Shown here: positions 1 through 64,000 of the stretch, piece after piece
Layout of the letters: the number at the start of each line of letters is the position of its first letter
How positions within the stretch are numbered: the stretch's first letter is position 1
From: an uncultured Flavobacteriaceae bacterium
Lineage (GTDB): Bacteria > Bacteroidota > Bacteroidia > Flavobacteriales > Flavobacteriaceae
NCBI GenBank assembly: GCA_905182835.1
Contig: CAJJDI010000014.1
Coordinates: 1 to 64,000 of the forward strand
Direction: 5' to 3'
Length of the DNA stretch: 64,000 nt
The notes under the pieces: model-generated
What the model was told of the DNA's origin: nothing
The model's input: only the letters and a program-made list of their open reading frames with translations
Database searches by the model: none
Translations under genes and position numbers: made by a program

Positions 1-2
1 CT

Positions 3-1913
3 AATAAAAGATTAATTGATATAATTGTTGTTGGAACAGGTCTTGCAGGAGGCTCTGCTGCAGCTACTTTAGCGGAATTGGGTTACAATGTTAAAGCATT
101 TTGTTTTCAAGATTCACCTAGAAGAGCTCACTCTATAGCAGCTCAAGGTGGTATCAATGCAGCTAAGAATTATCAAGGAGACGGAGACTCAACATATAGA
201 TTGTTTTATGATACTGTTAAGGGTGGGGATTACCGATCTAGAGAATCAAACGTTTATAGATTAGCAGAGGTTTCTACTAATATAATTGATCAATGTGTTG
301 CTCAGGGGGTTCCATTTGCAAGAGATTATGGAGGTTTATTAGACAACAGGTCTTTTGGAGGCGTACTTGTTTCAAGAACTTTTTATGCAAAAGGGCAAAC
401 TGGTCAACAACTATTGCTTGGTGCTTATTCTGCAATGAATAGACAAATTGGACGTGGGAAAATAAAAATGTACAACAGACATGAAATGTTAGATGTTGTT
501 ATCGTTGATGGTAAAGCAAGAGGAATTATTGCAAGAAATTTAGTTACTGGTGAAGTTGAAAAACATTCAGCTCATGCTGTAGTTTTAGGAACAGGTGGTT
601 ATGGTAATGTTTTTTATCTGTCCACTAATGCAATGGGTAGTAATGTCACTGCAGCTTGGAAAGCTCACAAAAGAGGTGCTTTTATGGCGAATCCATGTTA
701 TACTCAAATACATCCCACTTGTATTCCTGTTTCTGGGGATCATCAATCTAAATTGACTTTAATGTCTGAATCATTAAGAAATGATGGGAGAATATGGGTG
801 CCTAAAAACATAAAAGATGTTGCATCGGTTAGAAAGGGCACATTAAAGCCAACGGATATTTCTGAAGAAAACAGAGACTATTACTTAGAAAGAAGGTATC
901 CTGCTTTTGGTAATTTAGTACCAAGAGATGTAGCTTCTAGAGCAGCAAAAGAAAGGTGTGACGCAGGATTTGGTGTAAATGCAACAGGTGAAGCAGTGTA
1001 CTTAGATTTTGCCTCAGCAATACTTAGATACGGAAAAGAACAAGCTCATATAAAGGGGTTAGATGAGAATGATTCAAACCTTCTTATTAAACTTGGAACT
1101 GAGGTTGTAAAAAATAAATATGGAAATTTATTTCAGATGTATGAAAAAATTGTAGATCAAAATCCATATCAAACACCAATGATGATTTACCCTGCGGTAC
1201 ATTATACGATGGGAGGAATTTGGGTAGACTATAATTTAATGACTACAGTGCCAGGACTATACGCAATAGGAGAGGCTAACTTTTCTGATCATGGAGCTAA
1301 TAGACTAGGAGCATCTGCACTTATGCAAGGTTTAGCAGACGGATATTTTGTATTACCATACACAATTGGAGATTATCTTTCAAAAGACATATCAACAGGT
1401 CCGATTCCTACAGATTCAATTGAATTTGAGGATGCTCAAAAAAATGTAGAAGAAAAGTTAAATTATTTCATAAGTAATGGGGGTAAACATTCAGTAGATT
1501 ACTTCCATAAAAAACTTGGAAAAATCATGTGGAATAAATGTGGCATGGCTAGAAATTCTAAAGAATTAAAAGAAGCAATTGAAGAAATATCTGCCTTAAG
1601 GGCAGAATTTTGGAAAGATGTAAAAGTCCCAGGTTCAGTAAATGAGTTTAATGAAGAGTTAGCAAAAGCTGGACGTGTGGCAGATTTTTTAGAATTAGGA
1701 GAATTATTCGCCAAGGACGCTCTAACTAGAGAAGAATCCTGTGGAGGACACTTTAGAGATGAACACCAAACAAAGGAAGGTGAAGCTGTAAGGAATAAAG
1801 ATTATCAATTTGTTTCAGCATGGGAATTTAAAGGTGAACCAAAAGATGCAATTCTTCACAAAGAAGAATTAAGTTTTAGTAATATTGAAGTTAAAGAAAG
1901 AAGTTATAAATAA
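3..1913 (+). CDS. sdhA: Succinate dehydrogenase/fumarate reductase flavoprotein subunit (5' end outside window)
   Basis: This is the FAD-binding catalytic subunit of respiratory complex II, which oxidises succinate to fumarate at the inner face of the cytoplasmic membrane. The reading frame is open from base 3, and the Rossmann motif GTGLAGG (33-53) lies upstream of the TTG at 78, so the true start is before the window and 636 residues are visible. The region HSIAAQGG holds the histidine expected to bind FAD covalently. HPTCIP and the arginine of PRDVASRAA fit the substrate site. The C-terminal part has the usual helical domain. sdhB follows after 7 bases, so the two are one operon; the membrane anchor sdhC is expected just upstream. 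Family assignment is secure. The choice between succinate oxidation and fumarate reduction rests on the aerobic flavobacterial context. Confidence 0.96.
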
Positions 1914-1920
1914 TTTTCAT

Positions 1921-2664
1921 ATGAAGTTAAAATTAAAAATATGGCGTCAAAAAGATTCTGATTCAAAAGGTCAGATGGTTGACTACGATATTGATAATAT
2001 TTCACCTGACATGTCCTTTTTGGAGATGCTAGATTTGTTAAATAACAAGCTTATTGTAAATGATCAAAATCCTGTTTCTTTTGATCATGATTGTAGAGAA
2101 GGAATTTGTGGCTCATGCTCATTGTATATAAATGGGGAACCACACGGACCTGATCGTGGGATTACTACATGTCAACTTCACATGAGAAAGTTTAAAGATG
2201 GCGACACAATATTTGTAGAACCATTTAGAGCTAGTGCGTTTCCCGTTATAAAAGATTTGGTTATAGATAGAAGTGCCTTTGATAGAATTCAGCATGCAGG
2301 TGGTTATATCTCAATTAACACTTCTGGGAATACTCAGGATGCAAATTCTATTCCTATAAATAAGTCTAATGCTGATGATGCTTTTGACGCAGCAACCTGT
2401 ATTGGATGTGGAGCATGTGTCGCTACTTGTAAAAACTCTTCTGCTATGTTGTTTGTTGGAGCTAAAGTTTCTCAGTATGCACTACTGCCACAAGGACAAA
2501 TCGAAGCCTCAGATAGAGTTACTAATATGATTAATCAAATGGATCTTGAAGGCTTTGGTAACTGCTCAAATACAGGGGCTTGTGAAGTAGAGTGTCCTAA
2601 AGGAATATCATTAGACAATATTGCAAGAATGAATAGAGAGTTGATGAAATCTAAAGTCTTATAG
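1921..2664 (+). CDS. sdhB: Succinate dehydrogenase iron-sulfur subunit
   Basis: This subunit carries electrons from the SdhA flavin to the quinone site through three Fe-S centres. The 247-residue protein has the N-terminal 2Fe-2S ferredoxin cysteines (CREGICGSC, then ITTCQ), then [11 protein letters not shown] for the 4Fe-4S centre and [14 protein letters not shown] for the 3Fe-4S/4Fe-4S region. A 12-codon in-frame extension back to 1885 would overlap sdhA. I chose the ATG at 1921 because it lies just after the sdhA stop and begins the typical [10 protein letters not shown] sequence. It is the last gene of the sdh operon. The next gene is convergent, with only 5 bases between the stops. Confidence 0.96.
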
Positions 2665-2669
2665 AGCCT

Positions 2670-4277
2670 TTATTTTAATATAAATTCTTGGACTAAATCC
2701 CAGCCTGCTCTAACATCTAACTCCTCATTTAAATGACTTACTCTTTCTGGAAATGATTTAGTCAAGTAATTTCCTGGGTCAAATTTATTATTTTTATTTA
2801 CATCAAAGATTACTCTTACATAGTATTTACTAGGGGTGATGTGTTTAAAGTCAATATTTCCCTTTACAGAAATGATTTTCTCATATTTAACTTCTCCTAA
2901 TTTTGTGGTCAGTTGAACAATTGCTGGGTACTCTACGTTTCTTAATAGAAGCCTTAAGTTCCCATAATCATCATAGGTTTTTGTTTTATAGGAATAATCT
3001 AAAGTATCATTTGATATATTGTAGAAATCTGTAAAAGCGCCAGGTAAAAATTTTAAATTATAATCTTCTTCTTGCTGTTTTTCAAACTGAAAACTATAGA
3101 TATTTTTTATTGTATCCAGGGATGTTTTAAACTCTACGTTTAAAGAATCTTTATTGATGATTTTTATTTTTGTTTTATCAATTTTTTCGAATGGAGTATT
3201 TGCTTGAAATTGTAAACTATCAAGAAATGAAATGTAGTTATTTTGCAATGCTTTAATTTTCAGAGAATCAACATCTTGGTTTCTTAATCTCAAGTTTAAT
3301 GTATCGATCAAACTATTATTTCTAACTTCAAATTGTAGTGAATCTAATTTTACATTACTACTGTACCAGTAATACAAAGTATCTTTCGCTTCTCCCATAA
3401 TAACCCTGCTTTTTAGTGAGGGATCAATCTTAGAAACCAATTTAATTTTATAGTTATCTAACTCTCCGTTAAACCCAAAAGAAATTGAGTTATTAGAAGA
3501 CTGTTTAGGTCTGCTAAATTTAAAATCTAAATTTTCTTTAAATAATTTCAAATTATAACTTCCAGTATCTTTAGGTAGGCTTATTATATCCTTGTAAAAT
3601 GCAATTTTATCATTTTCATTTTGATAAATATAATCCTTGTTTTCTTCCTTTAATGCAATTAATAAATACTTTCCATTTTTTAAATTTTCTAAACTAAATA
3701 TTCCAGTACTATCAGTAACTTTTGTTATATATTTTGGTTTAGATTTGTAGATAATAGAGTCAGTAGTAGTGCTATCTATTTCGTACAACATGACACTAAT
3801 GTCTTCAGGAGACAGCCTCTCTAAGGCATCTTTTAAAGTTCCGCTTATTTTAAGTGAATCAATATATTTACCAGTAGATAAAATGTATTTATAATTTGAA
3901 TAAACGTTACCAGCATTATTATCTACAATACTTTCCCCAAAATTAAATACATAGGTAGAATTTGACTGAAGAGAATCTTGAAATTTAATTTCTAAAAATT
4001 TGCTAGCTGTACCTAATGGGGTTATCTCAGGTATAGGGTCTATTGGAGGGGAAATAATTAAATATTTTTGTAAGTCTTTAAATTTTATATACTCGTCAAA
4101 ATATACTCTTATTTCTTTTGTTTTAAAATTTAGGGTGTAATTTTCAGGTGTAGATTTAATAATTGAAGGTGCGGTTTCGTCTATGTCTCCTCCATTTGGA
4201 GTACCTCTATTTGCACAACTTACTATTACAAGTAGAATAACAGTAATTAATATTAAATTTATAATTTTTTTCACCAC
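2670..4277 (-). CDS. Ig-like (Big_5-type) domain lipoprotein
   Basis: This is a cell-envelope lipoprotein of unknown function. The N-terminus has a hydrophobic segment ending in VIVSC (cysteine near residue 21), a lipobox for signal peptidase II. It is followed by the flexible GTPNGGDIDETAP stretch typical of flavobacterial lipoproteins. Residues of about 35-135 (APSIIKSTPENYT...VYFDEYIKF) match the bacterial Ig-like Big_5 fold often annotated in 500-600 residue Bacteroidota lipoproteins. The rest is beta-rich with no catalytic motif that I recognise. Near the C-terminus, VIFDVNKNNKFDPGNY looks like a calcium-binding or carboxypeptidase-regulatory-like loop. It stands alone, convergent with sdhB and divergent from glyS. 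The domain call is from family knowledge; no function can be read. Confidence 0.75.
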   Translation of the reverse strand: MVKKIINLILITVILLVIVSCANRGTPNGGDIDETAPSIIKSTPENYTLNFKTKEIRVYFDEYIKFKDLQKYLIISPPIDPIPEITPLGTASKFLEIKFQDSLQSNSTYVFNFGESIVDNNAGNVYSNYKYILSTGKYIDSLKISGTLKDALERLSPEDISVMLYEIDSTTTDSIIYKSKPKYITKVTDSTGIFSLENLKNGKYLLIALKEENKDYIYQNENDKIAFYKDIISLPKDTGSYNLKLFKENLDFKFSRPKQSSNNSISFGFNGELDNYKIKLVSKIDPSLKSRVIMGEAKDTLYYWYSSNVKLDSLQFEVRNNSLIDTLNLRLRNQDVDSLKIKALQNNYISFLDSLQFQANTPFEKIDKTKIKIINKDSLNVEFKTSLDTIKNIYSFQFEKQQEEDYNLKFLPGAFTDFYNISNDTLDYSYKTKTYDDYGNLRLLLRNVEYPAIVQLTTKLGEVKYEKIISVKGNIDFKHITPSKYYVRVIFDVNKNNKFDPGNYLTKSFPERVSHLNEELDVRAGWDLVQEFILK

Positions 4278-4359
4278 TTATTTTTGATTAATTACAAATT
4301 AACGTATAATTTTCAAAAAACCATTCCTTTAGTTCAAAAGGGTTTCATATTTTTACATT

Positions 4360-5904
4360 ATGGGTACAAATGAAGACAAGTTTAAAAGAGTTATTTCTCA
4401 TGCTAAAGAATATGGATTTATATTTCAAAGTAGTGAGATCTATGATGGACTAAGTGCTGTATATGATTATGCTCAAAATGGAGTAGAACTTAAAAATAAT
4501 ATAAGACAATATTGGTGGAAATCAATGGTTCAAATGCACGACGATATAGTTGGTATAGACTCGGCTATCTTAATGCACCCAAAAACTTGGAAAGCATCTG
4601 GTCATGTAGATGCTTTTAACGACCCCTTGATTGATAACAAAGATTCCAAAAAAAGATATCGTGCAGATGTGCTTGTAGAGGATTACTGTGCGAAAATTGA
4701 AAATAAGATTGATAAAGAGATTCTAAAAGCTAAAAAACGATTTGGTGAAAAGTTTGATAAAGAGCAATTTGTTATTACCAACCCTCGTGTTGTAGGATAT
4801 AAAGAAAAAATATCCACTATTTTATCTAGACTGGGTAAGTCTTTAGAAAATGAAGATTTAGAAGATGTTAAAAATCTAATCATAGAATTAGACATAGTTT
4901 GTCCTATTGCGGGTAGTAAAAACTGGACTGATGTTAAGCAGTTTAATTTGATGTTTGGTACAAAGCTTGGTGCATCTTCAGATACTGCTACAGACTTATA
5001 TTTAAGGCCTGAAACTGCACAAGGTATATTTGTTAACTTTTTGAACGTTCAAAAATCAGGAAGAATGAAAATTCCATTTGGAATCGCTCAAACAGGTAAA
5101 GCCTTTAGAAATGAAATTGTTGCTAGACAATTTATATTTAGAATGAGAGAATTTGAGCAAATGGAAATGCAATTCTTTGTTAAACCTGGAACTCAAAATG
5201 ATTGGTATCAGAAATGGAAAGATACCAGAATGAAATGGCATATTTCTTTAGGTATGGGTGAAGATAATTATCGTTTTCATGATCATGAAAAATTAGCACA
5301 TTATGCAGATGCGGCAACAGATATTGAATTTAAATTCCCCTTTGGTTTTAAAGAATTGGAAGGCGTACACTCTAGGACTGATTTTGACTTAAAACAGCAC
5401 CAAGAATTCTCTGGAAAAAAACTTCAGTACTTCGATCACGAGTTAAATGAAAGCTACACACCTTGTGTAGTTGAAACTTCCATTGGCTTAGACAGAATGT
5501 TCTTGGCAATTTTCTCTAATTCATTATGTGAAGAGACTCTTGAAAACAATACTACACGTACTGTTTTGAAAATACCATCATTTCTTTCTACTTATAAAGT
5601 TGCAATATTACCACTGGTTAAAAAAGATGGTCTTTCCGAACTTGCAAGAAACATTTACAATGAGTTAAAGTTAGAGTTTAATGTGACTTATGATGAAAAA
5701 GATGCAGTTGGTAGAAGATATAGAAGACAAGATGCGATAGGAACTCCCTATTGTATTACTATTGACCATCAGACAAAAGAAGATAGCACTATCACTATTC
5801 GAGATAGAGACACCATGGTACAAGATAGAATACCATTAAAGGGAGTTGAAAACTACATAAAAGACAAGGTTAGTTTCAATTCTGCATTGTCTAAAATGCT
5901 TTAA
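4360..5904 (+). CDS. glyS: Glycine--tRNA ligase, single-chain type
   Basis: This class II aminoacyl-tRNA synthetase charges tRNA-Gly. At 514 residues it is the dimeric archaeal/eukaryotic-like form used by Bacteroidota rather than the alpha2-beta2 GlyQ/GlyS form. Motif 2 is seen at AFRNEIVARQFIFRMREFEQ and motif 3 at ETSIGLDRMFLAI. The C-terminal anticodon-binding domain starts near YKVAILPLVKKDG and runs to the end. The start ATG begins the usual MGTNEDKFKRVISHAKEYGF sequence, which carries the N-terminal K-R-GF elements of the family. It appears monocistronic, with an upstream divergent lipoprotein gene and no T-box-like leader visible in the 80-base gap. Confidence 0.95.
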   Translation: MGTNEDKFKRVISHAKEYGFIFQSSEIYDGLSAVYDYAQNGVELKNNIRQYWWKSMVQMHDDIVGIDSAILMHPKTWKASGHVDAFNDPLIDNKDSKKRYRADVLVEDYCAKIENKIDKEILKAKKRFGEKFDKEQFVITNPRVVGYKEKISTILSRLGKSLENEDLEDVKNLIIELDIVCPIAGSKNWTDVKQFNLMFGTKLGASSDTATDLYLRPETAQGIFVNFLNVQKSGRMKIPFGIAQTGKAFRNEIVARQFIFRMREFEQMEMQFFVKPGTQNDWYQKWKDTRMKWHISLGMGEDNYRFHDHEKLAHYADAATDIEFKFPFGFKELEGVHSRTDFDLKQHQEFSGKKLQYFDHELNESYTPCVVETSIGLDRMFLAIFSNSLCEETLENNTTRTVLKIPSFLSTYKVAILPLVKKDGLSELARNIYNELKLEFNVTYDEKDAVGRRYRRQDAIGTPYCITIDHQTKEDSTITIRDRDTMVQDRIPLKGVENYIKDKVSFNSALSKML

Positions 5905-6000
5905 AACACTAATCTCATCAGCCATATTTTTATTCTAGTTATTTTAATATTCCACTGAAAAGATATAAATTAGGCTTTTAATTAAAAAATCCATATTAAA

Positions 6001-8928
6001 ATGTTGAAAATTACTAAAACTCTTGTTTGTTTATTGACACTACTTGTGTTTAATAATTCATATTCACAACTTGGTGAATCACAAAAACCTTCATGGTCAG
6101 AAACTCTTGACTATAAATTTGTTCCTAGTATATCGGATCAAATTAAGGATGGTACTTTTATCCCAGCTGATACAGATGCCCATAAAAAACTAGGTAGAGA
6201 AAAAAGATGGCATGGAAATAAAGTTGTTCCAGGTAAAGGGTTACCAAAAGGGAATGATCCATTGCTTTATTTGCAAGAAAATGTTATTACTAAAAGTAAT
6301 AGAGACCCTATATTAACTTTTGAAACTACAGCGAATACAGCTACTCCATCAGATCCAACTGGGGAGATAGGTAGAGATTATTATTTGGCATCTTGGAATT
6401 CATCATTTAGATTTTTTAATTTAGATGGTACTTCAGCTTCACCTGCATCAAGTTTATCTACATTGTTTGGTAATGATGAATCTGGGGACCCTATAGCATT
6501 ATATGATAGTCAAGTAGATAGATATATTATAACTTCTATGGGTGGTAGTGGACTTAATTTTGCAATTTCAGAGACTAATAATCCAATACTAGATGGTTGG
6601 CATGTTTATTCAGCTAGTTCTTTTGGTACAGATGGACAATTTCCAGATTATCCAAAATATTCGATTTGGTCTGATGGATACTATTGTACTACTAACACCT
6701 CTGCCAATAACTTATATGTTCTAGAAAGAGATAAAATTATTAACGGTGATCCAACTGCATCAATCCAAGGCTTTGATGCACCTCAAATGATTACAAGTGG
6801 ATTTGCTTCTGCTCAAGTTTTAGATATCACTAATGACGACCATCCATCTGCAGGAAATGCAACAATGATTTATATGCAGGATGATGCTTGGAATCAAGTC
6901 CCAACGGATCATTTAAAAATTTGGACGATTAATATTGACTGGGATAATTCAAATAACTCATCGATCTCAACTCCTTACACGCTAGACACATCTTCTTTTA
7001 CAAGTGTATTTGACGGCGGGAGTTTTGCTAATCTAACTCAATCTAGTGGACCGGATATTGATGCTATGCAGGCTTGTGTAATGAATCAAGCTCAGTTTAG
7101 AAAATTTCCAACTCACAATTCAGCAGTATTAAATTTTGTTGTAGATGTATTATCGGGGTCCGATGAACTTGCTGCGGTAAGATGGTACGAGCTTAGACAG
7201 TCAGCTGATGGAGAACCATGGGTTATCTATCAAGAAGGGACTTACACAGCCCCTGATGGAAGACACGCATTTGGAGCTAGTATGGCTATGGATATTCAAG
7301 GTAATATAGGAATGGGTTACTCATCAATGAGTTCATCTGAAAATATTTCACTTCGTTATACAGGAAGATACGCTAATGACCCTGTCGGACAAATGACTCT
7401 TGAAGAAGATTTAATTGCACAAAGTAATGCTACTAACCCTAATACCAGATATGCAGATTATGCACACATGAGTGTTGATCCATCAAATGATAAAACATTT
7501 TGGTTTGTTTCTGAATATTTTAATCCAGGAAGAAGAGATTTAGTAGGTACTTTTCAAATTGCAGCAAATTATGCTAATGATATCGGAGTTGTTAGTGTTG
7601 ATTCTCCAGTATCTGGACTTTTATCAGATTCAGAGTCTGTAACAGTTTCTATATTTAATTATGGAGAAGATTCCGTTTCTAATTTTGATGTTTCTTATCA
7701 ATTAGACTCAGGTACTGTTATTACGGAAACATACACGGGAACAGTAACATCAACAGAAACTGTACAACATACTTTTTCTACAGTGGCAGATTTATCTGTT
7801 GTAGGAACTACTTATGGGATTTGCGCATATACAGCTCTTGCAGGGGATGAGGATTCTTCTAACGATAACTTTTGTACTGAGATTCAACATTTAAATCCTA
7901 ACGACTTGGGTATAACAGGAATTTCATCTCCAGTATCTGGAACAAATCTATCAGCAACGGAACTCGTTACTATTGAAATAACTAATTTTGGTGGAGCTGA
8001 ACAATCAAATTTTGAAGTGTCTTATGAAGTTAATGGAGTCACAGTTACAGAAACTGTTGCTGGTCCTTTAGCAGGAAACTCTTCTATAGATTATATTTTT
8101 TCTCAATCACTGGACTTATCTGCCTTTGGATCTTATGAGATAGTTACATCTGTTAATATTGAAAATGATTCGGATGATTCAAACAATACTATTAGTGTAA
8201 CTGTAAATAATGTTAATTGCGCACCAACTGGTGATAATTCATTTGGGGATGGTTTTCAATTATTTCAAGTAGGAGATATAAATAATACTTCTGCTGGAGA
8301 TGGATATTCAGATTTCACTACTTTATCTACAGATTTAGAGCAAGGATCAACTAACGACTTAACTGTTACAACAAGTTACGGAAACCAGTACGTCAGAGTT
8401 TGGGTCGATTTTAATGATGATTTTGTGTTTACTTTAGATGAATTAGTCGTTGACAATTATGTTATTGCTGTTGGAGCAGCTGCTGGTACTTACACAGAAA
8501 CAATGCAATTAGTTGTGCCAGACGATGGGACATTAGGAGAGCACATCATGAGAGCTAAAACTAACTGGAATGCACCAGTTCCCGATGATGCTTGTGAAGA
8601 GACTCAATACGGGGAAACTGAAGATTACATGGTTAATATAGTGGAATCCTTAGGAATTGACGATAGTATTTTAGTAAGCTCAGAATTTAAAATTATTACA
8701 CAAGATAATAACCAATTTAATGTTAGTCTAACGACAATATACAATGAAGATATATCATTTAGTGTTTATAATGTTTCAGGGCAAGTAATAGTCTTTAATA
8801 ATATTTCTAAAAACTCTCAAAAGTACATTTATGACTTAGATATGTCCTATGCTTCTGCAGGGATTTATTTAGTCAAAATGGGGAACTCCTCTATAGGCTA
8901 TAGAATTGGTAAAATTATTGTAAAGTAA
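6001..8928 (+). CDS. Secreted multidomain protein with CARDB-like repeats, GEVED domain and T9SS sorting domain
   Basis: This is a predicted extracellular or surface-attached protein of 975 residues. Residues 1-22 form a signal peptide ending near NNSYSQ. Residues of about 90-525 contain repeated W/Y-rich beta segments and look like a beta-propeller; I see no peptidase motif in them. Two CARDB-like beta-sandwich repeats follow (starting near IGVVSVDSPVSG and LGITGISSPVSG). Then comes a GEVED-type domain (DLEQGSTNDLTVTTSYGNQY to YGETEDYMVNI) and a C-terminal segment ending in SAGIYLVKMGNSSIGYRIGKIIVK-type sequence, which fits a type A T9SS sorting domain. The last three modules closely match those of the next gene, so the pair arose by duplication or module exchange. 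The role of the N-terminal half is unknown. Confidence 0.8.
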   Translation: MLKITKTLVCLLTLLVFNNSYSQLGESQKPSWSETLDYKFVPSISDQIKDGTFIPADTDAHKKLGREKRWHGNKVVPGKGLPKGNDPLLYLQENVITKSNRDPILTFETTANTATPSDPTGEIGRDYYLASWNSSFRFFNLDGTSASPASSLSTLFGNDESGDPIALYDSQVDRYIITSMGGSGLNFAISETNNPILDGWHVYSASSFGTDGQFPDYPKYSIWSDGYYCTTNTSANNLYVLERDKIINGDPTASIQGFDAPQMITSGFASAQVLDITNDDHPSAGNATMIYMQDDAWNQVPTDHLKIWTINIDWDNSNNSSISTPYTLDTSSFTSVFDGGSFANLTQSSGPDIDAMQACVMNQAQFRKFPTHNSAVLNFVVDVLSGSDELAAVRWYELRQSADGEPWVIYQEGTYTAPDGRHAFGASMAMDIQGNIGMGYSSMSSSENISLRYTGRYANDPVGQMTLEEDLIAQSNATNPNTRYADYAHMSVDPSNDKTFWFVSEYFNPGRRDLVGTFQIAANYANDIGVVSVDSPVSGLLSDSESVTVSIFNYGEDSVSNFDVSYQLDSGTVITETYTGTVTSTETVQHTFSTVADLSVVGTTYGICAYTALAGDEDSSNDNFCTEIQHLNPNDLGITGISSPVSGTNLSATELVTIEITNFGGAEQSNFEVSYEVNGVTVTETVAGPLAGNSSIDYIFSQSLDLSAFGSYEIVTSVNIENDSDDSNNTISVTVNNVNCAPTGDNSFGDGFQLFQVGDINNTSAGDGYSDFTTLSTDLEQGSTNDLTVTTSYGNQYVRVWVDFNDDFVFTLDELVVDNYVIAVGAAAGTYTETMQLVVPDDGTLGEHIMRAKTNWNAPVPDDACEETQYGETEDYMVNIVESLGIDDSILVSSEFKIITQDNNQFNVSLTTIYNEDISFSVYNVSGQVIVFNNISKNSQKYIYDLDMSYASAGIYLVKMGNSSIGYRIGKIIVK

Positions 8929-8942
8929 ACTATTGACAATTT

Positions 8943-9039
8943 AATAAGGCCAATAATTTTTCGTGATATTTTCATTATCTTGGATCTCCCAAACAAATCT
9001 TAAGATAATGAAAAATTCAAAAATATTATTGGCCTTATT
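8943..9039. repeat. Long imperfect inverted repeat over the protease start codon
   Basis: The outer arms are a perfect 15-base inverted repeat (8943-8957, AATAAGGCCAATAAT, against 9025-9039). The inner arms are a perfect 13-base inverted repeat (8969-8981, TTTTCATTATCTT, against 9002-9014). A short T/A run pairs between them, with a few mismatches and a bulge, and the loop is 20 bases (8982-9001). The ATG of the downstream secreted protease (9008) lies inside the inner right arm, and codons 6-11 lie in the outer right arm. RNA from this region would fold into a stem hiding the translation start. No transposase or recombinase is adjacent. Confidence 0.8.
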
Positions 9040-11728
9040 TTTACTTTATAGTATATTTAGTTTAGCCCAAGTAACAAATGAAGGAAACCCTAGAAGCTGG
9101 TCTTATTCAGCAGATGACTTAGAACTTGTAGAGTCTAAAACACTACCTATATTTGATCTTAAATCTGTCCAAGAAGAAGATAAAGTAAATGACTTATCTT
9201 TTGATAGTCCATGGAGGTTTGGATACATGCACAGTGTAGATTATGGCTTTGAAGATGGTCAATGGGATATATTAGAAAATGGTGACAGAATTTGGAGAAT
9301 ATTAATTTCTTCCCCTAGCGCATTATCTCTCAATTTCGTTTTTGATAATTTATTTATTCCTAAGGGAGCTTCTTTATATTTATATAATGATGATAAATCA
9401 GATTTATTAGGAGCTTACACTAGTGATCAAAATCAAGAAGGTGGAATTTTAGGCACATGGCTTGTAGAAGGTGATTACGTATGGATTGAATATTATGAAC
9501 CACAAAATGTTATTGGTCAAGGAACTTTACATATAGCAAAAGCTACACATGGTTATAGGAATGCTGATACTTTTAATCAGGCTAAAGGATTAAACGATTC
9601 TGGAGATTGTAATTTAGATGTTGATTGTTCAATTGGAGATGATTGGGAAGAATTAAAAGAACACAATAAAAGATCTGTTGGTATATTACTTTCTGGAGGT
9701 TCTGGATTTTGTACAGGAGCATTAATTAATAATACTCAAAATGATGGTACACCTTATTTTCTAACTGCTGATCATTGTTATAGTAATCCAGCGTCTTGGG
9801 CATTTAGATTTGGATGGATTAGTCCAAACCCTGTCTGTGCTACCACTGAAAATAGTAGTAACGGACCTACGAACATGACTATTAGTGGCGCTACTTTACG
9901 AGCAAGGGATGCAGGATCTGATTTTGCATTAGTTGAAATTAATAGTGATATCCCTGAAGATTGGGATAGAGTTTTTGCTGGATGGGATAAATCAGATAAT
10001 TTTCCTGAATTCCAAGTAGGTATTCATCATCCATCTGGAGATGTTATGAAAGTTTGTAGAGATGACGATCCTGCTACCAAAGAAGTAAATGCTGGAGCTC
10101 AAACATGGGAAATAGTCGGAGGCCTACCTGGTGGATGGGAAATAGGTGTTACTGAGCCTGGCTCGTCAGGATCACCATTATTCGACCAAGAAGGTAGAAT
10201 TATAGGTCAGCTATATGGTGGAGGTGCTGCTTGTGCAGGAACTAATGATAATGATGCTTATGATTATTACGGAAGAGTTGGAGTTTCATGGGAAGGAGCA
10301 GGAACATCTTCTACAAGATTAAGAGATTGGTTAGACCCTCAAGGAACAGGAAATGACACCATGGATCCTTATCCTACATTAACCAGTTTTCCTTATGATT
10401 CAGGTGTATCTAGCATAGATTCACCAATAAATGGAATTCTAACATCCAATGAAGTTATTATAGTTACTATCACAAATTATGGGGAGAATTCAATATCAAA
10501 TTTTGATGTTTCTTACCAAATAGATGGAGGAGCTGTGATAACAGAAACATTTACAGCTACAATATTAACAGGAGAGTCATCTCAATTTTCGTTTACTACA
10601 ACAGCTGATATGGCAACAGTAGGTCAAACCTATCAAATTTATTCTTTCACTGAACTTTCAGCAGATGAAGACTCTGAAAATGATGGAGTTTATTCAGATG
10701 TTACACATCTTAATCCTAATGACTTGGGTATTTCAGAAATAACTAGCCCAACGTCTGGAACAAACCTTTTAGCTAATGAATCTATTACTGCTATAATTAC
10801 TAATTATGGTTCATCATCTCAATCTGACTTTGAAGTTTCATATGAGATTAATGGTGAGACAGTTACTGAAACTGTTCCTGGTCCTTTAGAGGGTAATACT
10901 TCAATGACTTACACTTTTACACAAACTGTAGATTTATCTGCTTTTGGAGTGTATGAGATTGTTGTTTTTGTATATGAAGATAATGATGCTGATACATCAA
11001 ATAATTCTTTAGTGATTGTAGTTAATAATTCTAATTGTTCTCCTACAGCAGATACTTCCTATGGAGATGGGTTTCAACTTTTTGAAGTAGGGGGTATTAG
11101 TAATACTTCTGCTGGAGAAGGTTATGCGGATTTTACTAATTTATCGACTGATTTAGAACAAGGTTCAAGTCATAACTTAACAGTTACAACTGGTTATGGA
11201 AATCAATACATTAGAGTTTGGATAGATTTTAATGATGACTACATTTTCTCCTTAGATGAATTAGTAGTAGATAATTACGTTATTGCATCTGGAGGAGCCG
11301 CCGGAACTTACACTGAAACAATGGACTTAGTTGTTCCTGCTAATGCTACTCTTGGGCAACATATTATGAGAGCTAAATCTAATTGGAATGGACCAGTTCC
11401 AGATGATGCATGCGAGGAAACTACCTATGGTGAAACTGAAGATTATATGGCTAATATAGTTGAGAGTTTATCAATAAATAGCATTCAAATTGAAAACATA
11501 TCAATATATCCGAACCCAGTAAATAACATATTAAATATTAATATAGGATCTAATAGTGATTTAAATTATTCAATATTTAATATTACAGGTCAAACTATTA
11601 TAAAAGGTATATTTGACAACTCAATTAACGGAATTGATTTTTCAACTTTATCTGAAGGAATTTATTTTCTTAAAGTTTTTGACACACAATTAAATAAGCA
11701 GAACACTTATAAGCTGATTAAGAAATAA
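9008..11728 (+). CDS. Secreted lysyl-endopeptidase-like serine protease with GEVED and T9SS sorting domains
   Basis: This is a predicted T9SS-exported trypsin-fold protease of 906 residues. The ATG at 9008 starts a clean signal peptide (MKNSKILLALFLLYSIFSLAQ), so the 15-codon extension to 8963 is rejected. The catalytic triad can be read: His in YFLTADHCYS, Asp in GSDFALVEI and Ser in GSSGSPLFDQ. The cysteines around them (FCTG, DHC) resemble Achromobacter lysyl endopeptidase. After the protease domain (about residues 210-455) come two CARDB-like repeats, a GEVED domain and a type A sorting domain with the ISIYPNPVNN motif. Context suggests extracellular protein degradation. A palindrome covers the start region, suggesting translational control. 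The substrate preference (Lys) is an inference from family resemblance. Confidence 0.85.
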   Translation: MKNSKILLALFLLYSIFSLAQVTNEGNPRSWSYSADDLELVESKTLPIFDLKSVQEEDKVNDLSFDSPWRFGYMHSVDYGFEDGQWDILENGDRIWRILISSPSALSLNFVFDNLFIPKGASLYLYNDDKSDLLGAYTSDQNQEGGILGTWLVEGDYVWIEYYEPQNVIGQGTLHIAKATHGYRNADTFNQAKGLNDSGDCNLDVDCSIGDDWEELKEHNKRSVGILLSGGSGFCTGALINNTQNDGTPYFLTADHCYSNPASWAFRFGWISPNPVCATTENSSNGPTNMTISGATLRARDAGSDFALVEINSDIPEDWDRVFAGWDKSDNFPEFQVGIHHPSGDVMKVCRDDDPATKEVNAGAQTWEIVGGLPGGWEIGVTEPGSSGSPLFDQEGRIIGQLYGGGAACAGTNDNDAYDYYGRVGVSWEGAGTSSTRLRDWLDPQGTGNDTMDPYPTLTSFPYDSGVSSIDSPINGILTSNEVIIVTITNYGENSISNFDVSYQIDGGAVITETFTATILTGESSQFSFTTTADMATVGQTYQIYSFTELSADEDSENDGVYSDVTHLNPNDLGISEITSPTSGTNLLANESITAIITNYGSSSQSDFEVSYEINGETVTETVPGPLEGNTSMTYTFTQTVDLSAFGVYEIVVFVYEDNDADTSNNSLVIVVNNSNCSPTADTSYGDGFQLFEVGGISNTSAGEGYADFTNLSTDLEQGSSHNLTVTTGYGNQYIRVWIDFNDDYIFSLDELVVDNYVIASGGAAGTYTETMDLVVPANATLGQHIMRAKSNWNGPVPDDACEETTYGETEDYMANIVESLSINSIQIENISIYPNPVNNILNINIGSNSDLNYSIFNITGQTIIKGIFDNSINGIDFSTLSEGIYFLKVFDTQLNKQNTYKLIKK

Positions 11729-11746
11729 GATATAATTAAATTTAAT

Positions 11747-11779
11747 AAAAAAGGAAGCTACTTTAAAGCTTCCTTTTTT
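11747..11779. terminator. Bidirectional intrinsic terminator
   Basis: A perfect 13-base inverted repeat (AAAAAAGGAAGCT at 11747-11759 and its complement at 11767-11779) has a 7-base loop and A/T tracts on both sides. It lies between the convergent protease gene and the SprA-like gene, so it can end transcription from either strand. Confidence 0.85.
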
Positions 11780-11780
11780 A

Positions 11781-14700
11781 TTAAAAATTAGCTTTTAATT
11801 GAATATTTCCATTATGAATAACTGAATTATTTTCAGTTTTTCTAGCGAAATAATTCAAGTTCAAATCTACATATTTTGTTATTTTCTTTTGAATATTTAA
11901 TGACCATGTTAAATTATTCCCGGGTTGTAGTCCTTCCATCATAATATACCCAATGATTGAGTTGGGGTTACCCGTAAATTTATTCTTATAATAATTCAAC
12001 TCTCCATTGATCGATATCGCATTTTTATTTGAAAAGTTACTGGAGATACCAAATTTATTCTGAGATAGAGTTTCAAAATTGCCAATTATATTCTCCGTAT
12101 TTGAGTATTGATAATAAAGGTCTATTTTGTTTGAATTCTCAATGAAATATGTAAATTTTGGCCCGTATTTTATGTCATTAAAATTATAATTTTTGCTTTC
12201 AAAATTTTCACTCTCACTTTTCCTGTTGTTAATAGAAATTAATGACGAAAAAAGTATATTTTTTAATTTGTGATTTACATTGATCTGATGACTTAATAGT
12301 TCATTCTCGACATAACCAAATGACAGAGTATTTTTTGAGCGATTATTAATAAATGTATATGTAGTGGAGTAGTGTTGCTTTCCTCTATTGAAATATAAAT
12401 TATTTCTTAGGTTCATGGTTAAGGCTAGTAAACTATTTGCAGATGTTTTGAATGGGTTTAGATCAAACTGATTATTTCTTTTTACACTCTTTTTTTGAAT
12501 TAAATACTGGCTTTGATTTTGAAATTTTGATAGTATTTTTTTAAGCTTTAAGCTACTTTTAGACCATTTTTTTAAATTAATATTTAATGACTGACTAAAT
12601 TTATTTTGATAGGTCTTTATGAACTTTTGATTAGGTAATAAAACTCTAATATATATTCCTTCATCTTCAAACTGTGCAATCTCAAACTCTTCTAGCTCTT
12701 GTATATTATTGTTATTAATATCTATCCATCGATAGTTTCCTACCCCTGGGTCAACCTCTATAAAAGTAAATTCTTGTTGTGCTAAATTTCCAGAATTAGA
12801 TTCATATGCGATGTTTAACTTTATTATATCATCAGAAGTTTTTTTGAAATAATTTATTCTAGAATTTAAAAATTTTTCACTGTTTGTTTCATTCGCTCTC
12901 TTTAGAATTCTGTAGTTAGTAAAAACGGAAAGTTTTGTGTTTGAATTATTTATTATACGTGAGTTTATAGAAAAGTTATTAGATGCGTTTACTTTTTGAA
13001 TTCTATTGTTTACTACACTATCATTTACCCTTTGATTAAGCCCTAGTTCTACAAAAACACTTGTTGAGTCCCCTATTCCTGCTGTAAAGCCATAAGATGT
13101 AAACTTATGACTATTAACGATTAATGAATCTGTGTTTTTATTTCTCTTAATATTATTTTCATAATCTAAATTAATGTCAAACCACTTATTCTTATTTTTT
13201 AATCTAACTGTATTATAACTTCTTGAAAACTCAGATTTTATTAACTCAGAATTTGATTTTAGTAAACTATTATTGGAATTTATTTTTATTTTATTGTTAT
13301 TATAATTGAATAATGTATTATGCTTTGTTCCTTTAAAATTATTTACAAATTCTAAGTTCTGATAACTGTAATTCACAAAGCCTATATTTTTTTTTGTGAT
13401 TAATATCTCAGCAGAAGCTTCGTTTTGTGTTTTATTAAATTGATTGTTCACATTTAATAAAGTCGAGTCTAAATTCCAATCTCTCAAGAATTCTGTATTA
13501 TAATAATTTTCTATAGATCTAAAATCCTTATTAATATGCTTAAACTGAAGCCTATTAATAATTTCAATTTTATCAGTGCTTGTAAAAAAATTCTCTAATT
13601 CTATTTTAGCTGCTAATCCATTGTTGTCTTTGTCATCAATTGAAGAAAATTTATTTTTGTCATTATTACTATTTGCTAACTCAAAATTTATTTTTGAATT
13701 TTTAGATATTTCATAATCCCCGCTTACAATAGCAATTTGAATTTCTTCAGGAGCTATTAGATTAATCACTGGTTGATAATCACCTTGTTTAACCCCTGAA
13801 ATAGGTTGTGTGTAGTTATAAATGTTAGAAATAGTATTGGTAGTTGCTAATGAGTAATTTCCTTCATTTTCACCAACGTAACTAAATTTTATAGAGTATA
13901 ACTCATCATTTGGGTTATTAGAAAACTCGTAAAATTCTATGTTATTTTCAATCACTTTCTTGTATAAAATCCTGTTTTCATTGTATTCTGTAGATATTAT
14001 TGATGAAGACTGCATTAAATCTGTATCATCCCCGGCCAAAGTTAATGCTTCTATGTTTTCTGTAGTTAAACTTTGTTGTAACGGCTGACCTTTTAAATCA
14101 CTTTCATTATATACCATTACATTAACATTTAACTTTTCAGTTTTTATTTCTCCACCCGCATACGCCATGAACCTGGAATAATTTCTATCACTAATTTGAT
14201 AATCGACCTTTATTCTCATTTCTGAGCTAATTGGATAAGTTGTATTAAACACAATTTCACCAGCATTATAATCAATTATGTAGTCTTTGTTCTCTCCTCT
14301 TTGTAATAGCATACCGTTAACATATACTTTCTCACTATCTGAAACTACTAATATATAAAGCTCTCCATTACCTCCTTGCATTTTATATGGCCCTTGGTTA
14401 CCATCTTGGGCAGTCATATTGCTACTTTTAAACTGACCTTTGACTATTGCTGCTGATAAATATGCATTTTCTTCATCATTAATTTGTGCAGAAATTAATA
14501 ATCCCTGAATTCTTTTACTAAACATTCCAAAATACGTATTAGAATTTTTTAGATCGATATCACCGGCTCTAATTTTCCATTTGTCACTTTTTAACTCTAT
14601 GAAAATTTGATCGAATTCATCCAATGTCTGTGAATATCCATTGTCTTGAAGTGGTATATTTGCGTCTTGTATAGAGGCTGTTATTTCAACTTTGTCATTT

Positions 14701-15092
14701 AGTTTACCATAGATTTGCAAATCTAATTCGCTATTCAACACAGAATTTCTATTATTTCCTAAGTTTATGCCCCTTGAAATACTTCCCGCGGTATTCAATC
14801 CTTCGAAGGGATCACCACTAGACTTTATGTTAGATTGTGAAACTTTATATAAACGATCAAGGTTGTTAGTGTTTTGAATAATAAGATCTTCACTTAGAAA
14901 CTTATACTCTCTTGTTATAAAATCAGGATACACAATACTATCATTACTGATTTTCTTATTTTTTTCTTCTACATAAAGACTGTCATTGAGCACAGTTTTT
15001 TTATTTTGAGAAATAGATTTTGAAAAATTTAGATTGGAAGAAAATCCATGAACCGAAAAAAACATCAATATCAAATACAAGAAACCTTTCAT
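11781..15092 (-). CDS. SprA-like outer-membrane beta-barrel/cell-surface protein
   Basis: This is a large (1103-residue) envelope protein of unknown role. It has an N-terminal signal peptide (MKGFLYLILMFFSVHGFSS). Near residues 95-170, the segments GSISRGINLGNNRN, LDLQIYGKLNDKVEITASI and DEFDQIFIELKSDKWKIRAGD strongly recall the repeated N-terminal region of SprA, the giant T9SS translocon protein. SprA itself is about 2400 residues, so this is not SprA but a shorter relative. The C-terminal half is a long series of alternating polar/aromatic beta strands and ends in QLKANF, fitting a barrel with a terminal aromatic. It is monocistronic, with a shared terminator downstream. SprA likeness is my reading by eye; no function is known to me. 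Confidence 0.6.
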   Translation of the reverse strand: MKGFLYLILMFFSVHGFSSNLNFSKSISQNKKTVLNDSLYVEEKNKKISNDSIVYPDFITREYKFLSEDLIIQNTNNLDRLYKVSQSNIKSSGDPFEGLNTAGSISRGINLGNNRNSVLNSELDLQIYGKLNDKVEITASIQDANIPLQDNGYSQTLDEFDQIFIELKSDKWKIRAGDIDLKNSNTYFGMFSKRIQGLLISAQINDEENAYLSAAIVKGQFKSSNMTAQDGNQGPYKMQGGNGELYILVVSDSEKVYVNGMLLQRGENKDYIIDYNAGEIVFNTTYPISSEMRIKVDYQISDRNYSRFMAYAGGEIKTEKLNVNVMVYNESDLKGQPLQQSLTTENIEALTLAGDDTDLMQSSSIISTEYNENRILYKKVIENNIEFYEFSNNPNDELYSIKFSYVGENEGNYSLATTNTISNIYNYTQPISGVKQGDYQPVINLIAPEEIQIAIVSGDYEISKNSKINFELANSNNDKNKFSSIDDKDNNGLAAKIELENFFTSTDKIEIINRLQFKHINKDFRSIENYYNTEFLRDWNLDSTLLNVNNQFNKTQNEASAEILITKKNIGFVNYSYQNLEFVNNFKGTKHNTLFNYNNNKIKINSNNSLLKSNSELIKSEFSRSYNTVRLKNKNKWFDINLDYENNIKRNKNTDSLIVNSHKFTSYGFTAGIGDSTSVFVELGLNQRVNDSVVNNRIQKVNASNNFSINSRIINNSNTKLSVFTNYRILKRANETNSEKFLNSRINYFKKTSDDIIKLNIAYESNSGNLAQQEFTFIEVDPGVGNYRWIDINNNNIQELEEFEIAQFEDEGIYIRVLLPNQKFIKTYQNKFSQSLNINLKKWSKSSLKLKKILSKFQNQSQYLIQKKSVKRNNQFDLNPFKTSANSLLALTMNLRNNLYFNRGKQHYSTTYTFINNRSKNTLSFGYVENELLSHQINVNHKLKNILFSSLISINNRKSESENFESKNYNFNDIKYGPKFTYFIENSNKIDLYYQYSNTENIIGNFETLSQNKFGISSNFSNKNAISINGELNYYKNKFTGNPNSIIGYIMMEGLQPGNNLTWSLNIQKKITKYVDLNLNYFARKTENNSVIHNGNIQLKANF

Positions 15093-15192
15093 ACTATTGA
15101 ATAAACTCTAAATTATTTGAAATATTTTATTTTTTTGTTAAAACTTATGATCTAATCTAGTAATTAATTATTTGATTATATATTTTAGTAAA

Positions 15193-15957
15193 ATGAAAAT
15201 AATATCGTACAATGTAAATGGAATTCGGGCAGCTGTAAAAAAAGGTTTTATTGATTGGTTGTCAGAAGAGTCTCCAGACGTAATTTGTTTACAAGAAATT
15301 AAAGCGCTTGAGGAACAGTTAGATTTAGATTTGTTTATTAATGCTGGTTATAAGTATAATTACTGGTTTAGTGCTAACAAAAAAGGTTATAGTGGTGTGG
15401 CGATTCTAAGTAAAACTAAACCTAACCACGTGGAGTATGGCACAGGCATTGAATCAATGGATTTTGAGGGAAGGAATATTCGTGCTGATTTTGATAATTT
15501 TTCTGTCATGAGTTTATATCTTCCATCTGGAACTAACTTATTAAGATTAGAGCATAAACTAAACTATATGAATATGTTTCAAGACTATATAGACAAACTT
15601 AAGATGTCATTTGATAAATTAATTATTGTTGGAGATTACAATATTTGCCATAAATCAATTGATATACATGATCCAGTTAGAAACAAAAACGTGTCAGGGT
15701 TTTTACCTATAGAAAGATCATGGCTAGATATATTTATCTCTAGAGGTTTTGTAGACTCTTTTAGGGAAATAAATAATTTACCGGACATGTATAGTTGGTG
15801 GAGCTATAGAGCTAACTCTAGACAAAACAATAAAGGGTGGAGAATTGATTATGCGATGTTAACTCAGAATTTAAAGAATAATATTTCTGATGCTAAAATA
15901 TTGAACGTAGTAAAACATAGTGATCATTGTCCAATTCTTGTTGAATTAAAATTTTAA
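15193..15957 (+). CDS. xth: Exodeoxyribonuclease III
   Basis: This is an AP endonuclease/3'-5' exonuclease of base-excision repair, 254 residues. The ATG at 15193 opens the family's MKIISYNVNGIRAA start, so the 7-codon upstream extension is rejected. Catalytic residues are visible: Asn in SYNVNG, Glu in CLQEIKA, Asp/Asn in IIVGDYNICH, and the terminal Asp-His pair in KHSDHCPILVEL. It is followed after 3 bases by an aldo/keto reductase gene on the same strand, so the two may be co-transcribed, although their functions do not obviously link. Confidence 0.95.
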   Translation: MKIISYNVNGIRAAVKKGFIDWLSEESPDVICLQEIKALEEQLDLDLFINAGYKYNYWFSANKKGYSGVAILSKTKPNHVEYGTGIESMDFEGRNIRADFDNFSVMSLYLPSGTNLLRLEHKLNYMNMFQDYIDKLKMSFDKLIIVGDYNICHKSIDIHDPVRNKNVSGFLPIERSWLDIFISRGFVDSFREINNLPDMYSWWSYRANSRQNNKGWRIDYAMLTQNLKNNISDAKILNVVKHSDHCPILVELKF

Positions 15958-15960
15958 ATT

Positions 15961-16998
15961 ATGAAATATAATATTATTCCACATACCAATATAAAAGTCA
16001 GCAAGATTTGTTTGGGTACTATGACATGGGGCAATCAAAATGATAAAAAAGAAGCTTTTGAACAATTAGATTTTGCTGTTGATAGAGGTGTAAATTTCAT
16101 TGATACCGCTGAGCTTTACCCTGTACCTGCAGAGGCTAAAACAAGTGGTAGAACTAGTGAAATAATAGGGCAGTGGTTAAAACAAAAAAACAATAGGGAT
16201 AAACTTGTTATAGCTACTAAAATTGCCGGTCCTGGAGAGTACACAAAACATATCCGAACAGGAGGTTTTTCTCCGAAATCTATTGAAGATGCAATTAATA
16301 AAAGTTTAAAAAGACTCCAAACTGATTATATTGATTTATACCAATTACATTGGCCTGAAAGGACAGCTAATTTTTTCGGTATTAGAGATTACAAGCATAA
16401 CTATAAAGAAAAGTGGAATGATAATTTCAACGAAATATTACAGTCCTTAGATCGATTTGTTAAAGAAGGGAAGATTAGACACATTGGAATATCTAATGAG
16501 AAGGCTTGGGGTTCTATGAGATATATTGAGGAATCTAACAAATCAGATTTACCAAGAATTGTTACAATTCAAAATGCATACTCTTTATTAAATAGACCTT
16601 TTGAAGGGGATCTTGCAGAAATTTCAATTAGAGAAGGGTTAGGACTACTTGCTTATTCCCCTCTAGGTTTTGGTGTTTTATCTGGCAAGTATATTAATGG
16701 AACTTCATCAAAAAATTCAAGATTAAATTTATTCCCTAGATTCGCTAGGTATAGTAGTAATGAGGCTACAAATGCTACTCGGGAATACTTAAATATTGCA
16801 TCAGACAACAACTTAAGCTTAACTCAAATGGCTTTGGCTTTCGTAAATCAACAGCCATTTGTAACTAGTAATATAATAGGGGCAACAAACCTTACGCAAT
16901 TAAAAGAGAATATCTCTAGTATTAATGTTAATTTGAATGAAGAAATATTAAATAAAATAAATGAGGTCCATTCTAAAATACCTAACCCTTCTCCATAA
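15961..16998 (+). CDS. Aldo/keto reductase (Tas-like)
   Basis: This is an NADPH-dependent oxidoreductase of the AKR superfamily, 345 residues, cytoplasmic. The fold signatures are clear: LGTMTWGNQND at the N-terminus, the catalytic tetrad region FIDTAELYP (Asp, Tyr), a Lys in VIATKIAG, a His in LYQLHWPER, the GKIRHIGISNE strand and the cofactor-binding SNIIGATNLTQLKENI. Its length and the extended loop after the Tyr resemble E. coli Tas and plant/potassium-channel-type AKRs. The substrate is unknown. It sits 3 bases after xth and ends at a strong terminator. Confidence 0.88.
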   Translation: MKYNIIPHTNIKVSKICLGTMTWGNQNDKKEAFEQLDFAVDRGVNFIDTAELYPVPAEAKTSGRTSEIIGQWLKQKNNRDKLVIATKIAGPGEYTKHIRTGGFSPKSIEDAINKSLKRLQTDYIDLYQLHWPERTANFFGIRDYKHNYKEKWNDNFNEILQSLDRFVKEGKIRHIGISNEKAWGSMRYIEESNKSDLPRIVTIQNAYSLLNRPFEGDLAEISIREGLGLLAYSPLGFGVLSGKYINGTSSKNSRLNLFPRFARYSSNEATNATREYLNIASDNNLSLTQMALAFVNQQPFVTSNIIGATNLTQLKENISSINVNLNEEILNKINEVHSKIPNPSP

Positions 16999-17028
16999 AA
17001 AAAGCCCTATTTTTCAATAGGGCTTTTT
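16997..17028. terminator. Bidirectional intrinsic terminator
   Basis: A 12-base perfect stem (AAAAAGCCCTAT at 16999-17010 with its complement at 17017-17028) has a 6-base loop (TTTTCA) and poly-A/poly-T flanks. It lies between the convergent aldo/keto reductase and RNase G genes and should serve both. Confidence 0.88.
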
Positions 17029-17030
17029 AA

Positions 17031-18578
17031 TTATAATTTAATGTTCTTACCGTCTTTATCAGTAAAATGATATTCTAGATAAGTATAAGCATCTCTTGGA
17101 TTAATTTTAATCCATTGCTTATACTGCCAAATCCACTTATTTCTAAAAGAATAGAGACCTTTATTAAGAAAAGCAGCAATAAATGGATGAGCATTTAATC
17201 TCACGTTTTTATGTCCTCTTTTTAATACTAATTCTAAATCTTCTGCGATTTTTCTAACAATAAGAATTGGAGCTTCAATTTCTGCTCCATTATTATTATT
17301 TGGATTTTGCTCTCTTGTTTTTATAGTCATTTCAGGCCTAACTCTTTGTCTGGTAATTTGAATTAATCCAAATTTACTCGGAGGAAGAATTTTGTGTTTA
17401 GCCCTGTCATCCTTCATTTCATCTTTTAAGTGATCAAATAGCTTTTTTCTGTTATCTGCAGATCCTAAATCTATAAAATCTACTACAATTATCCCTCCCA
17501 TATCACGGAGTCTTAATTGTCTAGCGATTTCAGTTGCAGCTATTAAATTAACTTCAAGAGCGGTATCTTCTTGATTATTTGATTTACTTGATCTATTTCC
17601 GCTATTTACATCAACAACATGTAACGCTTCGGTATGTTCTATAACTAAATATGCTCCCTTAGCCATTGATACATTTTGCCCAAAGGAAGTTTTTATTTGT
17701 CTTTCAACTCCATATTTCTCAAAAATAGGAGATTCGTCTTTATGTAGTTTAACTATAGATTCTTTGGTAGGTGCAATTTCTTGCACATAATCTTTTAATT
17801 GATAATAAAGAGTTTCATCATCTACCACAATTGAAGTAAAGGTGTCATTAAATAAATCTCTTAATATTAAAGAAGATTTATTCATTTCATCTAATACTTT
17901 ACTTGGATAAGTGGCTCTTTGCAATTTTTTACACATTGTTAACCATCTTTCATGCAATGTTTGTAAATCTTTGTCTAGTTCAGCTACTTTTTTGCCTTCA
18001 GCAACAGTTCTAATTATAACTCCAAATCCTTTTGGAGCAATACTTTTAACTAATCTTTTTAATCTATCTTTCTCATCATTAGAATCTATCTTTTGTGAGA
18101 CTGAAATTCGACTAGAAAATGGAACTAAGACCAAATATCTACCAGCTATTGATAGCTCGGAACTTATTCTTGGTCCCTTTGTAGAAATTGGTTCTTTAAT
18201 TATTTGTACTAATACTGTTTGATTAGGTTTTATAGCTTCATTGATACTGCCATTTTTATCGATTTCTTTTTCAAATGTAAAATTCTCAATAGAGTGATTT
18301 TTTAATTTACCTGAAATAATTCCTTTGATAAATTTTAAATACGTAGGTAGTTTAGGTCCTAAGTCGTGATAGTGTAAAAATCCATCTTTATGATATCCTA
18401 CATTTACAAATGCAGCATTCAATCCAGGAATAGATTTTCTTACCTTAGCAATAAACACATCACCGACGCTATATTTGCTACTCTCTTTGTCTTTTTGAAA
18501 TTCTACTAATTTTCCATCTTTTAATAAGGCAAAATCAACAATATTAGAACTAGAACGTATTATAAGTTCTTTATTCAT
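17031..18578 (-). CDS. rng: Ribonuclease E/G family protein (RNase G type)
   Basis: This is a single-strand endoribonuclease for rRNA maturation and mRNA decay, 515 residues. The N-terminus MNKELIIRSSSNIVDFALLKDGKLVEF and the S1 domain (residues of about 35-130, VGDVFIAKVRKSIPGLNAAFVNVG) are typical. The catalytic aspartates lie in LHVVDVNSG and GGIIVVDFIDL. PSKFGLIQITRQRVRPE matches the region before the Zn-link. The CPxC zinc-link cysteines of the enterobacterial enzymes are missing; the only cysteine is in LTMCKK. There is no C-terminal scaffold region, so this is RNase G rather than RNase E. It lies downstream of the 29-residue basic gene and HU on the same strand. Confidence 0.94.
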   Translation of the reverse strand: MNKELIIRSSSNIVDFALLKDGKLVEFQKDKESSKYSVGDVFIAKVRKSIPGLNAAFVNVGYHKDGFLHYHDLGPKLPTYLKFIKGIISGKLKNHSIENFTFEKEIDKNGSINEAIKPNQTVLVQIIKEPISTKGPRISSELSIAGRYLVLVPFSSRISVSQKIDSNDEKDRLKRLVKSIAPKGFGVIIRTVAEGKKVAELDKDLQTLHERWLTMCKKLQRATYPSKVLDEMNKSSLILRDLFNDTFTSIVVDDETLYYQLKDYVQEIAPTKESIVKLHKDESPIFEKYGVERQIKTSFGQNVSMAKGAYLVIEHTEALHVVDVNSGNRSSKSNNQEDTALEVNLIAATEIARQLRLRDMGGIIVVDFIDLGSADNRKKLFDHLKDEMKDDRAKHKILPPSKFGLIQITRQRVRPEMTIKTREQNPNNNNGAEIEAPILIVRKIAEDLELVLKRGHKNVRLNAHPFIAAFLNKGLYSFRNKWIWQYKQWIKINPRDAYTYLEYHFTDKDGKNIKL

Positions 18579-18712
18579 AATGTTATTTTTTATCTATGCT
18601 TTGCATAAATTGATTATTAAATTTAATGTATGTCAACAAACTCATGAATACGAAATTAATTATCGTAAATTAAACATGAATCTTATTTCAAGGAACTTAT
18701 ATAGAAAAATAA

Positions 18713-18802
18713 CTATTTTTTCTTGTGACGATTAGCTCTACGTCTTTTTTTACGTTTATGCGTAGCTACCTTATGTCTTTTTCTTTTTTTACCACTTGGC
18801 AT
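18713..18802 (-). CDS. 29-residue highly basic protein, probable ribosome-associated peptide
   Basis: This tiny gene is easily missed. Reading from the ATG at 18802 to a TAG at 18713 gives 29 residues starting MPSGKKRKRHKVATHKRKK and ending RHKKK. About 20 of the residues are Lys, Arg or His, with no acidic residue. From memory, near-identical short proteins occur throughout Flavobacteriia at this spot between HU and RNase G, sometimes labelled AURKAIP1/COX24-domain proteins, a family that includes small ribosomal proteins. A ribosomal or RNA-binding role is inferred from composition and neighbours. It lies 36 bases downstream of hup and is likely co-transcribed with it. Confidence 0.75.
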   Translation of the reverse strand: MPSGKKRKRHKVATHKRKKRRRANRHKKK

Positions 18803-18838
18803 AAATTTGATTTTTTAAATTAATATTTATAATATAAA

Positions 18839-19129
18839 TTATTTAACCTGAACTTTTGATTTCACTCCTTCTAAAAATGTTTTAGCAGGTTTAAAAGCAG
18901 GAATGTTATGAGCAGGTATTTTAATTGTAGTATTTTTTGATATATTTCTACCGGTTTTTTCAGCTCTTGTTTTAACAACAAAACTTCCAAATCCTCTTAA
19001 ATATACATTTTCACCGTTTTCAAGAGAAGTAATCACTTCTTTCATGAACGACTCTACAGTTGCTTGAATATCAGCTTTTTCAATTCCTAGTTTTTGAGAA
19101 ACATTAGATACAATTTCAGCTTTTGTCAT
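18839..19129 (-). CDS. hup: HU-family DNA-binding protein
   Basis: This is a nucleoid-associated histone-like protein, 96 residues, that bends and wraps DNA as a dimer. The family signature is clear: MTKAEIVSNVSQKLGIEK, VYLRGFGSFVVKTRAEKTGRNISKNTTIKIPAHNIPAFKPAKTF, including the GFGSF core and the beta-arm RNP-type region. The length is normal. A TATATTTG box about 38 bases upstream fits its promoter, and the 29-residue basic gene follows on the same strand. Confidence 0.96.
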   Translation of the reverse strand: MTKAEIVSNVSQKLGIEKADIQATVESFMKEVITSLENGENVYLRGFGSFVVKTRAEKTGRNISKNTTIKIPAHNIPAFKPAKTFLEGVKSKVQVK

Positions 19130-19166
19130 TTATTTTATCTGTTTTTTTATATTTTTTCAACGCCAG

Positions 19167-19198
19167 CAAATATATGTATTTTATATTCAATATTTCAA
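19167..19198 (-). promoter_or_regulatory. Bacteroidota-type promoter for hup
   Basis: On the minus strand, the -7 box TATATTTG (19174 to 19167) has a TTG at 19198-19196 placed 21 bases upstream. This resembles the Bacteroidota sigma-factor consensus (TTG, about 19 bases, TAnnTTTG). It ends 37 bases before the hup start codon. Confidence 0.5.
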
Positions 19199-19258
19199 GC
19201 CAAATTAATTTAATTTATTGATTATAAGCTTTATTTTTACTCTCAATCTTCTCAATAC

Positions 19259-20305
19259 ATGAATTTTACCACCAAAATTGTTAATTGGTATTCAAAAAAC
19301 AAAAGAGATCTTCCGTGGAGAATTAATAAAAATCCATATTCAGTTTGGCTTTCAGAAATAATACTGCAACAAACTAAGATTCAGCAAGGACTCCCCTATT
19401 ACTTAAGGTTTATGGATAAATATCCAAATGTATTTTCTCTTTCTCAAGCATCTGAACAAGATATTCTGAAATTATGGGAAGGATTAGGTTATTATTCAAG
19501 GGCTAGAAATTTACATAAAACAGCTAAGCTCATAGTAAGGGATTTAGAGGGGGTTTTTCCTTCAACTTATACTGGGTTACTAAATCTGCCAGGAATAGGG
19601 AAATATACCGCAAGTGCTATATCTTCAATTTGTTATGAGGAGAGAAAAGCCGTTTTAGATGGAAATGTTTTTAGATTATTGTCTAGATATTTTAATATAG
19701 ACTTCCCAATTAATTCACCCTTAGGATTGAAATATTTCGAACAATTATCTTTTGATTTACTCCCTGAAATTAATATTGGTGATTATAATCAAGCTTTGAT
19801 GGATTTTGGATCTACTGTGTGTAAACCAAAACTTGCTAAATGTGACACTTGTATTCTAAAGGAAGAGTGTGGCGCTTACGCTAATAGTAAAGTATACGTA
19901 GTTCCAGTTAAAACAAAAAAAAAACCAGTATTAATTAAGTATTTTAATTTTTTAATATATATTTCTAACGACAACAAAACTATTATTGAACGGAGGGATA
20001 ATAATGGAATTTGGCAAAAGCTTTATCAGTTTCCTCTTGTAGAAAGTGATAAAGAATTAGACGCTAATGCTCTTTTACAGAATCCTCAAATTCAAAAAAA
20101 ACTTCCTTCAACTTTTTATCAGCTTAAATTAATTAATGTGTATCCTCAAGTCCATAATCTAAGTCATAGAAAACTGTATATTAAATTTTGGGAAATTAGA
20201 TTAAAAAATATTGATGGAAATTCAACATCTATTCAAAATTTAGATAATTTTCCATTTCCAATTGTATTAACCCGGTTTATTAAGTCGTATTTTCAAAACA
20301 ATTAA
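19259..20305 (+). CDS. mutY: A/G-specific adenine glycosylase
   Basis: This base-excision repair enzyme removes adenine mispaired with 8-oxoguanine. It has 348 residues. The N-terminal HhH-GPD domain has the catalytic Glu in WLSEIILQQT, the helix-hairpin-helix LLNLPGIGKYTASAI and the catalytic Asp in AVLDGNVFRLLSRY. The 4Fe-4S loop matches C-x6-C-x2-C-x5-C exactly (CKPKLAKCDTCILKEEC). The C-terminal part (from about residue 230) is the NUDIX-like 8-oxoG recognition domain. The gene precedes ssb by 50 bases and is divergent from hup, an order I recall as common in flavobacteria. Confidence 0.95.
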   Translation: MNFTTKIVNWYSKNKRDLPWRINKNPYSVWLSEIILQQTKIQQGLPYYLRFMDKYPNVFSLSQASEQDILKLWEGLGYYSRARNLHKTAKLIVRDLEGVFPSTYTGLLNLPGIGKYTASAISSICYEERKAVLDGNVFRLLSRYFNIDFPINSPLGLKYFEQLSFDLLPEINIGDYNQALMDFGSTVCKPKLAKCDTCILKEECGAYANSKVYVVPVKTKKKPVLIKYFNFLIYISNDNKTIIERRDNNGIWQKLYQFPLVESDKELDANALLQNPQIQKKLPSTFYQLKLINVYPQVHNLSHRKLYIKFWEIRLKNIDGNSTSIQNLDNFPFPIVLTRFIKSYFQNN

Positions 20306-20355
20306 ATAATTTTTTATTAAATTATATTAATTAAACTTAATTTAGACGAAAAAAG

Positions 20356-20787
20356 ATGACAGGTACATTAAACAAAGTAATACTTATAGGCCATTTAGGA
20401 GATGATGTGAAAATTCATAACTTTGAAGGAGGAGGATGTATAGGCAGATTCCCGCTTGCAACAAATGAAACTTATTTAAATAAACAAACCAACGAAAAAG
20501 TAACAAATACAGAGTGGCATAACATTGTTGTTAGAAATAAAGCTGCGGAAATTTGTGAAAAATATCTATCCAAAGGAGACAAGGTTTATGTAGAAGGTAG
20601 AATTAAAACTCGTAAGTGGCAAGATGATAAGGGAGTTGACAGATATTCAACTGAGATTAATTGTCAAGAATTTACTTTTTTAAATACTAAAAATGAAATG
20701 AGTTCATCAAGCCCAAATGCCGAAACAAAAGCTACAATTCAGCCGAATACTAGTTCAGCTGATTTAAATGATGATTTACCGTTTTAA
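20356..20787 (+). CDS. ssb: Single-stranded DNA-binding protein
   Basis: SSB coats single-stranded DNA in replication and repair. The 143-residue protein begins MTGTLNKVILIGHLGDD and carries the OB-fold (TEWHNIVVRNKAAEICEKYLSKGDKVYVEGRIKTRKW). It ends in a disordered Ser/Thr/Asn-rich linker and the acidic protein-docking tip DLNDDLPF. A DUF3127 gene at 36211 ends with nearly the same tip. It lies just before gldE, within a likely mutY-ssb-gldE-gldD transcription unit. Confidence 0.96.
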   Translation: MTGTLNKVILIGHLGDDVKIHNFEGGGCIGRFPLATNETYLNKQTNEKVTNTEWHNIVVRNKAAEICEKYLSKGDKVYVEGRIKTRKWQDDKGVDRYSTEINCQEFTFLNTKNEMSSSSPNAETKATIQPNTSSADLNDDLPF

Positions 20788-20802
20788 TTAAATATTGATT
20801 AA

Positions 20803-22056
20803 TTGAATGACCCTTTAATATATTATAGTTTAATACTAATAATCTTACTTGTTTTTTCAGGATTAATTTCTGGTTCCGAAGTAGCGCTTTTTTCTCTATC
20901 CAAATCTCAGATTCAAAATCAACAAAAATCTAGTTATATTGAGATTATAAAAAAATTATTATTAAACCCAAATAAATTACTAGCTACCATTTTAGTAGCT
21001 AATAATTTTATAAATATTGCTATAGTTATTTTATTTACTCAGATAGGGAGTGATTTATTTGATGGTATTACATCTGCTGTGTTAAAGTTTACATTAGAAA
21101 TTATTCTAGCTACTTTCTTGATATTGCTGTTTGGTGAAATATTACCAAAAATCTACGCAAGTAGAAACAATCTTGCTTTTTCTAAATTAGTTGCGTACCC
21201 ATTATTGTTATTGAATATTTTTTTAACACCTATTAGCATTCCAATGCAGCATTTATCTAATTTTATTAAAGACAAACTTAGCTTTACAAAACCTAATATT
21301 GGTCTTAATCAACTTTCATATGCATTGGACCTAACTAACCCTGGTGAAACAACAAAACAAGAGCACAAAATTTTAAAAGGAATTTTGTCATTCGGTAATA
21401 CAGAAACTAGGGAAGTGATGAGGCCTAGAATTGATATTCATGCTTTTAAAAACACTTTAAGTTATGATCAAATTCTAAAAAATATTATAAAAAATAGTTT
21501 TTCAAGAATCCCGGTATATAAAGATGAATTAGATAATATTGTTGGAATATTATATGTTAAAGATTTGTTACCTTTTTTAGATAAAAAAGAATTTGAGTGG
21601 TTATCAATCTTAAGAAAACCATTTTTTATTCCAGAAAATAAAAAGCTTGATGATTTAATGCAAGAATTTCAAGAAAAAAAAATACACCTAGCTATTGTTG
21701 TGGATGAATATGGTGGTACTTCAGGAATAATTTCATTAGAAGATGTAATCGAAGAAATTGTTGGTGATATTTCTGATGAGTTTGATGACGATAGTTTACT
21801 TTTCTCTAAACTTGATAATTCTAATTATATATTTGAAGGCAAAACATCTATGAAAGATTTTTATAAAATCTTAAATATTGACTCTATTCTCTTTGATAAG
21901 TTAAAAGGAGACTCCGAAACCTTAGCTGGCTTTATACTGGAGATTTCACAAAGTTTCCCTAAAATAAATAGTAAGGTAGTTTTTGAAAATTATGTATTTA
22001 CAATAGAATCCATAGATAAAAAAAGAATTAAACAAGTTAAAGTTACTATTGCATGA
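20803..22056 (+). CDS. gldE: Gliding-motility-associated protein GldE (CorC/HlyC family)
   Basis: This 417-residue integral membrane protein has an N-terminal DUF21/CNNM domain (hydrophobic segments through residue 150, GLISGSEVALFSLS), two CBS domains (REVMRPRIDIHAF...; LAIVVDEYGGTSGIISLEDVIEEIVGDI) and a C-terminal CorC_HlyC domain. The family includes metal-ion efflux proteins, and GldE is linked to gliding through GldD. The start is a TTG at 20803: the codon before it is a stop, and no in-frame Met comes until late in the membrane domain. The stop overlaps the gldD start by 4 bases, implying translational coupling. The assignment to GldE rests on that pairing plus the domain order. Confidence 0.9.
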   Translation: MNDPLIYYSLILIILLVFSGLISGSEVALFSLSKSQIQNQQKSSYIEIIKKLLLNPNKLLATILVANNFINIAIVILFTQIGSDLFDGITSAVLKFTLEIILATFLILLFGEILPKIYASRNNLAFSKLVAYPLLLLNIFLTPISIPMQHLSNFIKDKLSFTKPNIGLNQLSYALDLTNPGETTKQEHKILKGILSFGNTETREVMRPRIDIHAFKNTLSYDQILKNIIKNSFSRIPVYKDELDNIVGILYVKDLLPFLDKKEFEWLSILRKPFFIPENKKLDDLMQEFQEKKIHLAIVVDEYGGTSGIISLEDVIEEIVGDISDEFDDDSLLFSKLDNSNYIFEGKTSMKDFYKILNIDSILFDKLKGDSETLAGFILEISQSFPKINSKVVFENYVFTIESIDKKRIKQVKVTIA

Positions 22057-22649
22057 AAATAAAATTATGGTGGTGTTTGCTTATTATAATATCTATTAAT
22101 TCTTGTGAAACTGTAGAGTTACCCAAGCCAGATGCTTATCTAAGGTTAGATTATCCAGAACCTAATTATGCATATGTGAGTTTTGATAATACAAATATAA
22201 ATTTTCAAATAAATAAAGTAGATACTTCAGTTTTTGATTTAGAAATAGACGGCGACAACGATTCACTCCTTTCAAAAAATATAATTTACCAATCGATAAA
22301 AGCAGAGATTTTATTAAAATATTACAGCATAACTAAAAACAATAAGTTGTCTTATAGGTTAAAATATTTAAGTGATTTCACCTCCATTCACTTAAGAAAA
22401 TCATCAACTCCTGCCAAAGTTCAGGAGTTCATTGATGACCAAAAAAGAGTATATGCATCCATAATAAATATTCCGGGAGATGTAACCTCACCATATCAGT
22501 TTTATGCCACAGACAGTACTAATAACTTAATAATCGGAATTTTGAATTTAAAGACTAAGACCAAGTATGACTCTGTCTTACCATCTTTAAGCTATCTTAA
22601 AAATGATATTTATCATTTGATCGAATCCATTAACTGGAATGAACAATGA
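22053..22649 (+). CDS. gldD: Gliding motility lipoprotein GldD
   Basis: This 198-residue lipoprotein is needed for gliding and T9SS-linked surface functions in Flavobacterium johnsoniae. Its molecular role is not established. The N-terminal hydrophobic segment ends in ISINSC (lipobox Cys near residue 18), followed by the family's PKPDAYLRLDYPEPNYA sequence. The C-terminus has IPGDVTSPYQFYATDSTNNLIIG, also typical. It overlaps gldE by 4 bases and the next transporter gene by 4 bases. The T9SS cargo genes at 6-12 kb make a role in a functional secretion/gliding system plausible here. The presence of GldD does not prove motility. Confidence 0.93.
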   Translation: MKIKLWWCLLIIISINSCETVELPKPDAYLRLDYPEPNYAYVSFDNTNINFQINKVDTSVFDLEIDGDNDSLLSKNIIYQSIKAEILLKYYSITKNNKLSYRLKYLSDFTSIHLRKSSTPAKVQEFIDDQKRVYASIINIPGDVTSPYQFYATDSTNNLIIGILNLKTKTKYDSVLPSLSYLKNDIYHLIESINWNEQ

Positions 22650-23533
22650 AAATAAATATAGAAAAGAAATGGCTCTACCTTTTAGGGCTGTCCTTAATAT
22701 GGGGTAGTTCATTCATACTTATTAAAAAAAGTTTAATTGGCTTGTCTCCCTTACAAGTTGGCTCATTGAGAATTGTATTCTCATCGATAATAATTTTTTT
22801 AATAGGATTTAATAAAATTAAAACTATTCAAAAGGATAAATGGAAATGGATAGCAGTATCAGCAATTATAGGCACTTTTTTTCCTGCATTTTTATTTGCA
22901 TATGCAGAAACTCAAATAGATAGTGCAGTGGCATCTATTTTAAACTCACTAGTCCCAATGAATACAGTTCTTATAGGCTTAGCTGTGTTTAAAATATCTA
23001 CAACTAAAAGGCAATCAATTGGAGTGATTATTGGTTTTATAGGAACTGCAGTTTTAATAATATCAGGATCTGATTTGAATCCTGACCAGAATTATATGTA
23101 TTCGGGATTAGTAATTATATGTTCTATTTTGTATGCTACAAATGTTAATTTGATAAAAAAATATTTATATGATGTTAATGCAGTAGCAATTGCTGCAGGT
23201 CAATTCTCTGTTATTTTTATTCCTTCTTTAATAGTTTTACTCTACTCTGATTTCTTCAAAATAGATCTTATTAATAATAAAATAATCCATGAGTCCCTTT
23301 TATATGTATTGCTATTGTCATTTTTTGGAACTGCTATGGCAAAAATATTATTTAATAAGTTGATTCAAATTTCCTCTCCAGTTTTTGCTTCATCGGTCAC
23401 TTACTCAATGCTCATTGTGTCTGTTATATGGGGGGTATTAGATGGCGAGCTTTTTAATTCTTCTCAAGCCATAGCAACGGTATTGATAATAATTGGAGTT
23501 TATTTATCTAATAAAAAAAAGCCCATCAATTAA
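22646..23533 (+). CDS. EamA/DMT-superfamily transporter
   Basis: This is a 295-residue integral membrane protein with about ten hydrophobic segments arranged as two EamA repeats. Signature pieces are LGLSLIWGSSFILIKKSLIGLSPLQVGSLRI near the N-terminus and FASSVTYSMLIVSVIWGVLDGELF in the second repeat. Members export or import small metabolites such as amino acids or nucleobases; the substrate cannot be told from sequence. It overlaps gldD by 4 bases, so it is the last gene of that unit, and is followed by a hairpin terminator. Confidence 0.87.
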   Translation: MKINIEKKWLYLLGLSLIWGSSFILIKKSLIGLSPLQVGSLRIVFSSIIIFLIGFNKIKTIQKDKWKWIAVSAIIGTFFPAFLFAYAETQIDSAVASILNSLVPMNTVLIGLAVFKISTTKRQSIGVIIGFIGTAVLIISGSDLNPDQNYMYSGLVIICSILYATNVNLIKKYLYDVNAVAIAAGQFSVIFIPSLIVLLYSDFFKIDLINNKIIHESLLYVLLLSFFGTAMAKILFNKLIQISSPVFASSVTYSMLIVSVIWGVLDGELFNSSQAIATVLIIIGVYLSNKKKPIN

Positions 23534-23545
23534 GATGAGCTTTTT
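23513..23545. terminator. Intrinsic terminator after the DMT transporter
   Basis: The stem AAAAGCCCATC (23517-23527) pairs with GATGAGCTTTT (23534-23544) with one mismatch and a small loop, flanked by A and T tracts. It overlaps the 3' end of the transporter gene and can also serve the convergent M16 peptidase gene. Confidence 0.7.
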
Positions 23546-23566
23546 ATAAATTTAATGATTTACCTA

Positions 23567-25645
23567 TTAGTAAAAATCTGAATCTTTTAGTGACACATTG
23601 ATTAATACTTCAGTAAAATTAAATTCTAATTCTTGACCACCGGCATTTACCTGCATAAAGTATGGCACCATTATGCTATTCACATTTTTATAATCGCCAT
23701 ATTTTGTAGATGAAATATTTTTATTTTCATCTTCTTCTTCAAGACTTATTAAATAACCAGTTTCAACGTTATATAAGCGATAAGAGACTTTATCATTTTT
23801 AGTAACCTTTACTTTATAAACATCTTCACCATCAATAGAGTTAATACTAACTAACTCAAGTTGATCTTCTGTGAAGTAAAGTTCTTCAAAAATTCCTTGA
23901 ACATTTTTAGCTTCTTCTAATTCTTTCTCACTCATCATTATTTTTTGACCTTGTTGCTCCATATAACCTTTTTCGCCACTGAAATTTCTTTTCATAAGTG
24001 AAATAGTTTGCCCACCCATATTGGCTTTCATCTCAAAAGATGTTTTATTTGGCATCATTTTTTTGGAAATTGCTTCAGGAGCAAATGGAGCTCCAGGAAT
24101 TGTAACGCTTGCTTTAGTAACTAACGAATTAATAGCACTAATTTTTTCTTTTCCACCAATTGATTTTATATAGTTACTCATTACATCTAAAGCTGTTAAT
24201 CCTTTTGGAATAGCTTTATTGAATACAGGTTTTGCAACTGGATTTGCGTATTTGTCAAAATAATTTATTGGAAAACCAACTTTCTCTAAATTAGCAACAA
24301 CATCACTCCCTTTTCCTACAATTATAATTCTTGATCGTCCTATATCAAAAAACCTATTCGCAACCCTTTTAACATCGTCTTGAGTTACTGCATTAATTTT
24401 TTCTAAATAGGTTTCATAAAAATCCTCAGGAAGATTATTTAGCTTTATGTTTAACGCATAATTAGCAACAGTTTGTGGTCTTTCTAGTCTCATAATAAAA
24501 TTTCCAACATATTTTGCTTTTGCATTTTTAAGAAGCTGCGCATCAACAAGCTCAGTTCTGATTCTAACAATTTCATTTACAATTTCGGTAACAGCGCTAT
24601 CAGTAACAATATTTCTAACCTTTGCTCCTGCTTTAAATCTTTCTACTCCATATCTGTTTGACCCTAAGCTAGAGTAAGCTCCATAAGTATAGGCTTTATC
24701 TTCTCTAAGATTTTTAAAAAGATACCCTTCGCCACCACCACCAAGAATATTGTTGGTAATTAGTGCAGCAAAATAATCTTCATCATTCATCTTTAAATCC
24801 ACATTATTAGTGATAGAAATACTTGATTGAGTAGCTGTAGGTAAATCAATAAAGTTAAACTGGGACAGTTCAACATTTGAAGTAAATTCTGGAGTTAAAT
24901 ATTCAATATTTTTAGCTTTTTTCCATGAACTAAATTTTTCAATAATTGATTTTTTAACCTCCTTATAATCAACATCTCCAATTACGACTATGTAAGCATT
25001 GTTAGGATTTGTGTATTTTTTTTGAAACTCTAATACATCTGAAAAATTAACTTCTTCTAAAGATTTCTCCGTGATAAACTCTCCATAAACATGGTTCTTT
25101 CCATAAGAAAGTGCATTTCCAACTCGAGCTGAAATTGCATCTAAGCTTTTTTCATCTGACTTAAGCCCCTCTATTAGTTGTTCTTTTTGCTTATTAAATT
25201 CTTCTTCTGTTAATAGAGGATTAATAATTCCATCTGACATTAGCTCCAAAATTCTATCAGAGTGTTTGGTTAATGAACTTGCAAAACTACCTCCAAATCC
25301 AATGTTTACATTAGCTCCAAGAAAATCTATTTCTTCGTTAAATTCATCTTTGGAAATTGTTGTTGTTCCATTTCCTAGCATTGCAGAGATAATAGATAGA
25401 ACCCCAGCTTTATCACCTTCTAAAATCGGACCATTATCAATTCTTACGCTGTAAGATACTCTCGGAAGTTTATGATCTTCTACAACCAATACTTTTATAC
25501 CGTTTTTAAGCTTAAACTCCTTAGGAGTTTTAAGAGATATTTTTGGAGTTGGCCCTCCTTTGGGCATTATAGATCTATCCAGTTGTGCATTCACTCCAAA
25601 TGACAAAAGAAATATTGATATTAATAATATTATTTTATTTTTCAT
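23567..25645 (-). CDS. M16-family peptidase-like protein, non-catalytic partner with C-terminal extension
   Basis: This is a periplasmic or envelope M16 (insulinase/pitrilysin) protein of 692 residues with a signal peptide (IILLISIFLLSFGVNAQ). Two M16 domains span about residues 30-450, including the R/Y pair region GGGGEGYLFKNLREDKAYTYGAYSS. The zinc-binding HxxEH motif is absent from the first domain, so this should be the inactive half of a heterodimer with the HFFEH-bearing neighbour 19 bases upstream. Residues of about 480-692 are an added beta-rich domain (GGKEKISAINSLVTKASVTIPG...) that resembles LolA/outer-membrane lipoprotein-sorting-like folds. That resemblance is an inference. Confidence 0.87.
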   Translation of the reverse strand: MKNKIILLISIFLLSFGVNAQLDRSIMPKGGPTPKISLKTPKEFKLKNGIKVLVVEDHKLPRVSYSVRIDNGPILEGDKAGVLSIISAMLGNGTTTISKDEFNEEIDFLGANVNIGFGGSFASSLTKHSDRILELMSDGIINPLLTEEEFNKQKEQLIEGLKSDEKSLDAISARVGNALSYGKNHVYGEFITEKSLEEVNFSDVLEFQKKYTNPNNAYIVVIGDVDYKEVKKSIIEKFSSWKKAKNIEYLTPEFTSNVELSQFNFIDLPTATQSSISITNNVDLKMNDEDYFAALITNNILGGGGEGYLFKNLREDKAYTYGAYSSLGSNRYGVERFKAGAKVRNIVTDSAVTEIVNEIVRIRTELVDAQLLKNAKAKYVGNFIMRLERPQTVANYALNIKLNNLPEDFYETYLEKINAVTQDDVKRVANRFFDIGRSRIIIVGKGSDVVANLEKVGFPINYFDKYANPVAKPVFNKAIPKGLTALDVMSNYIKSIGGKEKISAINSLVTKASVTIPGAPFAPEAISKKMMPNKTSFEMKANMGGQTISLMKRNFSGEKGYMEQQGQKIMMSEKELEEAKNVQGIFEELYFTEDQLELVSINSIDGEDVYKVKVTKNDKVSYRLYNVETGYLISLEEEDENKNISSTKYGDYKNVNSIMVPYFMQVNAGGQELEFNFTEVLINVSLKDSDFY

Positions 25646-25664
25646 TTTAATTATTTTAAAATTA

Positions 25665-26984
25665 TTATTCAGTAGTTTCAGGTAAATATTCTATATCAAC
25701 TCTTTGGTTTGAGTTTAAATACTTTTTAGCAACTGCCTGTATTTCTTCTCTAGTTATAGACCTGTATATATTGATCTGCTCGTTTATTAGATTAACATCT
25801 CCATAAAGCAAATAATATCTAGCTAAAGAATTAGCAATTCCGGCAATACTAGAATTAGAATTTACAAATTGATTTTCAAATTTATTTAATAATTTCTGGT
25901 AAGATCTTTCAGAGATTAACTCATTTTGAACTAGAGTTATTTCTTCTTCAATTTCAGCTATTAACGTATCAAGAGGGACATCTCCAAGTGGTAGAGCTAG
26001 AGTAGCAAAAATACTATAGTCTACTTGACCTAAATTAATTACTTGTGTTTGTAAAGCTTGTTTTTGATCATCCACAAGTTTTTTGTAAAGCACAGAACTT
26101 TTTCCATCACTCAAATATGTTGAAATCATATCTAAAACATATGAGTCTCTAGAAGCAAACCCTGGCGTTCTAAATGTAGATAGTACCATTGGGATTTGTA
26201 TATTTCTATCGTATGCTTTTACTCTCACATTTTCAGTAATTGGTTCTTCTTTAGGAAAATTCCTTACAACTTGATTGCCAGTAGGAACTTCATCAAAATA
26301 CTTTCTAACTAATTTTTCTGTTTTTTCAGTATCAATATCCCCAGCAACAATTAGCACAGCATTATTTGGACCATAAAAAGTTTCGTGATATGCCATAAAT
26401 TCTTCTAAAGTAGCAGCATCTAAGTGTTCCATTTTACCAATATTTTCATCTTTATATGGGTGTACTTTGAATAAATTCTCATTTAGTACTTTTAATATTT
26501 TCCCATAAGGAGCATCATATCTTTGTCTTTTTTCTTCTTTTACAACCTCATTTTGGGTATCAACTCCAAGCTGATCAATAACTGGGTGTAGCATTCTTTC
26601 TGATTCAAGCCATAAACCTAATTCAAGTTTGTTTGAAGGGAAAGTCTCATAATAGTAAGTTCTGTCCTGAGAAGTGTTAGCATTAAAACTACCTCCATTT
26701 GCAGGAATAATCTTCATAAATTCACCTCTGCCTATATTTTCTGAACCTTCAAATAATAGATGTTCAAAAAAGTGAGCAAATCCAGTTCTTTCTCTGTCTC
26801 CATCTTTACCTCCTACGTCATACATAACTGAAGTGGTTACCACGGGTGCTGCATTGTCTTGGTGTAAGATGACATGCAGGCCGTTATCTAAGTCAAATTC
26901 TGTAAAGTCTACTTGTTGTGAATAAGAATTAATATTCGCAAGAAATACTACAGAAAACAATAAAATATTATTTTTCATTTTCAT
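25665..26984 (-). CDS. M16-family zinc metallopeptidase (catalytic)
   Basis: This is a secreted zinc peptidase of 439 residues with a signal peptide (NNILLFSVVFLANINSYSQ). The active-site motif HFFEH (in GFAHFFEHLLFEG) gives the two zinc His and the general-base Glu; the third ligand Glu is expected near EVVKEEKRQRYD. The second half contains SDGKSSVLYKKLVDDQKQALQT, the conserved partner region. It is the first gene of a two-gene operon with the non-catalytic M16 protein. Such pairs usually degrade peptides in the periplasm. A second Met two codons in (26978) could be the start instead. Confidence 0.92.
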   Translation of the reverse strand: MKMKNNILLFSVVFLANINSYSQQVDFTEFDLDNGLHVILHQDNAAPVVTTSVMYDVGGKDGDRERTGFAHFFEHLLFEGSENIGRGEFMKIIPANGGSFNANTSQDRTYYYETFPSNKLELGLWLESERMLHPVIDQLGVDTQNEVVKEEKRQRYDAPYGKILKVLNENLFKVHPYKDENIGKMEHLDAATLEEFMAYHETFYGPNNAVLIVAGDIDTEKTEKLVRKYFDEVPTGNQVVRNFPKEEPITENVRVKAYDRNIQIPMVLSTFRTPGFASRDSYVLDMISTYLSDGKSSVLYKKLVDDQKQALQTQVINLGQVDYSIFATLALPLGDVPLDTLIAEIEEEITLVQNELISERSYQKLLNKFENQFVNSNSSIAGIANSLARYYLLYGDVNLINEQINIYRSITREEIQAVAKKYLNSNQRVDIEYLPETTE

Positions 26985-27131
26985 TTTTTTTAATTGTTTT
27001 GCTAAAATATATTTTAACTTTATTAAAGTTGTTAAAAATTCATTAAAATTATGTGGGGGGAGGCTAATTTACAAAAATTTATATATATACTATCTTAGTA
27101 TGTTAATGATTGCTAGTTTTAGGTCAAAACT

Positions 27132-27162
27132 TTTGTATGTTAACTTATAAACTTTATATTTG
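27132..27162 (+). promoter_or_regulatory. Bacteroidota-type promoter for rplU-rpmA
   Basis: TTTG at 27132-27135 is followed after 19 bases by TATATTTG at 27155-27162, a near-perfect match to the Bacteroidota consensus (TTG, 19 bases, TAnnTTTG). Transcription should start near 27169, leaving a leader of about 34 bases before rplU. Confidence 0.7.
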
Positions 27163-27202
27163 CACTCGTTTTTAAACAAAAAATTAATAAAAAAATTAAG
27201 CT

Positions 27203-27721
27203 ATGTACGCAATTGTAGAGATAGCAGGGCAACAATTTAAAGTTGTTAAAGACCAAAAGTTATTTGTTCATCGCTTGGAAGGTAAAGAAGGTAGTAAAGT
27301 TACATTTGATAACGTTCTTTTACTTGCAAATGATGAAAAAGTATCTGTAGGCGCCCCAGCTATAGACGGAGCTCAAGTAGGAGCCAAAGTCTTAAAACAT
27401 TTTAAGGGTAATAAAGTTATTGTCTTTAAGAAAAAAAGAAGAAAAGGATATAGAGTTAAAAATGGTCATAGACAGGCTTTAACTGAAATTCTAATTGAAA
27501 ACATTTTATCTTCAGGAGCAAAAAAAGGAAAAACTGTTGAAAAATCAACTAAACCCGATTTAAAACCAGTAAAAACTGAAGTTAAATCTAAAAGCATTGA
27601 GAAAGAAGCTGTAGATTTATCTAAATTAACTGTTGCTACTTTAAAGGAGATGGCAAAGGCTAAAGGAGTTAAAGGTATTTCATCAATGAAAAAAGATGAT
27701 TTAATAAAATCATTAAGTTAA
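27203..27721 (+). CDS. rplU: 50S ribosomal protein L21 with C-terminal extension
   Basis: L21 binds 23S rRNA in the large subunit. The first 102 residues are the normal protein (MYAIVEIAGQQFKVVKDQKL, KKKRRKGYRVKNGHRQ). The protein continues to 172 residues through a Lys/Ser-rich linker to DLSKLTVATLKEMAKAKGVKGISSMKKDDLIKSLS. This ending looks like a small helix-extension-helix (SAP/Rho-N-like) module. From memory, L21 in many Bacteroidota has such tails. It is followed by rpmA after 18 bases, the usual pair, under a strong promoter. Confidence 0.96.
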   Translation: MYAIVEIAGQQFKVVKDQKLFVHRLEGKEGSKVTFDNVLLLANDEKVSVGAPAIDGAQVGAKVLKHFKGNKVIVFKKKRRKGYRVKNGHRQALTEILIENILSSGAKKGKTVEKSTKPDLKPVKTEVKSKSIEKEAVDLSKLTVATLKEMAKAKGVKGISSMKKDDLIKSLS

Positions 27722-27739
27722 ACGTAAAAACTATTAATC

Positions 27740-28000
27740 ATGGCACATAAAAAAGGAGTAGGTAGTTCCAAAAATGGTAGAGAATCAGAATCGAAGCGTT
27801 TAGGCGTTAAGATATTTGGTGGTCAAGCTGCCATTGCAGGAAACATTCTTGTTAGACAAAGAGGAACTGTACATAACCCAGGTGAAAATGTTTATGCAGG
27901 TAAAGATCATACTTTACATGCTAGAATAGACGGGGTAGTCAAATTTGATAAAAAGAAAAACAACAAATCATTTGTTTCAATTGTACCATTTGATTCATAA
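27740..28000 (+). CDS. rpmA: 50S ribosomal protein L27
   Basis: L27 reaches the peptidyl-transferase centre with its N-terminal tail. The 86-residue protein begins [24 protein letters not shown], with the conserved GSSKNGR tail and the GGQ-like [18 protein letters not shown] core. No cleavable N-terminal extension of the Firmicutes type is present. It is co-transcribed with rplU and ends at a strong hairpin terminator. Confidence 0.97.
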
Positions 28001-28018
28001 TTTTATCTTAATATTTAT

Positions 28019-28053
28019 AAAAAAAGCCTTTCTAATTTAGAAAGGCTTTTTTT
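28019..28053. terminator. Bidirectional intrinsic terminator
   Basis: A 14-base perfect stem (AAAAAGCCTTTCTA at 28021-28034 with its complement at 28038-28051) has a 3-base loop and A/T tracts. It lies between the convergent rpmA and ahcY genes. Confidence 0.88.
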
Positions 28054-28070
28054 ATGGAGTTAACTTTAGA

Positions 28071-29381
28071 TTAATACCTATAGTGTTCTGGTTTGTATGG
28101 TCCAGCTTGGGTAACACCGATATAATCTGCTTGATCTTTACGTAATTCAGTTAGTTCAACACCAATTTTTGCTAAGTGTAAATACGCAACTTTTTCATCT
28201 AAATGTTTTGGCAACATGTACACTTCATTTTTGTACGCTTTTGCATTGTTCCAAAGTTCCATTTGAGCTAAAGTTTGGTTTGTAAATGAATTCGACATTA
28301 CAAAACTTGGATGACCAGTTGCACAGCCTAAATTCACTAAACGTCCTTCTGCTAATAAAATAATATCTTTTCCATTGATATTGTATTTATCTACCTGTGG
28401 TTTAATTTCTATTTTTTCACTAGTAGCATTTAAATAAGGAACATCAATCTCATTATCGAAATGACCAATATTTGCTACAATTACTTTGTCTTTCATTGCT
28501 TCAAAATGTTCTTTTCGTACAATGTCTTTGTTTCCAGTTGTTGTAATAATAATATCAGAATTTGCAACAACAGTCTCTAATTTCTTCACTTCAAAACCAT
28601 CCATTGCAGCTTGCAATGCACAAATAGGATCAATTTCTGTTACAGTTACAATACTTCCTGCTCCAGCAAATGAAGCTGCAGTTCCTTTACCAACATCTCC
28701 ATAACCACAAACCGTTACACGTTTTCCTGCTAACATAATGTCTGTTGCTCTACGAACTGCATCTACTGCAGATTCTTTACAACCATATTTGTTATCAAAT
28801 TTAGATTTTGTTACAGAATCATTAATATTAATTGCTGGCATTGTTAATGTTCCATTTTTAACACGTTCATATAACCTATGAACTCCAGTGGTGGTTTCTT
28901 CTGATAAACCATTAATCCCTGCGGATAATTCAGGGTAACGATCTAAAACCATATTGGTTAAATCCCCTCCATCATCTAAAATCATATTTAATGGTTTTTT
29001 GTCTTCACCAAAAAATAAGGTTTGTTCAATACACCAATCAAATTCCTCTTCGTTCATCCCTTTCCAAGCATAAACAGAGGTTCCAGTTGCAGCGATTGCA
29101 GCAGCAGCTTGATCTTGTGTAGAGAAAATATTACAAGAACTCCAAGTGACTTCTGCACCTAAAGCTTGCAGTGTTTCTATTAAAACTGCAGTTTGAATTG
29201 TCATATGTAAACACCCTGCTATTCTAGCACCTTTTAATGGTTGAGAATCACCATATTCCTCTCTCAAACTCATTAAGCCAGGCATTTCTGACTCAGCCAA
29301 ATCCATTTCTTTTCTCCCCCAGTCAGCAAGTGATAAATCCTTTACTTTGTATGAAGTATATTTAGTATTTTTTGCAATCAT
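28071..29381 (-). CDS. ahcY: Adenosylhomocysteinase (S-adenosyl-L-homocysteine hydrolase)
   Basis: This NAD-dependent enzyme splits S-adenosylhomocysteine into adenosine and homocysteine, recycling the methylation by-product. It has 436 residues from the ATG at 29381 ([25 protein letters not shown]). The 35-codon extension to 29486 runs over the divergent gene and is rejected. The NAD-binding GxGxxG is [13 protein letters not shown], substrate residues lie in [11 protein letters not shown] and [13 protein letters not shown], and the C-terminus KPEHYRY is the conserved cap reaching the partner subunit. Arginine codon use differs from neighbours: about 7 of 13 are CGN, whereas AGA dominates nearby genes. 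Confidence 0.96.
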
Positions 29382-29446
29382 AATTGTATATTTGGTATGT
29401 TTCTTATATAAGACTGCAAATTTACATAATATGTTTATATAATTAT

Positions 29447-30079
29447 ATGCCAATTTATAAAAGTTATAGCCCGAACTCCTCAACAATCATAAAAGTGTGG
29501 AAAATTAAGGAAAGTTATAATGAACTAATCTCTTCAATATCATTAAGTAAATTAACTCTGGAGAAATTAAAAAACACAAATAGTGAAAGTAAACGATGTG
29601 AAATATTAAGTGTAAGACATTTAATAATTGCATTAGGATACTCAGACAATGACCTTTATTATAATAAGTTAGGTAAGCCTATTTTAAAAGGAATTAAAAA
29701 TATTTCAATTACACATTCAAAATTATTTTCTGCAGTTATAATTAGTGATTTTAAAGTATCTATAGATGTTGAAAATATAAGAGATAAAATTATAAATATT
29801 TCAGAAAAGTTTATTGATTATGAATATTCATATTTAGCTGATCTTAATTTTGAAAAAGAAAGACTCACCTTCATATGGTCTATTAAAGAATGTATTTATA
29901 AAATATCTGAACAAAAATTACCCTATATATTTAAAGAAAAATGTATAGTATTGCCTTTTTCAAAGAATGATGATTCAGTTGTTTCATGGTTAAATTTTAA
30001 AGGCTTAATAACCTGCTTTAACTCTTATCTCTATAGTTTTGAAGGTTATAAACTAGTTTATTTAATTAACGAAAACTAA
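29447..30079 (+). CDS. 4'-phosphopantetheinyl transferase family protein
   Basis: This enzyme would transfer phosphopantetheine from CoA to a carrier protein. The 210-residue protein shows the family motifs in diverged form: [14 protein letters not shown] (Mg-binding Asp/Glu) and [12 protein letters not shown] (the WxxKEA helix). I chose the ATG at 29447 ([10 protein letters not shown]) because the longer frame to 29384 overlaps the divergent ahcY promoter region and adds an odd aromatic leader. The two-domain Sfp-like length suggests activity on polyketide/lipid or lysine-type carriers, which cannot be distinguished here. Its stop overlaps the pnuC start by 1 base (TAATG). Confidence 0.85.
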
Positions 30080-30696
30080 TGGATTTTATAATTGACTTTT
30101 TTATAGAAGCTTACTCTAACACATCATTTACCATGATGCTTTTGGAGTTAATTGCATTTGTATTTGGTATTGTCAGTGTTATTTACGCCAAAAAAGAAAA
30201 TATTTTAGTATACCCAACTGGAATTATTTGTACAGTTATCACCATGTATATTCTTCTAGAAGCTGAGTATTTTGGTGATATGATGATGAATCTATATTAC
30301 TCTTCAATGAGTGTTTATGGTTGGTGGAACTGGTCGAGAATTAAGAATGATAGCTCTAAAATTGAAATTACTTATACTAATTATAGAGAAAGGGTTACGG
30401 CTATTATATTGTTTTTTGTTACAATGATTATTACATATACTGTCTATCTAGTAAATATCCCCACTATTGAATGGATAAATTATATAGATATTTTAACTTC
30501 AGGGATATTTTTTGTTGCTATGTGGTTTATGGCTAATAAGAAAATAGAAAGTTGGATTTTTTGGATAATTGGTGATGTAATTACAATACCTTTATATTCT
30601 TACAGAGGTTTAGGAATGTTATCAATGCAATATTTAATTTTTACAATTTTAGCAATTCAAGCATATAATCAATGGAAAAAGAGCTTAGTCAAGTAA
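30079..30696 (+). CDS. pnuC: PnuC-family vitamin transporter (nicotinamide riboside or thiamine type)
   Basis: This is a 205-residue facilitator with about seven membrane segments. FGIVSVIYAKKENILVYPTGIICTVI and the aromatic motif YYSSMSVYGWWNW are diagnostic of PnuC. YIDILTSGIFFVAMWFMANKKIESWIFWIIGDVITIPLYSYRG matches the second half. PnuC members carry nicotinamide riboside; relatives named PnuT carry thiamine and in Bacteroidota lie in TPP-riboswitch loci with a TonB receptor. The next gene is a kinase, and then a TPP riboswitch precedes a TonB receptor. Thiamine is therefore a real alternative. The substrate is unresolved. Confidence 0.88.
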   Translation: MDFIIDFFIEAYSNTSFTMMLLELIAFVFGIVSVIYAKKENILVYPTGIICTVITMYILLEAEYFGDMMMNLYYSSMSVYGWWNWSRIKNDSSKIEITYTNYRERVTAIILFFVTMIITYTVYLVNIPTIEWINYIDILTSGIFFVAMWFMANKKIESWIFWIIGDVITIPLYSYRGLGMLSMQYLIFTILAIQAYNQWKKSLVK

Positions 30697-31244
30697 AATC
30701 AAACTGTGTTAAAATAGTTCTATTTGGGCCAGAATCAACTGGAAAAACCACTCTTTCTAGACAACTAGCTAGATATTATAACTCTGTATGGGTGAGAGAG
30801 TACGCTAGACAGTATCTGCAGAATAAATGGAATAATGAAAGGAAAACTTGTGAACCAACAGATTTAATCCCAATTGCTATTGGGCAAATTAGTCTTGAAA
30901 ATGAATTAGCTTCAAAAGCTAATAATGTCTTGATATGTGATACAGATTTACTAGAGACTAAAGTATATTCAGAAGCGTATTATATAGGAAGTTGCGACCC
31001 AACATTAAAAAAATATGCTATTGAAAACTCTTATGACCTTTATTTTCTTACCTATATAGATATTCCATGGGAAGCAGATGATTTAAGAGATAAACCAAAG
31101 GAAAGACTTGCTATGTTTAATGCTTTTGAATCTGAGTTAAAAAAGTACAATAAGCCTTACGTTATCTTAACAGGCAGTAAAGAGAAAAGACTAAAAGAGG
31201 CAATAAATCATATTGATAAACTAATATTAAATAACACTAAATAA
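30672..31244 (+). CDS. NadR/Ttd14-like AAA-family kinase
   Basis: This is a 190-residue P-loop kinase resembling the C-terminal ribosylnicotinamide kinase domain of NadR. The Walker A motif is GPESTGKTTLSRQLA, followed by VWVREYARQYLQNKW and ICDTDLLETKVYSE (Walker B-like), the pattern of NadR. No nucleotidyltransferase or HTH domain is attached. It overlaps pnuC by 25 bases, and the ATG at 30672 is the only usable start before the P-loop, so import and phosphorylation are tightly coupled. The kinase traps the imported vitamin: nicotinamide riboside by homology, or thiamine by context. Confidence 0.85.
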   Translation: MEKELSQVKSNCVKIVLFGPESTGKTTLSRQLARYYNSVWVREYARQYLQNKWNNERKTCEPTDLIPIAIGQISLENELASKANNVLICDTDLLETKVYSEAYYIGSCDPTLKKYAIENSYDLYFLTYIDIPWEADDLRDKPKERLAMFNAFESELKKYNKPYVILTGSKEKRLKEAINHIDKLILNNTK

Positions 31245-31270
31245 TCTTTTAATTATTAAATATTAGTTTA

Positions 31271-31278
31271 TACATTTG
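31271..31278 (+). promoter_or_regulatory. -7 box of the TPP-riboswitch transcript
   Basis: TACATTTG at 31271-31278 matches TAnnTTTG and would start transcription at about 31285, exactly where the riboswitch begins. No clear -33 TTG is seen. This gives the TonB receptor its own promoter, separate from the pnuC-kinase unit. Confidence 0.5.
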
Positions 31279-31284
31279 TAATGT

Positions 31285-31358
31285 CTCAAAAGGGGTGCTT
31301 TTAAGCTGAGATTATACCCATTGAACCTAGAACAGATAATGCTGTTTAGGAATTTGTA
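31285..31358 (+). promoter_or_regulatory. TPP (THI-element) riboswitch
   Basis: The conserved aptamer pieces occur in order: AGGGGTGC (31291-31298), GCTGAGA (31305-31311), TACCCATTGAACCT (31315-31328) and ACAGATAATGCTG (31332-31344), with CAAA/TTTG able to close P1. This is a thiamine-pyrophosphate sensor upstream of the TonB receptor. AAAAGGGGT (31288-31296) is exactly complementary to ACCCCTTTT (31391-31399), 22 bases before the start codon, giving a candidate alternative fold. Confidence 0.9.
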
Positions 31359-31403
31359 ACTAACCATTAATTATTTAAAAAAAATAATTGACCCCTTTTT
31401 ATT

Positions 31404-31419
31404 TGATAATAACTTATCA
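31404..31419 (+). promoter_or_regulatory. Hairpin directly before the TonB receptor start codon
   Basis: TGATAA (31404-31409) and TTATCA (31414-31419) form a perfect 6-base stem with loop TAAC, ending one base before the ATG at 31421. With the upstream ACCCCTTTT segment it is a likely part of the riboswitch expression platform, controlling access to the translation start. Confidence 0.45.
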
Positions 31420-31420
31420 T

Positions 31421-33553
31421 ATGAAAAACCTTTTATTATTCTTATCAATTTTTGTAAACTCATCAATTTTTTCTCAAGAACCAAATTCTACTATAGATCT
31501 TCCAGCTGAAGTACAAAATTTAGAAGAAATTCTTGTTTCCTCTATAAGAGTCGATAAAAATGCACCAATTGCTTTTAGTAATGTTACTAAAGATGATTTA
31601 GCTAAAAATAATTTAGGACAGGACTTACCTATTTTATTAAATTCTTTAACCTCGGTAGTTACAACTTCAGATGCTGGAGCTGGAGTAGGATATACCGGGA
31701 TTAGAATTAGAGGCGTAAATGCACAATCAACAAATATAACTATTAATGGAATTCCATATAATGATGCAGAATCTTTAGGCACCTTTTGGGTGGACTTACC
31801 TGACTTTGCTTCGTCTGTTGAAAACCTTCAAGTACAGAGGGGAGTAGGAACCTCTACGAACGGGTCTAGTGCCTTTGGAGCTAGCATTAATATATTGACT
31901 GATCTAATTTCTGAAAAATCATATTTTGAAACCTCTAATTCTGTAGGTAGTTACAACACTATAAAAAATACTTTTAAATTTAGTACAGGGATGCTTAATG
32001 ATTATTTTGAATTTTCTGGAAGACTTTCTAAAATTGATTCCGATGGGTATATTGATAGGGCAAACTCAGATTTAAAATCATACTTTCTACAAGGGACTTA
32101 TAAAAAAAACACTACAATGATTAAAGCATTGAGTTTTGGCGGTCATGAAATAACTTATCAGGCATGGAACGGAATTGATGGAGCTACTTTAGAAAGTGAC
32201 AGAACATACAACCCTTCAGGCATGTATATAGACCAATCCGGAAATGTTCAATTTTATAACAATGAGGTTGATAATTATAAACAAGATCATTACCAACTTC
32301 ATTGGAGTGAAATTTTGAATTCTAGTTTTACATCTAATTTTTCTTTTAACTTAACTAATGGTCTTGGCTACTATGAGCAATATAAAGAAAATGACAATCA
32401 AGACTATATAACTAGAAAATGGTTAGATAATCAATTTATAGTAGCTAACTACTCTTTGAATTATCAAAGCGAAAAAACTAGTATTAACTTTGGGTCTTCT
32501 TACAGTGAGTATGATGGAGATCATTTTGGAAAAGTAATATGGGCTCAAAACTCTTCAAATACTGAAGTAGGAGATAGATTTTATGATGGAAATGGTATTA
32601 AAAAAGATTTCAGTAATTACTTAAAAACTACTTACCAGATAAATTCAAATATTTCATTATATGGAGATATTCAAATAAGAAATGTTAAATATGACACATC
32701 TGGTAGTACATCAGATATTTTAGATTTTTCACTAAATAAAAGTTATAGTTTCTTTAACCCAAAAGCTGGATTAAATTACGCATTTAATAGTGATAATAAT
32801 TTATACTTCTCTTTTGCTAGAGCAAATAGAGAGCCAACTAGAAGTGATTTTGAAAATAATGCAGATATTCAACCAGAAAAATTAAATGATTTAGAGCTAG
32901 GTTGGAATTTTTCAAAAAATAATTTTCTTATATCTACCAATTTTTATTATATGCAATATGAAAATCAATTAGTACTTACGGGTTCAATTGATGACGTAGG
33001 AAATCCAGTTAGACAAAATAGTGGAGAGAGCCATAGAATGGGATTAGAAATAGAATCTAGCTTTACAATTTCAAATAAGTTTAGCTTAAGTGCAAACTCA
33101 AGTTTTAGTCAAAATAAAAACAAAAACTTTGTAACATCCTTAAATGGTGAGTTAATAAACTTAGGTAGAACTAATATATCTTTTTCACCAAACCTAATTT
33201 CATCCATAAATTTACTGTATTCTGCAAATAAAAATCTTGATCTTTCACTTTTAGTTAAGCATGTTGGAGATCAATATATGAGTAATACAGATTCTGATTT
33301 TTCAAAATTAGATGCCTACTCAACCCTAGATTTTAATCTTAACTATAATTTTAAAAATCCACTTTTCTTCAATGAAATAGTTTTAACAGCGGTAGTTAAT
33401 AATGTTTTAGGGATTAAATATGTTTCAAACGGGTATTATTATACGTATGATGACACTTGGAGTAACCCTAATAGCATTACTACTATTGAAGGGGCAGGTT
33501 ATTACCCTCAAGCAACAACAAATTATTTAATAGGGTTGAAATTCAAATTATAG
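31421..33553 (+). CDS. TonB-dependent outer-membrane receptor, TPP-riboswitch controlled
   Basis: This is a 710-residue outer-membrane active transporter. The ATG at 31421 begins a signal peptide (MKNLLLFLSIFVNSSIFSQ); the longer TTG frame from 31388 is rejected. The plug domain is seen at residues of about 25-150 (LEEILVSSIRVDKNAPIAFSNVTKDDLAK as TonB-box/plug start, IRIRGVNAQSTNITINGIPYNDAES, VQRGVGTSTNGSSAFGASINI). The barrel follows, ending LIGLKFKL. No N-terminal carboxypeptidase-regulatory-like domain is present, unlike SusC. The TPP riboswitch upstream points to uptake of thiamine or a precursor. The last 6 bases overlap a convergent lipoprotein gene. Confidence 0.92.
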   Translation: MKNLLLFLSIFVNSSIFSQEPNSTIDLPAEVQNLEEILVSSIRVDKNAPIAFSNVTKDDLAKNNLGQDLPILLNSLTSVVTTSDAGAGVGYTGIRIRGVNAQSTNITINGIPYNDAESLGTFWVDLPDFASSVENLQVQRGVGTSTNGSSAFGASINILTDLISEKSYFETSNSVGSYNTIKNTFKFSTGMLNDYFEFSGRLSKIDSDGYIDRANSDLKSYFLQGTYKKNTTMIKALSFGGHEITYQAWNGIDGATLESDRTYNPSGMYIDQSGNVQFYNNEVDNYKQDHYQLHWSEILNSSFTSNFSFNLTNGLGYYEQYKENDNQDYITRKWLDNQFIVANYSLNYQSEKTSINFGSSYSEYDGDHFGKVIWAQNSSNTEVGDRFYDGNGIKKDFSNYLKTTYQINSNISLYGDIQIRNVKYDTSGSTSDILDFSLNKSYSFFNPKAGLNYAFNSDNNLYFSFARANREPTRSDFENNADIQPEKLNDLELGWNFSKNNFLISTNFYYMQYENQLVLTGSIDDVGNPVRQNSGESHRMGLEIESSFTISNKFSLSANSSFSQNKNKNFVTSLNGELINLGRTNISFSPNLISSINLLYSANKNLDLSLLVKHVGDQYMSNTDSDFSKLDAYSTLDFNLNYNFKNPLFFNEIVLTAVVNNVLGIKYVSNGYYYTYDDTWSNPNSITTIEGAGYYPQATTNYLIGLKFKL

Positions 33554-33973
33554 ATTTGAAATAAAAAGATTATTGCCATTTATTTCAACTCTATAGGCCT
33601 TTAATCCACACTCTAGAGTTATACCTAAAGATTGCCCTGTAATAAGACTGTATGAGTTTTCATCTGAGCAACTACACTTGCTCTCTAGTCCATTAATTGT
33701 CATTGTTGAGCAGGTGCTGTTTATGTGATTTGGGTCACTAGCATCCCAAGCCAGATAGCCAGTCCCTGAATTAGTGACTATTACACCTCCATTACCTATG
33801 TTAGGGATATGTACAGAGTTGCTAATGAAATTTAATTGATTGTATTGTGGTAGATTTAGATTTACTTCATAATTAACTCCAATATTAGCCAAATATGTGC
33901 ATTGAGATAAAACTTCATCTTTTTCACATGAAAATATTAAAGAGATTAATAATGATATAATTATTTTCTTCAT
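33548..33973 (-). CDS. Small lipoprotein with degenerate Rieske-like fold
   Basis: This is a 141-residue envelope lipoprotein with a lipobox (ISLIFSC, Cys near residue 16). The region YLAWDASDPNHINSTCSTMTINGLESKCSCSDENSYSLITGQ follows the layout of a Rieske 2Fe-2S domain. Where true Rieske proteins have CxH and CxxH, this protein has CSTM and CSCSDE, so both histidine ligands are missing and a Rieske cluster is unlikely. The C-terminus YRVEINGNNLFISN matches the last strand. The fold call is an inference. It is convergent with the TonB receptor and overlaps its end. Confidence 0.7.
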   Translation of the reverse strand: MKKIIISLLISLIFSCEKDEVLSQCTYLANIGVNYEVNLNLPQYNQLNFISNSVHIPNIGNGGVIVTNSGTGYLAWDASDPNHINSTCSTMTINGLESKCSCSDENSYSLITGQSLGITLECGLKAYRVEINGNNLFISNL

Positions 33974-34017
33974 TTTGTGAAATTACAACAAAAACATTTT
34001 TCATTTAAATATTTTGT

Positions 34018-34025
34018 ATATTTGA
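34018..34025 (+). promoter_or_regulatory. -7 box for greA
   Basis: TATATTTG at 34018-34025 matches the Bacteroidota -7 consensus. No convincing -33 TTG is found at the right distance. The expected start of transcription, about 34031, coincides with the base of the hairpin described next. Confidence 0.5.
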
Positions 34026-34031
34026 TTTGTA

Positions 34032-34049
34032 TCTCGTGTGAACGAGATT
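34032..34049 (+). promoter_or_regulatory. 5'-terminal stem-loop in greA leader
   Basis: ATCTCGT (34032-34038) and ACGAGAT (34043-34049) form a perfect 7-base stem capped by GTGA, a GNRA-type tetraloop, followed by a short T run. It would lie at the extreme 5' end of the greA mRNA, where it could protect the message or act as an attenuator. Confidence 0.55.
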
Positions 34050-34087
34050 TTTGTATTTATATAACATGTTTTAATTAATTATAAAGT

Positions 34088-34561
34088 ATGAGTAGTATTT
34101 CATATTATACTGAAGAAGGTTTAAAGAAACTTAGAGATGAGCTAAGTCAATTAAAAGATATTGAACGACCAAATGCTTCAAATGCTATTGCAGAAGCAAG
34201 AGATAAAGGCGATTTAAGTGAGAATGCTGAATATGATGCTGCAAAAGAAGCTCAAGGAATGCTAGAAATGAAGATATCTAAACTTGAAGAAACATTATCT
34301 GGAGCTAGAGTAATTGACGAATCTCAATTAGACAACTCTAAAGTTTTAGTTTTATCAAAAGTTAAGATTAAGAATAAAGCTAATGGAGCGGAAATGGGTT
34401 ATACTTTAGTTGCTGATGGTGAAGCAGATTTGTCTTCGGGTAAATTATCTGTGAACTCCCCTATAGGTAAAGGTTTATTAGGGAAATCTCTAGGAGATGA
34501 AGCTGAAATTAAAGTTCCTAATGGGATAATTAAATTTATTATAACTGAAATATCAAGATAG
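34088..34561 (+). CDS. greA: Transcription elongation factor GreA
   Basis: GreA rescues stalled RNA polymerase by stimulating transcript cleavage. The 157-residue protein has the N-terminal coiled coil with YYTEEGLKKLRDELSQLKDIERP. The acidic tip DKGDLSENAEYDAAKE carries the catalytic Asp/Glu pair. The C-terminal FKBP-like domain ends in IKVPNGIIKFIITEI. The length is normal. Its stop overlaps the GTG start of the HIT gene by 1 base (TAGTG), so both are translated from one mRNA. The leader carries a stem-loop. Confidence 0.96.
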   Translation: MSSISYYTEEGLKKLRDELSQLKDIERPNASNAIAEARDKGDLSENAEYDAAKEAQGMLEMKISKLEETLSGARVIDESQLDNSKVLVLSKVKIKNKANGAEMGYTLVADGEADLSSGKLSVNSPIGKGLLGKSLGDEAEIKVPNGIIKFIITEISR

Positions 34562-34968
34562 TGAAATCTATTTTCTCAAAAATAATTTCTCAAGAAATTC
34601 CTTGCTATAAAATAGCGGAAAACAAAGATTTTATAGCTTTTTTAGATATTAACCCAAACTCTTTAGGTCACACCCTTTGTGTGCCGAAAGTTGAAGTGAA
34701 CGACTTCTTAGATCTAGATGAAGAAATCTACAATAGTCTAATGTCATTTTCCAGAAAAGTAGCTCTAGCAATTAAACAAGTAGTTCCTTGTGAAAAAATA
34801 GGTTTGTCATTGATTGGCCTGGAAGTTCCACATGTACATGTACATTTAATACCTATATCAACCATGGAAGATATGCGGTTTGTTAAAAAAGTAACATTTA
34901 ATCATGAATATTTTGAATCATTGGCTAAAAAAATAAATACTATTTACGCCTTGTCAAATTCAATTTGA
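34561..34968 (+). CDS. HIT-family nucleotide hydrolase
   Basis: This is a 135-residue histidine-triad protein (HINT/Fhit superfamily). The N-terminal IFSKIISQEIPCYKIAENKDFIAFLDINPNSLGHTL and the triad HVHVHLIPI are diagnostic; the middle His of the triad is the nucleophile that attacks the alpha-phosphate of AMP conjugates. The GTG start overlaps the greA stop. No in-frame Met occurs until the middle of the protein, so GTG decides the start. The 3' end overlaps the convergent histidine kinase gene by 25 bases. The physiological substrate is unknown. Confidence 0.93.
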   Translation: MKSIFSKIISQEIPCYKIAENKDFIAFLDINPNSLGHTLCVPKVEVNDFLDLDEEIYNSLMSFSRKVALAIKQVVPCEKIGLSLIGLEVPHVHVHLIPISTMEDMRFVKKVTFNHEYFESLAKKINTIYALSNSI

Positions 34969-36086
34969 ATTATAGTTTCGACATTTTTTTCTGAAGATTT
35001 TACAAAGATTTTACCATTATGATAGTCCTCTATAATTCGCTTAGATAAGGATAAGCCAAGACCCCACCCTCTCTTTTTACTTGTATACCCAGGGTTAAAA
35101 ATTTTTTTAAAATCACTCTTATTTATTCCACTCCCATTATCATTGATAGTAATTTTTAATATTGACTTTTTTTCAGTTATTTTAATTAAAATATCACCAT
35201 CTCCTTTAATTGCATCTACACTATTTTTTATAATATTTTCGATCGTCCAGCTATATAGTTGCTCATTCAAAAAACAATATAATTCTGTGTTTGATGAGGT
35301 GAATTCAATTTTAACTCTTTTAGAAATTCTAGTTTTTAAATAGTCTAGTGATATTTGCGTTAAACTTGTTAAGTTGGTTATTTTTAAAATTGGCTTAGAA
35401 CCAATTTTATTGAACCTCTCACTTATTATATTTAATCTATCTATATCTTTTTCAATTTCATTTATATAACTTGAGTCAATGTTTTTACTTTTCAATATTT
35501 CTACCCAACCCATTAAAGAAGTTAGTGGTGTCCCAATTTGGTGAGCAGTTTCTTTCGCCATCCCAGTCCATAACATATTTAGTGATGCAACTTTAGAGCT
35601 TTTGTAATAAAAGTAAATTAATGATATAAATAATAAAATTATTAAGATTAAAGCCAATGGATAATACTTTAATTTATTTATAACATCTGAATTCCCGTAG
35701 TATAGAGTTTCAATAACTTTATTATCGTAATATATCTTGATAGGAGAATTTTCGCTTTTAAATTTTCTTATAAGTTTATTGATTTTAATGGAATCTTTAA
35801 CATTGAGGTCTTCTATATTATTGTATTCAATCTCCCCGTTTTTATTGACCTTAATCATTGGAGTCGTTGAATTGTTTTTTAAAACTTCTAATGTTAGATT
35901 GGATATGTTATCGTTTTCTAATGATTTTGTTAATTCAGTTTGTGCTAACGACCAAATTTCCATTTTAGATCTTTCTTCAACTTTAAATTTCTGGAAAAAT
36001 AAAAAAGTATTCCATAAAATTATAGAGATTGTAATCAGTGAAAAGAAAACTAAAACCCAATTAGATATATTTTTTGTTTTATTCAA
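34944..36086 (-). CDS. Sensor histidine kinase (membrane-bound, orphan)
   Basis: This is a 380-residue kinase with two membrane segments (WVLVFFSLITISIILWNTFLFF near residues 11-32; YPLALILIILLFISLIYFYY near 141-160) enclosing a periplasmic sensor region of about 105 residues. The phospho-acceptor motif is MAKETAHQIGTPLTSLMGW; the Q-I-G-T-P form is common in Bacteroidota. The ATPase domain has N (IIENIIKNSVDAIKG), G1 (NDNGSGI) and G2 (KRGWGLGLSLSKRI) boxes. No response regulator is adjacent, so it is an orphan. Its signal is unknown. Confidence 0.92.
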   Translation of the reverse strand: MNKTKNISNWVLVFFSLITISIILWNTFLFFQKFKVEERSKMEIWSLAQTELTKSLENDNISNLTLEVLKNNSTTPMIKVNKNGEIEYNNIEDLNVKDSIKINKLIRKFKSENSPIKIYYDNKVIETLYYGNSDVINKLKYYPLALILIILLFISLIYFYYKSSKVASLNMLWTGMAKETAHQIGTPLTSLMGWVEILKSKNIDSSYINEIEKDIDRLNIISERFNKIGSKPILKITNLTSLTQISLDYLKTRISKRVKIEFTSSNTELYCFLNEQLYSWTIENIIKNSVDAIKGDGDILIKITEKKSILKITINDNGSGINKSDFKKIFNPGYTSKKRGWGLGLSLSKRIIEDYHNGKIFVKSSEKNVETIIQIEFDKA

Positions 36087-36210
36087 AACTAGATCTGTGT
36101 AATAATTATAATTAAATATAATCTAATTATATCAAACTATAATAACATATAAATGATAAGAAATCTTTATTTTAGTCAATCAAAATATAATTAATTAATT
36201 AAATATCAAC

Positions 36211-36585
36211 ATGGAATTACAAGGAAAAATTAAAATCATTGGAAATACACAAGCTATTAATGATAAATTCAAAAAAAGAGAAATAGTAATAACAACAAAT
36301 GAGCAATATCCTCAGACTATAATGACGGAGTTTGTTCAAGACAAGGTAGATCTATTGAATAATTTTAATATTGGGCAAGATGTTAAAATAAGCATTAATA
36401 TCAGAGGAAGAGAGTGGACAAACCCAAAGGGTGAAATTAAATACTTTAATTCTATTCAGGGTTGGCGTATTGAAAAGCTAAATGAAGAAGTTGATTCTAG
36501 TCAATTACCTCCTGCAGCTCCTTTAAATTCTTTTGAAACCACTACTGACGTTAATGATGAAGAGCATGATGATTTACCGTTTTAA
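36211..36585 (+). CDS. DUF3127 protein with SSB-like acidic tail
   Basis: This 124-residue protein belongs to DUF3127, common in Bacteroidota. Residues of about 1-95 are beta-rich (MELQGKIKIIGNTQAINDKFKKREIVITT; VKISINIRGREWTNPKGEIKYFNSIQGWRIEKL) and look like an OB-type barrel. A disordered Pro/Ser/Thr linker leads to the last residues DVNDEEHDDLPF. The same DDLPF tip ends the SSB protein encoded at 20356. In SSB this tip docks replication and repair enzymes. A role in DNA transactions is therefore inferred. It lies 2 bases before the fatty-acid transporter gene. Confidence 0.85.
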   Translation: MELQGKIKIIGNTQAINDKFKKREIVITTNEQYPQTIMTEFVQDKVDLLNNFNIGQDVKISINIRGREWTNPKGEIKYFNSIQGWRIEKLNEEVDSSQLPPAAPLNSFETTTDVNDEEHDDLPF

Positions 36586-36587
36586 TT

Positions 36588-37973
36588 ATGTATCTAACAA
36601 AATTTATTGAAAATCTATTTAAGAGGTTTTTACCTTCTCCTTTTATAATTGCTGTAATTTTAACTTTTACTACAATTATTATTGCTGTAGTTTTTTCTAA
36701 TTTTGTTGACTCAAAGTCTTCTCTTTCATTTTTTGAAATTCTATCTTCATGGGAAAGAGGTGTTTGGAATAAAGACTTATTAGTATTTGCTTATCAAATG
36801 ATACTAATATTGGTTTTAGGTAATATTTTAGTGCTAAGTCCTCCTGTAAGTAAAGTAATATTAACAATTGCTAAATATGCAACTAGCACTCAAAAAGCTG
36901 TAGTTATTGTCAGTTTTTCAGTCATGTTAGTAGCTTTTTTTAATTGGGGATTAGGACTTATTTTTGGAGCTATTTTGGCTAGGAAAATTGGTGATTATTC
37001 TGCTGAAAACAATATTAAATTAAACTATCCATTAGTTGGAGCTGCTGGATATGTTGGCCTGATGGTTTGGCACTCAGGAATAAGTGGGTCGGCACCTATT
37101 AAAGTTGCAGAAGACAATCACTTATTGAATCTAATGTCGTCAAGGCAAGATTCGTATTTATACGAGGATCTTCCAGTAAGCTTGAACTTTGACTTAACGG
37201 TTTTAAGTAATGCAAATCTAATCACCTTTGTAGTCTTGTTAGTTTTAGTACCTCTTACTTTTTACTTTTTATCCAAAAATACACAGGATCATAATAATAT
37301 ACTTAAAAACCCTATTAAAAATCAATATTTAACCTCAAGAATTAAATCTAATGGTTTAGAAGGCTCAAGATTATTTTCAATTGCTTTTGGGATGATTTTG
37401 TTGACAGCTTTTTTCTATCAATATTTTGATCAGTTAATTAATTTTAAGATAACTCCAAATAGCCTTAATTTTTTCATGCTTGGTCTTTCTATTTTATTAC
37501 ATTCTAATTTCAAATCATTTTTAACTGCACTCCAAGAGTCAATAAATGGAGCTTCAGGTATCTTAATACAATTCCCGTTATATTTTGGAATTATGGGAAT
37601 AATGAAAGAATCAGGTTTAATAATTTATATATCAGATTTTTTCATTTCTATTTCAAATGAGTTTACTCTACCTATATTTACTTTTTTTAGCGCAGCTATA
37701 ATAAATATATTTGTCCCTAGTGGAGGAGGTCAATGGGTTATCCAAGGGCCAGTTGTTATTGCAGCAGCTACCGAGTTGAATGTGCCAATTCAAAAAGTTG
37801 TAATGGCATTAGCATATGGTGATCAACTCACCAATATGCTTCAGCCATTTTGGGCTTTACCATTATTGGCTATAACTAAATTAAAAGCCAAAGAAATATT
37901 ACCATACACACTAATTATTATGTTAGTTGGATTAGTGGTTTTTATTTCAAGCCTAATTATATTTAAATTTTAA
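36588..37973 (+). CDS. Short-chain fatty acid transporter (AtoE-like)
   Basis: This is a 461-residue membrane protein with about 12 hydrophobic segments, matching the AtoE/short-chain fatty acid transporter family. Family pieces include FIENLFKRFLPSPFIIAVILTF at the N-terminus, AAGYVGLMVWHSGISGSAPI, and FVPSGGGQWVIQGPVVIAAA near the C-terminus. It probably takes up acetoacetate, butyrate or similar acids; the substrate is inferred. It is preceded by DUF3127 (2 bases) and followed by two PPK2 genes (3 bases), suggesting one transcript with no obvious functional theme. Confidence 0.88.
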   Translation: MYLTKFIENLFKRFLPSPFIIAVILTFTTIIIAVVFSNFVDSKSSLSFFEILSSWERGVWNKDLLVFAYQMILILVLGNILVLSPPVSKVILTIAKYATSTQKAVVIVSFSVMLVAFFNWGLGLIFGAILARKIGDYSAENNIKLNYPLVGAAGYVGLMVWHSGISGSAPIKVAEDNHLLNLMSSRQDSYLYEDLPVSLNFDLTVLSNANLITFVVLLVLVPLTFYFLSKNTQDHNNILKNPIKNQYLTSRIKSNGLEGSRLFSIAFGMILLTAFFYQYFDQLINFKITPNSLNFFMLGLSILLHSNFKSFLTALQESINGASGILIQFPLYFGIMGIMKESGLIIYISDFFISISNEFTLPIFTFFSAAIINIFVPSGGGQWVIQGPVVIAAATELNVPIQKVVMALAYGDQLTNMLQPFWALPLLAITKLKAKEILPYTLIIMLVGLVVFISSLIIFKF

Positions 37974-37976
37974 TTT

Positions 37977-38783
37977 ATGTTAAACTCTGAAGATGTTTCA
38001 ACCTTTTTTGATAAATCTGATTTCTTAAAAATTTTAAAAAATAAGTTATCAAAACGTAAGTATAATTTTATAACAAACACTGTTAACTATAATAATCAAC
38101 TTCTTGATTTACAATCATCTTTAGTTGACCTCCAAAATTGGATTTATAGTAACAATAAAAAAGTTTGTATAATATTTGAAGGTAGAGATGCTGCTGGTAA
38201 AGGTGGTGCTATTAAAAGGTTTACTGAACATTTAAACCCTCGAACCACAAGGGTTGTGGCTTTGTCAAAGCCAACTAATAAAGAAAAAGGACAATGGTAC
38301 TTTCAGAGATATATAAAGGAACTCCCTAACAATGGAGAAATTGTATTTTTTGATAGAAGTTGGTACAATCGCGCCATTGTAGAGCCAGTAATGGGCTTTT
38401 GTAATGATCAAGAGTATAATATTTTTATGAATCAAGTGAATGATTTTGAAAAAATGATTTCTGAAGAAAATATAATATTGATTAAATTTTGGTTTTCAAT
38501 TACAAAAAAAACTCAAAAAGACAGGTTTAATGATAGGTTGTCTAACCCATTAAAAAGATGGAAGTTTAGTGTAGTAGATAAAGAGGGACAAAAAAAATGG
38601 AATGTATACACTGACTATAAAAGAAAAATGCTTTCCCAGACCCACACCACTAAAAATCCATGGACTATTATCAAAAGTGACAATAAACAACACTCTAGAC
38701 TGGAGTCAATTAATCACGTATTATCAATGTTTGAATATTCTCGTAATAAGATTAAAACATCTCTTAAATTACCTAAAAAATGA
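37977..38783 (+). CDS. Polyphosphate kinase 2 family protein, copy 1
   Basis: PPK2 enzymes move phosphate between polyphosphate and nucleoside mono- or diphosphates. The 268-residue single-domain protein shows Walker A IIFEGRDAAGKGGAIKR, the lid/substrate motif HLNPRTTRVVALSKPTNKEKGQWYFQRY and Walker B IVFFDRSWYNRAIVEPVMGFC. The later KRWKFSVVD motif also fits. It has one PPK2 domain, so it is not the fused class II form. The last bases ATGA overlap the start of copy 2, so the two are translationally coupled and may form a heteromer. Confidence 0.9.
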   Translation: MLNSEDVSTFFDKSDFLKILKNKLSKRKYNFITNTVNYNNQLLDLQSSLVDLQNWIYSNNKKVCIIFEGRDAAGKGGAIKRFTEHLNPRTTRVVALSKPTNKEKGQWYFQRYIKELPNNGEIVFFDRSWYNRAIVEPVMGFCNDQEYNIFMNQVNDFEKMISEENIILIKFWFSITKKTQKDRFNDRLSNPLKRWKFSVVDKEGQKKWNVYTDYKRKMLSQTHTTKNPWTIIKSDNKQHSRLESINHVLSMFEYSRNKIKTSLKLPKK

Positions 38784-39583
38784 TTAAATATTCACTTAGA
38801 GACCTGAAGTTATTAAGTTCAAAAAAGGCATTAATATACCTTTTAAGCGAGCCTAATACCACAATCTCAAAGGCTTTAAGATATGTTAAGTATGAAATAA
38901 ATTTAAAAAAACTACAAATTGAGCTAATAAAGCTTCAAAAATGGATTTCGATTAATGATAAAAAAGTAATAGTAATATTTGAAGGTAGAGACTCCGCTGG
39001 AAAAGGAGGTGCAATAAGAAGAGCTATTGAACATCTTAATCCAAGAAAAATTAAAGTTGTGGCTCTTCCTAAGCCTACAGAAAATGAAAGAAGTCAGTGG
39101 TATTTTCAGCGATATGTAAATTATTTTCCTAGTAAAGGAAATATTGTTTTTTTTGACCGAAGTTGGTATAATAGAGCTGTTGTAGAACCAGTAAATGATT
39201 TCTGTAGTGAGGCTGAATATTTGTCTTTTATGGATCAAGTTAATGAATTTGAAAAAATGATCACGGATTCAAACACCTATTTAATTAAGTTCTATTTTTC
39301 TATATCTAAAGATGAACAATTGAAAAGATTTAATGATATTAAAAATAGTTCTTTGAAAAAATGGAAATTTAGTAGTGTAGACAGTAAGGCTCAGAAATTA
39401 TGGAAAAAATACACTTATTATAAAGATCAAATGTTTCTTAAAACAAATACTTCTAATTCCCCTTGGAATATTATTGAAGCAAACAGAAAAATAAATGCAA
39501 GGACTGAGGCTATTAAAATAATATTAGAAAAAATTCCTTATTCTAAAGAAATTGATTTAGAATCGGAGAAAGTTGACTTTTAG
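38780..39583 (+). CDS. Polyphosphate kinase 2 family protein, copy 2
   Basis: This is a second PPK2 of 267 residues, clearly paralogous to copy 1. It retains the Walker A (VIFEGRDSAGKGGAIRR, with Ala to Ser), HLNPRKIKVVALPKPTENERSQWYFQRYV, Walker B FFDRSWYNRAVVEPV and LKKWKFSSVD. The kept catalytic residues argue that both copies are active. Sequence drift suggests an old duplication, possibly with different nucleotide preference (AMP against ADP), which cannot be read by eye. It starts inside the stop of copy 1 and is convergent with truB. Confidence 0.9.
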   Translation: MIKYSLRDLKLLSSKKALIYLLSEPNTTISKALRYVKYEINLKKLQIELIKLQKWISINDKKVIVIFEGRDSAGKGGAIRRAIEHLNPRKIKVVALPKPTENERSQWYFQRYVNYFPSKGNIVFFDRSWYNRAVVEPVNDFCSEAEYLSFMDQVNEFEKMITDSNTYLIKFYFSISKDEQLKRFNDIKNSSLKKWKFSSVDSKAQKLWKKYTYYKDQMFLKTNTSNSPWNIIEANRKINARTEAIKIILEKIPYSKEIDLESEKVDF

Positions 39584-39598
39584 ATAGAATTAATAATT

Positions 39599-40294
39599 TT
39601 ATTTTTCCTTACTGTGATTGCTTATAAAGTCCTCAATTGTCATGGATTTATTTATTGAATACTCTCCAATTTTAGTTCTTCTTAATTTCACTAATGTACC
39701 ACCTGAGTTTAATTTTTTACCAAAATCATATGCCAAAGATCTTATATAAGTTCCTTTACTACAACTTACTTCAAAATCAACATATGGAATATCAATTTTT
39801 AAAATATTGAAATCAAATATCTCAATTTCACGATCATCAATTTTCACTTTCTCTCCTAATCTAGCAGATTCATATAGTCTTTTTCCATCCTTTTTAATAG
39901 CTGAAAATATAGGAGGTTTTTGATTTATTTTTCCAGTAAAATAGTCTGTAGTTTCAATGATTAATTCTTTGGTTATATGCTCTACTGGATATGAGGAGTC
40001 TGATTCCGTTTCTAGATCATAAGAAGGGGTGGTGCTTCCAAGAAGAAAAGTGCCCGTGTATGTTTTTGTTTGACTTTGAAATTTTGAAATTTCTTTTGTC
40101 ATTTTTCCAGTACAAATTATTAATAACCCTGTTGCCAATGGGTCTAAAGTACCTGCGTGTCCAACTTTAATTTTTTTTATGCTATAACTATTTTTAATCA
40201 GCCAACGGATTTTATTCACCACTTGAAATGATGTCCAATTTAGTGGTTTGTCTATCAATAAAACTTGACCATTTTTATAATCTTCTTCATCCAT
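39599..40294 (-). CDS. truB: tRNA pseudouridine(55) synthase
   Basis: TruB makes pseudouridine 55 in the tRNA T-loop. The 231-residue protein has the catalytic Asp in KVGHAGTLDPLATGLLIICTG, the PLNWTSFQVVNKIRW start, QKPPIFSAIKKDGKRLYESAR and the KGTYIRSLAYDFG motif. It lacks a C-terminal PUA domain, as usual for the Bacteroidota form. It is the last gene of the ftsX-DUF3098-uppP-truB group, 22 bases after uppP. Confidence 0.95.
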   Translation of the reverse strand: MDEEDYKNGQVLLIDKPLNWTSFQVVNKIRWLIKNSYSIKKIKVGHAGTLDPLATGLLIICTGKMTKEISKFQSQTKTYTGTFLLGSTTPSYDLETESDSSYPVEHITKELIIETTDYFTGKINQKPPIFSAIKKDGKRLYESARLGEKVKIDDREIEIFDFNILKIDIPYVDFEVSCSKGTYIRSLAYDFGKKLNSGGTLVKLRRTKIGEYSINKSMTIEDFISNHSKEK

Positions 40295-40316
40295 GTATTT
40301 TGAATTTATTAAAAAA

Positions 40317-41111
40317 TTAATTTAAAAGTGCATATCCAATTGCAATACTTCCTATAATTGCGCAGTATATTGAGAAGTAAGAAAGTTTGCTATTCTTTAC
40401 TATAGAAATCATCCATTTACAAGCCAATAGCCCAGCTAAAAAGGCAGCAATAAAACCTGCCAAAATCGGAATTATTTCTGATGATTGTAAGTTTAAATCT
40501 CCACTTAAAAGGTCTTTTCCTATTTTTCCAAAAATTAATGGAACTACCATTAAAAAAGAAAATTTAGCAGCTCTTGTCCTGTCAATTCCTAATAAAACAG
40601 AAGTAGAAATTGTTGCTCCTGATCTAGAAACCCCTGGTAGCATTGCTATTGCTTGAGAAAAACCAATTAATACAGCATTTAAAAAGGAAACTTCTTTTTT
40701 TGTATTTTTTGCTTTGTCTGCCAATAGCAATAACACAGCGGTTAGTAATAACATACTACCTACTAGTAATATTCTTCCGCCAAAAAAAGATTCTAATTCT
40801 TTCTCAAAAAGTAACCCCACAATTACCGCGGGTAGCATTGAAATAATAATTTTTAATGAGAATTTAAATTCGGTATTCCATCTAAATTGAAATAGTCCTT
40901 TAAAAATCTCTATAACTTCTTTTTTGAAAACAACGAGGGTGCTTAATGCTGTAGCGAAATGTAAAACTACAGTAAAAGTCAAGCTCTCTTCTGCTACAGA
41001 GCTGTCTCCTAAGATTGCTTTTGCTAATTCTAAGTGTCCGCTGGACGAAACTGGTAAAAACTCAGTTAACCCCTGAATTATACCAAGTACTATAGCTTCT
41101 AAAATATCCAT
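40317..41111 (-). CDS. uppP: Undecaprenyl-diphosphatase
   Basis: UppP (BacA) dephosphorylates undecaprenyl diphosphate to recycle the lipid carrier for cell-wall synthesis. The 264-residue membrane protein carries both active-site motifs: GLTEFLPVSSSGHLELA near the N-terminus (with catalytic Glu and Ser) and LPGVSRSGATISTSVLLG (catalytic Arg) near residue 160. About eight hydrophobic segments are present. It lies 11 bases downstream of DUF3098 in the ftsX group. Confidence 0.96.
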   Translation of the reverse strand: MDILEAIVLGIIQGLTEFLPVSSSGHLELAKAILGDSSVAEESLTFTVVLHFATALSTLVVFKKEVIEIFKGLFQFRWNTEFKFSLKIIISMLPAVIVGLLFEKELESFFGGRILLVGSMLLLTAVLLLLADKAKNTKKEVSFLNAVLIGFSQAIAMLPGVSRSGATISTSVLLGIDRTRAAKFSFLMVVPLIFGKIGKDLLSGDLNLQSSEIIPILAGFIAAFLAGLLACKWMISIVKNSKLSYFSIYCAIIGSIAIGYALLN

Positions 41112-41122
41112 ACTTATTTTTC

Positions 41123-41368
41123 TTACTTAGTACTCAATATTGCATAGACCTGTAAACCCAGTCCTAGTAATACTAATGTAGGCGCAACTCTTATTCTTCT
41201 AAAGCTATAGATATCTGCACTAAATATACTTGGATCATCGCTTCCTCCTCCAGACATTAGTATAAATCCAAATGCAATAATAGCTAAGCCTACAAGCATT
41301 ATTTTATAGTTTCTTTTATTAAAAATAAAATTAAAGTTATTTCTATCTTTTCTTTTTTTCTCTCCCAT
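41123..41368 (-). CDS. DUF3098 small membrane protein
   Basis: This is an 81-residue protein with a short basic N-terminus and two hydrophobic segments (YKIMLVGLAIIAFGFILMSGGG and RVAPTLVLLGLGLQVYAIL). The linker DDPSIFSADIYSFRRIRVAPTLV is characteristic of DUF3098, a Bacteroidota family found between ftsX and uppP. It lies 2 bases after ftsX. Context suggests an accessory role in cell division or envelope assembly, but no function is known. Confidence 0.88.
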   Translation of the reverse strand: MGEKKRKDRNNFNFIFNKRNYKIMLVGLAIIAFGFILMSGGGSDDPSIFSADIYSFRRIRVAPTLVLLGLGLQVYAILSTK

Positions 41369-41370
41369 GT

Positions 41371-42246
41371 TTAATTGTATAATTTTTCAGTGTTTAAATT
41401 TAAAAGCTTCTGAGTTGCAAAATATGTGCTTATCCAAGTTATTAAAACCCCTAAAAATGTTACAGCTAAAATCAAATATATAATATAGACATTGTTAATT
41501 ATATCTATAAAAGGTATTTTATTGTCTAAGTAAAAAATTGTAAAATACAGCAAACTAGAAGCTATTGCAGAACTACAGATACCTAAGAGAATATTTTTTA
41601 TAATAAACGGGCGTCTAATGAATTTTTTTGTAGCTCCCACTAATTGCATTGTTTTAATGGTGAACCTGTTTGAGTAAATTGCTAATTTTATAGAACTATT
41701 AATTATAAGTACAGAAATAATAAAAAGAATTATAGTGATAGGGAACATCCATAATGTGATTTTTTTCATATTTGTGTTCATCATGCTCACAAGATCTCTG
41801 TCATATTGAATATCGTCAATAAAATTATTTTTTTGTATTAAGTTTGATATGCTATCAATTTTTCTGCCTTCTACATATTCAGACATTAAATTGATGTCAA
41901 ATGAATTTACCAATGGATTATATCCAAGTTCATTAATGAAATCTTCTCCAAATTCAGTTTTCATAATTGAAACAGCCTCTTCTTTTGATATATAATTTAA
42001 ATCCTTAACATATAGAGAGGTTACCAACGAGTTTTTTATCTGATTTAAATCAACAAGTTTAGCATTATCTTTTAAATAGATAGACATGGTTAACGACTCC
42101 TTAAAGTTTTTAGAAACATTCTTGATGTTTATTATGCTAAAGGATAATAAGCCAAATAAAAATAGCACCATTGAAATACTAATCACTACCGATACGTAAG
42201 ACGATAGTATTCTATTTTTTTTTAATTTATTATTATGTACACTCAT
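41371..42246 (-). CDS. ftsX: Cell-division permease FtsX
   Basis: FtsX is the membrane half of the FtsEX complex, which activates peptidoglycan hydrolases at the septum. The 291-residue protein has an N-terminal membrane segment (SSYVSVVISISMVLFLFGLLSF), a periplasmic ECD region with TEFGEDFINELGYNPLVNSFDI, and three C-terminal membrane segments with RFTIKTMQLVGATKKFIRRPF, all typical. ftsE is not adjacent, as is usual in Bacteroidota. It leads a four-gene unit with DUF3098, uppP and truB and is divergent from leuS. Confidence 0.95.
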   Translation of the reverse strand: MSVHNNKLKKNRILSSYVSVVISISMVLFLFGLLSFSIINIKNVSKNFKESLTMSIYLKDNAKLVDLNQIKNSLVTSLYVKDLNYISKEEAVSIMKTEFGEDFINELGYNPLVNSFDINLMSEYVEGRKIDSISNLIQKNNFIDDIQYDRDLVSMMNTNMKKITLWMFPITIILFIISVLIINSSIKLAIYSNRFTIKTMQLVGATKKFIRRPFIIKNILLGICSSAIASSLLYFTIFYLDNKIPFIDIINNVYIIYLILAVTFLGVLITWISTYFATQKLLNLNTEKLYN

Positions 42247-42324
42247 ATTTTATGGAGTATTTTAACGTAAAAATAAAGAACTAAATCTACATCTAAAAAG
42301 ATTTTCTATTATAACAAGAAAATG

Positions 42325-42332
42325 TAAATTTG
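42325..42332 (+). promoter_or_regulatory. -7 box for leuS
   Basis: TAAATTTG matches TAnnTTTG and ends 26 bases before the leuS ATG. No clear -33 TTG is seen at 17-21 bases upstream. Confidence 0.4.
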
Positions 42333-42357
42333 TTAGCACACCTACTATTTAATATTT

Positions 42358-45171
42358 ATGAGTTACAATTTCCGAAAAATTGAAAAGAAATGGCAAGCTA
42401 ATTGGTCTATAAATAATACTTATAAATCTGAAATTGATCTTGATAAACCAAAATTCTATGCTCTTGATATGTTTCCATACCCTAGTGGAGCTGGTCTTCA
42501 TGTAGGGCACCCTCTGGGATATATTGCTTCAGACATTTATTCAAGATATAAAAAATTAAAAGGTTTTAATGTTCTTCACCCCCAAGGTTATGACAGCTTT
42601 GGATTACCTGCAGAACAATATGCAATACAAACTGGACAGCATCCTAAAAAAACGACTTTTGATAATATTAAAACCTACAGGAGGCAGCTAGATAAAATAG
42701 GATTTTCTTTTGATTGGTCAAGAGAATTAAAAACTAGTGATCCGAATTATTATAAATGGACACAATGGATTTTTATTCAATTATTTGAATCTTGGTACGA
42801 TTTTGATGCACAAACGGCTAAAAGTATTGATGAATTAATTATAACGTTCTCAACTGAAGGAAATAGTAATATTAAAACAAGTAATGATACTGAAATTGAA
42901 ACTTTCACATCAGTTAATTGGAATCTTTTTTCTGAAGAAAAAAAACAAGAAATACTGTTATGTTATAGGATTGCTTATTTGGCAGATTCAGAAGTTAATT
43001 GGTGTAGTGAATTAGGAACTGTTTTAGCTAATGATGAAATAGTTAACGGGGTATCTGAAAGAGGAGGTTATCCAATTGAAAAAAGAAAAATGCGACAGTG
43101 GAATATGAGAATTTCATGTTATGCTGATAGATTACTCAATGACTTGAGCAAGATCGACTGGAGTTCTTCAATAAAAGAAACTCAAAAAAACTGGATAGGT
43201 AAATCTATTGGTTGTTCAGTTTTTTTTGATATTGTTGGCTTCGAAGAAAAAATAGAAGTTTTTACAACCAGACCAGACACTATTTTTGGAGTTAGTTTTA
43301 TGACCTTAGCTCCAGAGCATGATTTAGTCCGTAAAATAGTTAACTCTGATAGAATTAAAGAGGTAGAGACTTATGTTAAAGAAGTAAGTACTAAAAGCGA
43401 AAGAGATAGAATCTCTGATGTAAAATCTATTACGGGAGTTTTTACTGGAGCATATGCAAAACACCCTATAACTAAAAATCCAATTGAAATTTGGATTGGT
43501 GACTATGTACTAGCAAGCTATGGTACTGGAGCAGTTATGTCGGTCCCGTGTGGTGATCAAAGAGATTATGATTTTGCAAAAAAATACAATATTGATATCA
43601 TAAATATTTTTAAAGATGTCGATATTTCGAAGGAAGCTTTTACAAGCAAAGAAAATTTCACATTGTCTGATAGCGGTTTTTTAAATGGAATGTCATATGA
43701 TGAGGCAAACAATCATAGTATAAATCATATTGAAGATAATCATTTTGGAAAGAAAAAGATAAATTTCAGATTAAGAGATGCTATTTTTTCCAGACAGAGG
43801 TACTGGGGAGAGCCTTTTCCTGTCTATTACAAAAAAGGACTTCCTTATATGATTGAAGAGTTACATTTGCCTTTAAAACTCCCTGAAATAGAAAAGTATT
43901 TACCAACCAAAGAAGGAGACCCTCCACTTGGTAGAGCAGATGAATGGGCTTGGGATAGTGTAAATAGCGAAATAGTAAACACTTCATTAATAAACGAGAC
44001 TACTATTTTTCCAATTGAGCTAAACACAATGCCAGGTTGGGCTGGTAGTTCTTGGTATTTTTTGAGATATACAAACACTGTAGAATCCAATTCCATAGTA
44101 AATAACGAAGGTCTGTCTTATTGGAAAAATGTTGACTTATATATTGGAGGAAATGAACATGCTACAGGGCATTTACTATACTCTAGATTCTGGACTAAGT
44201 TTTTATTTGATCGTGGATTTATAGGTTTTGATGAGCCATTTAAAAAACTTATCAATCAAGGAATGATTCTCGGCTCTAGCGCTATTATATACAGAGAATC
44301 AAAATCCAAAAAATTCATTTCTAAAGAATTATTGAAAAATCAACAAGTCGATGAAATTCATATTGATGTAAGTTTAATTAATGGTTCTGATGAAGTTGAT
44401 CTTGCTAGATTAAAATCTTGGCAACCCCAATTTGAAAATGCCAAATTTGATTTAGTAAATGATAGATTTAAGGCTGATAGGAAAGTTGAAAAAATGTCAA
44501 AACGATGGTATAATGTAGTAAATCCTGATCTGATTTGTGAGCAGTATGGCGCGGATAGTTTAAGGCTTTTTGAAATGTTCTTAGGACCATTAGAACAGTA
44601 CAAACCATGGAATACTGCAGGGATATCAGGAGTACATAATTTTTTAAAAAAATTATGGAAACTATATGCTAATGATAACGGCATAAGAAATTTTGATTCA
44701 AAACCATCTAAAGAAAATTTAAAGAGTCTACATACTGCAATTAAAAAAGTTGAAAATGATATTGAAAACTTCTCATTCAATACACCAGTTTCATGCTTTA
44801 TGATAGCAACTAATGAATTAACAGCTCAAAAATGCAATAGCAAAGAAATATTAGAGCCACTACTGATTTTATTATCTCCATATGTTCCTCACATTTGTGA
44901 AGAGTTGTGGGAAATGCTAGGTAATTCAAATTCAATTACTTTTGAATCATTCCCAATATTTGACTCTAGTATGCTAGTTGAATCTACTAAGACTTATCCA
45001 ATATCAATAAATGGTAAAGTAAGGTTAAAACTAGAGTTGTCTCTTGACTTAAATAAGCAAGAAATTGAGAAAATTATCATAACTAATCCAGACGTAATAT
45101 CTAAACTTGAGGGTAAATCTCCAAAAAGAGTTATAGTCATCCCTGGAAAAATAATTAACCTAGTTGTATGA
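42358..45171 (+). CDS. leuS: Leucine--tRNA ligase
   Basis: This class I synthetase charges tRNA-Leu. The 937-residue protein has the HIGH-type motif HVGH (YPSGAGLHVGHPLGY), the KMSKS-type motif KMSKRW, the tryptophan-rich TMPGWAGSSWYFLRY and an editing domain (TTRPDTIFGVSFM). It is longer than the roughly 860-residue E. coli enzyme. Part of the extra length is an insertion after FESWYDFDAQTAKSIDELI (residues of about 145-200), which I recall as usual for Bacteroidota. The stop overlaps the DUF3784 start by 4 bases. Confidence 0.97.
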   Translation: MSYNFRKIEKKWQANWSINNTYKSEIDLDKPKFYALDMFPYPSGAGLHVGHPLGYIASDIYSRYKKLKGFNVLHPQGYDSFGLPAEQYAIQTGQHPKKTTFDNIKTYRRQLDKIGFSFDWSRELKTSDPNYYKWTQWIFIQLFESWYDFDAQTAKSIDELIITFSTEGNSNIKTSNDTEIETFTSVNWNLFSEEKKQEILLCYRIAYLADSEVNWCSELGTVLANDEIVNGVSERGGYPIEKRKMRQWNMRISCYADRLLNDLSKIDWSSSIKETQKNWIGKSIGCSVFFDIVGFEEKIEVFTTRPDTIFGVSFMTLAPEHDLVRKIVNSDRIKEVETYVKEVSTKSERDRISDVKSITGVFTGAYAKHPITKNPIEIWIGDYVLASYGTGAVMSVPCGDQRDYDFAKKYNIDIINIFKDVDISKEAFTSKENFTLSDSGFLNGMSYDEANNHSINHIEDNHFGKKKINFRLRDAIFSRQRYWGEPFPVYYKKGLPYMIEELHLPLKLPEIEKYLPTKEGDPPLGRADEWAWDSVNSEIVNTSLINETTIFPIELNTMPGWAGSSWYFLRYTNTVESNSIVNNEGLSYWKNVDLYIGGNEHATGHLLYSRFWTKFLFDRGFIGFDEPFKKLINQGMILGSSAIIYRESKSKKFISKELLKNQQVDEIHIDVSLINGSDEVDLARLKSWQPQFENAKFDLVNDRFKADRKVEKMSKRWYNVVNPDLICEQYGADSLRLFEMFLGPLEQYKPWNTAGISGVHNFLKKLWKLYANDNGIRNFDSKPSKENLKSLHTAIKKVENDIENFSFNTPVSCFMIATNELTAQKCNSKEILEPLLILLSPYVPHICEELWEMLGNSNSITFESFPIFDSSMLVESTKTYPISINGKVRLKLELSLDLNKQEIEKIIITNPDVISKLEGKSPKRVIVIPGKIINLVV

Positions 45172-45476
45172 TCCCAGTTTTAATCTTTGTTAATATTATT
45201 TTATTAGGACTAGCTTATTACCTTAATCCAGAAAATGCTAAATCTATACTTGCAGGATACAATACAATGTCAGATACTGAAAGAGATAAATTTGACATAG
45301 TTAATTATTTAAAGTTTTTCAAAAGTTTTTTTATAAAACTATCTTTTTATTCAACTTTAATATTTACGGTTACTTGCTTTTTATATACAGAAGAAATTGC
45401 AGCTATAGCGTGGTGTATTTCTCTAACGGTTCCTTGGCCTTATTATATAATTAAATCACAAAAGTATTCTAAATAG
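45168..45476 (+). CDS. DUF3784 small membrane protein
   Basis: This 102-residue protein has an N-terminal membrane segment, the diagnostic cytoplasmic motif ILAGYNTMSDTERDKFDIVNYLKFFK and two further membrane segments. It matches DUF3784, a family of unknown function. The start ATGA overlaps the leuS stop, so it is translated with leuS. The 3' end overlaps the convergent Lrp regulator gene by 8 bases. Confidence 0.82.
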   Translation: MIPVLIFVNIILLGLAYYLNPENAKSILAGYNTMSDTERDKFDIVNYLKFFKSFFIKLSFYSTLIFTVTCFLYTEEIAAIAWCISLTVPWPYYIIKSQKYSK

Positions 45477-45939
45477 CAATTTGTCTATTTATTTGCTGAT
45501 CTAAAGAAATATAGGTTTCTGTCCTGGAAACACCATTAATAGTCTGAATTTTTTTATTTAATATCTGCATCAAATTTTCATTATCAATACATAATATCTT
45601 TGTTAAGATACTCCAATTACCTGTGGTATAATGGGATTCTATTACTTCAGGTATTTTCTTTAACTCACGAACTACATCTGCATTATCCCCTGCTTTTTCT
45701 AAATAAATACCAATAAACGCCATAGTCTTATAGCCAAGAACTTTTGGGTTAATTATAATTTTAGAGCCTTCTATTAATTCTGAATTTTCTAACTTTCTAA
45801 GCCTTTGATGAATAGCGGCACCTGAAACCCCAATTCTTTTTGCTATTTCTAAAATAGGAGTTCTGGCATTATTCATAAGTGACCTAATAATTTCTTTATC
45901 TATGCCGTCAATTTTTATTGTATTATTTGCCTTTTTCAT
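45469..45939 (-). CDS. Lrp/AsnC-family transcriptional regulator
   Basis: This is a 156-residue regulator with an N-terminal winged HTH (LEIAKRIGVSGAAIHQRLRKLENSELIEGSK) and a C-terminal RAM/effector domain (MAFIGIYLEKAGDNADVVRELKKIPEVIESHYTTGNWSILTKILC). Lrp proteins sense amino acids. It lies 9 bases downstream of the saccharopine-dehydrogenase-like gene, so lysine is a possible effector and the adjacent gene a possible target. Both points are inferred from position. Confidence 0.93.
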   Translation of the reverse strand: MKKANNTIKIDGIDKEIIRSLMNNARTPILEIAKRIGVSGAAIHQRLRKLENSELIEGSKIIINPKVLGYKTMAFIGIYLEKAGDNADVVRELKKIPEVIESHYTTGNWSILTKILCIDNENLMQILNKKIQTINGVSRTETYISLDQQINRQIAI

Positions 45940-45948
45940 AAATTCTAA

Positions 45949-47313
45949 TTAAAGATTAAGTGGGTTATACCCATAATATGGAACTTCATATTCATTAAAT
46001 TTTATTCCATACTCAATTAACTCTTTAAGGATTGGATTATAAATGTTTTTATTTATAGGAAGTTGAACACCCACTGCTTTTATCTTTGAATTCAAAATTG
46101 CTAGTGTAGCGATGGCTAACGGCAAACCAACTGTTTTTGCCATCGCAGTATAAGTCTGGTCTTCACCCATACATACCATATTTGATTCAATTTGATATTT
46201 TTTATTATTTAATTCATACCCAAACTTATGGTACATTACTATCATGTCTTTGTCATTAGGTTCTAATGACCAACTTTGACAGAGTATGAATTGTAATATT
46301 TGTGCTGGTGTTGCTTTTTCTAGTGTAATAGTTTTTTGATTACTAAAGATATCTAGCTCTAGTAATTTATTCCAAATAAGATCATCTTGATCTATTTTTA
46401 AAGAGTGTCTTAATTTTAATTCAACGGAATCTGTGGGGTGATAGGGTAAAAATAAATTTACAAAATCTCTAAACTTCATTTTGTTGCTGTTTTCGATTAT
46501 GTAACTGTCATCTGTCATGCCTAATTGAACAAATACATTCCAAGCTTTACTAAACCCCACTTTTCTAATTGTACCTCTATATAAAGTTTTAACATCTTCC
46601 AGTCCATATATCTTTCTGTACTTTAATGAATCTCTATTGGCATAGCCTTCAAATCTACCGTAATTTTCAATTTCTAAAAATTCAGTTCTTCTAAAAAGCT
46701 TGCTATAAGGGATATATTTGTATGAGCCTTCTTGAATAAATTTTGCAGGACTTCCTTGTCCTGCCAGAACAACATTTCTAGGATTCCATGTAAATTTGTA
46801 GTTCCATAAATTATTATCAGATTCAGGTGCGATTAAGCCGCCGGTAAAAGATTCAAATAAAATAACTTTTCCGCCTTTTTCCTTTATTTGATCTATTACC
46901 TTCATTGCACTCATGTGATCAATCCCTGGGTCTAAACCAATTTCATTCATAATCACAATTCCTTTTTCTACTGCCCTCTCGTTTAAAGCAAGCATTTCAT
47001 CACTTATATAGGATGCTGTTAGCATATTTTTACTATGATTAACACAATCTTTAGCTACGAGTAAATGAAACCTTGCTGGAAGCATTGAAATCACGATATC
47101 TGCATTTACTATCTCTTGCTCTCTAGCATTATCATCAAATACATCGAGTTCAATAGCTTTAGATTTAGAGTGGTTGTTTAATAATAATTTTGTGTTAGTT
47201 ATATCTTTATCTGCAATTGTTATAAATAAATTTTCTTTTTCAGATTTATCTAACAGGTATTTAATCAAATAAGATGAAGATTTTCCAGAACCAATTATTA
47301 ATATTTTTCTCAT
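45949..47313 (-). CDS. Saccharopine dehydrogenase family protein
   Basis: This 454-residue oxidoreductase starts with a Rossmann motif (ILIIGSGKSSSYLIKYLLD). It continues with the saccharopine reductase pattern: VISMLPARFHLLVAKDCVNHSKNMLTASYI, NEIGLDPGIDHMSAMKVID, and ESFTGGLIAPESDNNLWNYKFTWNPRNVVLAGQG. The family includes L-glutamate-forming saccharopine dehydrogenase of lysine metabolism. It leads an operon with an Lrp regulator. A glutaryl-CoA dehydrogenase at 62.6 kb fits a lysine-catabolic role, but that gene is 15 kb away, so the link is weak. Confidence 0.87.
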   Translation of the reverse strand: MRKILIIGSGKSSSYLIKYLLDKSEKENLFITIADKDITNTKLLLNNHSKSKAIELDVFDDNAREQEIVNADIVISMLPARFHLLVAKDCVNHSKNMLTASYISDEMLALNERAVEKGIVIMNEIGLDPGIDHMSAMKVIDQIKEKGGKVILFESFTGGLIAPESDNNLWNYKFTWNPRNVVLAGQGSPAKFIQEGSYKYIPYSKLFRRTEFLEIENYGRFEGYANRDSLKYRKIYGLEDVKTLYRGTIRKVGFSKAWNVFVQLGMTDDSYIIENSNKMKFRDFVNLFLPYHPTDSVELKLRHSLKIDQDDLIWNKLLELDIFSNQKTITLEKATPAQILQFILCQSWSLEPNDKDMIVMYHKFGYELNNKKYQIESNMVCMGEDQTYTAMAKTVGLPLAIATLAILNSKIKAVGVQLPINKNIYNPILKELIEYGIKFNEYEVPYYGYNPLNL

Positions 47314-47392
47314 GAATATATGTTGTTATGCTATAAATTTAATAATTTAATCATTAAGCCCTGTAAGTATATTACATTACTTAATAAATTCT

Positions 47393-47400
47393 TACATTTG
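47393..47400 (+). promoter_or_regulatory. -7 box for pckA
   Basis: TACATTTG matches TAnnTTTG and would start transcription at about 47407, giving a leader of roughly 18 bases before pckA. No -33 element is evident. Confidence 0.4.
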
Positions 47401-47424
47401 GATGAATACATTTAAATCAAATAA

Positions 47425-49008
47425 ATGAATTTAGACAAATATGGATTAATAAAATCTAATTGTTTCTATCAAACTCCGATAGACAAATTACAGAAAATTA
47501 TACTAGACAAAAAACATGGATTTATAGTTGATTCTGAAGCTTTAGCCATAAACACTGGTAAATTTACTGGAAGATCCCCAAAAGACAGATATATTGTAAA
47601 GGATGAAATCACCAATAATAAAGTTTGGTGGGGGGATATTAATATTCCAATTGAGGAATCTAATTTTGAAAAACTATATTTAAAAATAACTAATTATTTA
47701 TCTGCTAAAGATGTTTATGTTAGAGATAGTTATGTTTGCTCATTAGACACGTCTAGGCTTAATGTAAGGACTATATGTGAGCTTCCTAGTAGTGATTTTT
47801 TCGCCAACAACATGTTCTTAAGATTGGACAATAACTCTATTCAAGGTTTTAAAGAAGATTGGTTATTGATTAATGCTCCAGGATTTAAGTCAAACCCAAA
47901 AGAAGATGGGACAAGAAGTGAAAACTTTGCAGTCATTAATTTTTCCAAAAAAATAGTAATTATTGGGGGTACAGGCTACACAGGTGAAATTAAAAAATCT
48001 ATCTTTTCTGTACTGAATTTTTTACTCCCAGTTTATCAAGATATTTTACCAATGCATTGTAGTGCTAATGTTGGTGAAAAAGAAGATACAGCAATTTTCT
48101 TCGGATTGTCAGGTACTGGAAAAACAACATTATCAGCAGATCCAAGGAGGCAATTAATTGGAGATGACGAACACGGGTGGAGTAAAGAACATAAGATTTT
48201 TAATTTTGAAGGGGGGTGTTATGCTAAAGTTATTAATCTAAATAAAGAAAGTGAACCGGATATTTATAATGCAATAAAAAAAGGTTCTTTATTAGAAAAC
48301 ATAATTGCAGACAAGGATGGTAAAGTTGATTTTAAAGATATTTCTATTACACAAAACACTAGAGTAAGCTATCCAATAGATTTTATTAAAAATATCAGAA
48401 AACCATCAATTGGAGAATCTCCAAAAAACATATTCTTTCTAACAGCAGATGCGTTTGGGGTTTTACCTCCAATATCGAAATTAACTCCTAGCCAAGCGGC
48501 TTATCATTTCATTTCTGGTTATACAAGTAAAGTTGCAGGAACTGAAGATGGGGTAATTGAGCCACAACCTTCTTTTTCAGCTTGTTTTGGAGCACCTTTC
48601 ATGCCGTTACACCCAACTGAGTACGCTCAGATGTTAATTAAAAAAATCAATCAATCAGGAGTTACTGTTTGGTTGGTTAACACTGGCTGGACTGGAGGTC
48701 CATATGGAATTGGTAAAAGGATGCAATTAAAATATACGAGAGCAATGATAAATGCTGCGCTAAGTGGAGAGTTGGAAGATGCGAATAAAAACAACTACCA
48801 CACACACTCCGTGTTTAATTTAAATCAACCTAGAATATGTCCAAATGTCCCTACCTCTGCCTTGAGCCCTAGAATGACATGGAATGATGATGTAAATTAC
48901 TATAAGACTGCTTATAAATTAGCGAACTCTTTTATAAACAACTTCAAGCAATTTGAATCTTATTCAAATAAAGAGATTTTATCTGGAGCTCCAAATAGTG
49001 AAAAATAA
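47425..49008 (+). CDS. pckA: Phosphoenolpyruvate carboxykinase (ATP)
   Basis: This enzyme converts oxaloacetate and ATP to phosphoenolpyruvate and CO2, the entry step of gluconeogenesis. The 527-residue protein has the kinase P-loop GLSGTGKTTLSADPRR, metal-binding GDDEHGW, the oxaloacetate-binding TGRSPKDRYIV and the C-terminal NTGWTGGPYGIGKRM. This is the ATP-type, not the GTP-type. It stands alone with its own promoter and would allow growth on amino acids or organic acids, consistent with the protease and lysine-degradation genes in the window. Confidence 0.97.
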   Translation: MNLDKYGLIKSNCFYQTPIDKLQKIILDKKHGFIVDSEALAINTGKFTGRSPKDRYIVKDEITNNKVWWGDINIPIEESNFEKLYLKITNYLSAKDVYVRDSYVCSLDTSRLNVRTICELPSSDFFANNMFLRLDNNSIQGFKEDWLLINAPGFKSNPKEDGTRSENFAVINFSKKIVIIGGTGYTGEIKKSIFSVLNFLLPVYQDILPMHCSANVGEKEDTAIFFGLSGTGKTTLSADPRRQLIGDDEHGWSKEHKIFNFEGGCYAKVINLNKESEPDIYNAIKKGSLLENIIADKDGKVDFKDISITQNTRVSYPIDFIKNIRKPSIGESPKNIFFLTADAFGVLPPISKLTPSQAAYHFISGYTSKVAGTEDGVIEPQPSFSACFGAPFMPLHPTEYAQMLIKKINQSGVTVWLVNTGWTGGPYGIGKRMQLKYTRAMINAALSGELEDANKNNYHTHSVFNLNQPRICPNVPTSALSPRMTWNDDVNYYKTAYKLANSFINNFKQFESYSNKEILSGAPNSEK

Positions 49009-49015
49009 AATTTAA

Positions 49016-49762
49016 TTATTTTTTGTTCGTTTTTTTGATGTAATCTTCTAATGCCATAGTCATAGATGGAAAATTTTTAGAAGGAGCTGAAATATCTACT
49101 TTAAGACCTTTGTCTTCGCATGTTTTTTTAGTAATTGCTCCAAAGGTGGCGATCCTTGTGTTGTTTTGCTTGAAATCAGGATAATTTTTTAGTAATGAGT
49201 CTATCCCAGTTGGACTGAAAAAAACTAATATGTCATAAGAAACATCTGCTAAATGAGATAAATCACTAATTACAGTTCTATAAAAAACTGACTGCCTCCA
49301 ATTGATATTTAATTCATTTAGAAGAATAGGAACTTCAGCCTTTAATTTATCAGTTGTAGGAAGTAAAAACTTCTCGGAACTATATTTTTCAATTAGGGGG
49401 CATAAATCTTCAAACTTCCTTTGACCTACATATATCTTCCTTTTTCTATAAACAACATATTTTTGCAAATAAAAAGCAACAGCTTCTGATTGACAAAAAT
49501 ATTTCATTGAATCCGGGACTTTATATCTCATTTTTTCACATACTCTAAAGTAATGATCGACAGCATACCTACTTGTTAATATAATAGCAGTGTACATTGT
49601 TAGGTCTATTTTTTGTAATCTAATTTCTTTTACCGAGACTGGCATTACGTGAATGAAAGGTTCAAAATCTATTTTGACGTTTTGACTTTTCTCTAAATCA
49701 AAAAAAGGAGAATTTGGTATTGTAGGTTTAGTCTGTGAAACAAGAATAGTTTTAACTTTCAT
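49016..49762 (-). CDS. hemD: Uroporphyrinogen-III synthase-like protein
   Basis: This 248-residue protein has the two-lobed alpha/beta layout of HemD, which cyclises hydroxymethylbilane to uroporphyrinogen III in heme synthesis. Diagnostic pieces are VKTILVSQTKP, YTAIILTSRYAVDHYF and VSYDILVFFSPTGIDSLLKNYPDFKQNNTRIATFGAITKKTCEDKGLKVDISAPSKNFPSMTMALEDYI. HemD is poorly conserved. The call rests on this C-terminal pattern, and the neighbour DUF4271 is its regular partner in flavobacteria as I recall. No other hem genes are in view. Confidence 0.8.
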   Translation of the reverse strand: MKVKTILVSQTKPTIPNSPFFDLEKSQNVKIDFEPFIHVMPVSVKEIRLQKIDLTMYTAIILTSRYAVDHYFRVCEKMRYKVPDSMKYFCQSEAVAFYLQKYVVYRKRKIYVGQRKFEDLCPLIEKYSSEKFLLPTTDKLKAEVPILLNELNINWRQSVFYRTVISDLSHLADVSYDILVFFSPTGIDSLLKNYPDFKQNNTRIATFGAITKKTCEDKGLKVDISAPSKNFPSMTMALEDYIKKTNKK

Positions 49763-49785
49763 ATAGCTTACCTTTAGAATTGAAA

Positions 49786-50460
49786 CTATATTAATTCATT
49801 TATAAAAAATAAAAATGGTACAATTTCAAGAGTGCAAAGATACAAAATAAAATAAAACATGTTTGATAATATCAATTTATCATTCAATCTAATTACTTTG
49901 TAAACCCCGATTAAATAAAGACTAGCAATAATAAATATACTTATTTCTAAAAATATTAATGAGTTTGGAAAAGTATAAATTGCTAAGGAATTTAATAGAA
50001 CTATGATTATTCCAATAAATTTATTGAAGCTAGTTTTTTGTGAATTAAATAAGTTAACAAACTTACTTATGTCAAATGCCCATCCAATTAACATCTCAAA
50101 CAAGTATTTAATGCATATAAATAAAACCAACAAAATTAAAATTTTTAAAAAAATTGATGCATCAAAACTAATCTTGTTGATTGAAAGATAAGACAATAAG
50201 ATAGTGACAAACACGCTTGTCGATACGATAAAATTAATATTAAGCAATACGTTGAAGTTGCTCAGGTAACTACTTTCATTTGAATTGAATTTTAAAAACG
50301 AATTGTTCAAATATATTTGAAGAAAGTATTTAAATTTTGAATTATTTAATGTTTTAGTAATTGCAATTAGCAAAATGTTCATTAAAATAATAATTGTAAA
50401 CCCATCAAATAATATATAGTCTCTTACCATTATTGCTAAATTAAGAAGAATATTATACAA
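49786..50460 (-). CDS. DUF4271 membrane protein
   Basis: This is a 224-residue protein with about six hydrophobic segments and few charged residues. Its length, pattern and position just upstream of the HemD-like gene fit DUF4271. From memory, this Bacteroidota family recurs in the order DUF4271 with hemD, divergent from a polyprenol-phosphate mannosyltransferase. No catalytic motif is visible. The start at 50460 could also be the internal Met (11th residue) before VRDYILFDGF. Confidence 0.75.
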   Translation of the reverse strand: MYNILLNLAIMVRDYILFDGFTIIILMNILLIAITKTLNNSKFKYFLQIYLNNSFLKFNSNESSYLSNFNVLLNINFIVSTSVFVTILLSYLSINKISFDASIFLKILILLVLFICIKYLFEMLIGWAFDISKFVNLFNSQKTSFNKFIGIIIVLLNSLAIYTFPNSLIFLEISIFIIASLYLIGVYKVIRLNDKLILSNMFYFILYLCTLEIVPFLFFINELI

Positions 50461-50503
50461 AAATAATCTACTAAATAACTATTTTTACTAAAATTATATA
50501 ATA

Positions 50504-51232
50504 ATGAAGGATGTTTTAATTATAATTCCAACGTATAATGAAATTGAAAACATTGAAAATATAATTATTTCAACATTTCAATTATATCCTGACATTAGCA
50601 TACTAATTGTTGATGATAATTCTCCAGATTTAACATATAAGAAAGTTCAAGAATTAGAATTAAAATTTAGCAAACAATTATTTTTATTAAAAAGATTAAA
50701 AAAAGACGGCTTAGGTACAGCTTATGTGGAAGGATTTAAATGGGCTTTAAAAAATAAATTTAATTATGTTTTTGAAATGGATGCAGACCTATCTCATAAC
50801 CCAAAAGATATCAAACGAATACTAGAGCCGATGTTGATAAATGATTACGACATGTCAATTGGTTCAAGGTATATAAAAGGAATTAATGTTGTAAACTGGC
50901 CTTTAAGCAGGATAATTTTATCATATACAGCTTCAATTTATGTCAGAATAATTACAAAAATGAAAATACAAGATTCAACTTCTGGATATGTGTGCTATAA
51001 GAAGACAGTTCTAGAATCTATTAACTTAGATACTATTAAATTTTCCGGCTATGCATTTCAAATAGAAATGAAGTATAAAGCTTATTTAAAAAACTTTAAA
51101 ATAATTGAAGTGCCAATAATTTTTTCGGACAGAAAATATGGTGTATCAAAACTTAATGGTAGTATAATTTCCGAAGCAATTATTGGAGTATTATCAATGA
51201 GGATAAAAAATATATTTAATATCAAATTTTAG
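50504..51232 (+). CDS. Polyprenol-phosphate mannosyltransferase-like glycosyltransferase
   Basis: This is a 242-residue family-2 glycosyltransferase without membrane domain, like dolichol-phosphate mannose synthase. It begins VLIIIPTYNEIENIENII and has IVDDNSPDLTYKKVQEL. The DxD metal site is FEMDADLSHNP, and GSRYIKGINVVNWPLSRIILS and RKYGVSKL follow. It would load mannose (or another hexose) on a lipid carrier for protein or envelope glycosylation. It is followed after 3 bases by dihydroorotase, a conserved flavobacterial order that does not reflect a shared pathway. Confidence 0.9.
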   Translation: MKDVLIIIPTYNEIENIENIIISTFQLYPDISILIVDDNSPDLTYKKVQELELKFSKQLFLLKRLKKDGLGTAYVEGFKWALKNKFNYVFEMDADLSHNPKDIKRILEPMLINDYDMSIGSRYIKGINVVNWPLSRIILSYTASIYVRIITKMKIQDSTSGYVCYKKTVLESINLDTIKFSGYAFQIEMKYKAYLKNFKIIEVPIIFSDRKYGVSKLNGSIISEAIIGVLSMRIKNIFNIKF

Positions 51233-51235
51233 ATA

Positions 51236-52576
51236 ATGAATCAGATTCTAATAAAAAACGCAAGAATTATTAATGAAGGTAAAATAATCACGTCTGATAT
51301 TTTTATTGAAGATGAGATTATTCAAGAAATATCTAATTCTATTAGTGTAAAATCATCATCTGTTCAAATTATAGATGCAGAAAATAATTTTGTAATTCCT
51401 GGAGTAATTGATGACCAAGTTCATTTTAGAGAACCGGGGCTTACACATAAAGCAGATATTAAATCAGAGTCTAAAGCTGCGGTAGCTGGAGGCGTCACTT
51501 CATTTATTGAAATGCCAAACACTAAACCTCAAGCTACTACTTTAGTAGAGTTAGATAGAAAATTTGAAATTGCATCAAAAGACTCTCTTGCAAATTATTC
51601 ATTTATGTTCGGAGGAACAAATGACAACTTAGACGAAATATTAAAAGTTGATACAAAAAATGTTGCTGGTTTAAAATTATTTTTAGGTTCTTCTACAGGT
51701 AATATGTTAGTTGATAACTTAGAAGTTCTAGAAAACATATTCTCTAAAACAGATATGCTTATCTCGGTGCATTGTGAAGATGAGGCGACTATTAAGAGTA
51801 ATTTAAAAGAATATACTGATAAATATGGGGATGACATACCTATGAAATTTCATCCTTTAATTAGGAGTAGAAAAGCATGTTATATCTCATCTTCTAATGC
51901 TATTAAATTAGCAAAAAAAACTGGAGCAAGATTACATGTATTTCATCTTTCAACTGCAGAGGAGACTAAGCTTTTTTCTAATAGAAAGAAGCTAAAAGAC
52001 AAGAAAATAACTTCTGAGGTCTGTATACATCACTTATGGTTTTCTGATTCTGATTATGCTCAACTTGGATCAAAAATAAAGTGGAATCCAGCAGTTAAAA
52101 GTTCATCAGACAGAGATGCTTTGTGGAAGGCTTTACTTGATGATAGAATAGATGTAATAGCAAGTGATCATGCACCACATACCGAGAAGGAAAAACAATC
52201 TAATTATTTAAATTGTCCATCGGGAGGTCCACTTGTTCAACATACTCTACCTGCAATGTTAGAAGCACATCACAATAATAAAATTTCACTTGAAAAAATT
52301 GTTGAAAAGATGTGTCATAATCCAGCTATACTTTTCCAAATCGAAAAAAGAGGGTTCATTAAAAAAGGTTATTATGCAGATTTAGTTATTTTTAACTTAA
52401 ATAATCCATGGACTGTAAATAAAGATAACATATTGTACAAATGTGGTTGGTCACCCTTTGAAGGGAAATCATTTAAGTCTAGAATTTCACATACAATTGT
52501 AAATGGAAAGCTAATATATAATAACTCTCGATTTGTTAATACTACTCGTGGTAAAAGACTGACATTTGAAAGATGA
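51236..52576 (+). CDS. pyrC: Dihydroorotase (class I-type amidohydrolase)
   Basis: This enzyme cyclises carbamoyl-aspartate to dihydroorotate in pyrimidine synthesis. The 446-residue protein has the amidohydrolase fold: VIDDQVHFREPGLTHKADI, a Lys in GLKLFLGSSTG for the carboxylated bridge, SVHCEDEAT, LHVFHLSTAEE and VIASDHAPHT. The usual first metal pair HxH reads QVH here, so one histidine ligand is Gln; I recall this as common in Bacteroidota homologues annotated as dihydroorotase. The stop overlaps the DUF4296 start by 4 bases. Confidence 0.88.
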   Translation: MNQILIKNARIINEGKIITSDIFIEDEIIQEISNSISVKSSSVQIIDAENNFVIPGVIDDQVHFREPGLTHKADIKSESKAAVAGGVTSFIEMPNTKPQATTLVELDRKFEIASKDSLANYSFMFGGTNDNLDEILKVDTKNVAGLKLFLGSSTGNMLVDNLEVLENIFSKTDMLISVHCEDEATIKSNLKEYTDKYGDDIPMKFHPLIRSRKACYISSSNAIKLAKKTGARLHVFHLSTAEETKLFSNRKKLKDKKITSEVCIHHLWFSDSDYAQLGSKIKWNPAVKSSSDRDALWKALLDDRIDVIASDHAPHTEKEKQSNYLNCPSGGPLVQHTLPAMLEAHHNNKISLEKIVEKMCHNPAILFQIEKRGFIKKGYYADLVIFNLNNPWTVNKDNILYKCGWSPFEGKSFKSRISHTIVNGKLIYNNSRFVNTTRGKRLTFER

Positions 52577-53049
52577 GAAAATTAAATTTTATATTTATAA
52601 TCTTTTTTTTATTGAACTGTACAAATAACAGCTTAGTTAAAAAACCTTCTCAACCAAAGAATTTGATTTCTAAAGAAAAAATGGTTGATATTATTTACGA
52701 CATGACACTTATCAGTGTTGCTAAAGGAGTTAATAAAAAAATTCTTGAAAACAACGGGATTATTCCCGAGCAATATATTTTTAATAAACACTCAATTGAC
52801 AGTACGATATTTGCGGAAAACAATGAGTATTACTCTTTTGATTTAAAAATATATCAATCAATTTTTGATGCTGTTAAAATCAAATTGGAACACAATAAAA
52901 AAATCATTAATGATAGTTTAGGTATAATGAAAAAGCTATCAGGAGAGTTGAGTAAAAAACTAATTAAAGAAAGTAAATTAAATAAAATATTAATTGATAC
53001 CATTAAAATTGACAGCATCACTAAAATTAAATTAATTAATACAAATTAG
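52573..53049 (+). CDS. DUF4296 lipoprotein
   Basis: This is a 158-residue lipoprotein with an N-terminal hydrophobic segment ending IFFLLNC (Cys near residue 16). Helix-rich sequence follows (KEKMVDIIYDMTLISVAKGVNKKILENNGIIPEQYIFNKHSIDSTIFAENNEYYSFDL), the signature of DUF4296. Its function is unknown. The family is regularly next to dihydroorotase in flavobacteria, and the 4-base overlap implies co-translation. Confidence 0.85.
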   Translation: MRKLNFIFIIFFLLNCTNNSLVKKPSQPKNLISKEKMVDIIYDMTLISVAKGVNKKILENNGIIPEQYIFNKHSIDSTIFAENNEYYSFDLKIYQSIFDAVKIKLEHNKKIINDSLGIMKKLSGELSKKLIKESKLNKILIDTIKIDSITKIKLINTN

Positions 53050-53094
53050 TATTGCATATTTTTAGTTATTTTGTTAAATAAAAACAACTTATAA

Positions 53095-54390
53095 ATGATG
53101 AAGAATTTTATAGATGAAATTAGATGGAGAGGAATGATTCACGATGAGATACCTGGAATTGATGATCATTTAAGTAATTCATCTAGGGTTTCATACATTG
53201 GGTTTGACCCAACCTCTGATTCTCTTCATATCGGAAGTTTAGTTCCTATAATGCTGCTTGCCCATTTTCAAAGATCAGGGCATAAACCAATTGCTTTAAT
53301 CGGTGGTGCAACAGGAATGATTGGAGACCCTTCTGGTAAATCTGCTGAAAGAAACTTACTAGACGAAAAAATATTGCTTAAGAACCAAATAGCTATAAAA
53401 AAACAATTATCTCAGTTTTTAAATTTCGATTCAAAAATTCAAAATTCAGCCTTAATACTAAACAATCTTGAATGGATGAAAAATTTCTCTTTATTAGAAT
53501 TTATTCGTGATGTTGGTAAACACATTTCTGTAAATTATATGATGTCTAAAGATTCTGTAAAAAATAGAATTTCATCTGAATCTTCAAATGGGATGAGTTT
53601 TACTGAATTTACTTATCAACTGGTCCAAGGTTATGATTTCCTGCATTTATATAAAAGTCATGATTGCACTATTCAAATGGGAGGTAGTGATCAATGGGGC
53701 AACATCACAACTGGAACAGAGTTAATAAGAAGAATTTCTTCTGGCAAGGGATATGCCTTAACATGCCCTTTAATTACTAAATCTGATGGCACTAAATTTG
53801 GTAAAACAGAAGGTGGTAATATTTGGTTAGATTCAAATAAAACTTCAGTATATAAATTCTACCAATATTGGTTAAATACTAGTGATTTAGATGCTGAAAA
53901 GTATATAAAAATATTTACATTTCTTTCTGAAAAAGAGATTACAGATTTTATATTAATACACAGAGCGGAGCCACACAAAAGGCTGATTCAAAAGACTTTA
54001 GCTAGAGAAATTACAACAATTGTTCATTCGGTTGAATCGTTTAGTCAAGTAGAACTAGCTTCAACTATATTGTATAGTAAGAGCTTTAAAAGAGACATTG
54101 AATTAATTGATGAAAATACCTTTTTAGATATATTTGAAGGTGTTCCGTTAGTTGAATTGCCTAAAGATAATTTAATTACAGGTGTTGATATGATTTCTGC
54201 TTTATCATCCAAAACAGGGTTTTTAAAATCTAACTCTGAGGCAAGAAGATCACTAAAGGAAAATTCTATTTCAATTAATAAATCTAAAATTAAAGAAGAA
54301 TATTTAATTGATACTAAAGACTTGATTAATGATAAATACGTGATAATTAATAAAGGAAAAAGGAATACTTATATAATAAAATTTATATAA
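53095..54390 (+). CDS. tyrS: Tyrosine--tRNA ligase
   Basis: This class I synthetase charges tRNA-Tyr. The 431-residue protein has the HIGH-type motif in FDPTSDSLHIGSLVP, tyrosine-binding QLVQGYDFLHLYKSHDCTIQMGGSDQWGNI, the KMSKS-type KFGKTEGGNIWLD and a C-terminal S4-like domain ending FI. The start could be the first or second of two adjacent Met codons (53095 or 53098). The convergent LuxE-like gene lies 3 bases away. Confidence 0.96.
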   Translation: MMKNFIDEIRWRGMIHDEIPGIDDHLSNSSRVSYIGFDPTSDSLHIGSLVPIMLLAHFQRSGHKPIALIGGATGMIGDPSGKSAERNLLDEKILLKNQIAIKKQLSQFLNFDSKIQNSALILNNLEWMKNFSLLEFIRDVGKHISVNYMMSKDSVKNRISSESSNGMSFTEFTYQLVQGYDFLHLYKSHDCTIQMGGSDQWGNITTGTELIRRISSGKGYALTCPLITKSDGTKFGKTEGGNIWLDSNKTSVYKFYQYWLNTSDLDAEKYIKIFTFLSEKEITDFILIHRAEPHKRLIQKTLAREITTIVHSVESFSQVELASTILYSKSFKRDIELIDENTFLDIFEGVPLVELPKDNLITGVDMISALSSKTGFLKSNSEARRSLKENSISINKSKIKEEYLIDTKDLINDKYVIINKGKRNTYIIKFI

Positions 54391-54393
54391 GTA

Positions 54394-55365
54394 TTATACT
54401 AGTAGATTGCACCCACGAATATCAGAATTGTCAAATCTACCTAGTATTTCAAAATTATTTTCATTATTTTTTTTACCTAAATCTTCAGTTGCTATAAAAG
54501 AACATGAATTAATGTTTGCTAAGTCTATTACATTAACTCCACCAGTTATTCCATTTTTTTTGAAAGATAAAGCATCTTGGGGCTCTCTTATGTGTATCTT
54601 CATCCACGGAGGGCATTGAAAAATGCCATTATTAGTTGAATATGCTTGGGAAAGTAGCTCCGTCATGCCATATTCACTGCAAATTAGATCTGTACCAAAC
54701 CCATTTATTAGTTTTGTATGAAGTTCATTTCTTATCATTTCCTTTCTTCTTCCTTTCATCCCTCCAGTTTCAACTATGGTAAGGTTAGGTAATTTAAAAT
54801 TAAATTTTTCGATTAAATTTAATAATGCGAATGTAACTCCTATTAATATGACTTTCTCTTTTTTTAATTCAATTAATTTGTCTTTTAATTCGATATAGTT
54901 ATCTAGATAAAATCCACTATTTTTTCTATTTGTTTTTTTAATTAATTTATCTGCCATATATATTAAAGAAGAATTTTTATTTTCTAAATACGATGGCAAT
55001 AATGCTAAAATGGTAAATTCTTTGATGTCTCCAAAAAAATATTTAAAGGAGTTTTCGAAGCTTGATTCATAAAGTTTTAAATCAGTTATATAATGTGTGC
55101 TTAAATTAGTATTAGTTGTTCCGCTACTAATAAATTTTTTTTCTATTGATTGATTAGAGCTTAAAACTGTATGAGACTTAAAAAATTTAATTGGTAAAAA
55201 AGGAATTTGATTTGAATTAGTTATATCTGAGGGATTCTTGTTTATTAAATCACAAAATGACCTATAAATTTTATTATTATCAAATTGATATTTAAATATT
55301 TTCACTGCCATTGATTCAAAGTCATCAATAGTTTTAATTTTAAAAATACTCTCATAATTTATCAT
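54394..55365 (-). CDS. LuxE/acyl-protein synthetase-like protein
   Basis: This is a 323-residue protein from the ATG at 55365 (MINYESIFKIKTIDDFE); a further 16 upstream codons to 55413 are hydrophobic and unlikely. It resembles the adenylating LuxE family: IPFLPIKFFKSHTVLSS, FISSGTTNTNLSTHY (nucleotide-binding S/T-rich motif), VIETGG-like IVETGGMKGRRKE, FGTDLICSEYGMTELLSQAYS and FEILGRFDNSDIRGCNLLV. LuxE makes acyl-AMP for fatty-acid reductase, but no lux genes are here. Homologues in flavobacteria are called acyltransferases; the true substrate is unknown. A TACTTTTG box lies 5 bases upstream, so the mRNA may be leaderless. Confidence 0.8.
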   Translation of the reverse strand: MINYESIFKIKTIDDFESMAVKIFKYQFDNNKIYRSFCDLINKNPSDITNSNQIPFLPIKFFKSHTVLSSNQSIEKKFISSGTTNTNLSTHYITDLKLYESSFENSFKYFFGDIKEFTILALLPSYLENKNSSLIYMADKLIKKTNRKNSGFYLDNYIELKDKLIELKKEKVILIGVTFALLNLIEKFNFKLPNLTIVETGGMKGRRKEMIRNELHTKLINGFGTDLICSEYGMTELLSQAYSTNNGIFQCPPWMKIHIREPQDALSFKKNGITGGVNVIDLANINSCSFIATEDLGKKNNENNFEILGRFDNSDIRGCNLLV

Positions 55366-55459
55366 ATATTCAAAAGTATTTAAAATATAAAATATTAACA
55401 TAAGAATTGACACTTATTTAATAATTTGTTATTGTTAACATAACGTTATCAATTAATAA

Positions 55460-55493
55460 TTTGAATTTCATATGACTTTACTTTATATATTTG
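55460..55493 (+). promoter_or_regulatory. Promoter for the two-component operon
   Basis: TATATTTG at 55486-55493 matches the -7 consensus, and TTTG at 55460-55463 lies 22 bases upstream, slightly longer than the ideal spacing. Transcription should begin about 9 bases before the TTG start of the response regulator. Confidence 0.5.
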
Positions 55494-55508
55494 TGAAAAA
55501 CAAATGCT

Positions 55509-56186
55509 TTGAATATAAACTATAAAATACTACTTGTTGACGATGAGCCAGATATATTAGAAATTATATCATATTCACTAGAAAATGAAGGTTATAGTGT
55601 TTATAAGGCAAAGAATGGACTTCAGGCTATTGAAATTGCAAAAAAAGTAACACCAGATCTAATTATTATGGATTTAATGATGCCAGAAATGAATGGAGTT
55701 GAAGCGTGTGAACAAATTAGAAAATCAACAAAATTAAATAATGTAATCATTACTTTCTTATCTGCTAGATCAGAAGATTTTTCTCAAATTGCTGGTTTTG
55801 ATGCTGGTGCAGATGATTATATAACTAAACCTATCAGGCCGAAAGTGTTATTAAGTAAGATTAAAGCTCTATTGAGAAGAAACAAATCTGATATTGATGC
55901 TCCAGTAATTCAGATTAATGATTTAATTATAGATAGATCAAGATATTTAGTTAATCTAAAAGGAATTGAAATTTCATTACCTAGAAAGGAATTTGAATTG
56001 TTATATTTGTTGACATCAAGTCCTAACACTGTTTTTACAAGGAGTAAGATTTTAGATGCTGTTTGGGGTACGGACGTTATTGTAGGAGATCGAACTATTG
56101 ACGTGCATATCAGAAAATTACGAGAAAAAATCGGAGACTCATCGTTTAAAACTATTAAAGGAGTTGGGTATAAGTTTGTAAGCTAA
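55509..56186 (+). CDS. OmpR/PhoB-family response regulator
   Basis: This is a 225-residue DNA-binding response regulator. The receiver domain has the acidic pocket LLVDDEPD, phospho-acceptor Asp in LIIMDLMMPEMNG and Lys in DDYITKPIRP. The C-terminal winged helix has IEISLPRKEFELLYLLTSSPNTVFTRSKILDAVWG and RTIDVHIRKLREKIG. The start is a TTG; no ATG occurs before the conserved VDDE. The stop overlaps the kinase start by 1 base (TAATG), showing a cognate pair. The resemblance to PhoB/RprY-type regulators suggests envelope or nutrient response; the signal is unknown. Confidence 0.94.
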   Translation: MNINYKILLVDDEPDILEIISYSLENEGYSVYKAKNGLQAIEIAKKVTPDLIIMDLMMPEMNGVEACEQIRKSTKLNNVIITFLSARSEDFSQIAGFDAGADDYITKPIRPKVLLSKIKALLRRNKSDIDAPVIQINDLIIDRSRYLVNLKGIEISLPRKEFELLYLLTSSPNTVFTRSKILDAVWGTDVIVGDRTIDVHIRKLREKIGDSSFKTIKGVGYKFVS

Positions 56187-57238
56187 TGTCCTTTAAATTT
56201 AAAAAATCTTATTCATTTGCATTTAAGTCATCAATTGCAATTTCTTTAATTATAACATTTATAGTTAGCCTTTTTTATTACTCTAATTTTTTATTAGAAG
56301 ACCTTTTGATTGAACTTATATGTCTGTCTGTTTTGATTTTTTTAACATCTTTCTTTATAATTCAATCTAGAATTGAAACTTTTATTTATTTAAAAATAAA
56401 AAATCTGTATAAAGAATTAAATCTTCTTGATTCAATTTCATTGTCTAAATCTAATGTTACTACAGACATGAATTCGTTAATGAAAAATATTAATGAATTC
56501 AGCAGAGATAAAAAATTAGAAATTGAAACTTTAAAAATTAGAGAGGAATTTAGAAAAGAATTCATTGGTAATGTAGCGCACGAATTGAAAACTCCAATTT
56601 TTACAATTCAAGGTTATATTGAAAATTTAATAGATGGCGCTATAACCGATGAAGATGTTAGAGATAAGTTTTTAAATAGAGCGAAAATTAGTGTAGAAAG
56701 ATTGATTTATATTATCAAGGATTTAGATATGATAACTAAGTTTGAATCAGGAACTCTAAATTTAGAGTTAGATGCATTTGATATAAATGAACTTGTACAA
56801 GATGTTTACGAACAACTAGAAATTCAAGCTCAAAAAAAAGAAATCAAATTAATATTTAACAAAAATTATCCTGAATCTATATTTGTTAATGGAGATAAAG
56901 ACAAGATAGAGCAAGTAGTTACAAACCTTGTAATCAATTCAATTAAATATGGAACAGATAAAGGTACAACAGAAGTTAGCTTTGAGAGTTTAACAAATGA
57001 TAAATTAATAGTTAGAATTACTGATAATGGAGACGGTATTTTGAAAGAACACCTGTCACGACTTTTCGAAAGATTTTACAGGGTTGATCAAAGTGGTTCT
57101 AGAAAAGAAGGTGGCTCTGGTCTAGGACTTTCAATCGTAAAGCACATAATTGATGCGCATAATGAAAACATATATATTGAATCTGAGCTTGGGATTGGAA
57201 GTGAGTTCTCATTTACTTTATCTAAATATATAAATTAG
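56186..57238 (+). CDS. Sensor histidine kinase paired with the response regulator
   Basis: This is a 350-residue kinase with two closely spaced membrane segments (SIAISLIITFIVSLFYYSNF; LIELICLSVLIFLTSFFII) and almost no periplasmic loop, so it probably senses within the membrane or cytoplasm. The H-box is FIGNVAHELKTPIFTIQGYIENL. The ATPase domain has NLVINSIKYG, DNGDGI and the G2 box GGSGLGLSIVKHIIDAH. It overlaps the response regulator stop, making them one operon. PhoR-like architecture without a PAS domain is visible. Confidence 0.94.
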   Translation: MSFKFKKSYSFAFKSSIAISLIITFIVSLFYYSNFLLEDLLIELICLSVLIFLTSFFIIQSRIETFIYLKIKNLYKELNLLDSISLSKSNVTTDMNSLMKNINEFSRDKKLEIETLKIREEFRKEFIGNVAHELKTPIFTIQGYIENLIDGAITDEDVRDKFLNRAKISVERLIYIIKDLDMITKFESGTLNLELDAFDINELVQDVYEQLEIQAQKKEIKLIFNKNYPESIFVNGDKDKIEQVVTNLVINSIKYGTDKGTTEVSFESLTNDKLIVRITDNGDGILKEHLSRLFERFYRVDQSGSRKEGGSGLGLSIVKHIIDAHNENIYIESELGIGSEFSFTLSKYIN

Positions 57239-57296
57239 TCACCTTTATTTTCTTATTAAGAATTTATTATTATTTCTTTACATAAAATTTTAGATT

Positions 57297-57971
57297 TTGG
57301 GTAGTAAAAACAAATTAAAAAAATTCAGGGATAACGATACGTTTAATAATGTATTTCAGCCAAGTAGAGATGATTTATTATCTGATTCGTTTGAGTTTAA
57401 AGGAAAATGGTCGGAGAGTATTTTCAATAATAATAATCCAATTGTTTTAGAATTAGGTTGTGGTAAAGGTGAGTATTCAGTAGAGCTTGCAAAAAAAAAC
57501 CCTAATATTAATTTTATTGGGATTGATATAAAAGGTGCTAGGTTTTGGAGAGGCGCAAAAACAGCAACTGAGAGTAATATTAATAATGTTAAATTTATTA
57601 GAGCTCAAATTGAGCTTGTTGAATTTCTTTTTGATAAAAATGAAGTATCTGAAATTTGGATTACATTTCCAGACCCTCAAATCACATACAAAAGAACAAA
57701 ACACAGATTAACAAATCTAGATTTTTTAAAAAAATACAAAATAATTCTACAGAAAAATGGTTTTATCAATCTAAAAACTGATAGTGAATTCCTACATGGC
57801 TATACTTTAGGTGTTTTACAGGCTATGGTAGGGCCTGAAATCCTGTATTCTAATCACGATATTTATAAAAGAGAGGGTAGTCCAGAAGAAGTAACTGAAA
57901 TAAAAACTCATTATGAATCGTTATTTTTAAAAGAAGATAAACCTATTACATATATTAAATTTAAAATCTAA
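57297..57971 (+). CDS. trmB: tRNA (guanine-N7-)-methyltransferase
   Basis: TrmB methylates G46 of tRNA using S-adenosylmethionine. The 224-residue protein begins at a TTG (MGSKNKLKKFRDNDTF, the normal family start). It has the SAM motif VLELGCGKGEYSVELAKKNPNINFIGIDIKGAR, the substrate motif ITFPDPQITYKRTKHRLTN and the C-terminal YESLF. It lies 58 bases after the kinase and 4 bases before the alkyltransferase-like gene, both starting with TTG. Confidence 0.95.
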   Translation: MGSKNKLKKFRDNDTFNNVFQPSRDDLLSDSFEFKGKWSESIFNNNNPIVLELGCGKGEYSVELAKKNPNINFIGIDIKGARFWRGAKTATESNINNVKFIRAQIELVEFLFDKNEVSEIWITFPDPQITYKRTKHRLTNLDFLKKYKIILQKNGFINLKTDSEFLHGYTLGVLQAMVGPEILYSNHDIYKREGSPEEVTEIKTHYESLFLKEDKPITYIKFKI

Positions 57972-57975
57972 TATT

Positions 57976-58308
57976 TTGGAGTCAAATGAAGATAATTTTT
58001 TCGAAAAGGTTTATAATGTAGTTAGATTAATACCTTATGGAAGAGTTACAAACTACGGCTCTATTGCTAAGTATTTAGGATCTCCACAGAGCTCAAGAGC
58101 TGTTGGTTATGCGATGAATTCTTCACATAACAAATCAGACATTCCAGCTCATCGAGTAGTAAACAGGGTGGGTCTTTTAACTGGAAAGCATCATTTTTTT
58201 GGCTCTAATTTAATGAAAAAACTTCTTGAGAGTGAGGATGTTATAATTATTAATAATCAAGTGCACAATTTTGATGCTTTGTACTGGGATCCATGCATTG
58301 AACTATAA
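57976..58308 (+). CDS. Alkyltransferase-like (ATL) DNA base-flipping protein
   Basis: This is a 110-residue protein of the MGMT/AGT C-terminal family. VYNVVRLIPYGRVTNYGSIAKYLGSPQSSRAVGYAMNS is the DNA-binding HTH with the arginine finger. The active-site PCHRV of true alkyltransferases reads PAHRVVN here: the acceptor cysteine is Ala. ATL proteins lacking this Cys bind O6-alkylguanine and recruit nucleotide-excision repair rather than repairing directly, so that role is inferred. It starts at a TTG. Confidence 0.9.
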   Translation: MESNEDNFFEKVYNVVRLIPYGRVTNYGSIAKYLGSPQSSRAVGYAMNSSHNKSDIPAHRVVNRVGLLTGKHHFFGSNLMKKLLESEDVIIINNQVHNFDALYWDPCIEL

Positions 58309-58342
58309 TTCTAATACATTTATTAAAATCAAGTTTTCGCAC

Positions 58343-58350
58343 TATATTTG
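58343..58350 (+). promoter_or_regulatory. -7 box for mrp
   Basis: TATATTTG matches TAnnTTTG and ends 18 bases before the TTG start of mrp, giving a very short leader. No -33 TTG is apparent. It suggests that the mrp-nfu-reductase-ferredoxin block has its own promoter. Confidence 0.45.
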
Positions 58351-58368
58351 CATAAAGAACAATAGAAT

Positions 58369-59478
58369 TTGAAAATAAGTAAAAACGAAATACTCAAAAA
58401 ACTACAAGAAGCAAAAATCGAAAACTGTGTTTTTGTTAATCTTGTTAACTTTTCTGATGAAATTATCTTAGATGTAAATATTTCAAATCCAACTTTACAA
58501 GCAAAGAAAAAAGCTGAATTGGAGATAAATACCTTTTTTGTATCAAAGTTAAATTCTAACTATAAAGTTAAGATTAATTTTAAGTCAATTTCAACTGTTA
58601 AAGAGGCTAAAAAAATAGAGTCTAAAAAAATAACAGGCATTAAAAATATTATTGCAGTTGCATCTGGAAAAGGTGGTGTTGGTAAGTCTACAGTTACTTC
58701 TAATTTATCTGTTTCACTTGCAAAAATGGGATTTAAAGTCGGACTTTTAGATGCGGATATATATGGACCATCCATACCAATTATGTTTGATATAGTAGAT
58801 GAAAGACCTAAGTCGGTAATAATTGAGGGTAAAAGTAAAATGGAGCCTGTAATGAATTATGGAGTTAAGGTTCTATCTATAGGTTTTTTTACAAAACCTG
58901 ATCAGGCTGTCATATGGAGGGGCCCAATGGCTTCAAAGGCTTTAAATCAGATGATTTTTGATGCCAACTGGGGGGAATTAGACTTTCTGTTAATTGACTT
59001 ACCACCAGGAACTGGAGACATTCACTTAAGTATATTACAGGCATTACCTATTACAGGTGCTGTAATTGTTAGTACCCCTCAAAATGTTGCATTAGCTGAT
59101 GCGAAAAAAGGTGTAGCTATGTTTAAGCAAGAAGTAATCAATGTCCCAGTTTTAGGTATTATTGAAAACATGTCTTATTTTACACCTGAAGAATTACCAG
59201 ATAATAAATATTATTTATTTGGAAAAGATGGAGCAAAAAACTTAGCGGTTGATCTAGAAGTGCCTTTTTTAGGTAATATTCCTATTGTTCAAAGTGTTAG
59301 AGAAGCTGGAGATTTCGGTAGGCCTGTTGCAATGCAAGAGGATACAATCGTAAGTAAAGATTTTAAACTAATTACACAGAATGTTGTATCTGAAGTTGTG
59401 AAAAGGAATAAGAACCTTCCAATAACAGAAGCAATTAAAATCACAACCATGGCAGGTTGTTCAGCAGTTAATAAATAA
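58369..59478 (+). CDS. mrp: Mrp/ApbC/NBP35-type Fe-S cluster carrier ATPase
   Basis: This is a 369-residue P-loop protein that carries and delivers Fe-S clusters. A short MIP18/DUF59-like domain forms the N-terminus (to about residue 75, with DVNISNPTLQAKKKAE). The deviant Walker A IIAVASGKGGVGKSTVTSNLSVSLAKMGFKVGLLDADIYGPSIPIMFD follows, then PPGTGDIHLSILQALPITGAV and ENMSYF. The usual CxxC after ENMSYF is not present in this stretch (it reads FTPEELPDNK). The TTG at 58369 decides the start, as a stop codon lies two codons upstream. It is followed by nfu after 10 bases. Confidence 0.92.
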   Translation: MKISKNEILKKLQEAKIENCVFVNLVNFSDEIILDVNISNPTLQAKKKAELEINTFFVSKLNSNYKVKINFKSISTVKEAKKIESKKITGIKNIIAVASGKGGVGKSTVTSNLSVSLAKMGFKVGLLDADIYGPSIPIMFDIVDERPKSVIIEGKSKMEPVMNYGVKVLSIGFFTKPDQAVIWRGPMASKALNQMIFDANWGELDFLLIDLPPGTGDIHLSILQALPITGAVIVSTPQNVALADAKKGVAMFKQEVINVPVLGIIENMSYFTPEELPDNKYYLFGKDGAKNLAVDLEVPFLGNIPIVQSVREAGDFGRPVAMQEDTIVSKDFKLITQNVVSEVVKRNKNLPITEAIKITTMAGCSAVNK

Positions 59479-59488
59479 ATAAATTAAA

Positions 59489-59725
59489 ATGTCTGATAAT
59501 ATTAAAGAAAAAGTTGAAAATGCCTTAGACGAAATAAGACCGTTTCTTCAAAGAGACGGGGGTGACATATCACTACTTGAAATTAATGCTAACACAGTTA
59601 CTGTTAGACTTGAAGGAGCATGCTCTACTTGTAGTATTAACCAAATGACGCTAAAGTCGGGTGTTGAAATGACTATAAAAAAACATGCCCCAGAAATTGA
59701 AAATGTTATTAATATTGAATCATAA
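59489..59725 (+). CDS. NifU-like C-terminal domain Fe-S scaffold
   Basis: This is a 78-residue Nfu domain that binds a 4Fe-4S cluster between two subunits. NALDEIRPFLQRDGGDISLLEI and the ligand motif CSTCSINQMTLKSGVEMTIKKHAPEI are diagnostic, with CxxC present. No N-terminal IscU-like or A-type domain is attached. It lies between Mrp and the ferredoxin reductase, with 0 bases to the latter, which suggests Fe-S delivery to the ferredoxin made next door. Confidence 0.95.
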   Translation: MSDNIKEKVENALDEIRPFLQRDGGDISLLEINANTVTVRLEGACSTCSINQMTLKSGVEMTIKKHAPEIENVINIES

Positions 59726-60781
59726 ATGATAAAGTCTGATATTTTAATTATTGGTGCAGGACCTGTAGGTTTATTTGCTGTTTTCGAGGCAGGGTTATTA
59801 AAAATGAAATGTCATTTAATTGATATTTTACCAAAGCCAGGAGGTCAATGTTCTGAAATTTACCCAAAAAAACCTATTTATGATATTCCAGCTTATCCCG
59901 AAATACTGGCTGATGGTTTAATAGATAAGCTTATGGACCAGTGCTCTCAATTTCAACCTGGCTTCACATTAGGTGAGAGAGCTATGACTATTGACAAACA
60001 AGATGATGATTCTTTTTTAGTTATAACAGACAAGTACACAAAGCATAGTGCTCGAATAGTTGTGATCGCTGGAGGTTTAGGTAGTTTTGAACCCAGAAAA
60101 CCACTTATTAAAAATGTTGATAGATTTGAAGGGTTTGGTCTAGAATACTTTATTAAAGAGCCTAATTTATTTAGAGATAAAAAGGTTGTGATCGCTGGAG
60201 GAGGTGATTCTGCACTAGACTGGACAATTGTTTTAAGTGAAATTGCGTCTGAAGTTACTTTAATTCATAGAAGAAGTGAATTTAGAGGTGCTCTAGACTC
60301 AGTAGATAAAGTTCAGCAGTTAAAAAACTTGAATAAAATTAATATTATCACTCCAGCAGAAGTTGTTAGTCTAAATGGAAAAGTTAACTTAGAATCAATT
60401 ACAATAAAATCATCTGATAATTCTGAAACTGATATTCAGACAGATTACTTTGTCCCTCTTTTTGGTCTTTCTCCTAAATTAGGCCCTATTTCTAATTGGG
60501 GTTTGGAAATTGAAAAAAACGCAATTAAAGTAAATAACTCATTAGATTACCAAACTAACATTCCTGGAATTTATGCTATTGGAGATGTCAACACCTATCC
60601 AGGGAAGCTTAAGTTAATATTATGCGGATTCCATGAAGCTGCTTTAATGTGTCAATCTGCATTTAAGATCTTAAATCCAAATAAAAAATTCTTATTAAAA
60701 TATACTACAGTTTCTGGAGTAGAAGGTTTTGATGGATCACATAAAAAAGCTCCAAAATCTGTTATTAAAACTATCTCATAG
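59726..60781 (+). CDS. Ferredoxin/flavodoxin--NADP+ reductase (thioredoxin-reductase-like)
   Basis: This is a 351-residue FAD/NADPH flavoprotein of the YumC-like FNR group. It has the FAD motif ILIIGAGPVGLFAVFEAGLL, the NADPH motif VVIAGGGDSALDWTIVLSE and the C-terminal GIYAIGDVNTYPGKLKLILCGFHEAALM. The CxxC of true thioredoxin reductase is absent, supporting ferredoxin reductase activity. The stop overlaps the GTG start of the adjacent 2Fe-2S ferredoxin by 1 base (TAGTG), its likely partner. Confidence 0.92.
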   Translation: MIKSDILIIGAGPVGLFAVFEAGLLKMKCHLIDILPKPGGQCSEIYPKKPIYDIPAYPEILADGLIDKLMDQCSQFQPGFTLGERAMTIDKQDDDSFLVITDKYTKHSARIVVIAGGLGSFEPRKPLIKNVDRFEGFGLEYFIKEPNLFRDKKVVIAGGGDSALDWTIVLSEIASEVTLIHRRSEFRGALDSVDKVQQLKNLNKINIITPAEVVSLNGKVNLESITIKSSDNSETDIQTDYFVPLFGLSPKLGPISNWGLEIEKNAIKVNNSLDYQTNIPGIYAIGDVNTYPGKLKLILCGFHEAALMCQSAFKILNPNKKFLLKYTTVSGVEGFDGSHKKAPKSVIKTIS

Positions 60782-61116
60782 TGAATGAAAATGACATAAA
60801 TATAGTTATTACTGATAGGGAAGGTGTTATACATGATGTGATAGCTCCGACTGATATGTCAATAAATTTAATGGAATTAATAAAAATTCATGAACTTGAA
60901 AATGATGGCACTATTGGAATATGTGGAGGTATGAATATGTGTGCTTCTTGCCAATGTTATATTGAGTCTCAACACAATATAATACCTAAATCCGACGATG
61001 AGGAAGCTATGTTGTCGGAAGCTCTTTATTTGCAATCTAATAGTAGGTTAGCTTGTCAAATCCCAATCACTATAGATTTAGATAATCTAAAAATAAAAAT
61101 AGCACCGGAGAGCTAA
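60781..61116 (+). CDS. 2Fe-2S ferredoxin (adrenodoxin type)
   Basis: This is a 111-residue ferredoxin. The cluster ligands are visible as C-x5-C-x2-C in GICGGMNMCASCQCYIE and the fourth Cys in RLACQI. DEEAMLSEALYLQSNSRLACQIPIT is the typical adrenodoxin/Isc-fdx pattern. The GTG start overlaps the reductase stop; no in-frame ATG is better placed. It is translationally coupled to the reductase and lies in a block of Fe-S assembly genes. It may feed electrons to Fe-S assembly or to oxygenases. The 3' end overlaps a convergent gene by 4 bases. Confidence 0.93.
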   Translation: MNENDINIVITDREGVIHDVIAPTDMSINLMELIKIHELENDGTIGICGGMNMCASCQCYIESQHNIIPKSDDEEAMLSEALYLQSNSRLACQIPITIDLDNLKIKIAPES

Positions 61117-61835
61117 TCTAATAATTTTTCTAGAGCAACCGGAAAAATCCTTTCTACAAATTTTTTATAAGCTAGTTCAGAGGGATGTAAATTATCACTT
61201 GCAACAAGTCCAGGATTAACTAATCCTAGCCTTGTAATATCGGTAATATTAATAAAACTAATTTGATTTTCTATACAATAATTTTCTGCAAAATTATTGT
61301 ACAAGTCAATCTCTTCACTGGTTAAACTTGGATTAGGTCCTGATTGTCCAAAAGGGGTATATGCGTAATCTGGTATTGATATAACTATTAGGTTGTTACT
61401 ACTTTGAGATTTTGTTAGACTTATGGCTTTATTTACTAGCTCAGGAAATTCATTTTCATACAGTTCGAATGGTCTATTTTGGTACTGATTATTAACCCCA
61501 ATTAATAAGGTAACTATATCATTATTTTGAAAAATATTATCCGGACTGTCATTCTCAATTACAGGGTCAATACTATTAATTAATGCAGTTGTTGTCCAGC
61601 CTGTAACCGCAATAATTTCAACATTTACTGTATCTATGCTTAACTCGATTTGAAGTGAATCTTTTAATTGAACAGGAAAGTTACATTCATCGCAAACACT
61701 TTGACCAATAGTGTAACTATCTCCTAAGGAGAGTATTTTGTAATTAGTTGGAAAAATACCCATATCTTCTGCGTCTTGAAAAATATCACAACTATATACA
61801 CTAATAATAATAATATATGTGATTATTATTTTCAT
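61113..61835 (-). CDS. SGNH/GDSL-family lipoprotein hydrolase
   Basis: This is a 240-residue envelope lipoprotein esterase. The signal peptide ends at IISVYSC (lipobox Cys near residue 16). SGNH block I is KILSLGDSYTIGQSV (nucleophile Ser), block III is LLIGVNNQYQNR (Asn) and block V is DNLHPSELAYKKF (Asp and His), so the catalytic set is complete. The substrate is unknown: lipid, acetylated glycan or similar. It follows the DUF3050 gene with 0 bases, so it ends a three-gene minus-strand unit led by the acyl-CoA dehydrogenase. Confidence 0.9.
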   Translation of the reverse strand: MKIIITYIIIISVYSCDIFQDAEDMGIFPTNYKILSLGDSYTIGQSVCDECNFPVQLKDSLQIELSIDTVNVEIIAVTGWTTTALINSIDPVIENDSPDNIFQNNDIVTLLIGVNNQYQNRPFELYENEFPELVNKAISLTKSQSSNNLIVISIPDYAYTPFGQSGPNPSLTSEEIDLYNNFAENYCIENQISFINITDITRLGLVNPGLVASDNLHPSELAYKKFVERIFPVALEKLLD

Positions 61836-62615
61836 TTAAACTAAAACTTTTTTGTCTACAATAATATTTTCAATTGAATTCCATAATTCAATCCTTTTTT
61901 TTAGTGATTCTACAGATACTTCTTCAATTTCTTTCCATTTTTCTAGATCATTTTCTGCTAATTCTACGACCATTTCTAGAGCCATAGGTCCATGTTCATC
62001 TTCATCTAATTCAATATGTCTTTCAAAGTAGTAAATCAATTTTGAAATATCTTGCTCAGGAAAATTCTGTTGAAAGTTTTTTAAAATTGCTGTAAACATA
62101 CTCGGAATTAGATTTTCTCTACCAAATGTAAAAGCTGCTGCAACTTTATGAGGTTTTCCTTCTTCGATTATCTTAAAGGTGAATTCTAAAAAATCTTTAA
62201 CCTCTTTTGGAATCTTTGAAGAATTAATTGTGTTAAAAATATCTTCATCCTTTAATTTAGTCAAGAATAGATCTATATCATTGGTATCTGCTCCAAAACT
62301 TTCGATAGCTTCTAAATATAGCTCGTAATGACTTTTTCTTTGGCCAATTTGATTAATATCTGTTTCTTCAGCAAGAACAATTTCATTAATTAAATATGCT
62401 GTTTGGGAATTATTATTTGGCAACCAAGGAGTTGATGTACATGTTAATTTTCTTTGTAGAGACTTTAATAATGACATAAAATCCCATACTGCAAAAACAT
62501 GAATTTGAACAAAAGTCCTTAAGTCTTGGATTGTTTTAATATTTGAATATAAATTATGATTTAGTAATTCTTCTCTATAATGTAGAATTGAATTGTTGAT
62601 TTTTTCAACTGTCAT
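61836..62615 (-). CDS. DUF3050 (heme-oxygenase-like fold) protein
   Basis: This is a 259-residue helical protein matching DUF3050: RTFVQIHVFAVWDFMSLLKSLQRKLTCTSTPWLP near the N-terminus, NEIVLAEETD, and the C-terminal RHIELDEDEHGPMALEMVVEL. The His/Glu/Asp placements (HVFAVWDFM, EET, EDEHG) resemble heme-oxygenase-like di-iron folds and suggest metal binding, which is an inference. It lies 5 bases after the acyl-CoA dehydrogenase gene and abuts the SGNH gene. Confidence 0.85.
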   Translation of the reverse strand: MTVEKINNSILHYREELLNHNLYSNIKTIQDLRTFVQIHVFAVWDFMSLLKSLQRKLTCTSTPWLPNNNSQTAYLINEIVLAEETDINQIGQRKSHYELYLEAIESFGADTNDIDLFLTKLKDEDIFNTINSSKIPKEVKDFLEFTFKIIEEGKPHKVAAAFTFGRENLIPSMFTAILKNFQQNFPEQDISKLIYYFERHIELDEDEHGPMALEMVVELAENDLEKWKEIEEVSVESLKKRIELWNSIENIIVDKKVLV

Positions 62616-62620
62616 ATGTT

Positions 62621-63799
62621 TTATTTAAATGCATTTAAACCTGTAATATCTAATCCAGTAATAAGTAAATGAATATCATGCGTCCCTTCATACGTTATAA
62701 CACTTTCTAAATTCATCATGTGTCTCATTATAGAATATTCACCTGAGATTCCCATACCACCTAAAATTTGCCTTGAATCTCTTGCAATTTTAATTGCCAT
62801 TTCCACATTATTTCTTTTTGCCATTGAGATTTGAGCAGTTGTAGCTTTTCCTTGATTTTTTAAATTACCTAACCTCCAAGCTAACAATTGAGCCTTAGTG
62901 ATTTCAGTTACCATTTCAGCTAATTTCTTTTGTTGTAATTGGAAGCCACCTATTGGTTTGCCAAATTGTATCCTCTCTTTAGAGTACCTTAATGCCGTAT
63001 CATAACAGTCCATTGCGGCTCCTATTGCCCCCCAAGCAATTCCGTACCTTGCAGAATCTAAACAGCCTAATGGAGCGCCAAGTCCAGATTTATTAGGTAA
63101 AATATTTTCCTTTGGTACCTTCACATTATCAAAAATTAATTCACCCGTAGAGCTTGCTCTTAGAGACCACTTATTGTGTGTTTCTGGTGTTGTAAAACCT
63201 TCCATTCCTCTCTCAACAATTAGCCCGTGTATTCTGCCTTCTTCATTTTTGGCCCAAACAATTGCTACCTGAGCAATTGGAGAGTTTGAAATCCACATTT
63301 TAGCTCCGTTAAGCAAATAATGGTCTCCTTTGTCTTTAAAATTTGTAACCATCCCAGATGGATTAGATCCGTGGTCAGGTTCAGTTAACCCAAAACAGCC
63401 CATCCATTCGCCAGAGGCAAGTTTTGGTAAAAATTTCATTCTTTGTTCTTCATTTCCATATTTCCATATTGGAAACATAACTAATGAGGACTGAACTGAG
63501 GCAGTCGACCTAACGCCTGAATCACCTCTTTCAATTTCTTGCATAATTAAACCATAGGATATATAGTCAAGTCCAGCTCCACCGTATTCTTCTGGTATAT
63601 AAGGCCCAAAAGCTCCGATATTTGCTAAACCACTTACAATTTGTGTAGGGAACTCAGCATTTTGTGCGTATTCTTCAATTATTGGACTAACGTCTCTTTT
63701 TACCCATTCTCTTGCTGCATCACGCACTAACAAATGTTCTTCTGATAGTAATTCATCTAAATTATAATAGTCAGGTGCTTCAAATAAATCTGGTTTCAT
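62621..63799 (-). CDS. gcdH: Glutaryl-CoA dehydrogenase-like acyl-CoA dehydrogenase
   Basis: This is a 392-residue FAD enzyme of the acyl-CoA dehydrogenase family. It follows glutaryl-CoA dehydrogenase closely: MGCFGLTEPDHGSNPSGM, GAKMWISNSPIAQVAIVWAKNE, LGAPLGCLDSARYGIAWGAIGA, MAKRNNVEMAIKIARDSRQILGGMGISGEY and the catalytic Glu in ITYEGTHDIHLLITG. The enzyme converts glutaryl-CoA to crotonyl-CoA in lysine/tryptophan breakdown. A TATTTTTG box lies 22 bases upstream. It leads a unit with DUF3050 and the SGNH lipoprotein. Confidence 0.92.
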   Translation of the reverse strand: MKPDLFEAPDYYNLDELLSEEHLLVRDAAREWVKRDVSPIIEEYAQNAEFPTQIVSGLANIGAFGPYIPEEYGGAGLDYISYGLIMQEIERGDSGVRSTASVQSSLVMFPIWKYGNEEQRMKFLPKLASGEWMGCFGLTEPDHGSNPSGMVTNFKDKGDHYLLNGAKMWISNSPIAQVAIVWAKNEEGRIHGLIVERGMEGFTTPETHNKWSLRASSTGELIFDNVKVPKENILPNKSGLGAPLGCLDSARYGIAWGAIGAAMDCYDTALRYSKERIQFGKPIGGFQLQQKKLAEMVTEITKAQLLAWRLGNLKNQGKATTAQISMAKRNNVEMAIKIARDSRQILGGMGISGEYSIMRHMMNLESVITYEGTHDIHLLITGLDITGLNAFK

Positions 63800-63821
63800 A
63801 GAATGATATTTTTATGTTATA

Positions 63822-63829
63822 CAAAAATA
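63822..63829 (-). promoter_or_regulatory. -7 box for gcdH
   Basis: On the minus strand TATTTTTG (63829 to 63822) matches TAnnTTTG, 22 bases before the gcdH start codon. No convincing -33 element is visible. Confidence 0.35.
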
Positions 63830-63886
63830 AACAAAGCTTGTTAATTTATAGTATTTGTCATAAAAAAAAGAAATTTATTATTAAGT

Positions 63887-64000
63887 CTAAGAATTTAATA
63901 ATTCTGACAATAAATGATGAAAATGGTGAACCCCTTTTTCTTTTGTTGCTGAATATCTGCCAGATTTATAAAAGCGTGAATTAATTCCTTTCTGAACATT
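63887..64000 (-). CDS. Unidentified protein, C-terminal 37 residues only
   Basis: On the minus strand a frame is open from the window edge to a TAG at 63887. It reads INSRFYKSGRYSATKEKG then VHHFHHLLSELLNS. The codon use and non-repetitive sequence look like a real protein tail, but I do not recognise the family. Its start lies outside the window. Confidence 0.55.
   Translation of the reverse strand, partial: NVQKGINSRFYKSGRYSATKEKGVHHFHHLLSELLNS

Follow-up and report, generated by a model that had tools for sequence, protein, structure and literature searches.

A long quasi-palindrome across the start codon of a secreted flavobacterial protease, most likely the scar of a recent template switch

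Why should the start codon of an exported protease lie inside one arm of a long inverted repeat? This question is raised by a locus in the first 64,000 nucleotides of contig CAJJDI010000014.1 (the whole stretch that was analysed, hereafter the window), which stems from an uncultured, marine-type member of the Flavobacteriaceae. The source genome (G000) is a draft of 1.56 Mb in 48 contigs and is 82% complete. An initial annotation, made from the letters of the window, had seen in the structure either a translational switch or the mark left by a template-switch mutation, and had also brought up phase inversion. The features around the gene junction to which we refer below are the following:

6001..8928, plus strand: upstream gene, encoding a secreted protein with repeats (CARDB, GEVED and a sorting tail at the C-terminus), from open reading frame and Pfam
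8943..8981, plus strand: left arm, inverted copy derived from the protease start (perfect for 15 nt, diverged over ~11 nt, perfect again for 13 nt)
8954..8961, plus strand: TAATTTTT, a weak -7-like box, separated by a spacer of 18 from a TTG at 8933; not significant
8976..8983, plus strand: TATCTTGG, a -7-like box of the Bacteroidetes type (TAnnTTTG) across the border of arm and loop; start predicted at ~8988, in the loop
8982..9001, plus strand: loop, 20 nt
9002..9039, plus strand: right arm, original copy, containing AAGATA, the start codon (ATG, 9008) and the opening codons of the signal peptide
9008..11728, plus strand: secreted protease of the trypsin type, carrying CARDB and GEVED domains and a sorting tail for type IX secretion, from open reading frame and Pfam
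9035..9047, plus strand: T-rich stretch TTATTTTTACTTT at the base of the stem and past it, encoding the hydrophobic core of the signal peptide; weakly resembles the tail of a terminator

The quasi-palindrome spans 97 bases across the protease start (8943-9039), exactly where it had first been placed. Between its arms (8943-8981 versus 9002-9039), 35 of 37 aligned bases are identical, leaving two mismatches and two small indels. As described at the outset, two perfect inverted repeats are nested around a 20-base loop, namely an outer one of 15 nt (8943-8957/9025-9039), whose right side encodes part of the signal peptide, and an inner one of 13 nt (8969-8981/9002-9014); the diverged block of 10-11 nt that separates the two holds all of the arm differences. 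A further extension of the outer arms (8910-8929/9040-9059, 80%) was not counted as part of the palindrome, since it requires a 13-nt bulge and coincides with the conserved last part of the upstream gene. The left copy, read on the minus strand, opens a 25-codon hydrophobic frame (MKISRKIIGLIKLSIVYFTIILPIL), which is the mirrored signal-peptide start continuing into the end of the previous gene. The protease and this previous gene share modules, as the initial annotation had noticed: CARDB, GEVED and a T9SS tail are found in both (that of the upstream gene marginally below the Pfam cut-off, with 26.3 bits vs 27), and the two proteins are 56% identical across residues 411-895.

Could such a palindrome have arisen by chance? 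Its rank in a genome survey, its comparison with simulated genomes, its fold relative to shuffled sequence and the energy of the start region show that it did not. A gapped local inverted-repeat survey, covering 1.35 of the 1.56 Mb and ignoring N-masked stretches, placed it first with a score of 52, ahead of runners-up with 51 (163-nt loop) and 46, and the top scores in eight third-order Markov genomes of equal size ranged from 35 to 43. When the RNA from 8930 to 9060 was folded and set against shuffled sequence, as had been suggested for this locus, it reached -37.3 kcal/mol compared to a mean of -14.6 (sd 2.75) for dinucleotide shuffles (z = -8.3), with 0 of 200 shuffles as low. Besides, among the 1076 ATG starts in the genome, folding energy is lowest around that of the protease (-39.4 vs a median of -14.0), and in this genome-wide comparison the ATG at 9008 is unpaired with a probability of ~0.001, which bears out its location within the inner stem. 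A search at the DNA level for further copies of the arms returned short A/T-rich matches only; two of the arm-like matches (L022, L025) read as internal coding sequence, and a third (L023) extends over the start of a gene for a short secreted protein. A general class of hairpins over start codons was discarded: four hairpins passed among the ATG starts of the genome, two of which are probably wrong start calls.

Several other hairpins and inverted repeats were encountered in these genomes. The repeat ranked second in the survey (L078:14316-14343 and 14507-14534) is 28 nt long with one mismatch and a 163-nt loop, and begins at the end of a gene. At another locus (L104:5910-5940 and 6021-6054), the arms of one inverted repeat hold both start codons of divergent genes, with TAACCCCCAATTATTATG-like sequence on both sides and a fold z of -5.0; in the orthologues from G003 and G004, only a CCCCCA-ATTATT-like motif beside one start is retained. 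On contig C7 of the source genome (L044:220-258), the 5' part of the coding sequence for another secreted protein contains a terminator-like hairpin with a T tract. This hairpin also occurs in L148 and L147 (G003, G004), where stem letters differ and the pairing is kept, and the T tract of this type encodes Phe residues of the signal peptide.

Is the palindrome over the protease start shared with relatives? It is absent from the ~40 distinct orthologues examined, the congeneric G001 included: in their start regions the best inverted repeat scores at most 24 (52 here), and fold z-scores, which rest on single-base shuffles in this case, lie between -2.2 and +1.7. G001 (Flavobacteriaceae bacterium ANT-5) is the only congeneric genome with a protease orthologue, of 80% protein identity. 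There, the gap between the two genes measures 168 nt and consists of an ordinary terminator and then an A/T-rich, unstructured leader, with no palindrome. The G001 intergenic region is not alignable with that of the source genome, and homology of the loop with the G001 leader, tempting by eye, yielded a shuffle p of 0.83. The same kind of gene pair is nearly abutting in three other relatives (L032, L033 and L037), with a gap of a few bases. In G002, a terminator directly follows the upstream gene, and G003 has the same gene order as G002. A protease orthologue was not found in these two congeneric drafts, which keep the upstream gene and the gene 3' of the protease adjacent; the comparison suggests that one gene of the tandem pair was lost or gained between congeners. 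A search for further strains of the source species found none. Among the genomes compared, this lineage is thus the only one with the palindrome.

This distribution weighs on the first of the two original proposals. A hairpin selected as a translational or attenuation switch, with temperature, a ligand, a protein or upstream translation as its signal, would fit the extreme fold energy, the full pairing of the ATG and the fact that the stems are intact although the block between them has diverged; besides, hairpins that sequester start codons are a known control principle. However, none of the relatives has the structure, neither an alternative fold nor a ligand pocket is evident, and an Rfam search of the palindrome gave nothing at gathering score, its matches being weak, generic microRNA hairpins. 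As the palindrome occurs in none of the ~40 relatives, there is no covariation to measure, and the idea of a conserved translational switch at this start codon fails the very test that the initial annotation had set for it. We consider selection as a switch unlikely.

How old, then, is the inverted copy? G000 and G001 differ at 54% of fourfold-degenerate sites, whereas the palindrome arms differ by ~5% (2/37, plus two indels), which places the copying event after the split of the two genomes. Judged by this divergence, the copy is far younger than the split, unless repeated switching has homogenised the arms. Its direction can be read from a small difference between the arms: the right arm has ATGAAAAATT, which is common to G001, while the left copy instead reads ATGAAAATAT in reverse, so that the left arm is the derived one. 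An inverted copy adjoining its source is what template switching characteristically leaves behind. The second of the original proposals is the best supported of those put forward, with the left arm missing in every orthologue examined and the arms far too similar to be of old age. We favour, with a probability of roughly 0.6, that a recent template switch copied the protease start (9002-9039) in reverse orientation upstream, and that the copy would probably hide the ATG in read-through mRNA only.

Under a template switch, the nascent strand would probably have folded back where a short repeat, TTATCTT (8975-8981)/AAGATAA (9002-9008), already existed, copied itself for ~30 nt and then returned to its own template, with this innermost pair possibly serving as the seed. 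All arm differences fall within a block of ~11 nt, a clustering that has a probability of ~2% under uniform decay, by our own estimate from a simple range argument. This is mildly unexpected under neutral decay and provides the main hint of a further process, such as two-step switching, homogenisation or selection on the stems.

The same arm differences speak to the possibility of an assembly or amplification artefact, i.e. a fold-back chimera from strand-displacement amplification. The genome being an incomplete draft, such an error is conceivable, and this type of amplification is reported to yield chimeric by-products (PMC9484634). Yet fresh chimeras have identical arms, whereas two mismatches and two indels separate those of the palindrome, and past it the contig continues in the correct orientation with both genes intact; both points render a chimera very unlikely. 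Hardly credible is an element inverted by a recombinase that acts on the repeats. It would agree with a short spacer bounded by inverted repeats, but this spacer (20-67 nt) has no clear outward promoter, a second orientation is not known, and the single tyrosine recombinase of the genome is encoded on a different contig, with no resolvase detected. The early remark that no recombinase is nearby therefore stands, and phase inversion finds no support at a locus with no site-specific invertase in its vicinity.

On the other hand, the palindrome might mainly act on the upstream gene, as its transcription terminator or 3' barrier, with the T-rich signal-peptide codons as a tail. It is the sole strong hairpin 3' of the upstream stop codon, the T-rich TTATTTTTACTTT comes after a GGCC core, in both G001 and G002 the same upstream gene is directly followed by a terminator-like hairpin, and the hairpin at L044 likewise overlaps the start of a secreted-protein gene. 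However, the T tract is interrupted, the loop measures 20 nt and the base of the stem is A/T-rich, so that the compact GC-rich stem, short loop and T tract of an intrinsic terminator are not found together; a terminator scan detected none here, and the gene pairs at L032, L033 and L037 leave no space for one. The terminators of G001 and G002 resemble the palindrome in lying closely 3' of the same gene, but their stems are short, come with A and T tracts and stay clear of the next coding region, whereas the palindrome has a 20-nt loop and includes the start codon. The initial annotation had dismissed a simple terminator for want of a 3' T tract and because the right arm is coding. The first point is correct in that an uninterrupted tract is missing, but too strong as worded, because a T-rich stretch does follow the stem: the outer stem runs into TTTACTTTA/TTATTTTTACTTT, with TTTACTTTA, inside TTATTTTTACTTT, directly abutting it as a T-rich sequence other than a classical uninterrupted tract. 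We regard a role primarily in termination as rather unlikely.

Returning to the template-switch scar, what might it do to expression of the protease? By folding, the probability that the ATG is unpaired is ~0.001 for RNA 5' ends at or before 8970 and 0.3-0.45 from 8974 onward. As the fold hinges on the 5' end of the RNA, transcripts of the upstream gene should be translated poorly at the protease start. The mRNA entering from this gene (6001..8928), a possible supplier of read-through transcripts, would carry both arms and bury the ATG; mRNA starting in the loop would be devoid of the left arm and leave the ATG open. An effect on translation in this lineage would thus be physically expected only for transcripts with the left arm. 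In a related context, structure around the start codon tunes initiation in Flavobacterium johnsoniae (PMC6847099).

A candidate promoter for transcripts starting in the loop is TATCTTGG, the best single -7 box of the region, albeit with a shuffle p of 0.39 (0.23 for the best two-block site). It sits 32 nt upstream of the ATG, where the TAnnTTTG boxes of the genome peak. Across the genome, the Bacteroidetes -7 box emerged from promoter motif modelling; at the protease start, shuffle p values were 0.2-0.4. A start at ~8966 from the rival box TAATTTTT would, in contrast, keep the inner stem and leave the ATG shut. It could further be speculated that one replication error created an instant read-through insulator, with the protease being translated from transcripts of its own promoter but silent on those of its neighbour, and that this arrangement is now kept by selection. 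A new cis-regulatory RNA element would then have originated in one step in a wild bacterium; we deem this extended scenario improbable.

Overall, the palindrome is real, statistically outstanding, recent and lineage-specific, and most likely represents a template-switch scar with a plausible effect on translation. While the kind of mutation is already known, its placement on a start codon is unusual. The locus hence provides a clean candidate for a template switch that landed on a start codon, where one mutation would have given rise to a strong RNA structure whose effect on translation can be predicted. Should expression data agree, the locus would illustrate how a new regulatory hairpin can emerge in a single step, in a phylum with initiation tuned by structure around the start codon; at present, it is a well-documented curiosity of a draft genome.

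With respect to its predicted logic, the locus recalls IS10 and IS50, in which fold-back inhibits transposase translation in read-through transcripts. In these elements as in the palindrome, transcripts from outside would hide the start region via an inverted repeat, while those from an internal promoter would lack one arm; folding returned the corresponding pattern for the protease, with a probability of an open ATG of ~0.001 for RNA with both arms and ~0.42 for RNA starting in the loop. Unlike the insertion sequences, however, the palindrome is without a transposon or mobile ends, its internal promoter is a weak candidate, and its logic is predicted from sequence. With respect to its putative origin, a parallel exists in E. 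coli, where template-switch mutations occur at quasi-palindromes (PMC7202029). There, too, fold-back at an imperfect short inverted repeat and copying of the nascent strand lead to a more perfect palindrome, yet in laboratory reporters, whereas the present case is read from a natural sequence. Template switching has likewise been found to create hairpins in microRNA and rRNA genes (PMC8794818, Proc Natl Acad Sci 2022). These differ from the palindrome in the genes concerned, as the segment copied here holds a bacterial start codon. They share with it an inverted copy of a neighbouring segment in one lineage and a long, near-perfect stem that later gathers small mismatches, just as the protease start is accompanied by a near-perfect reverse-complement copy, 20 nt away, that is absent in ~40 orthologues.
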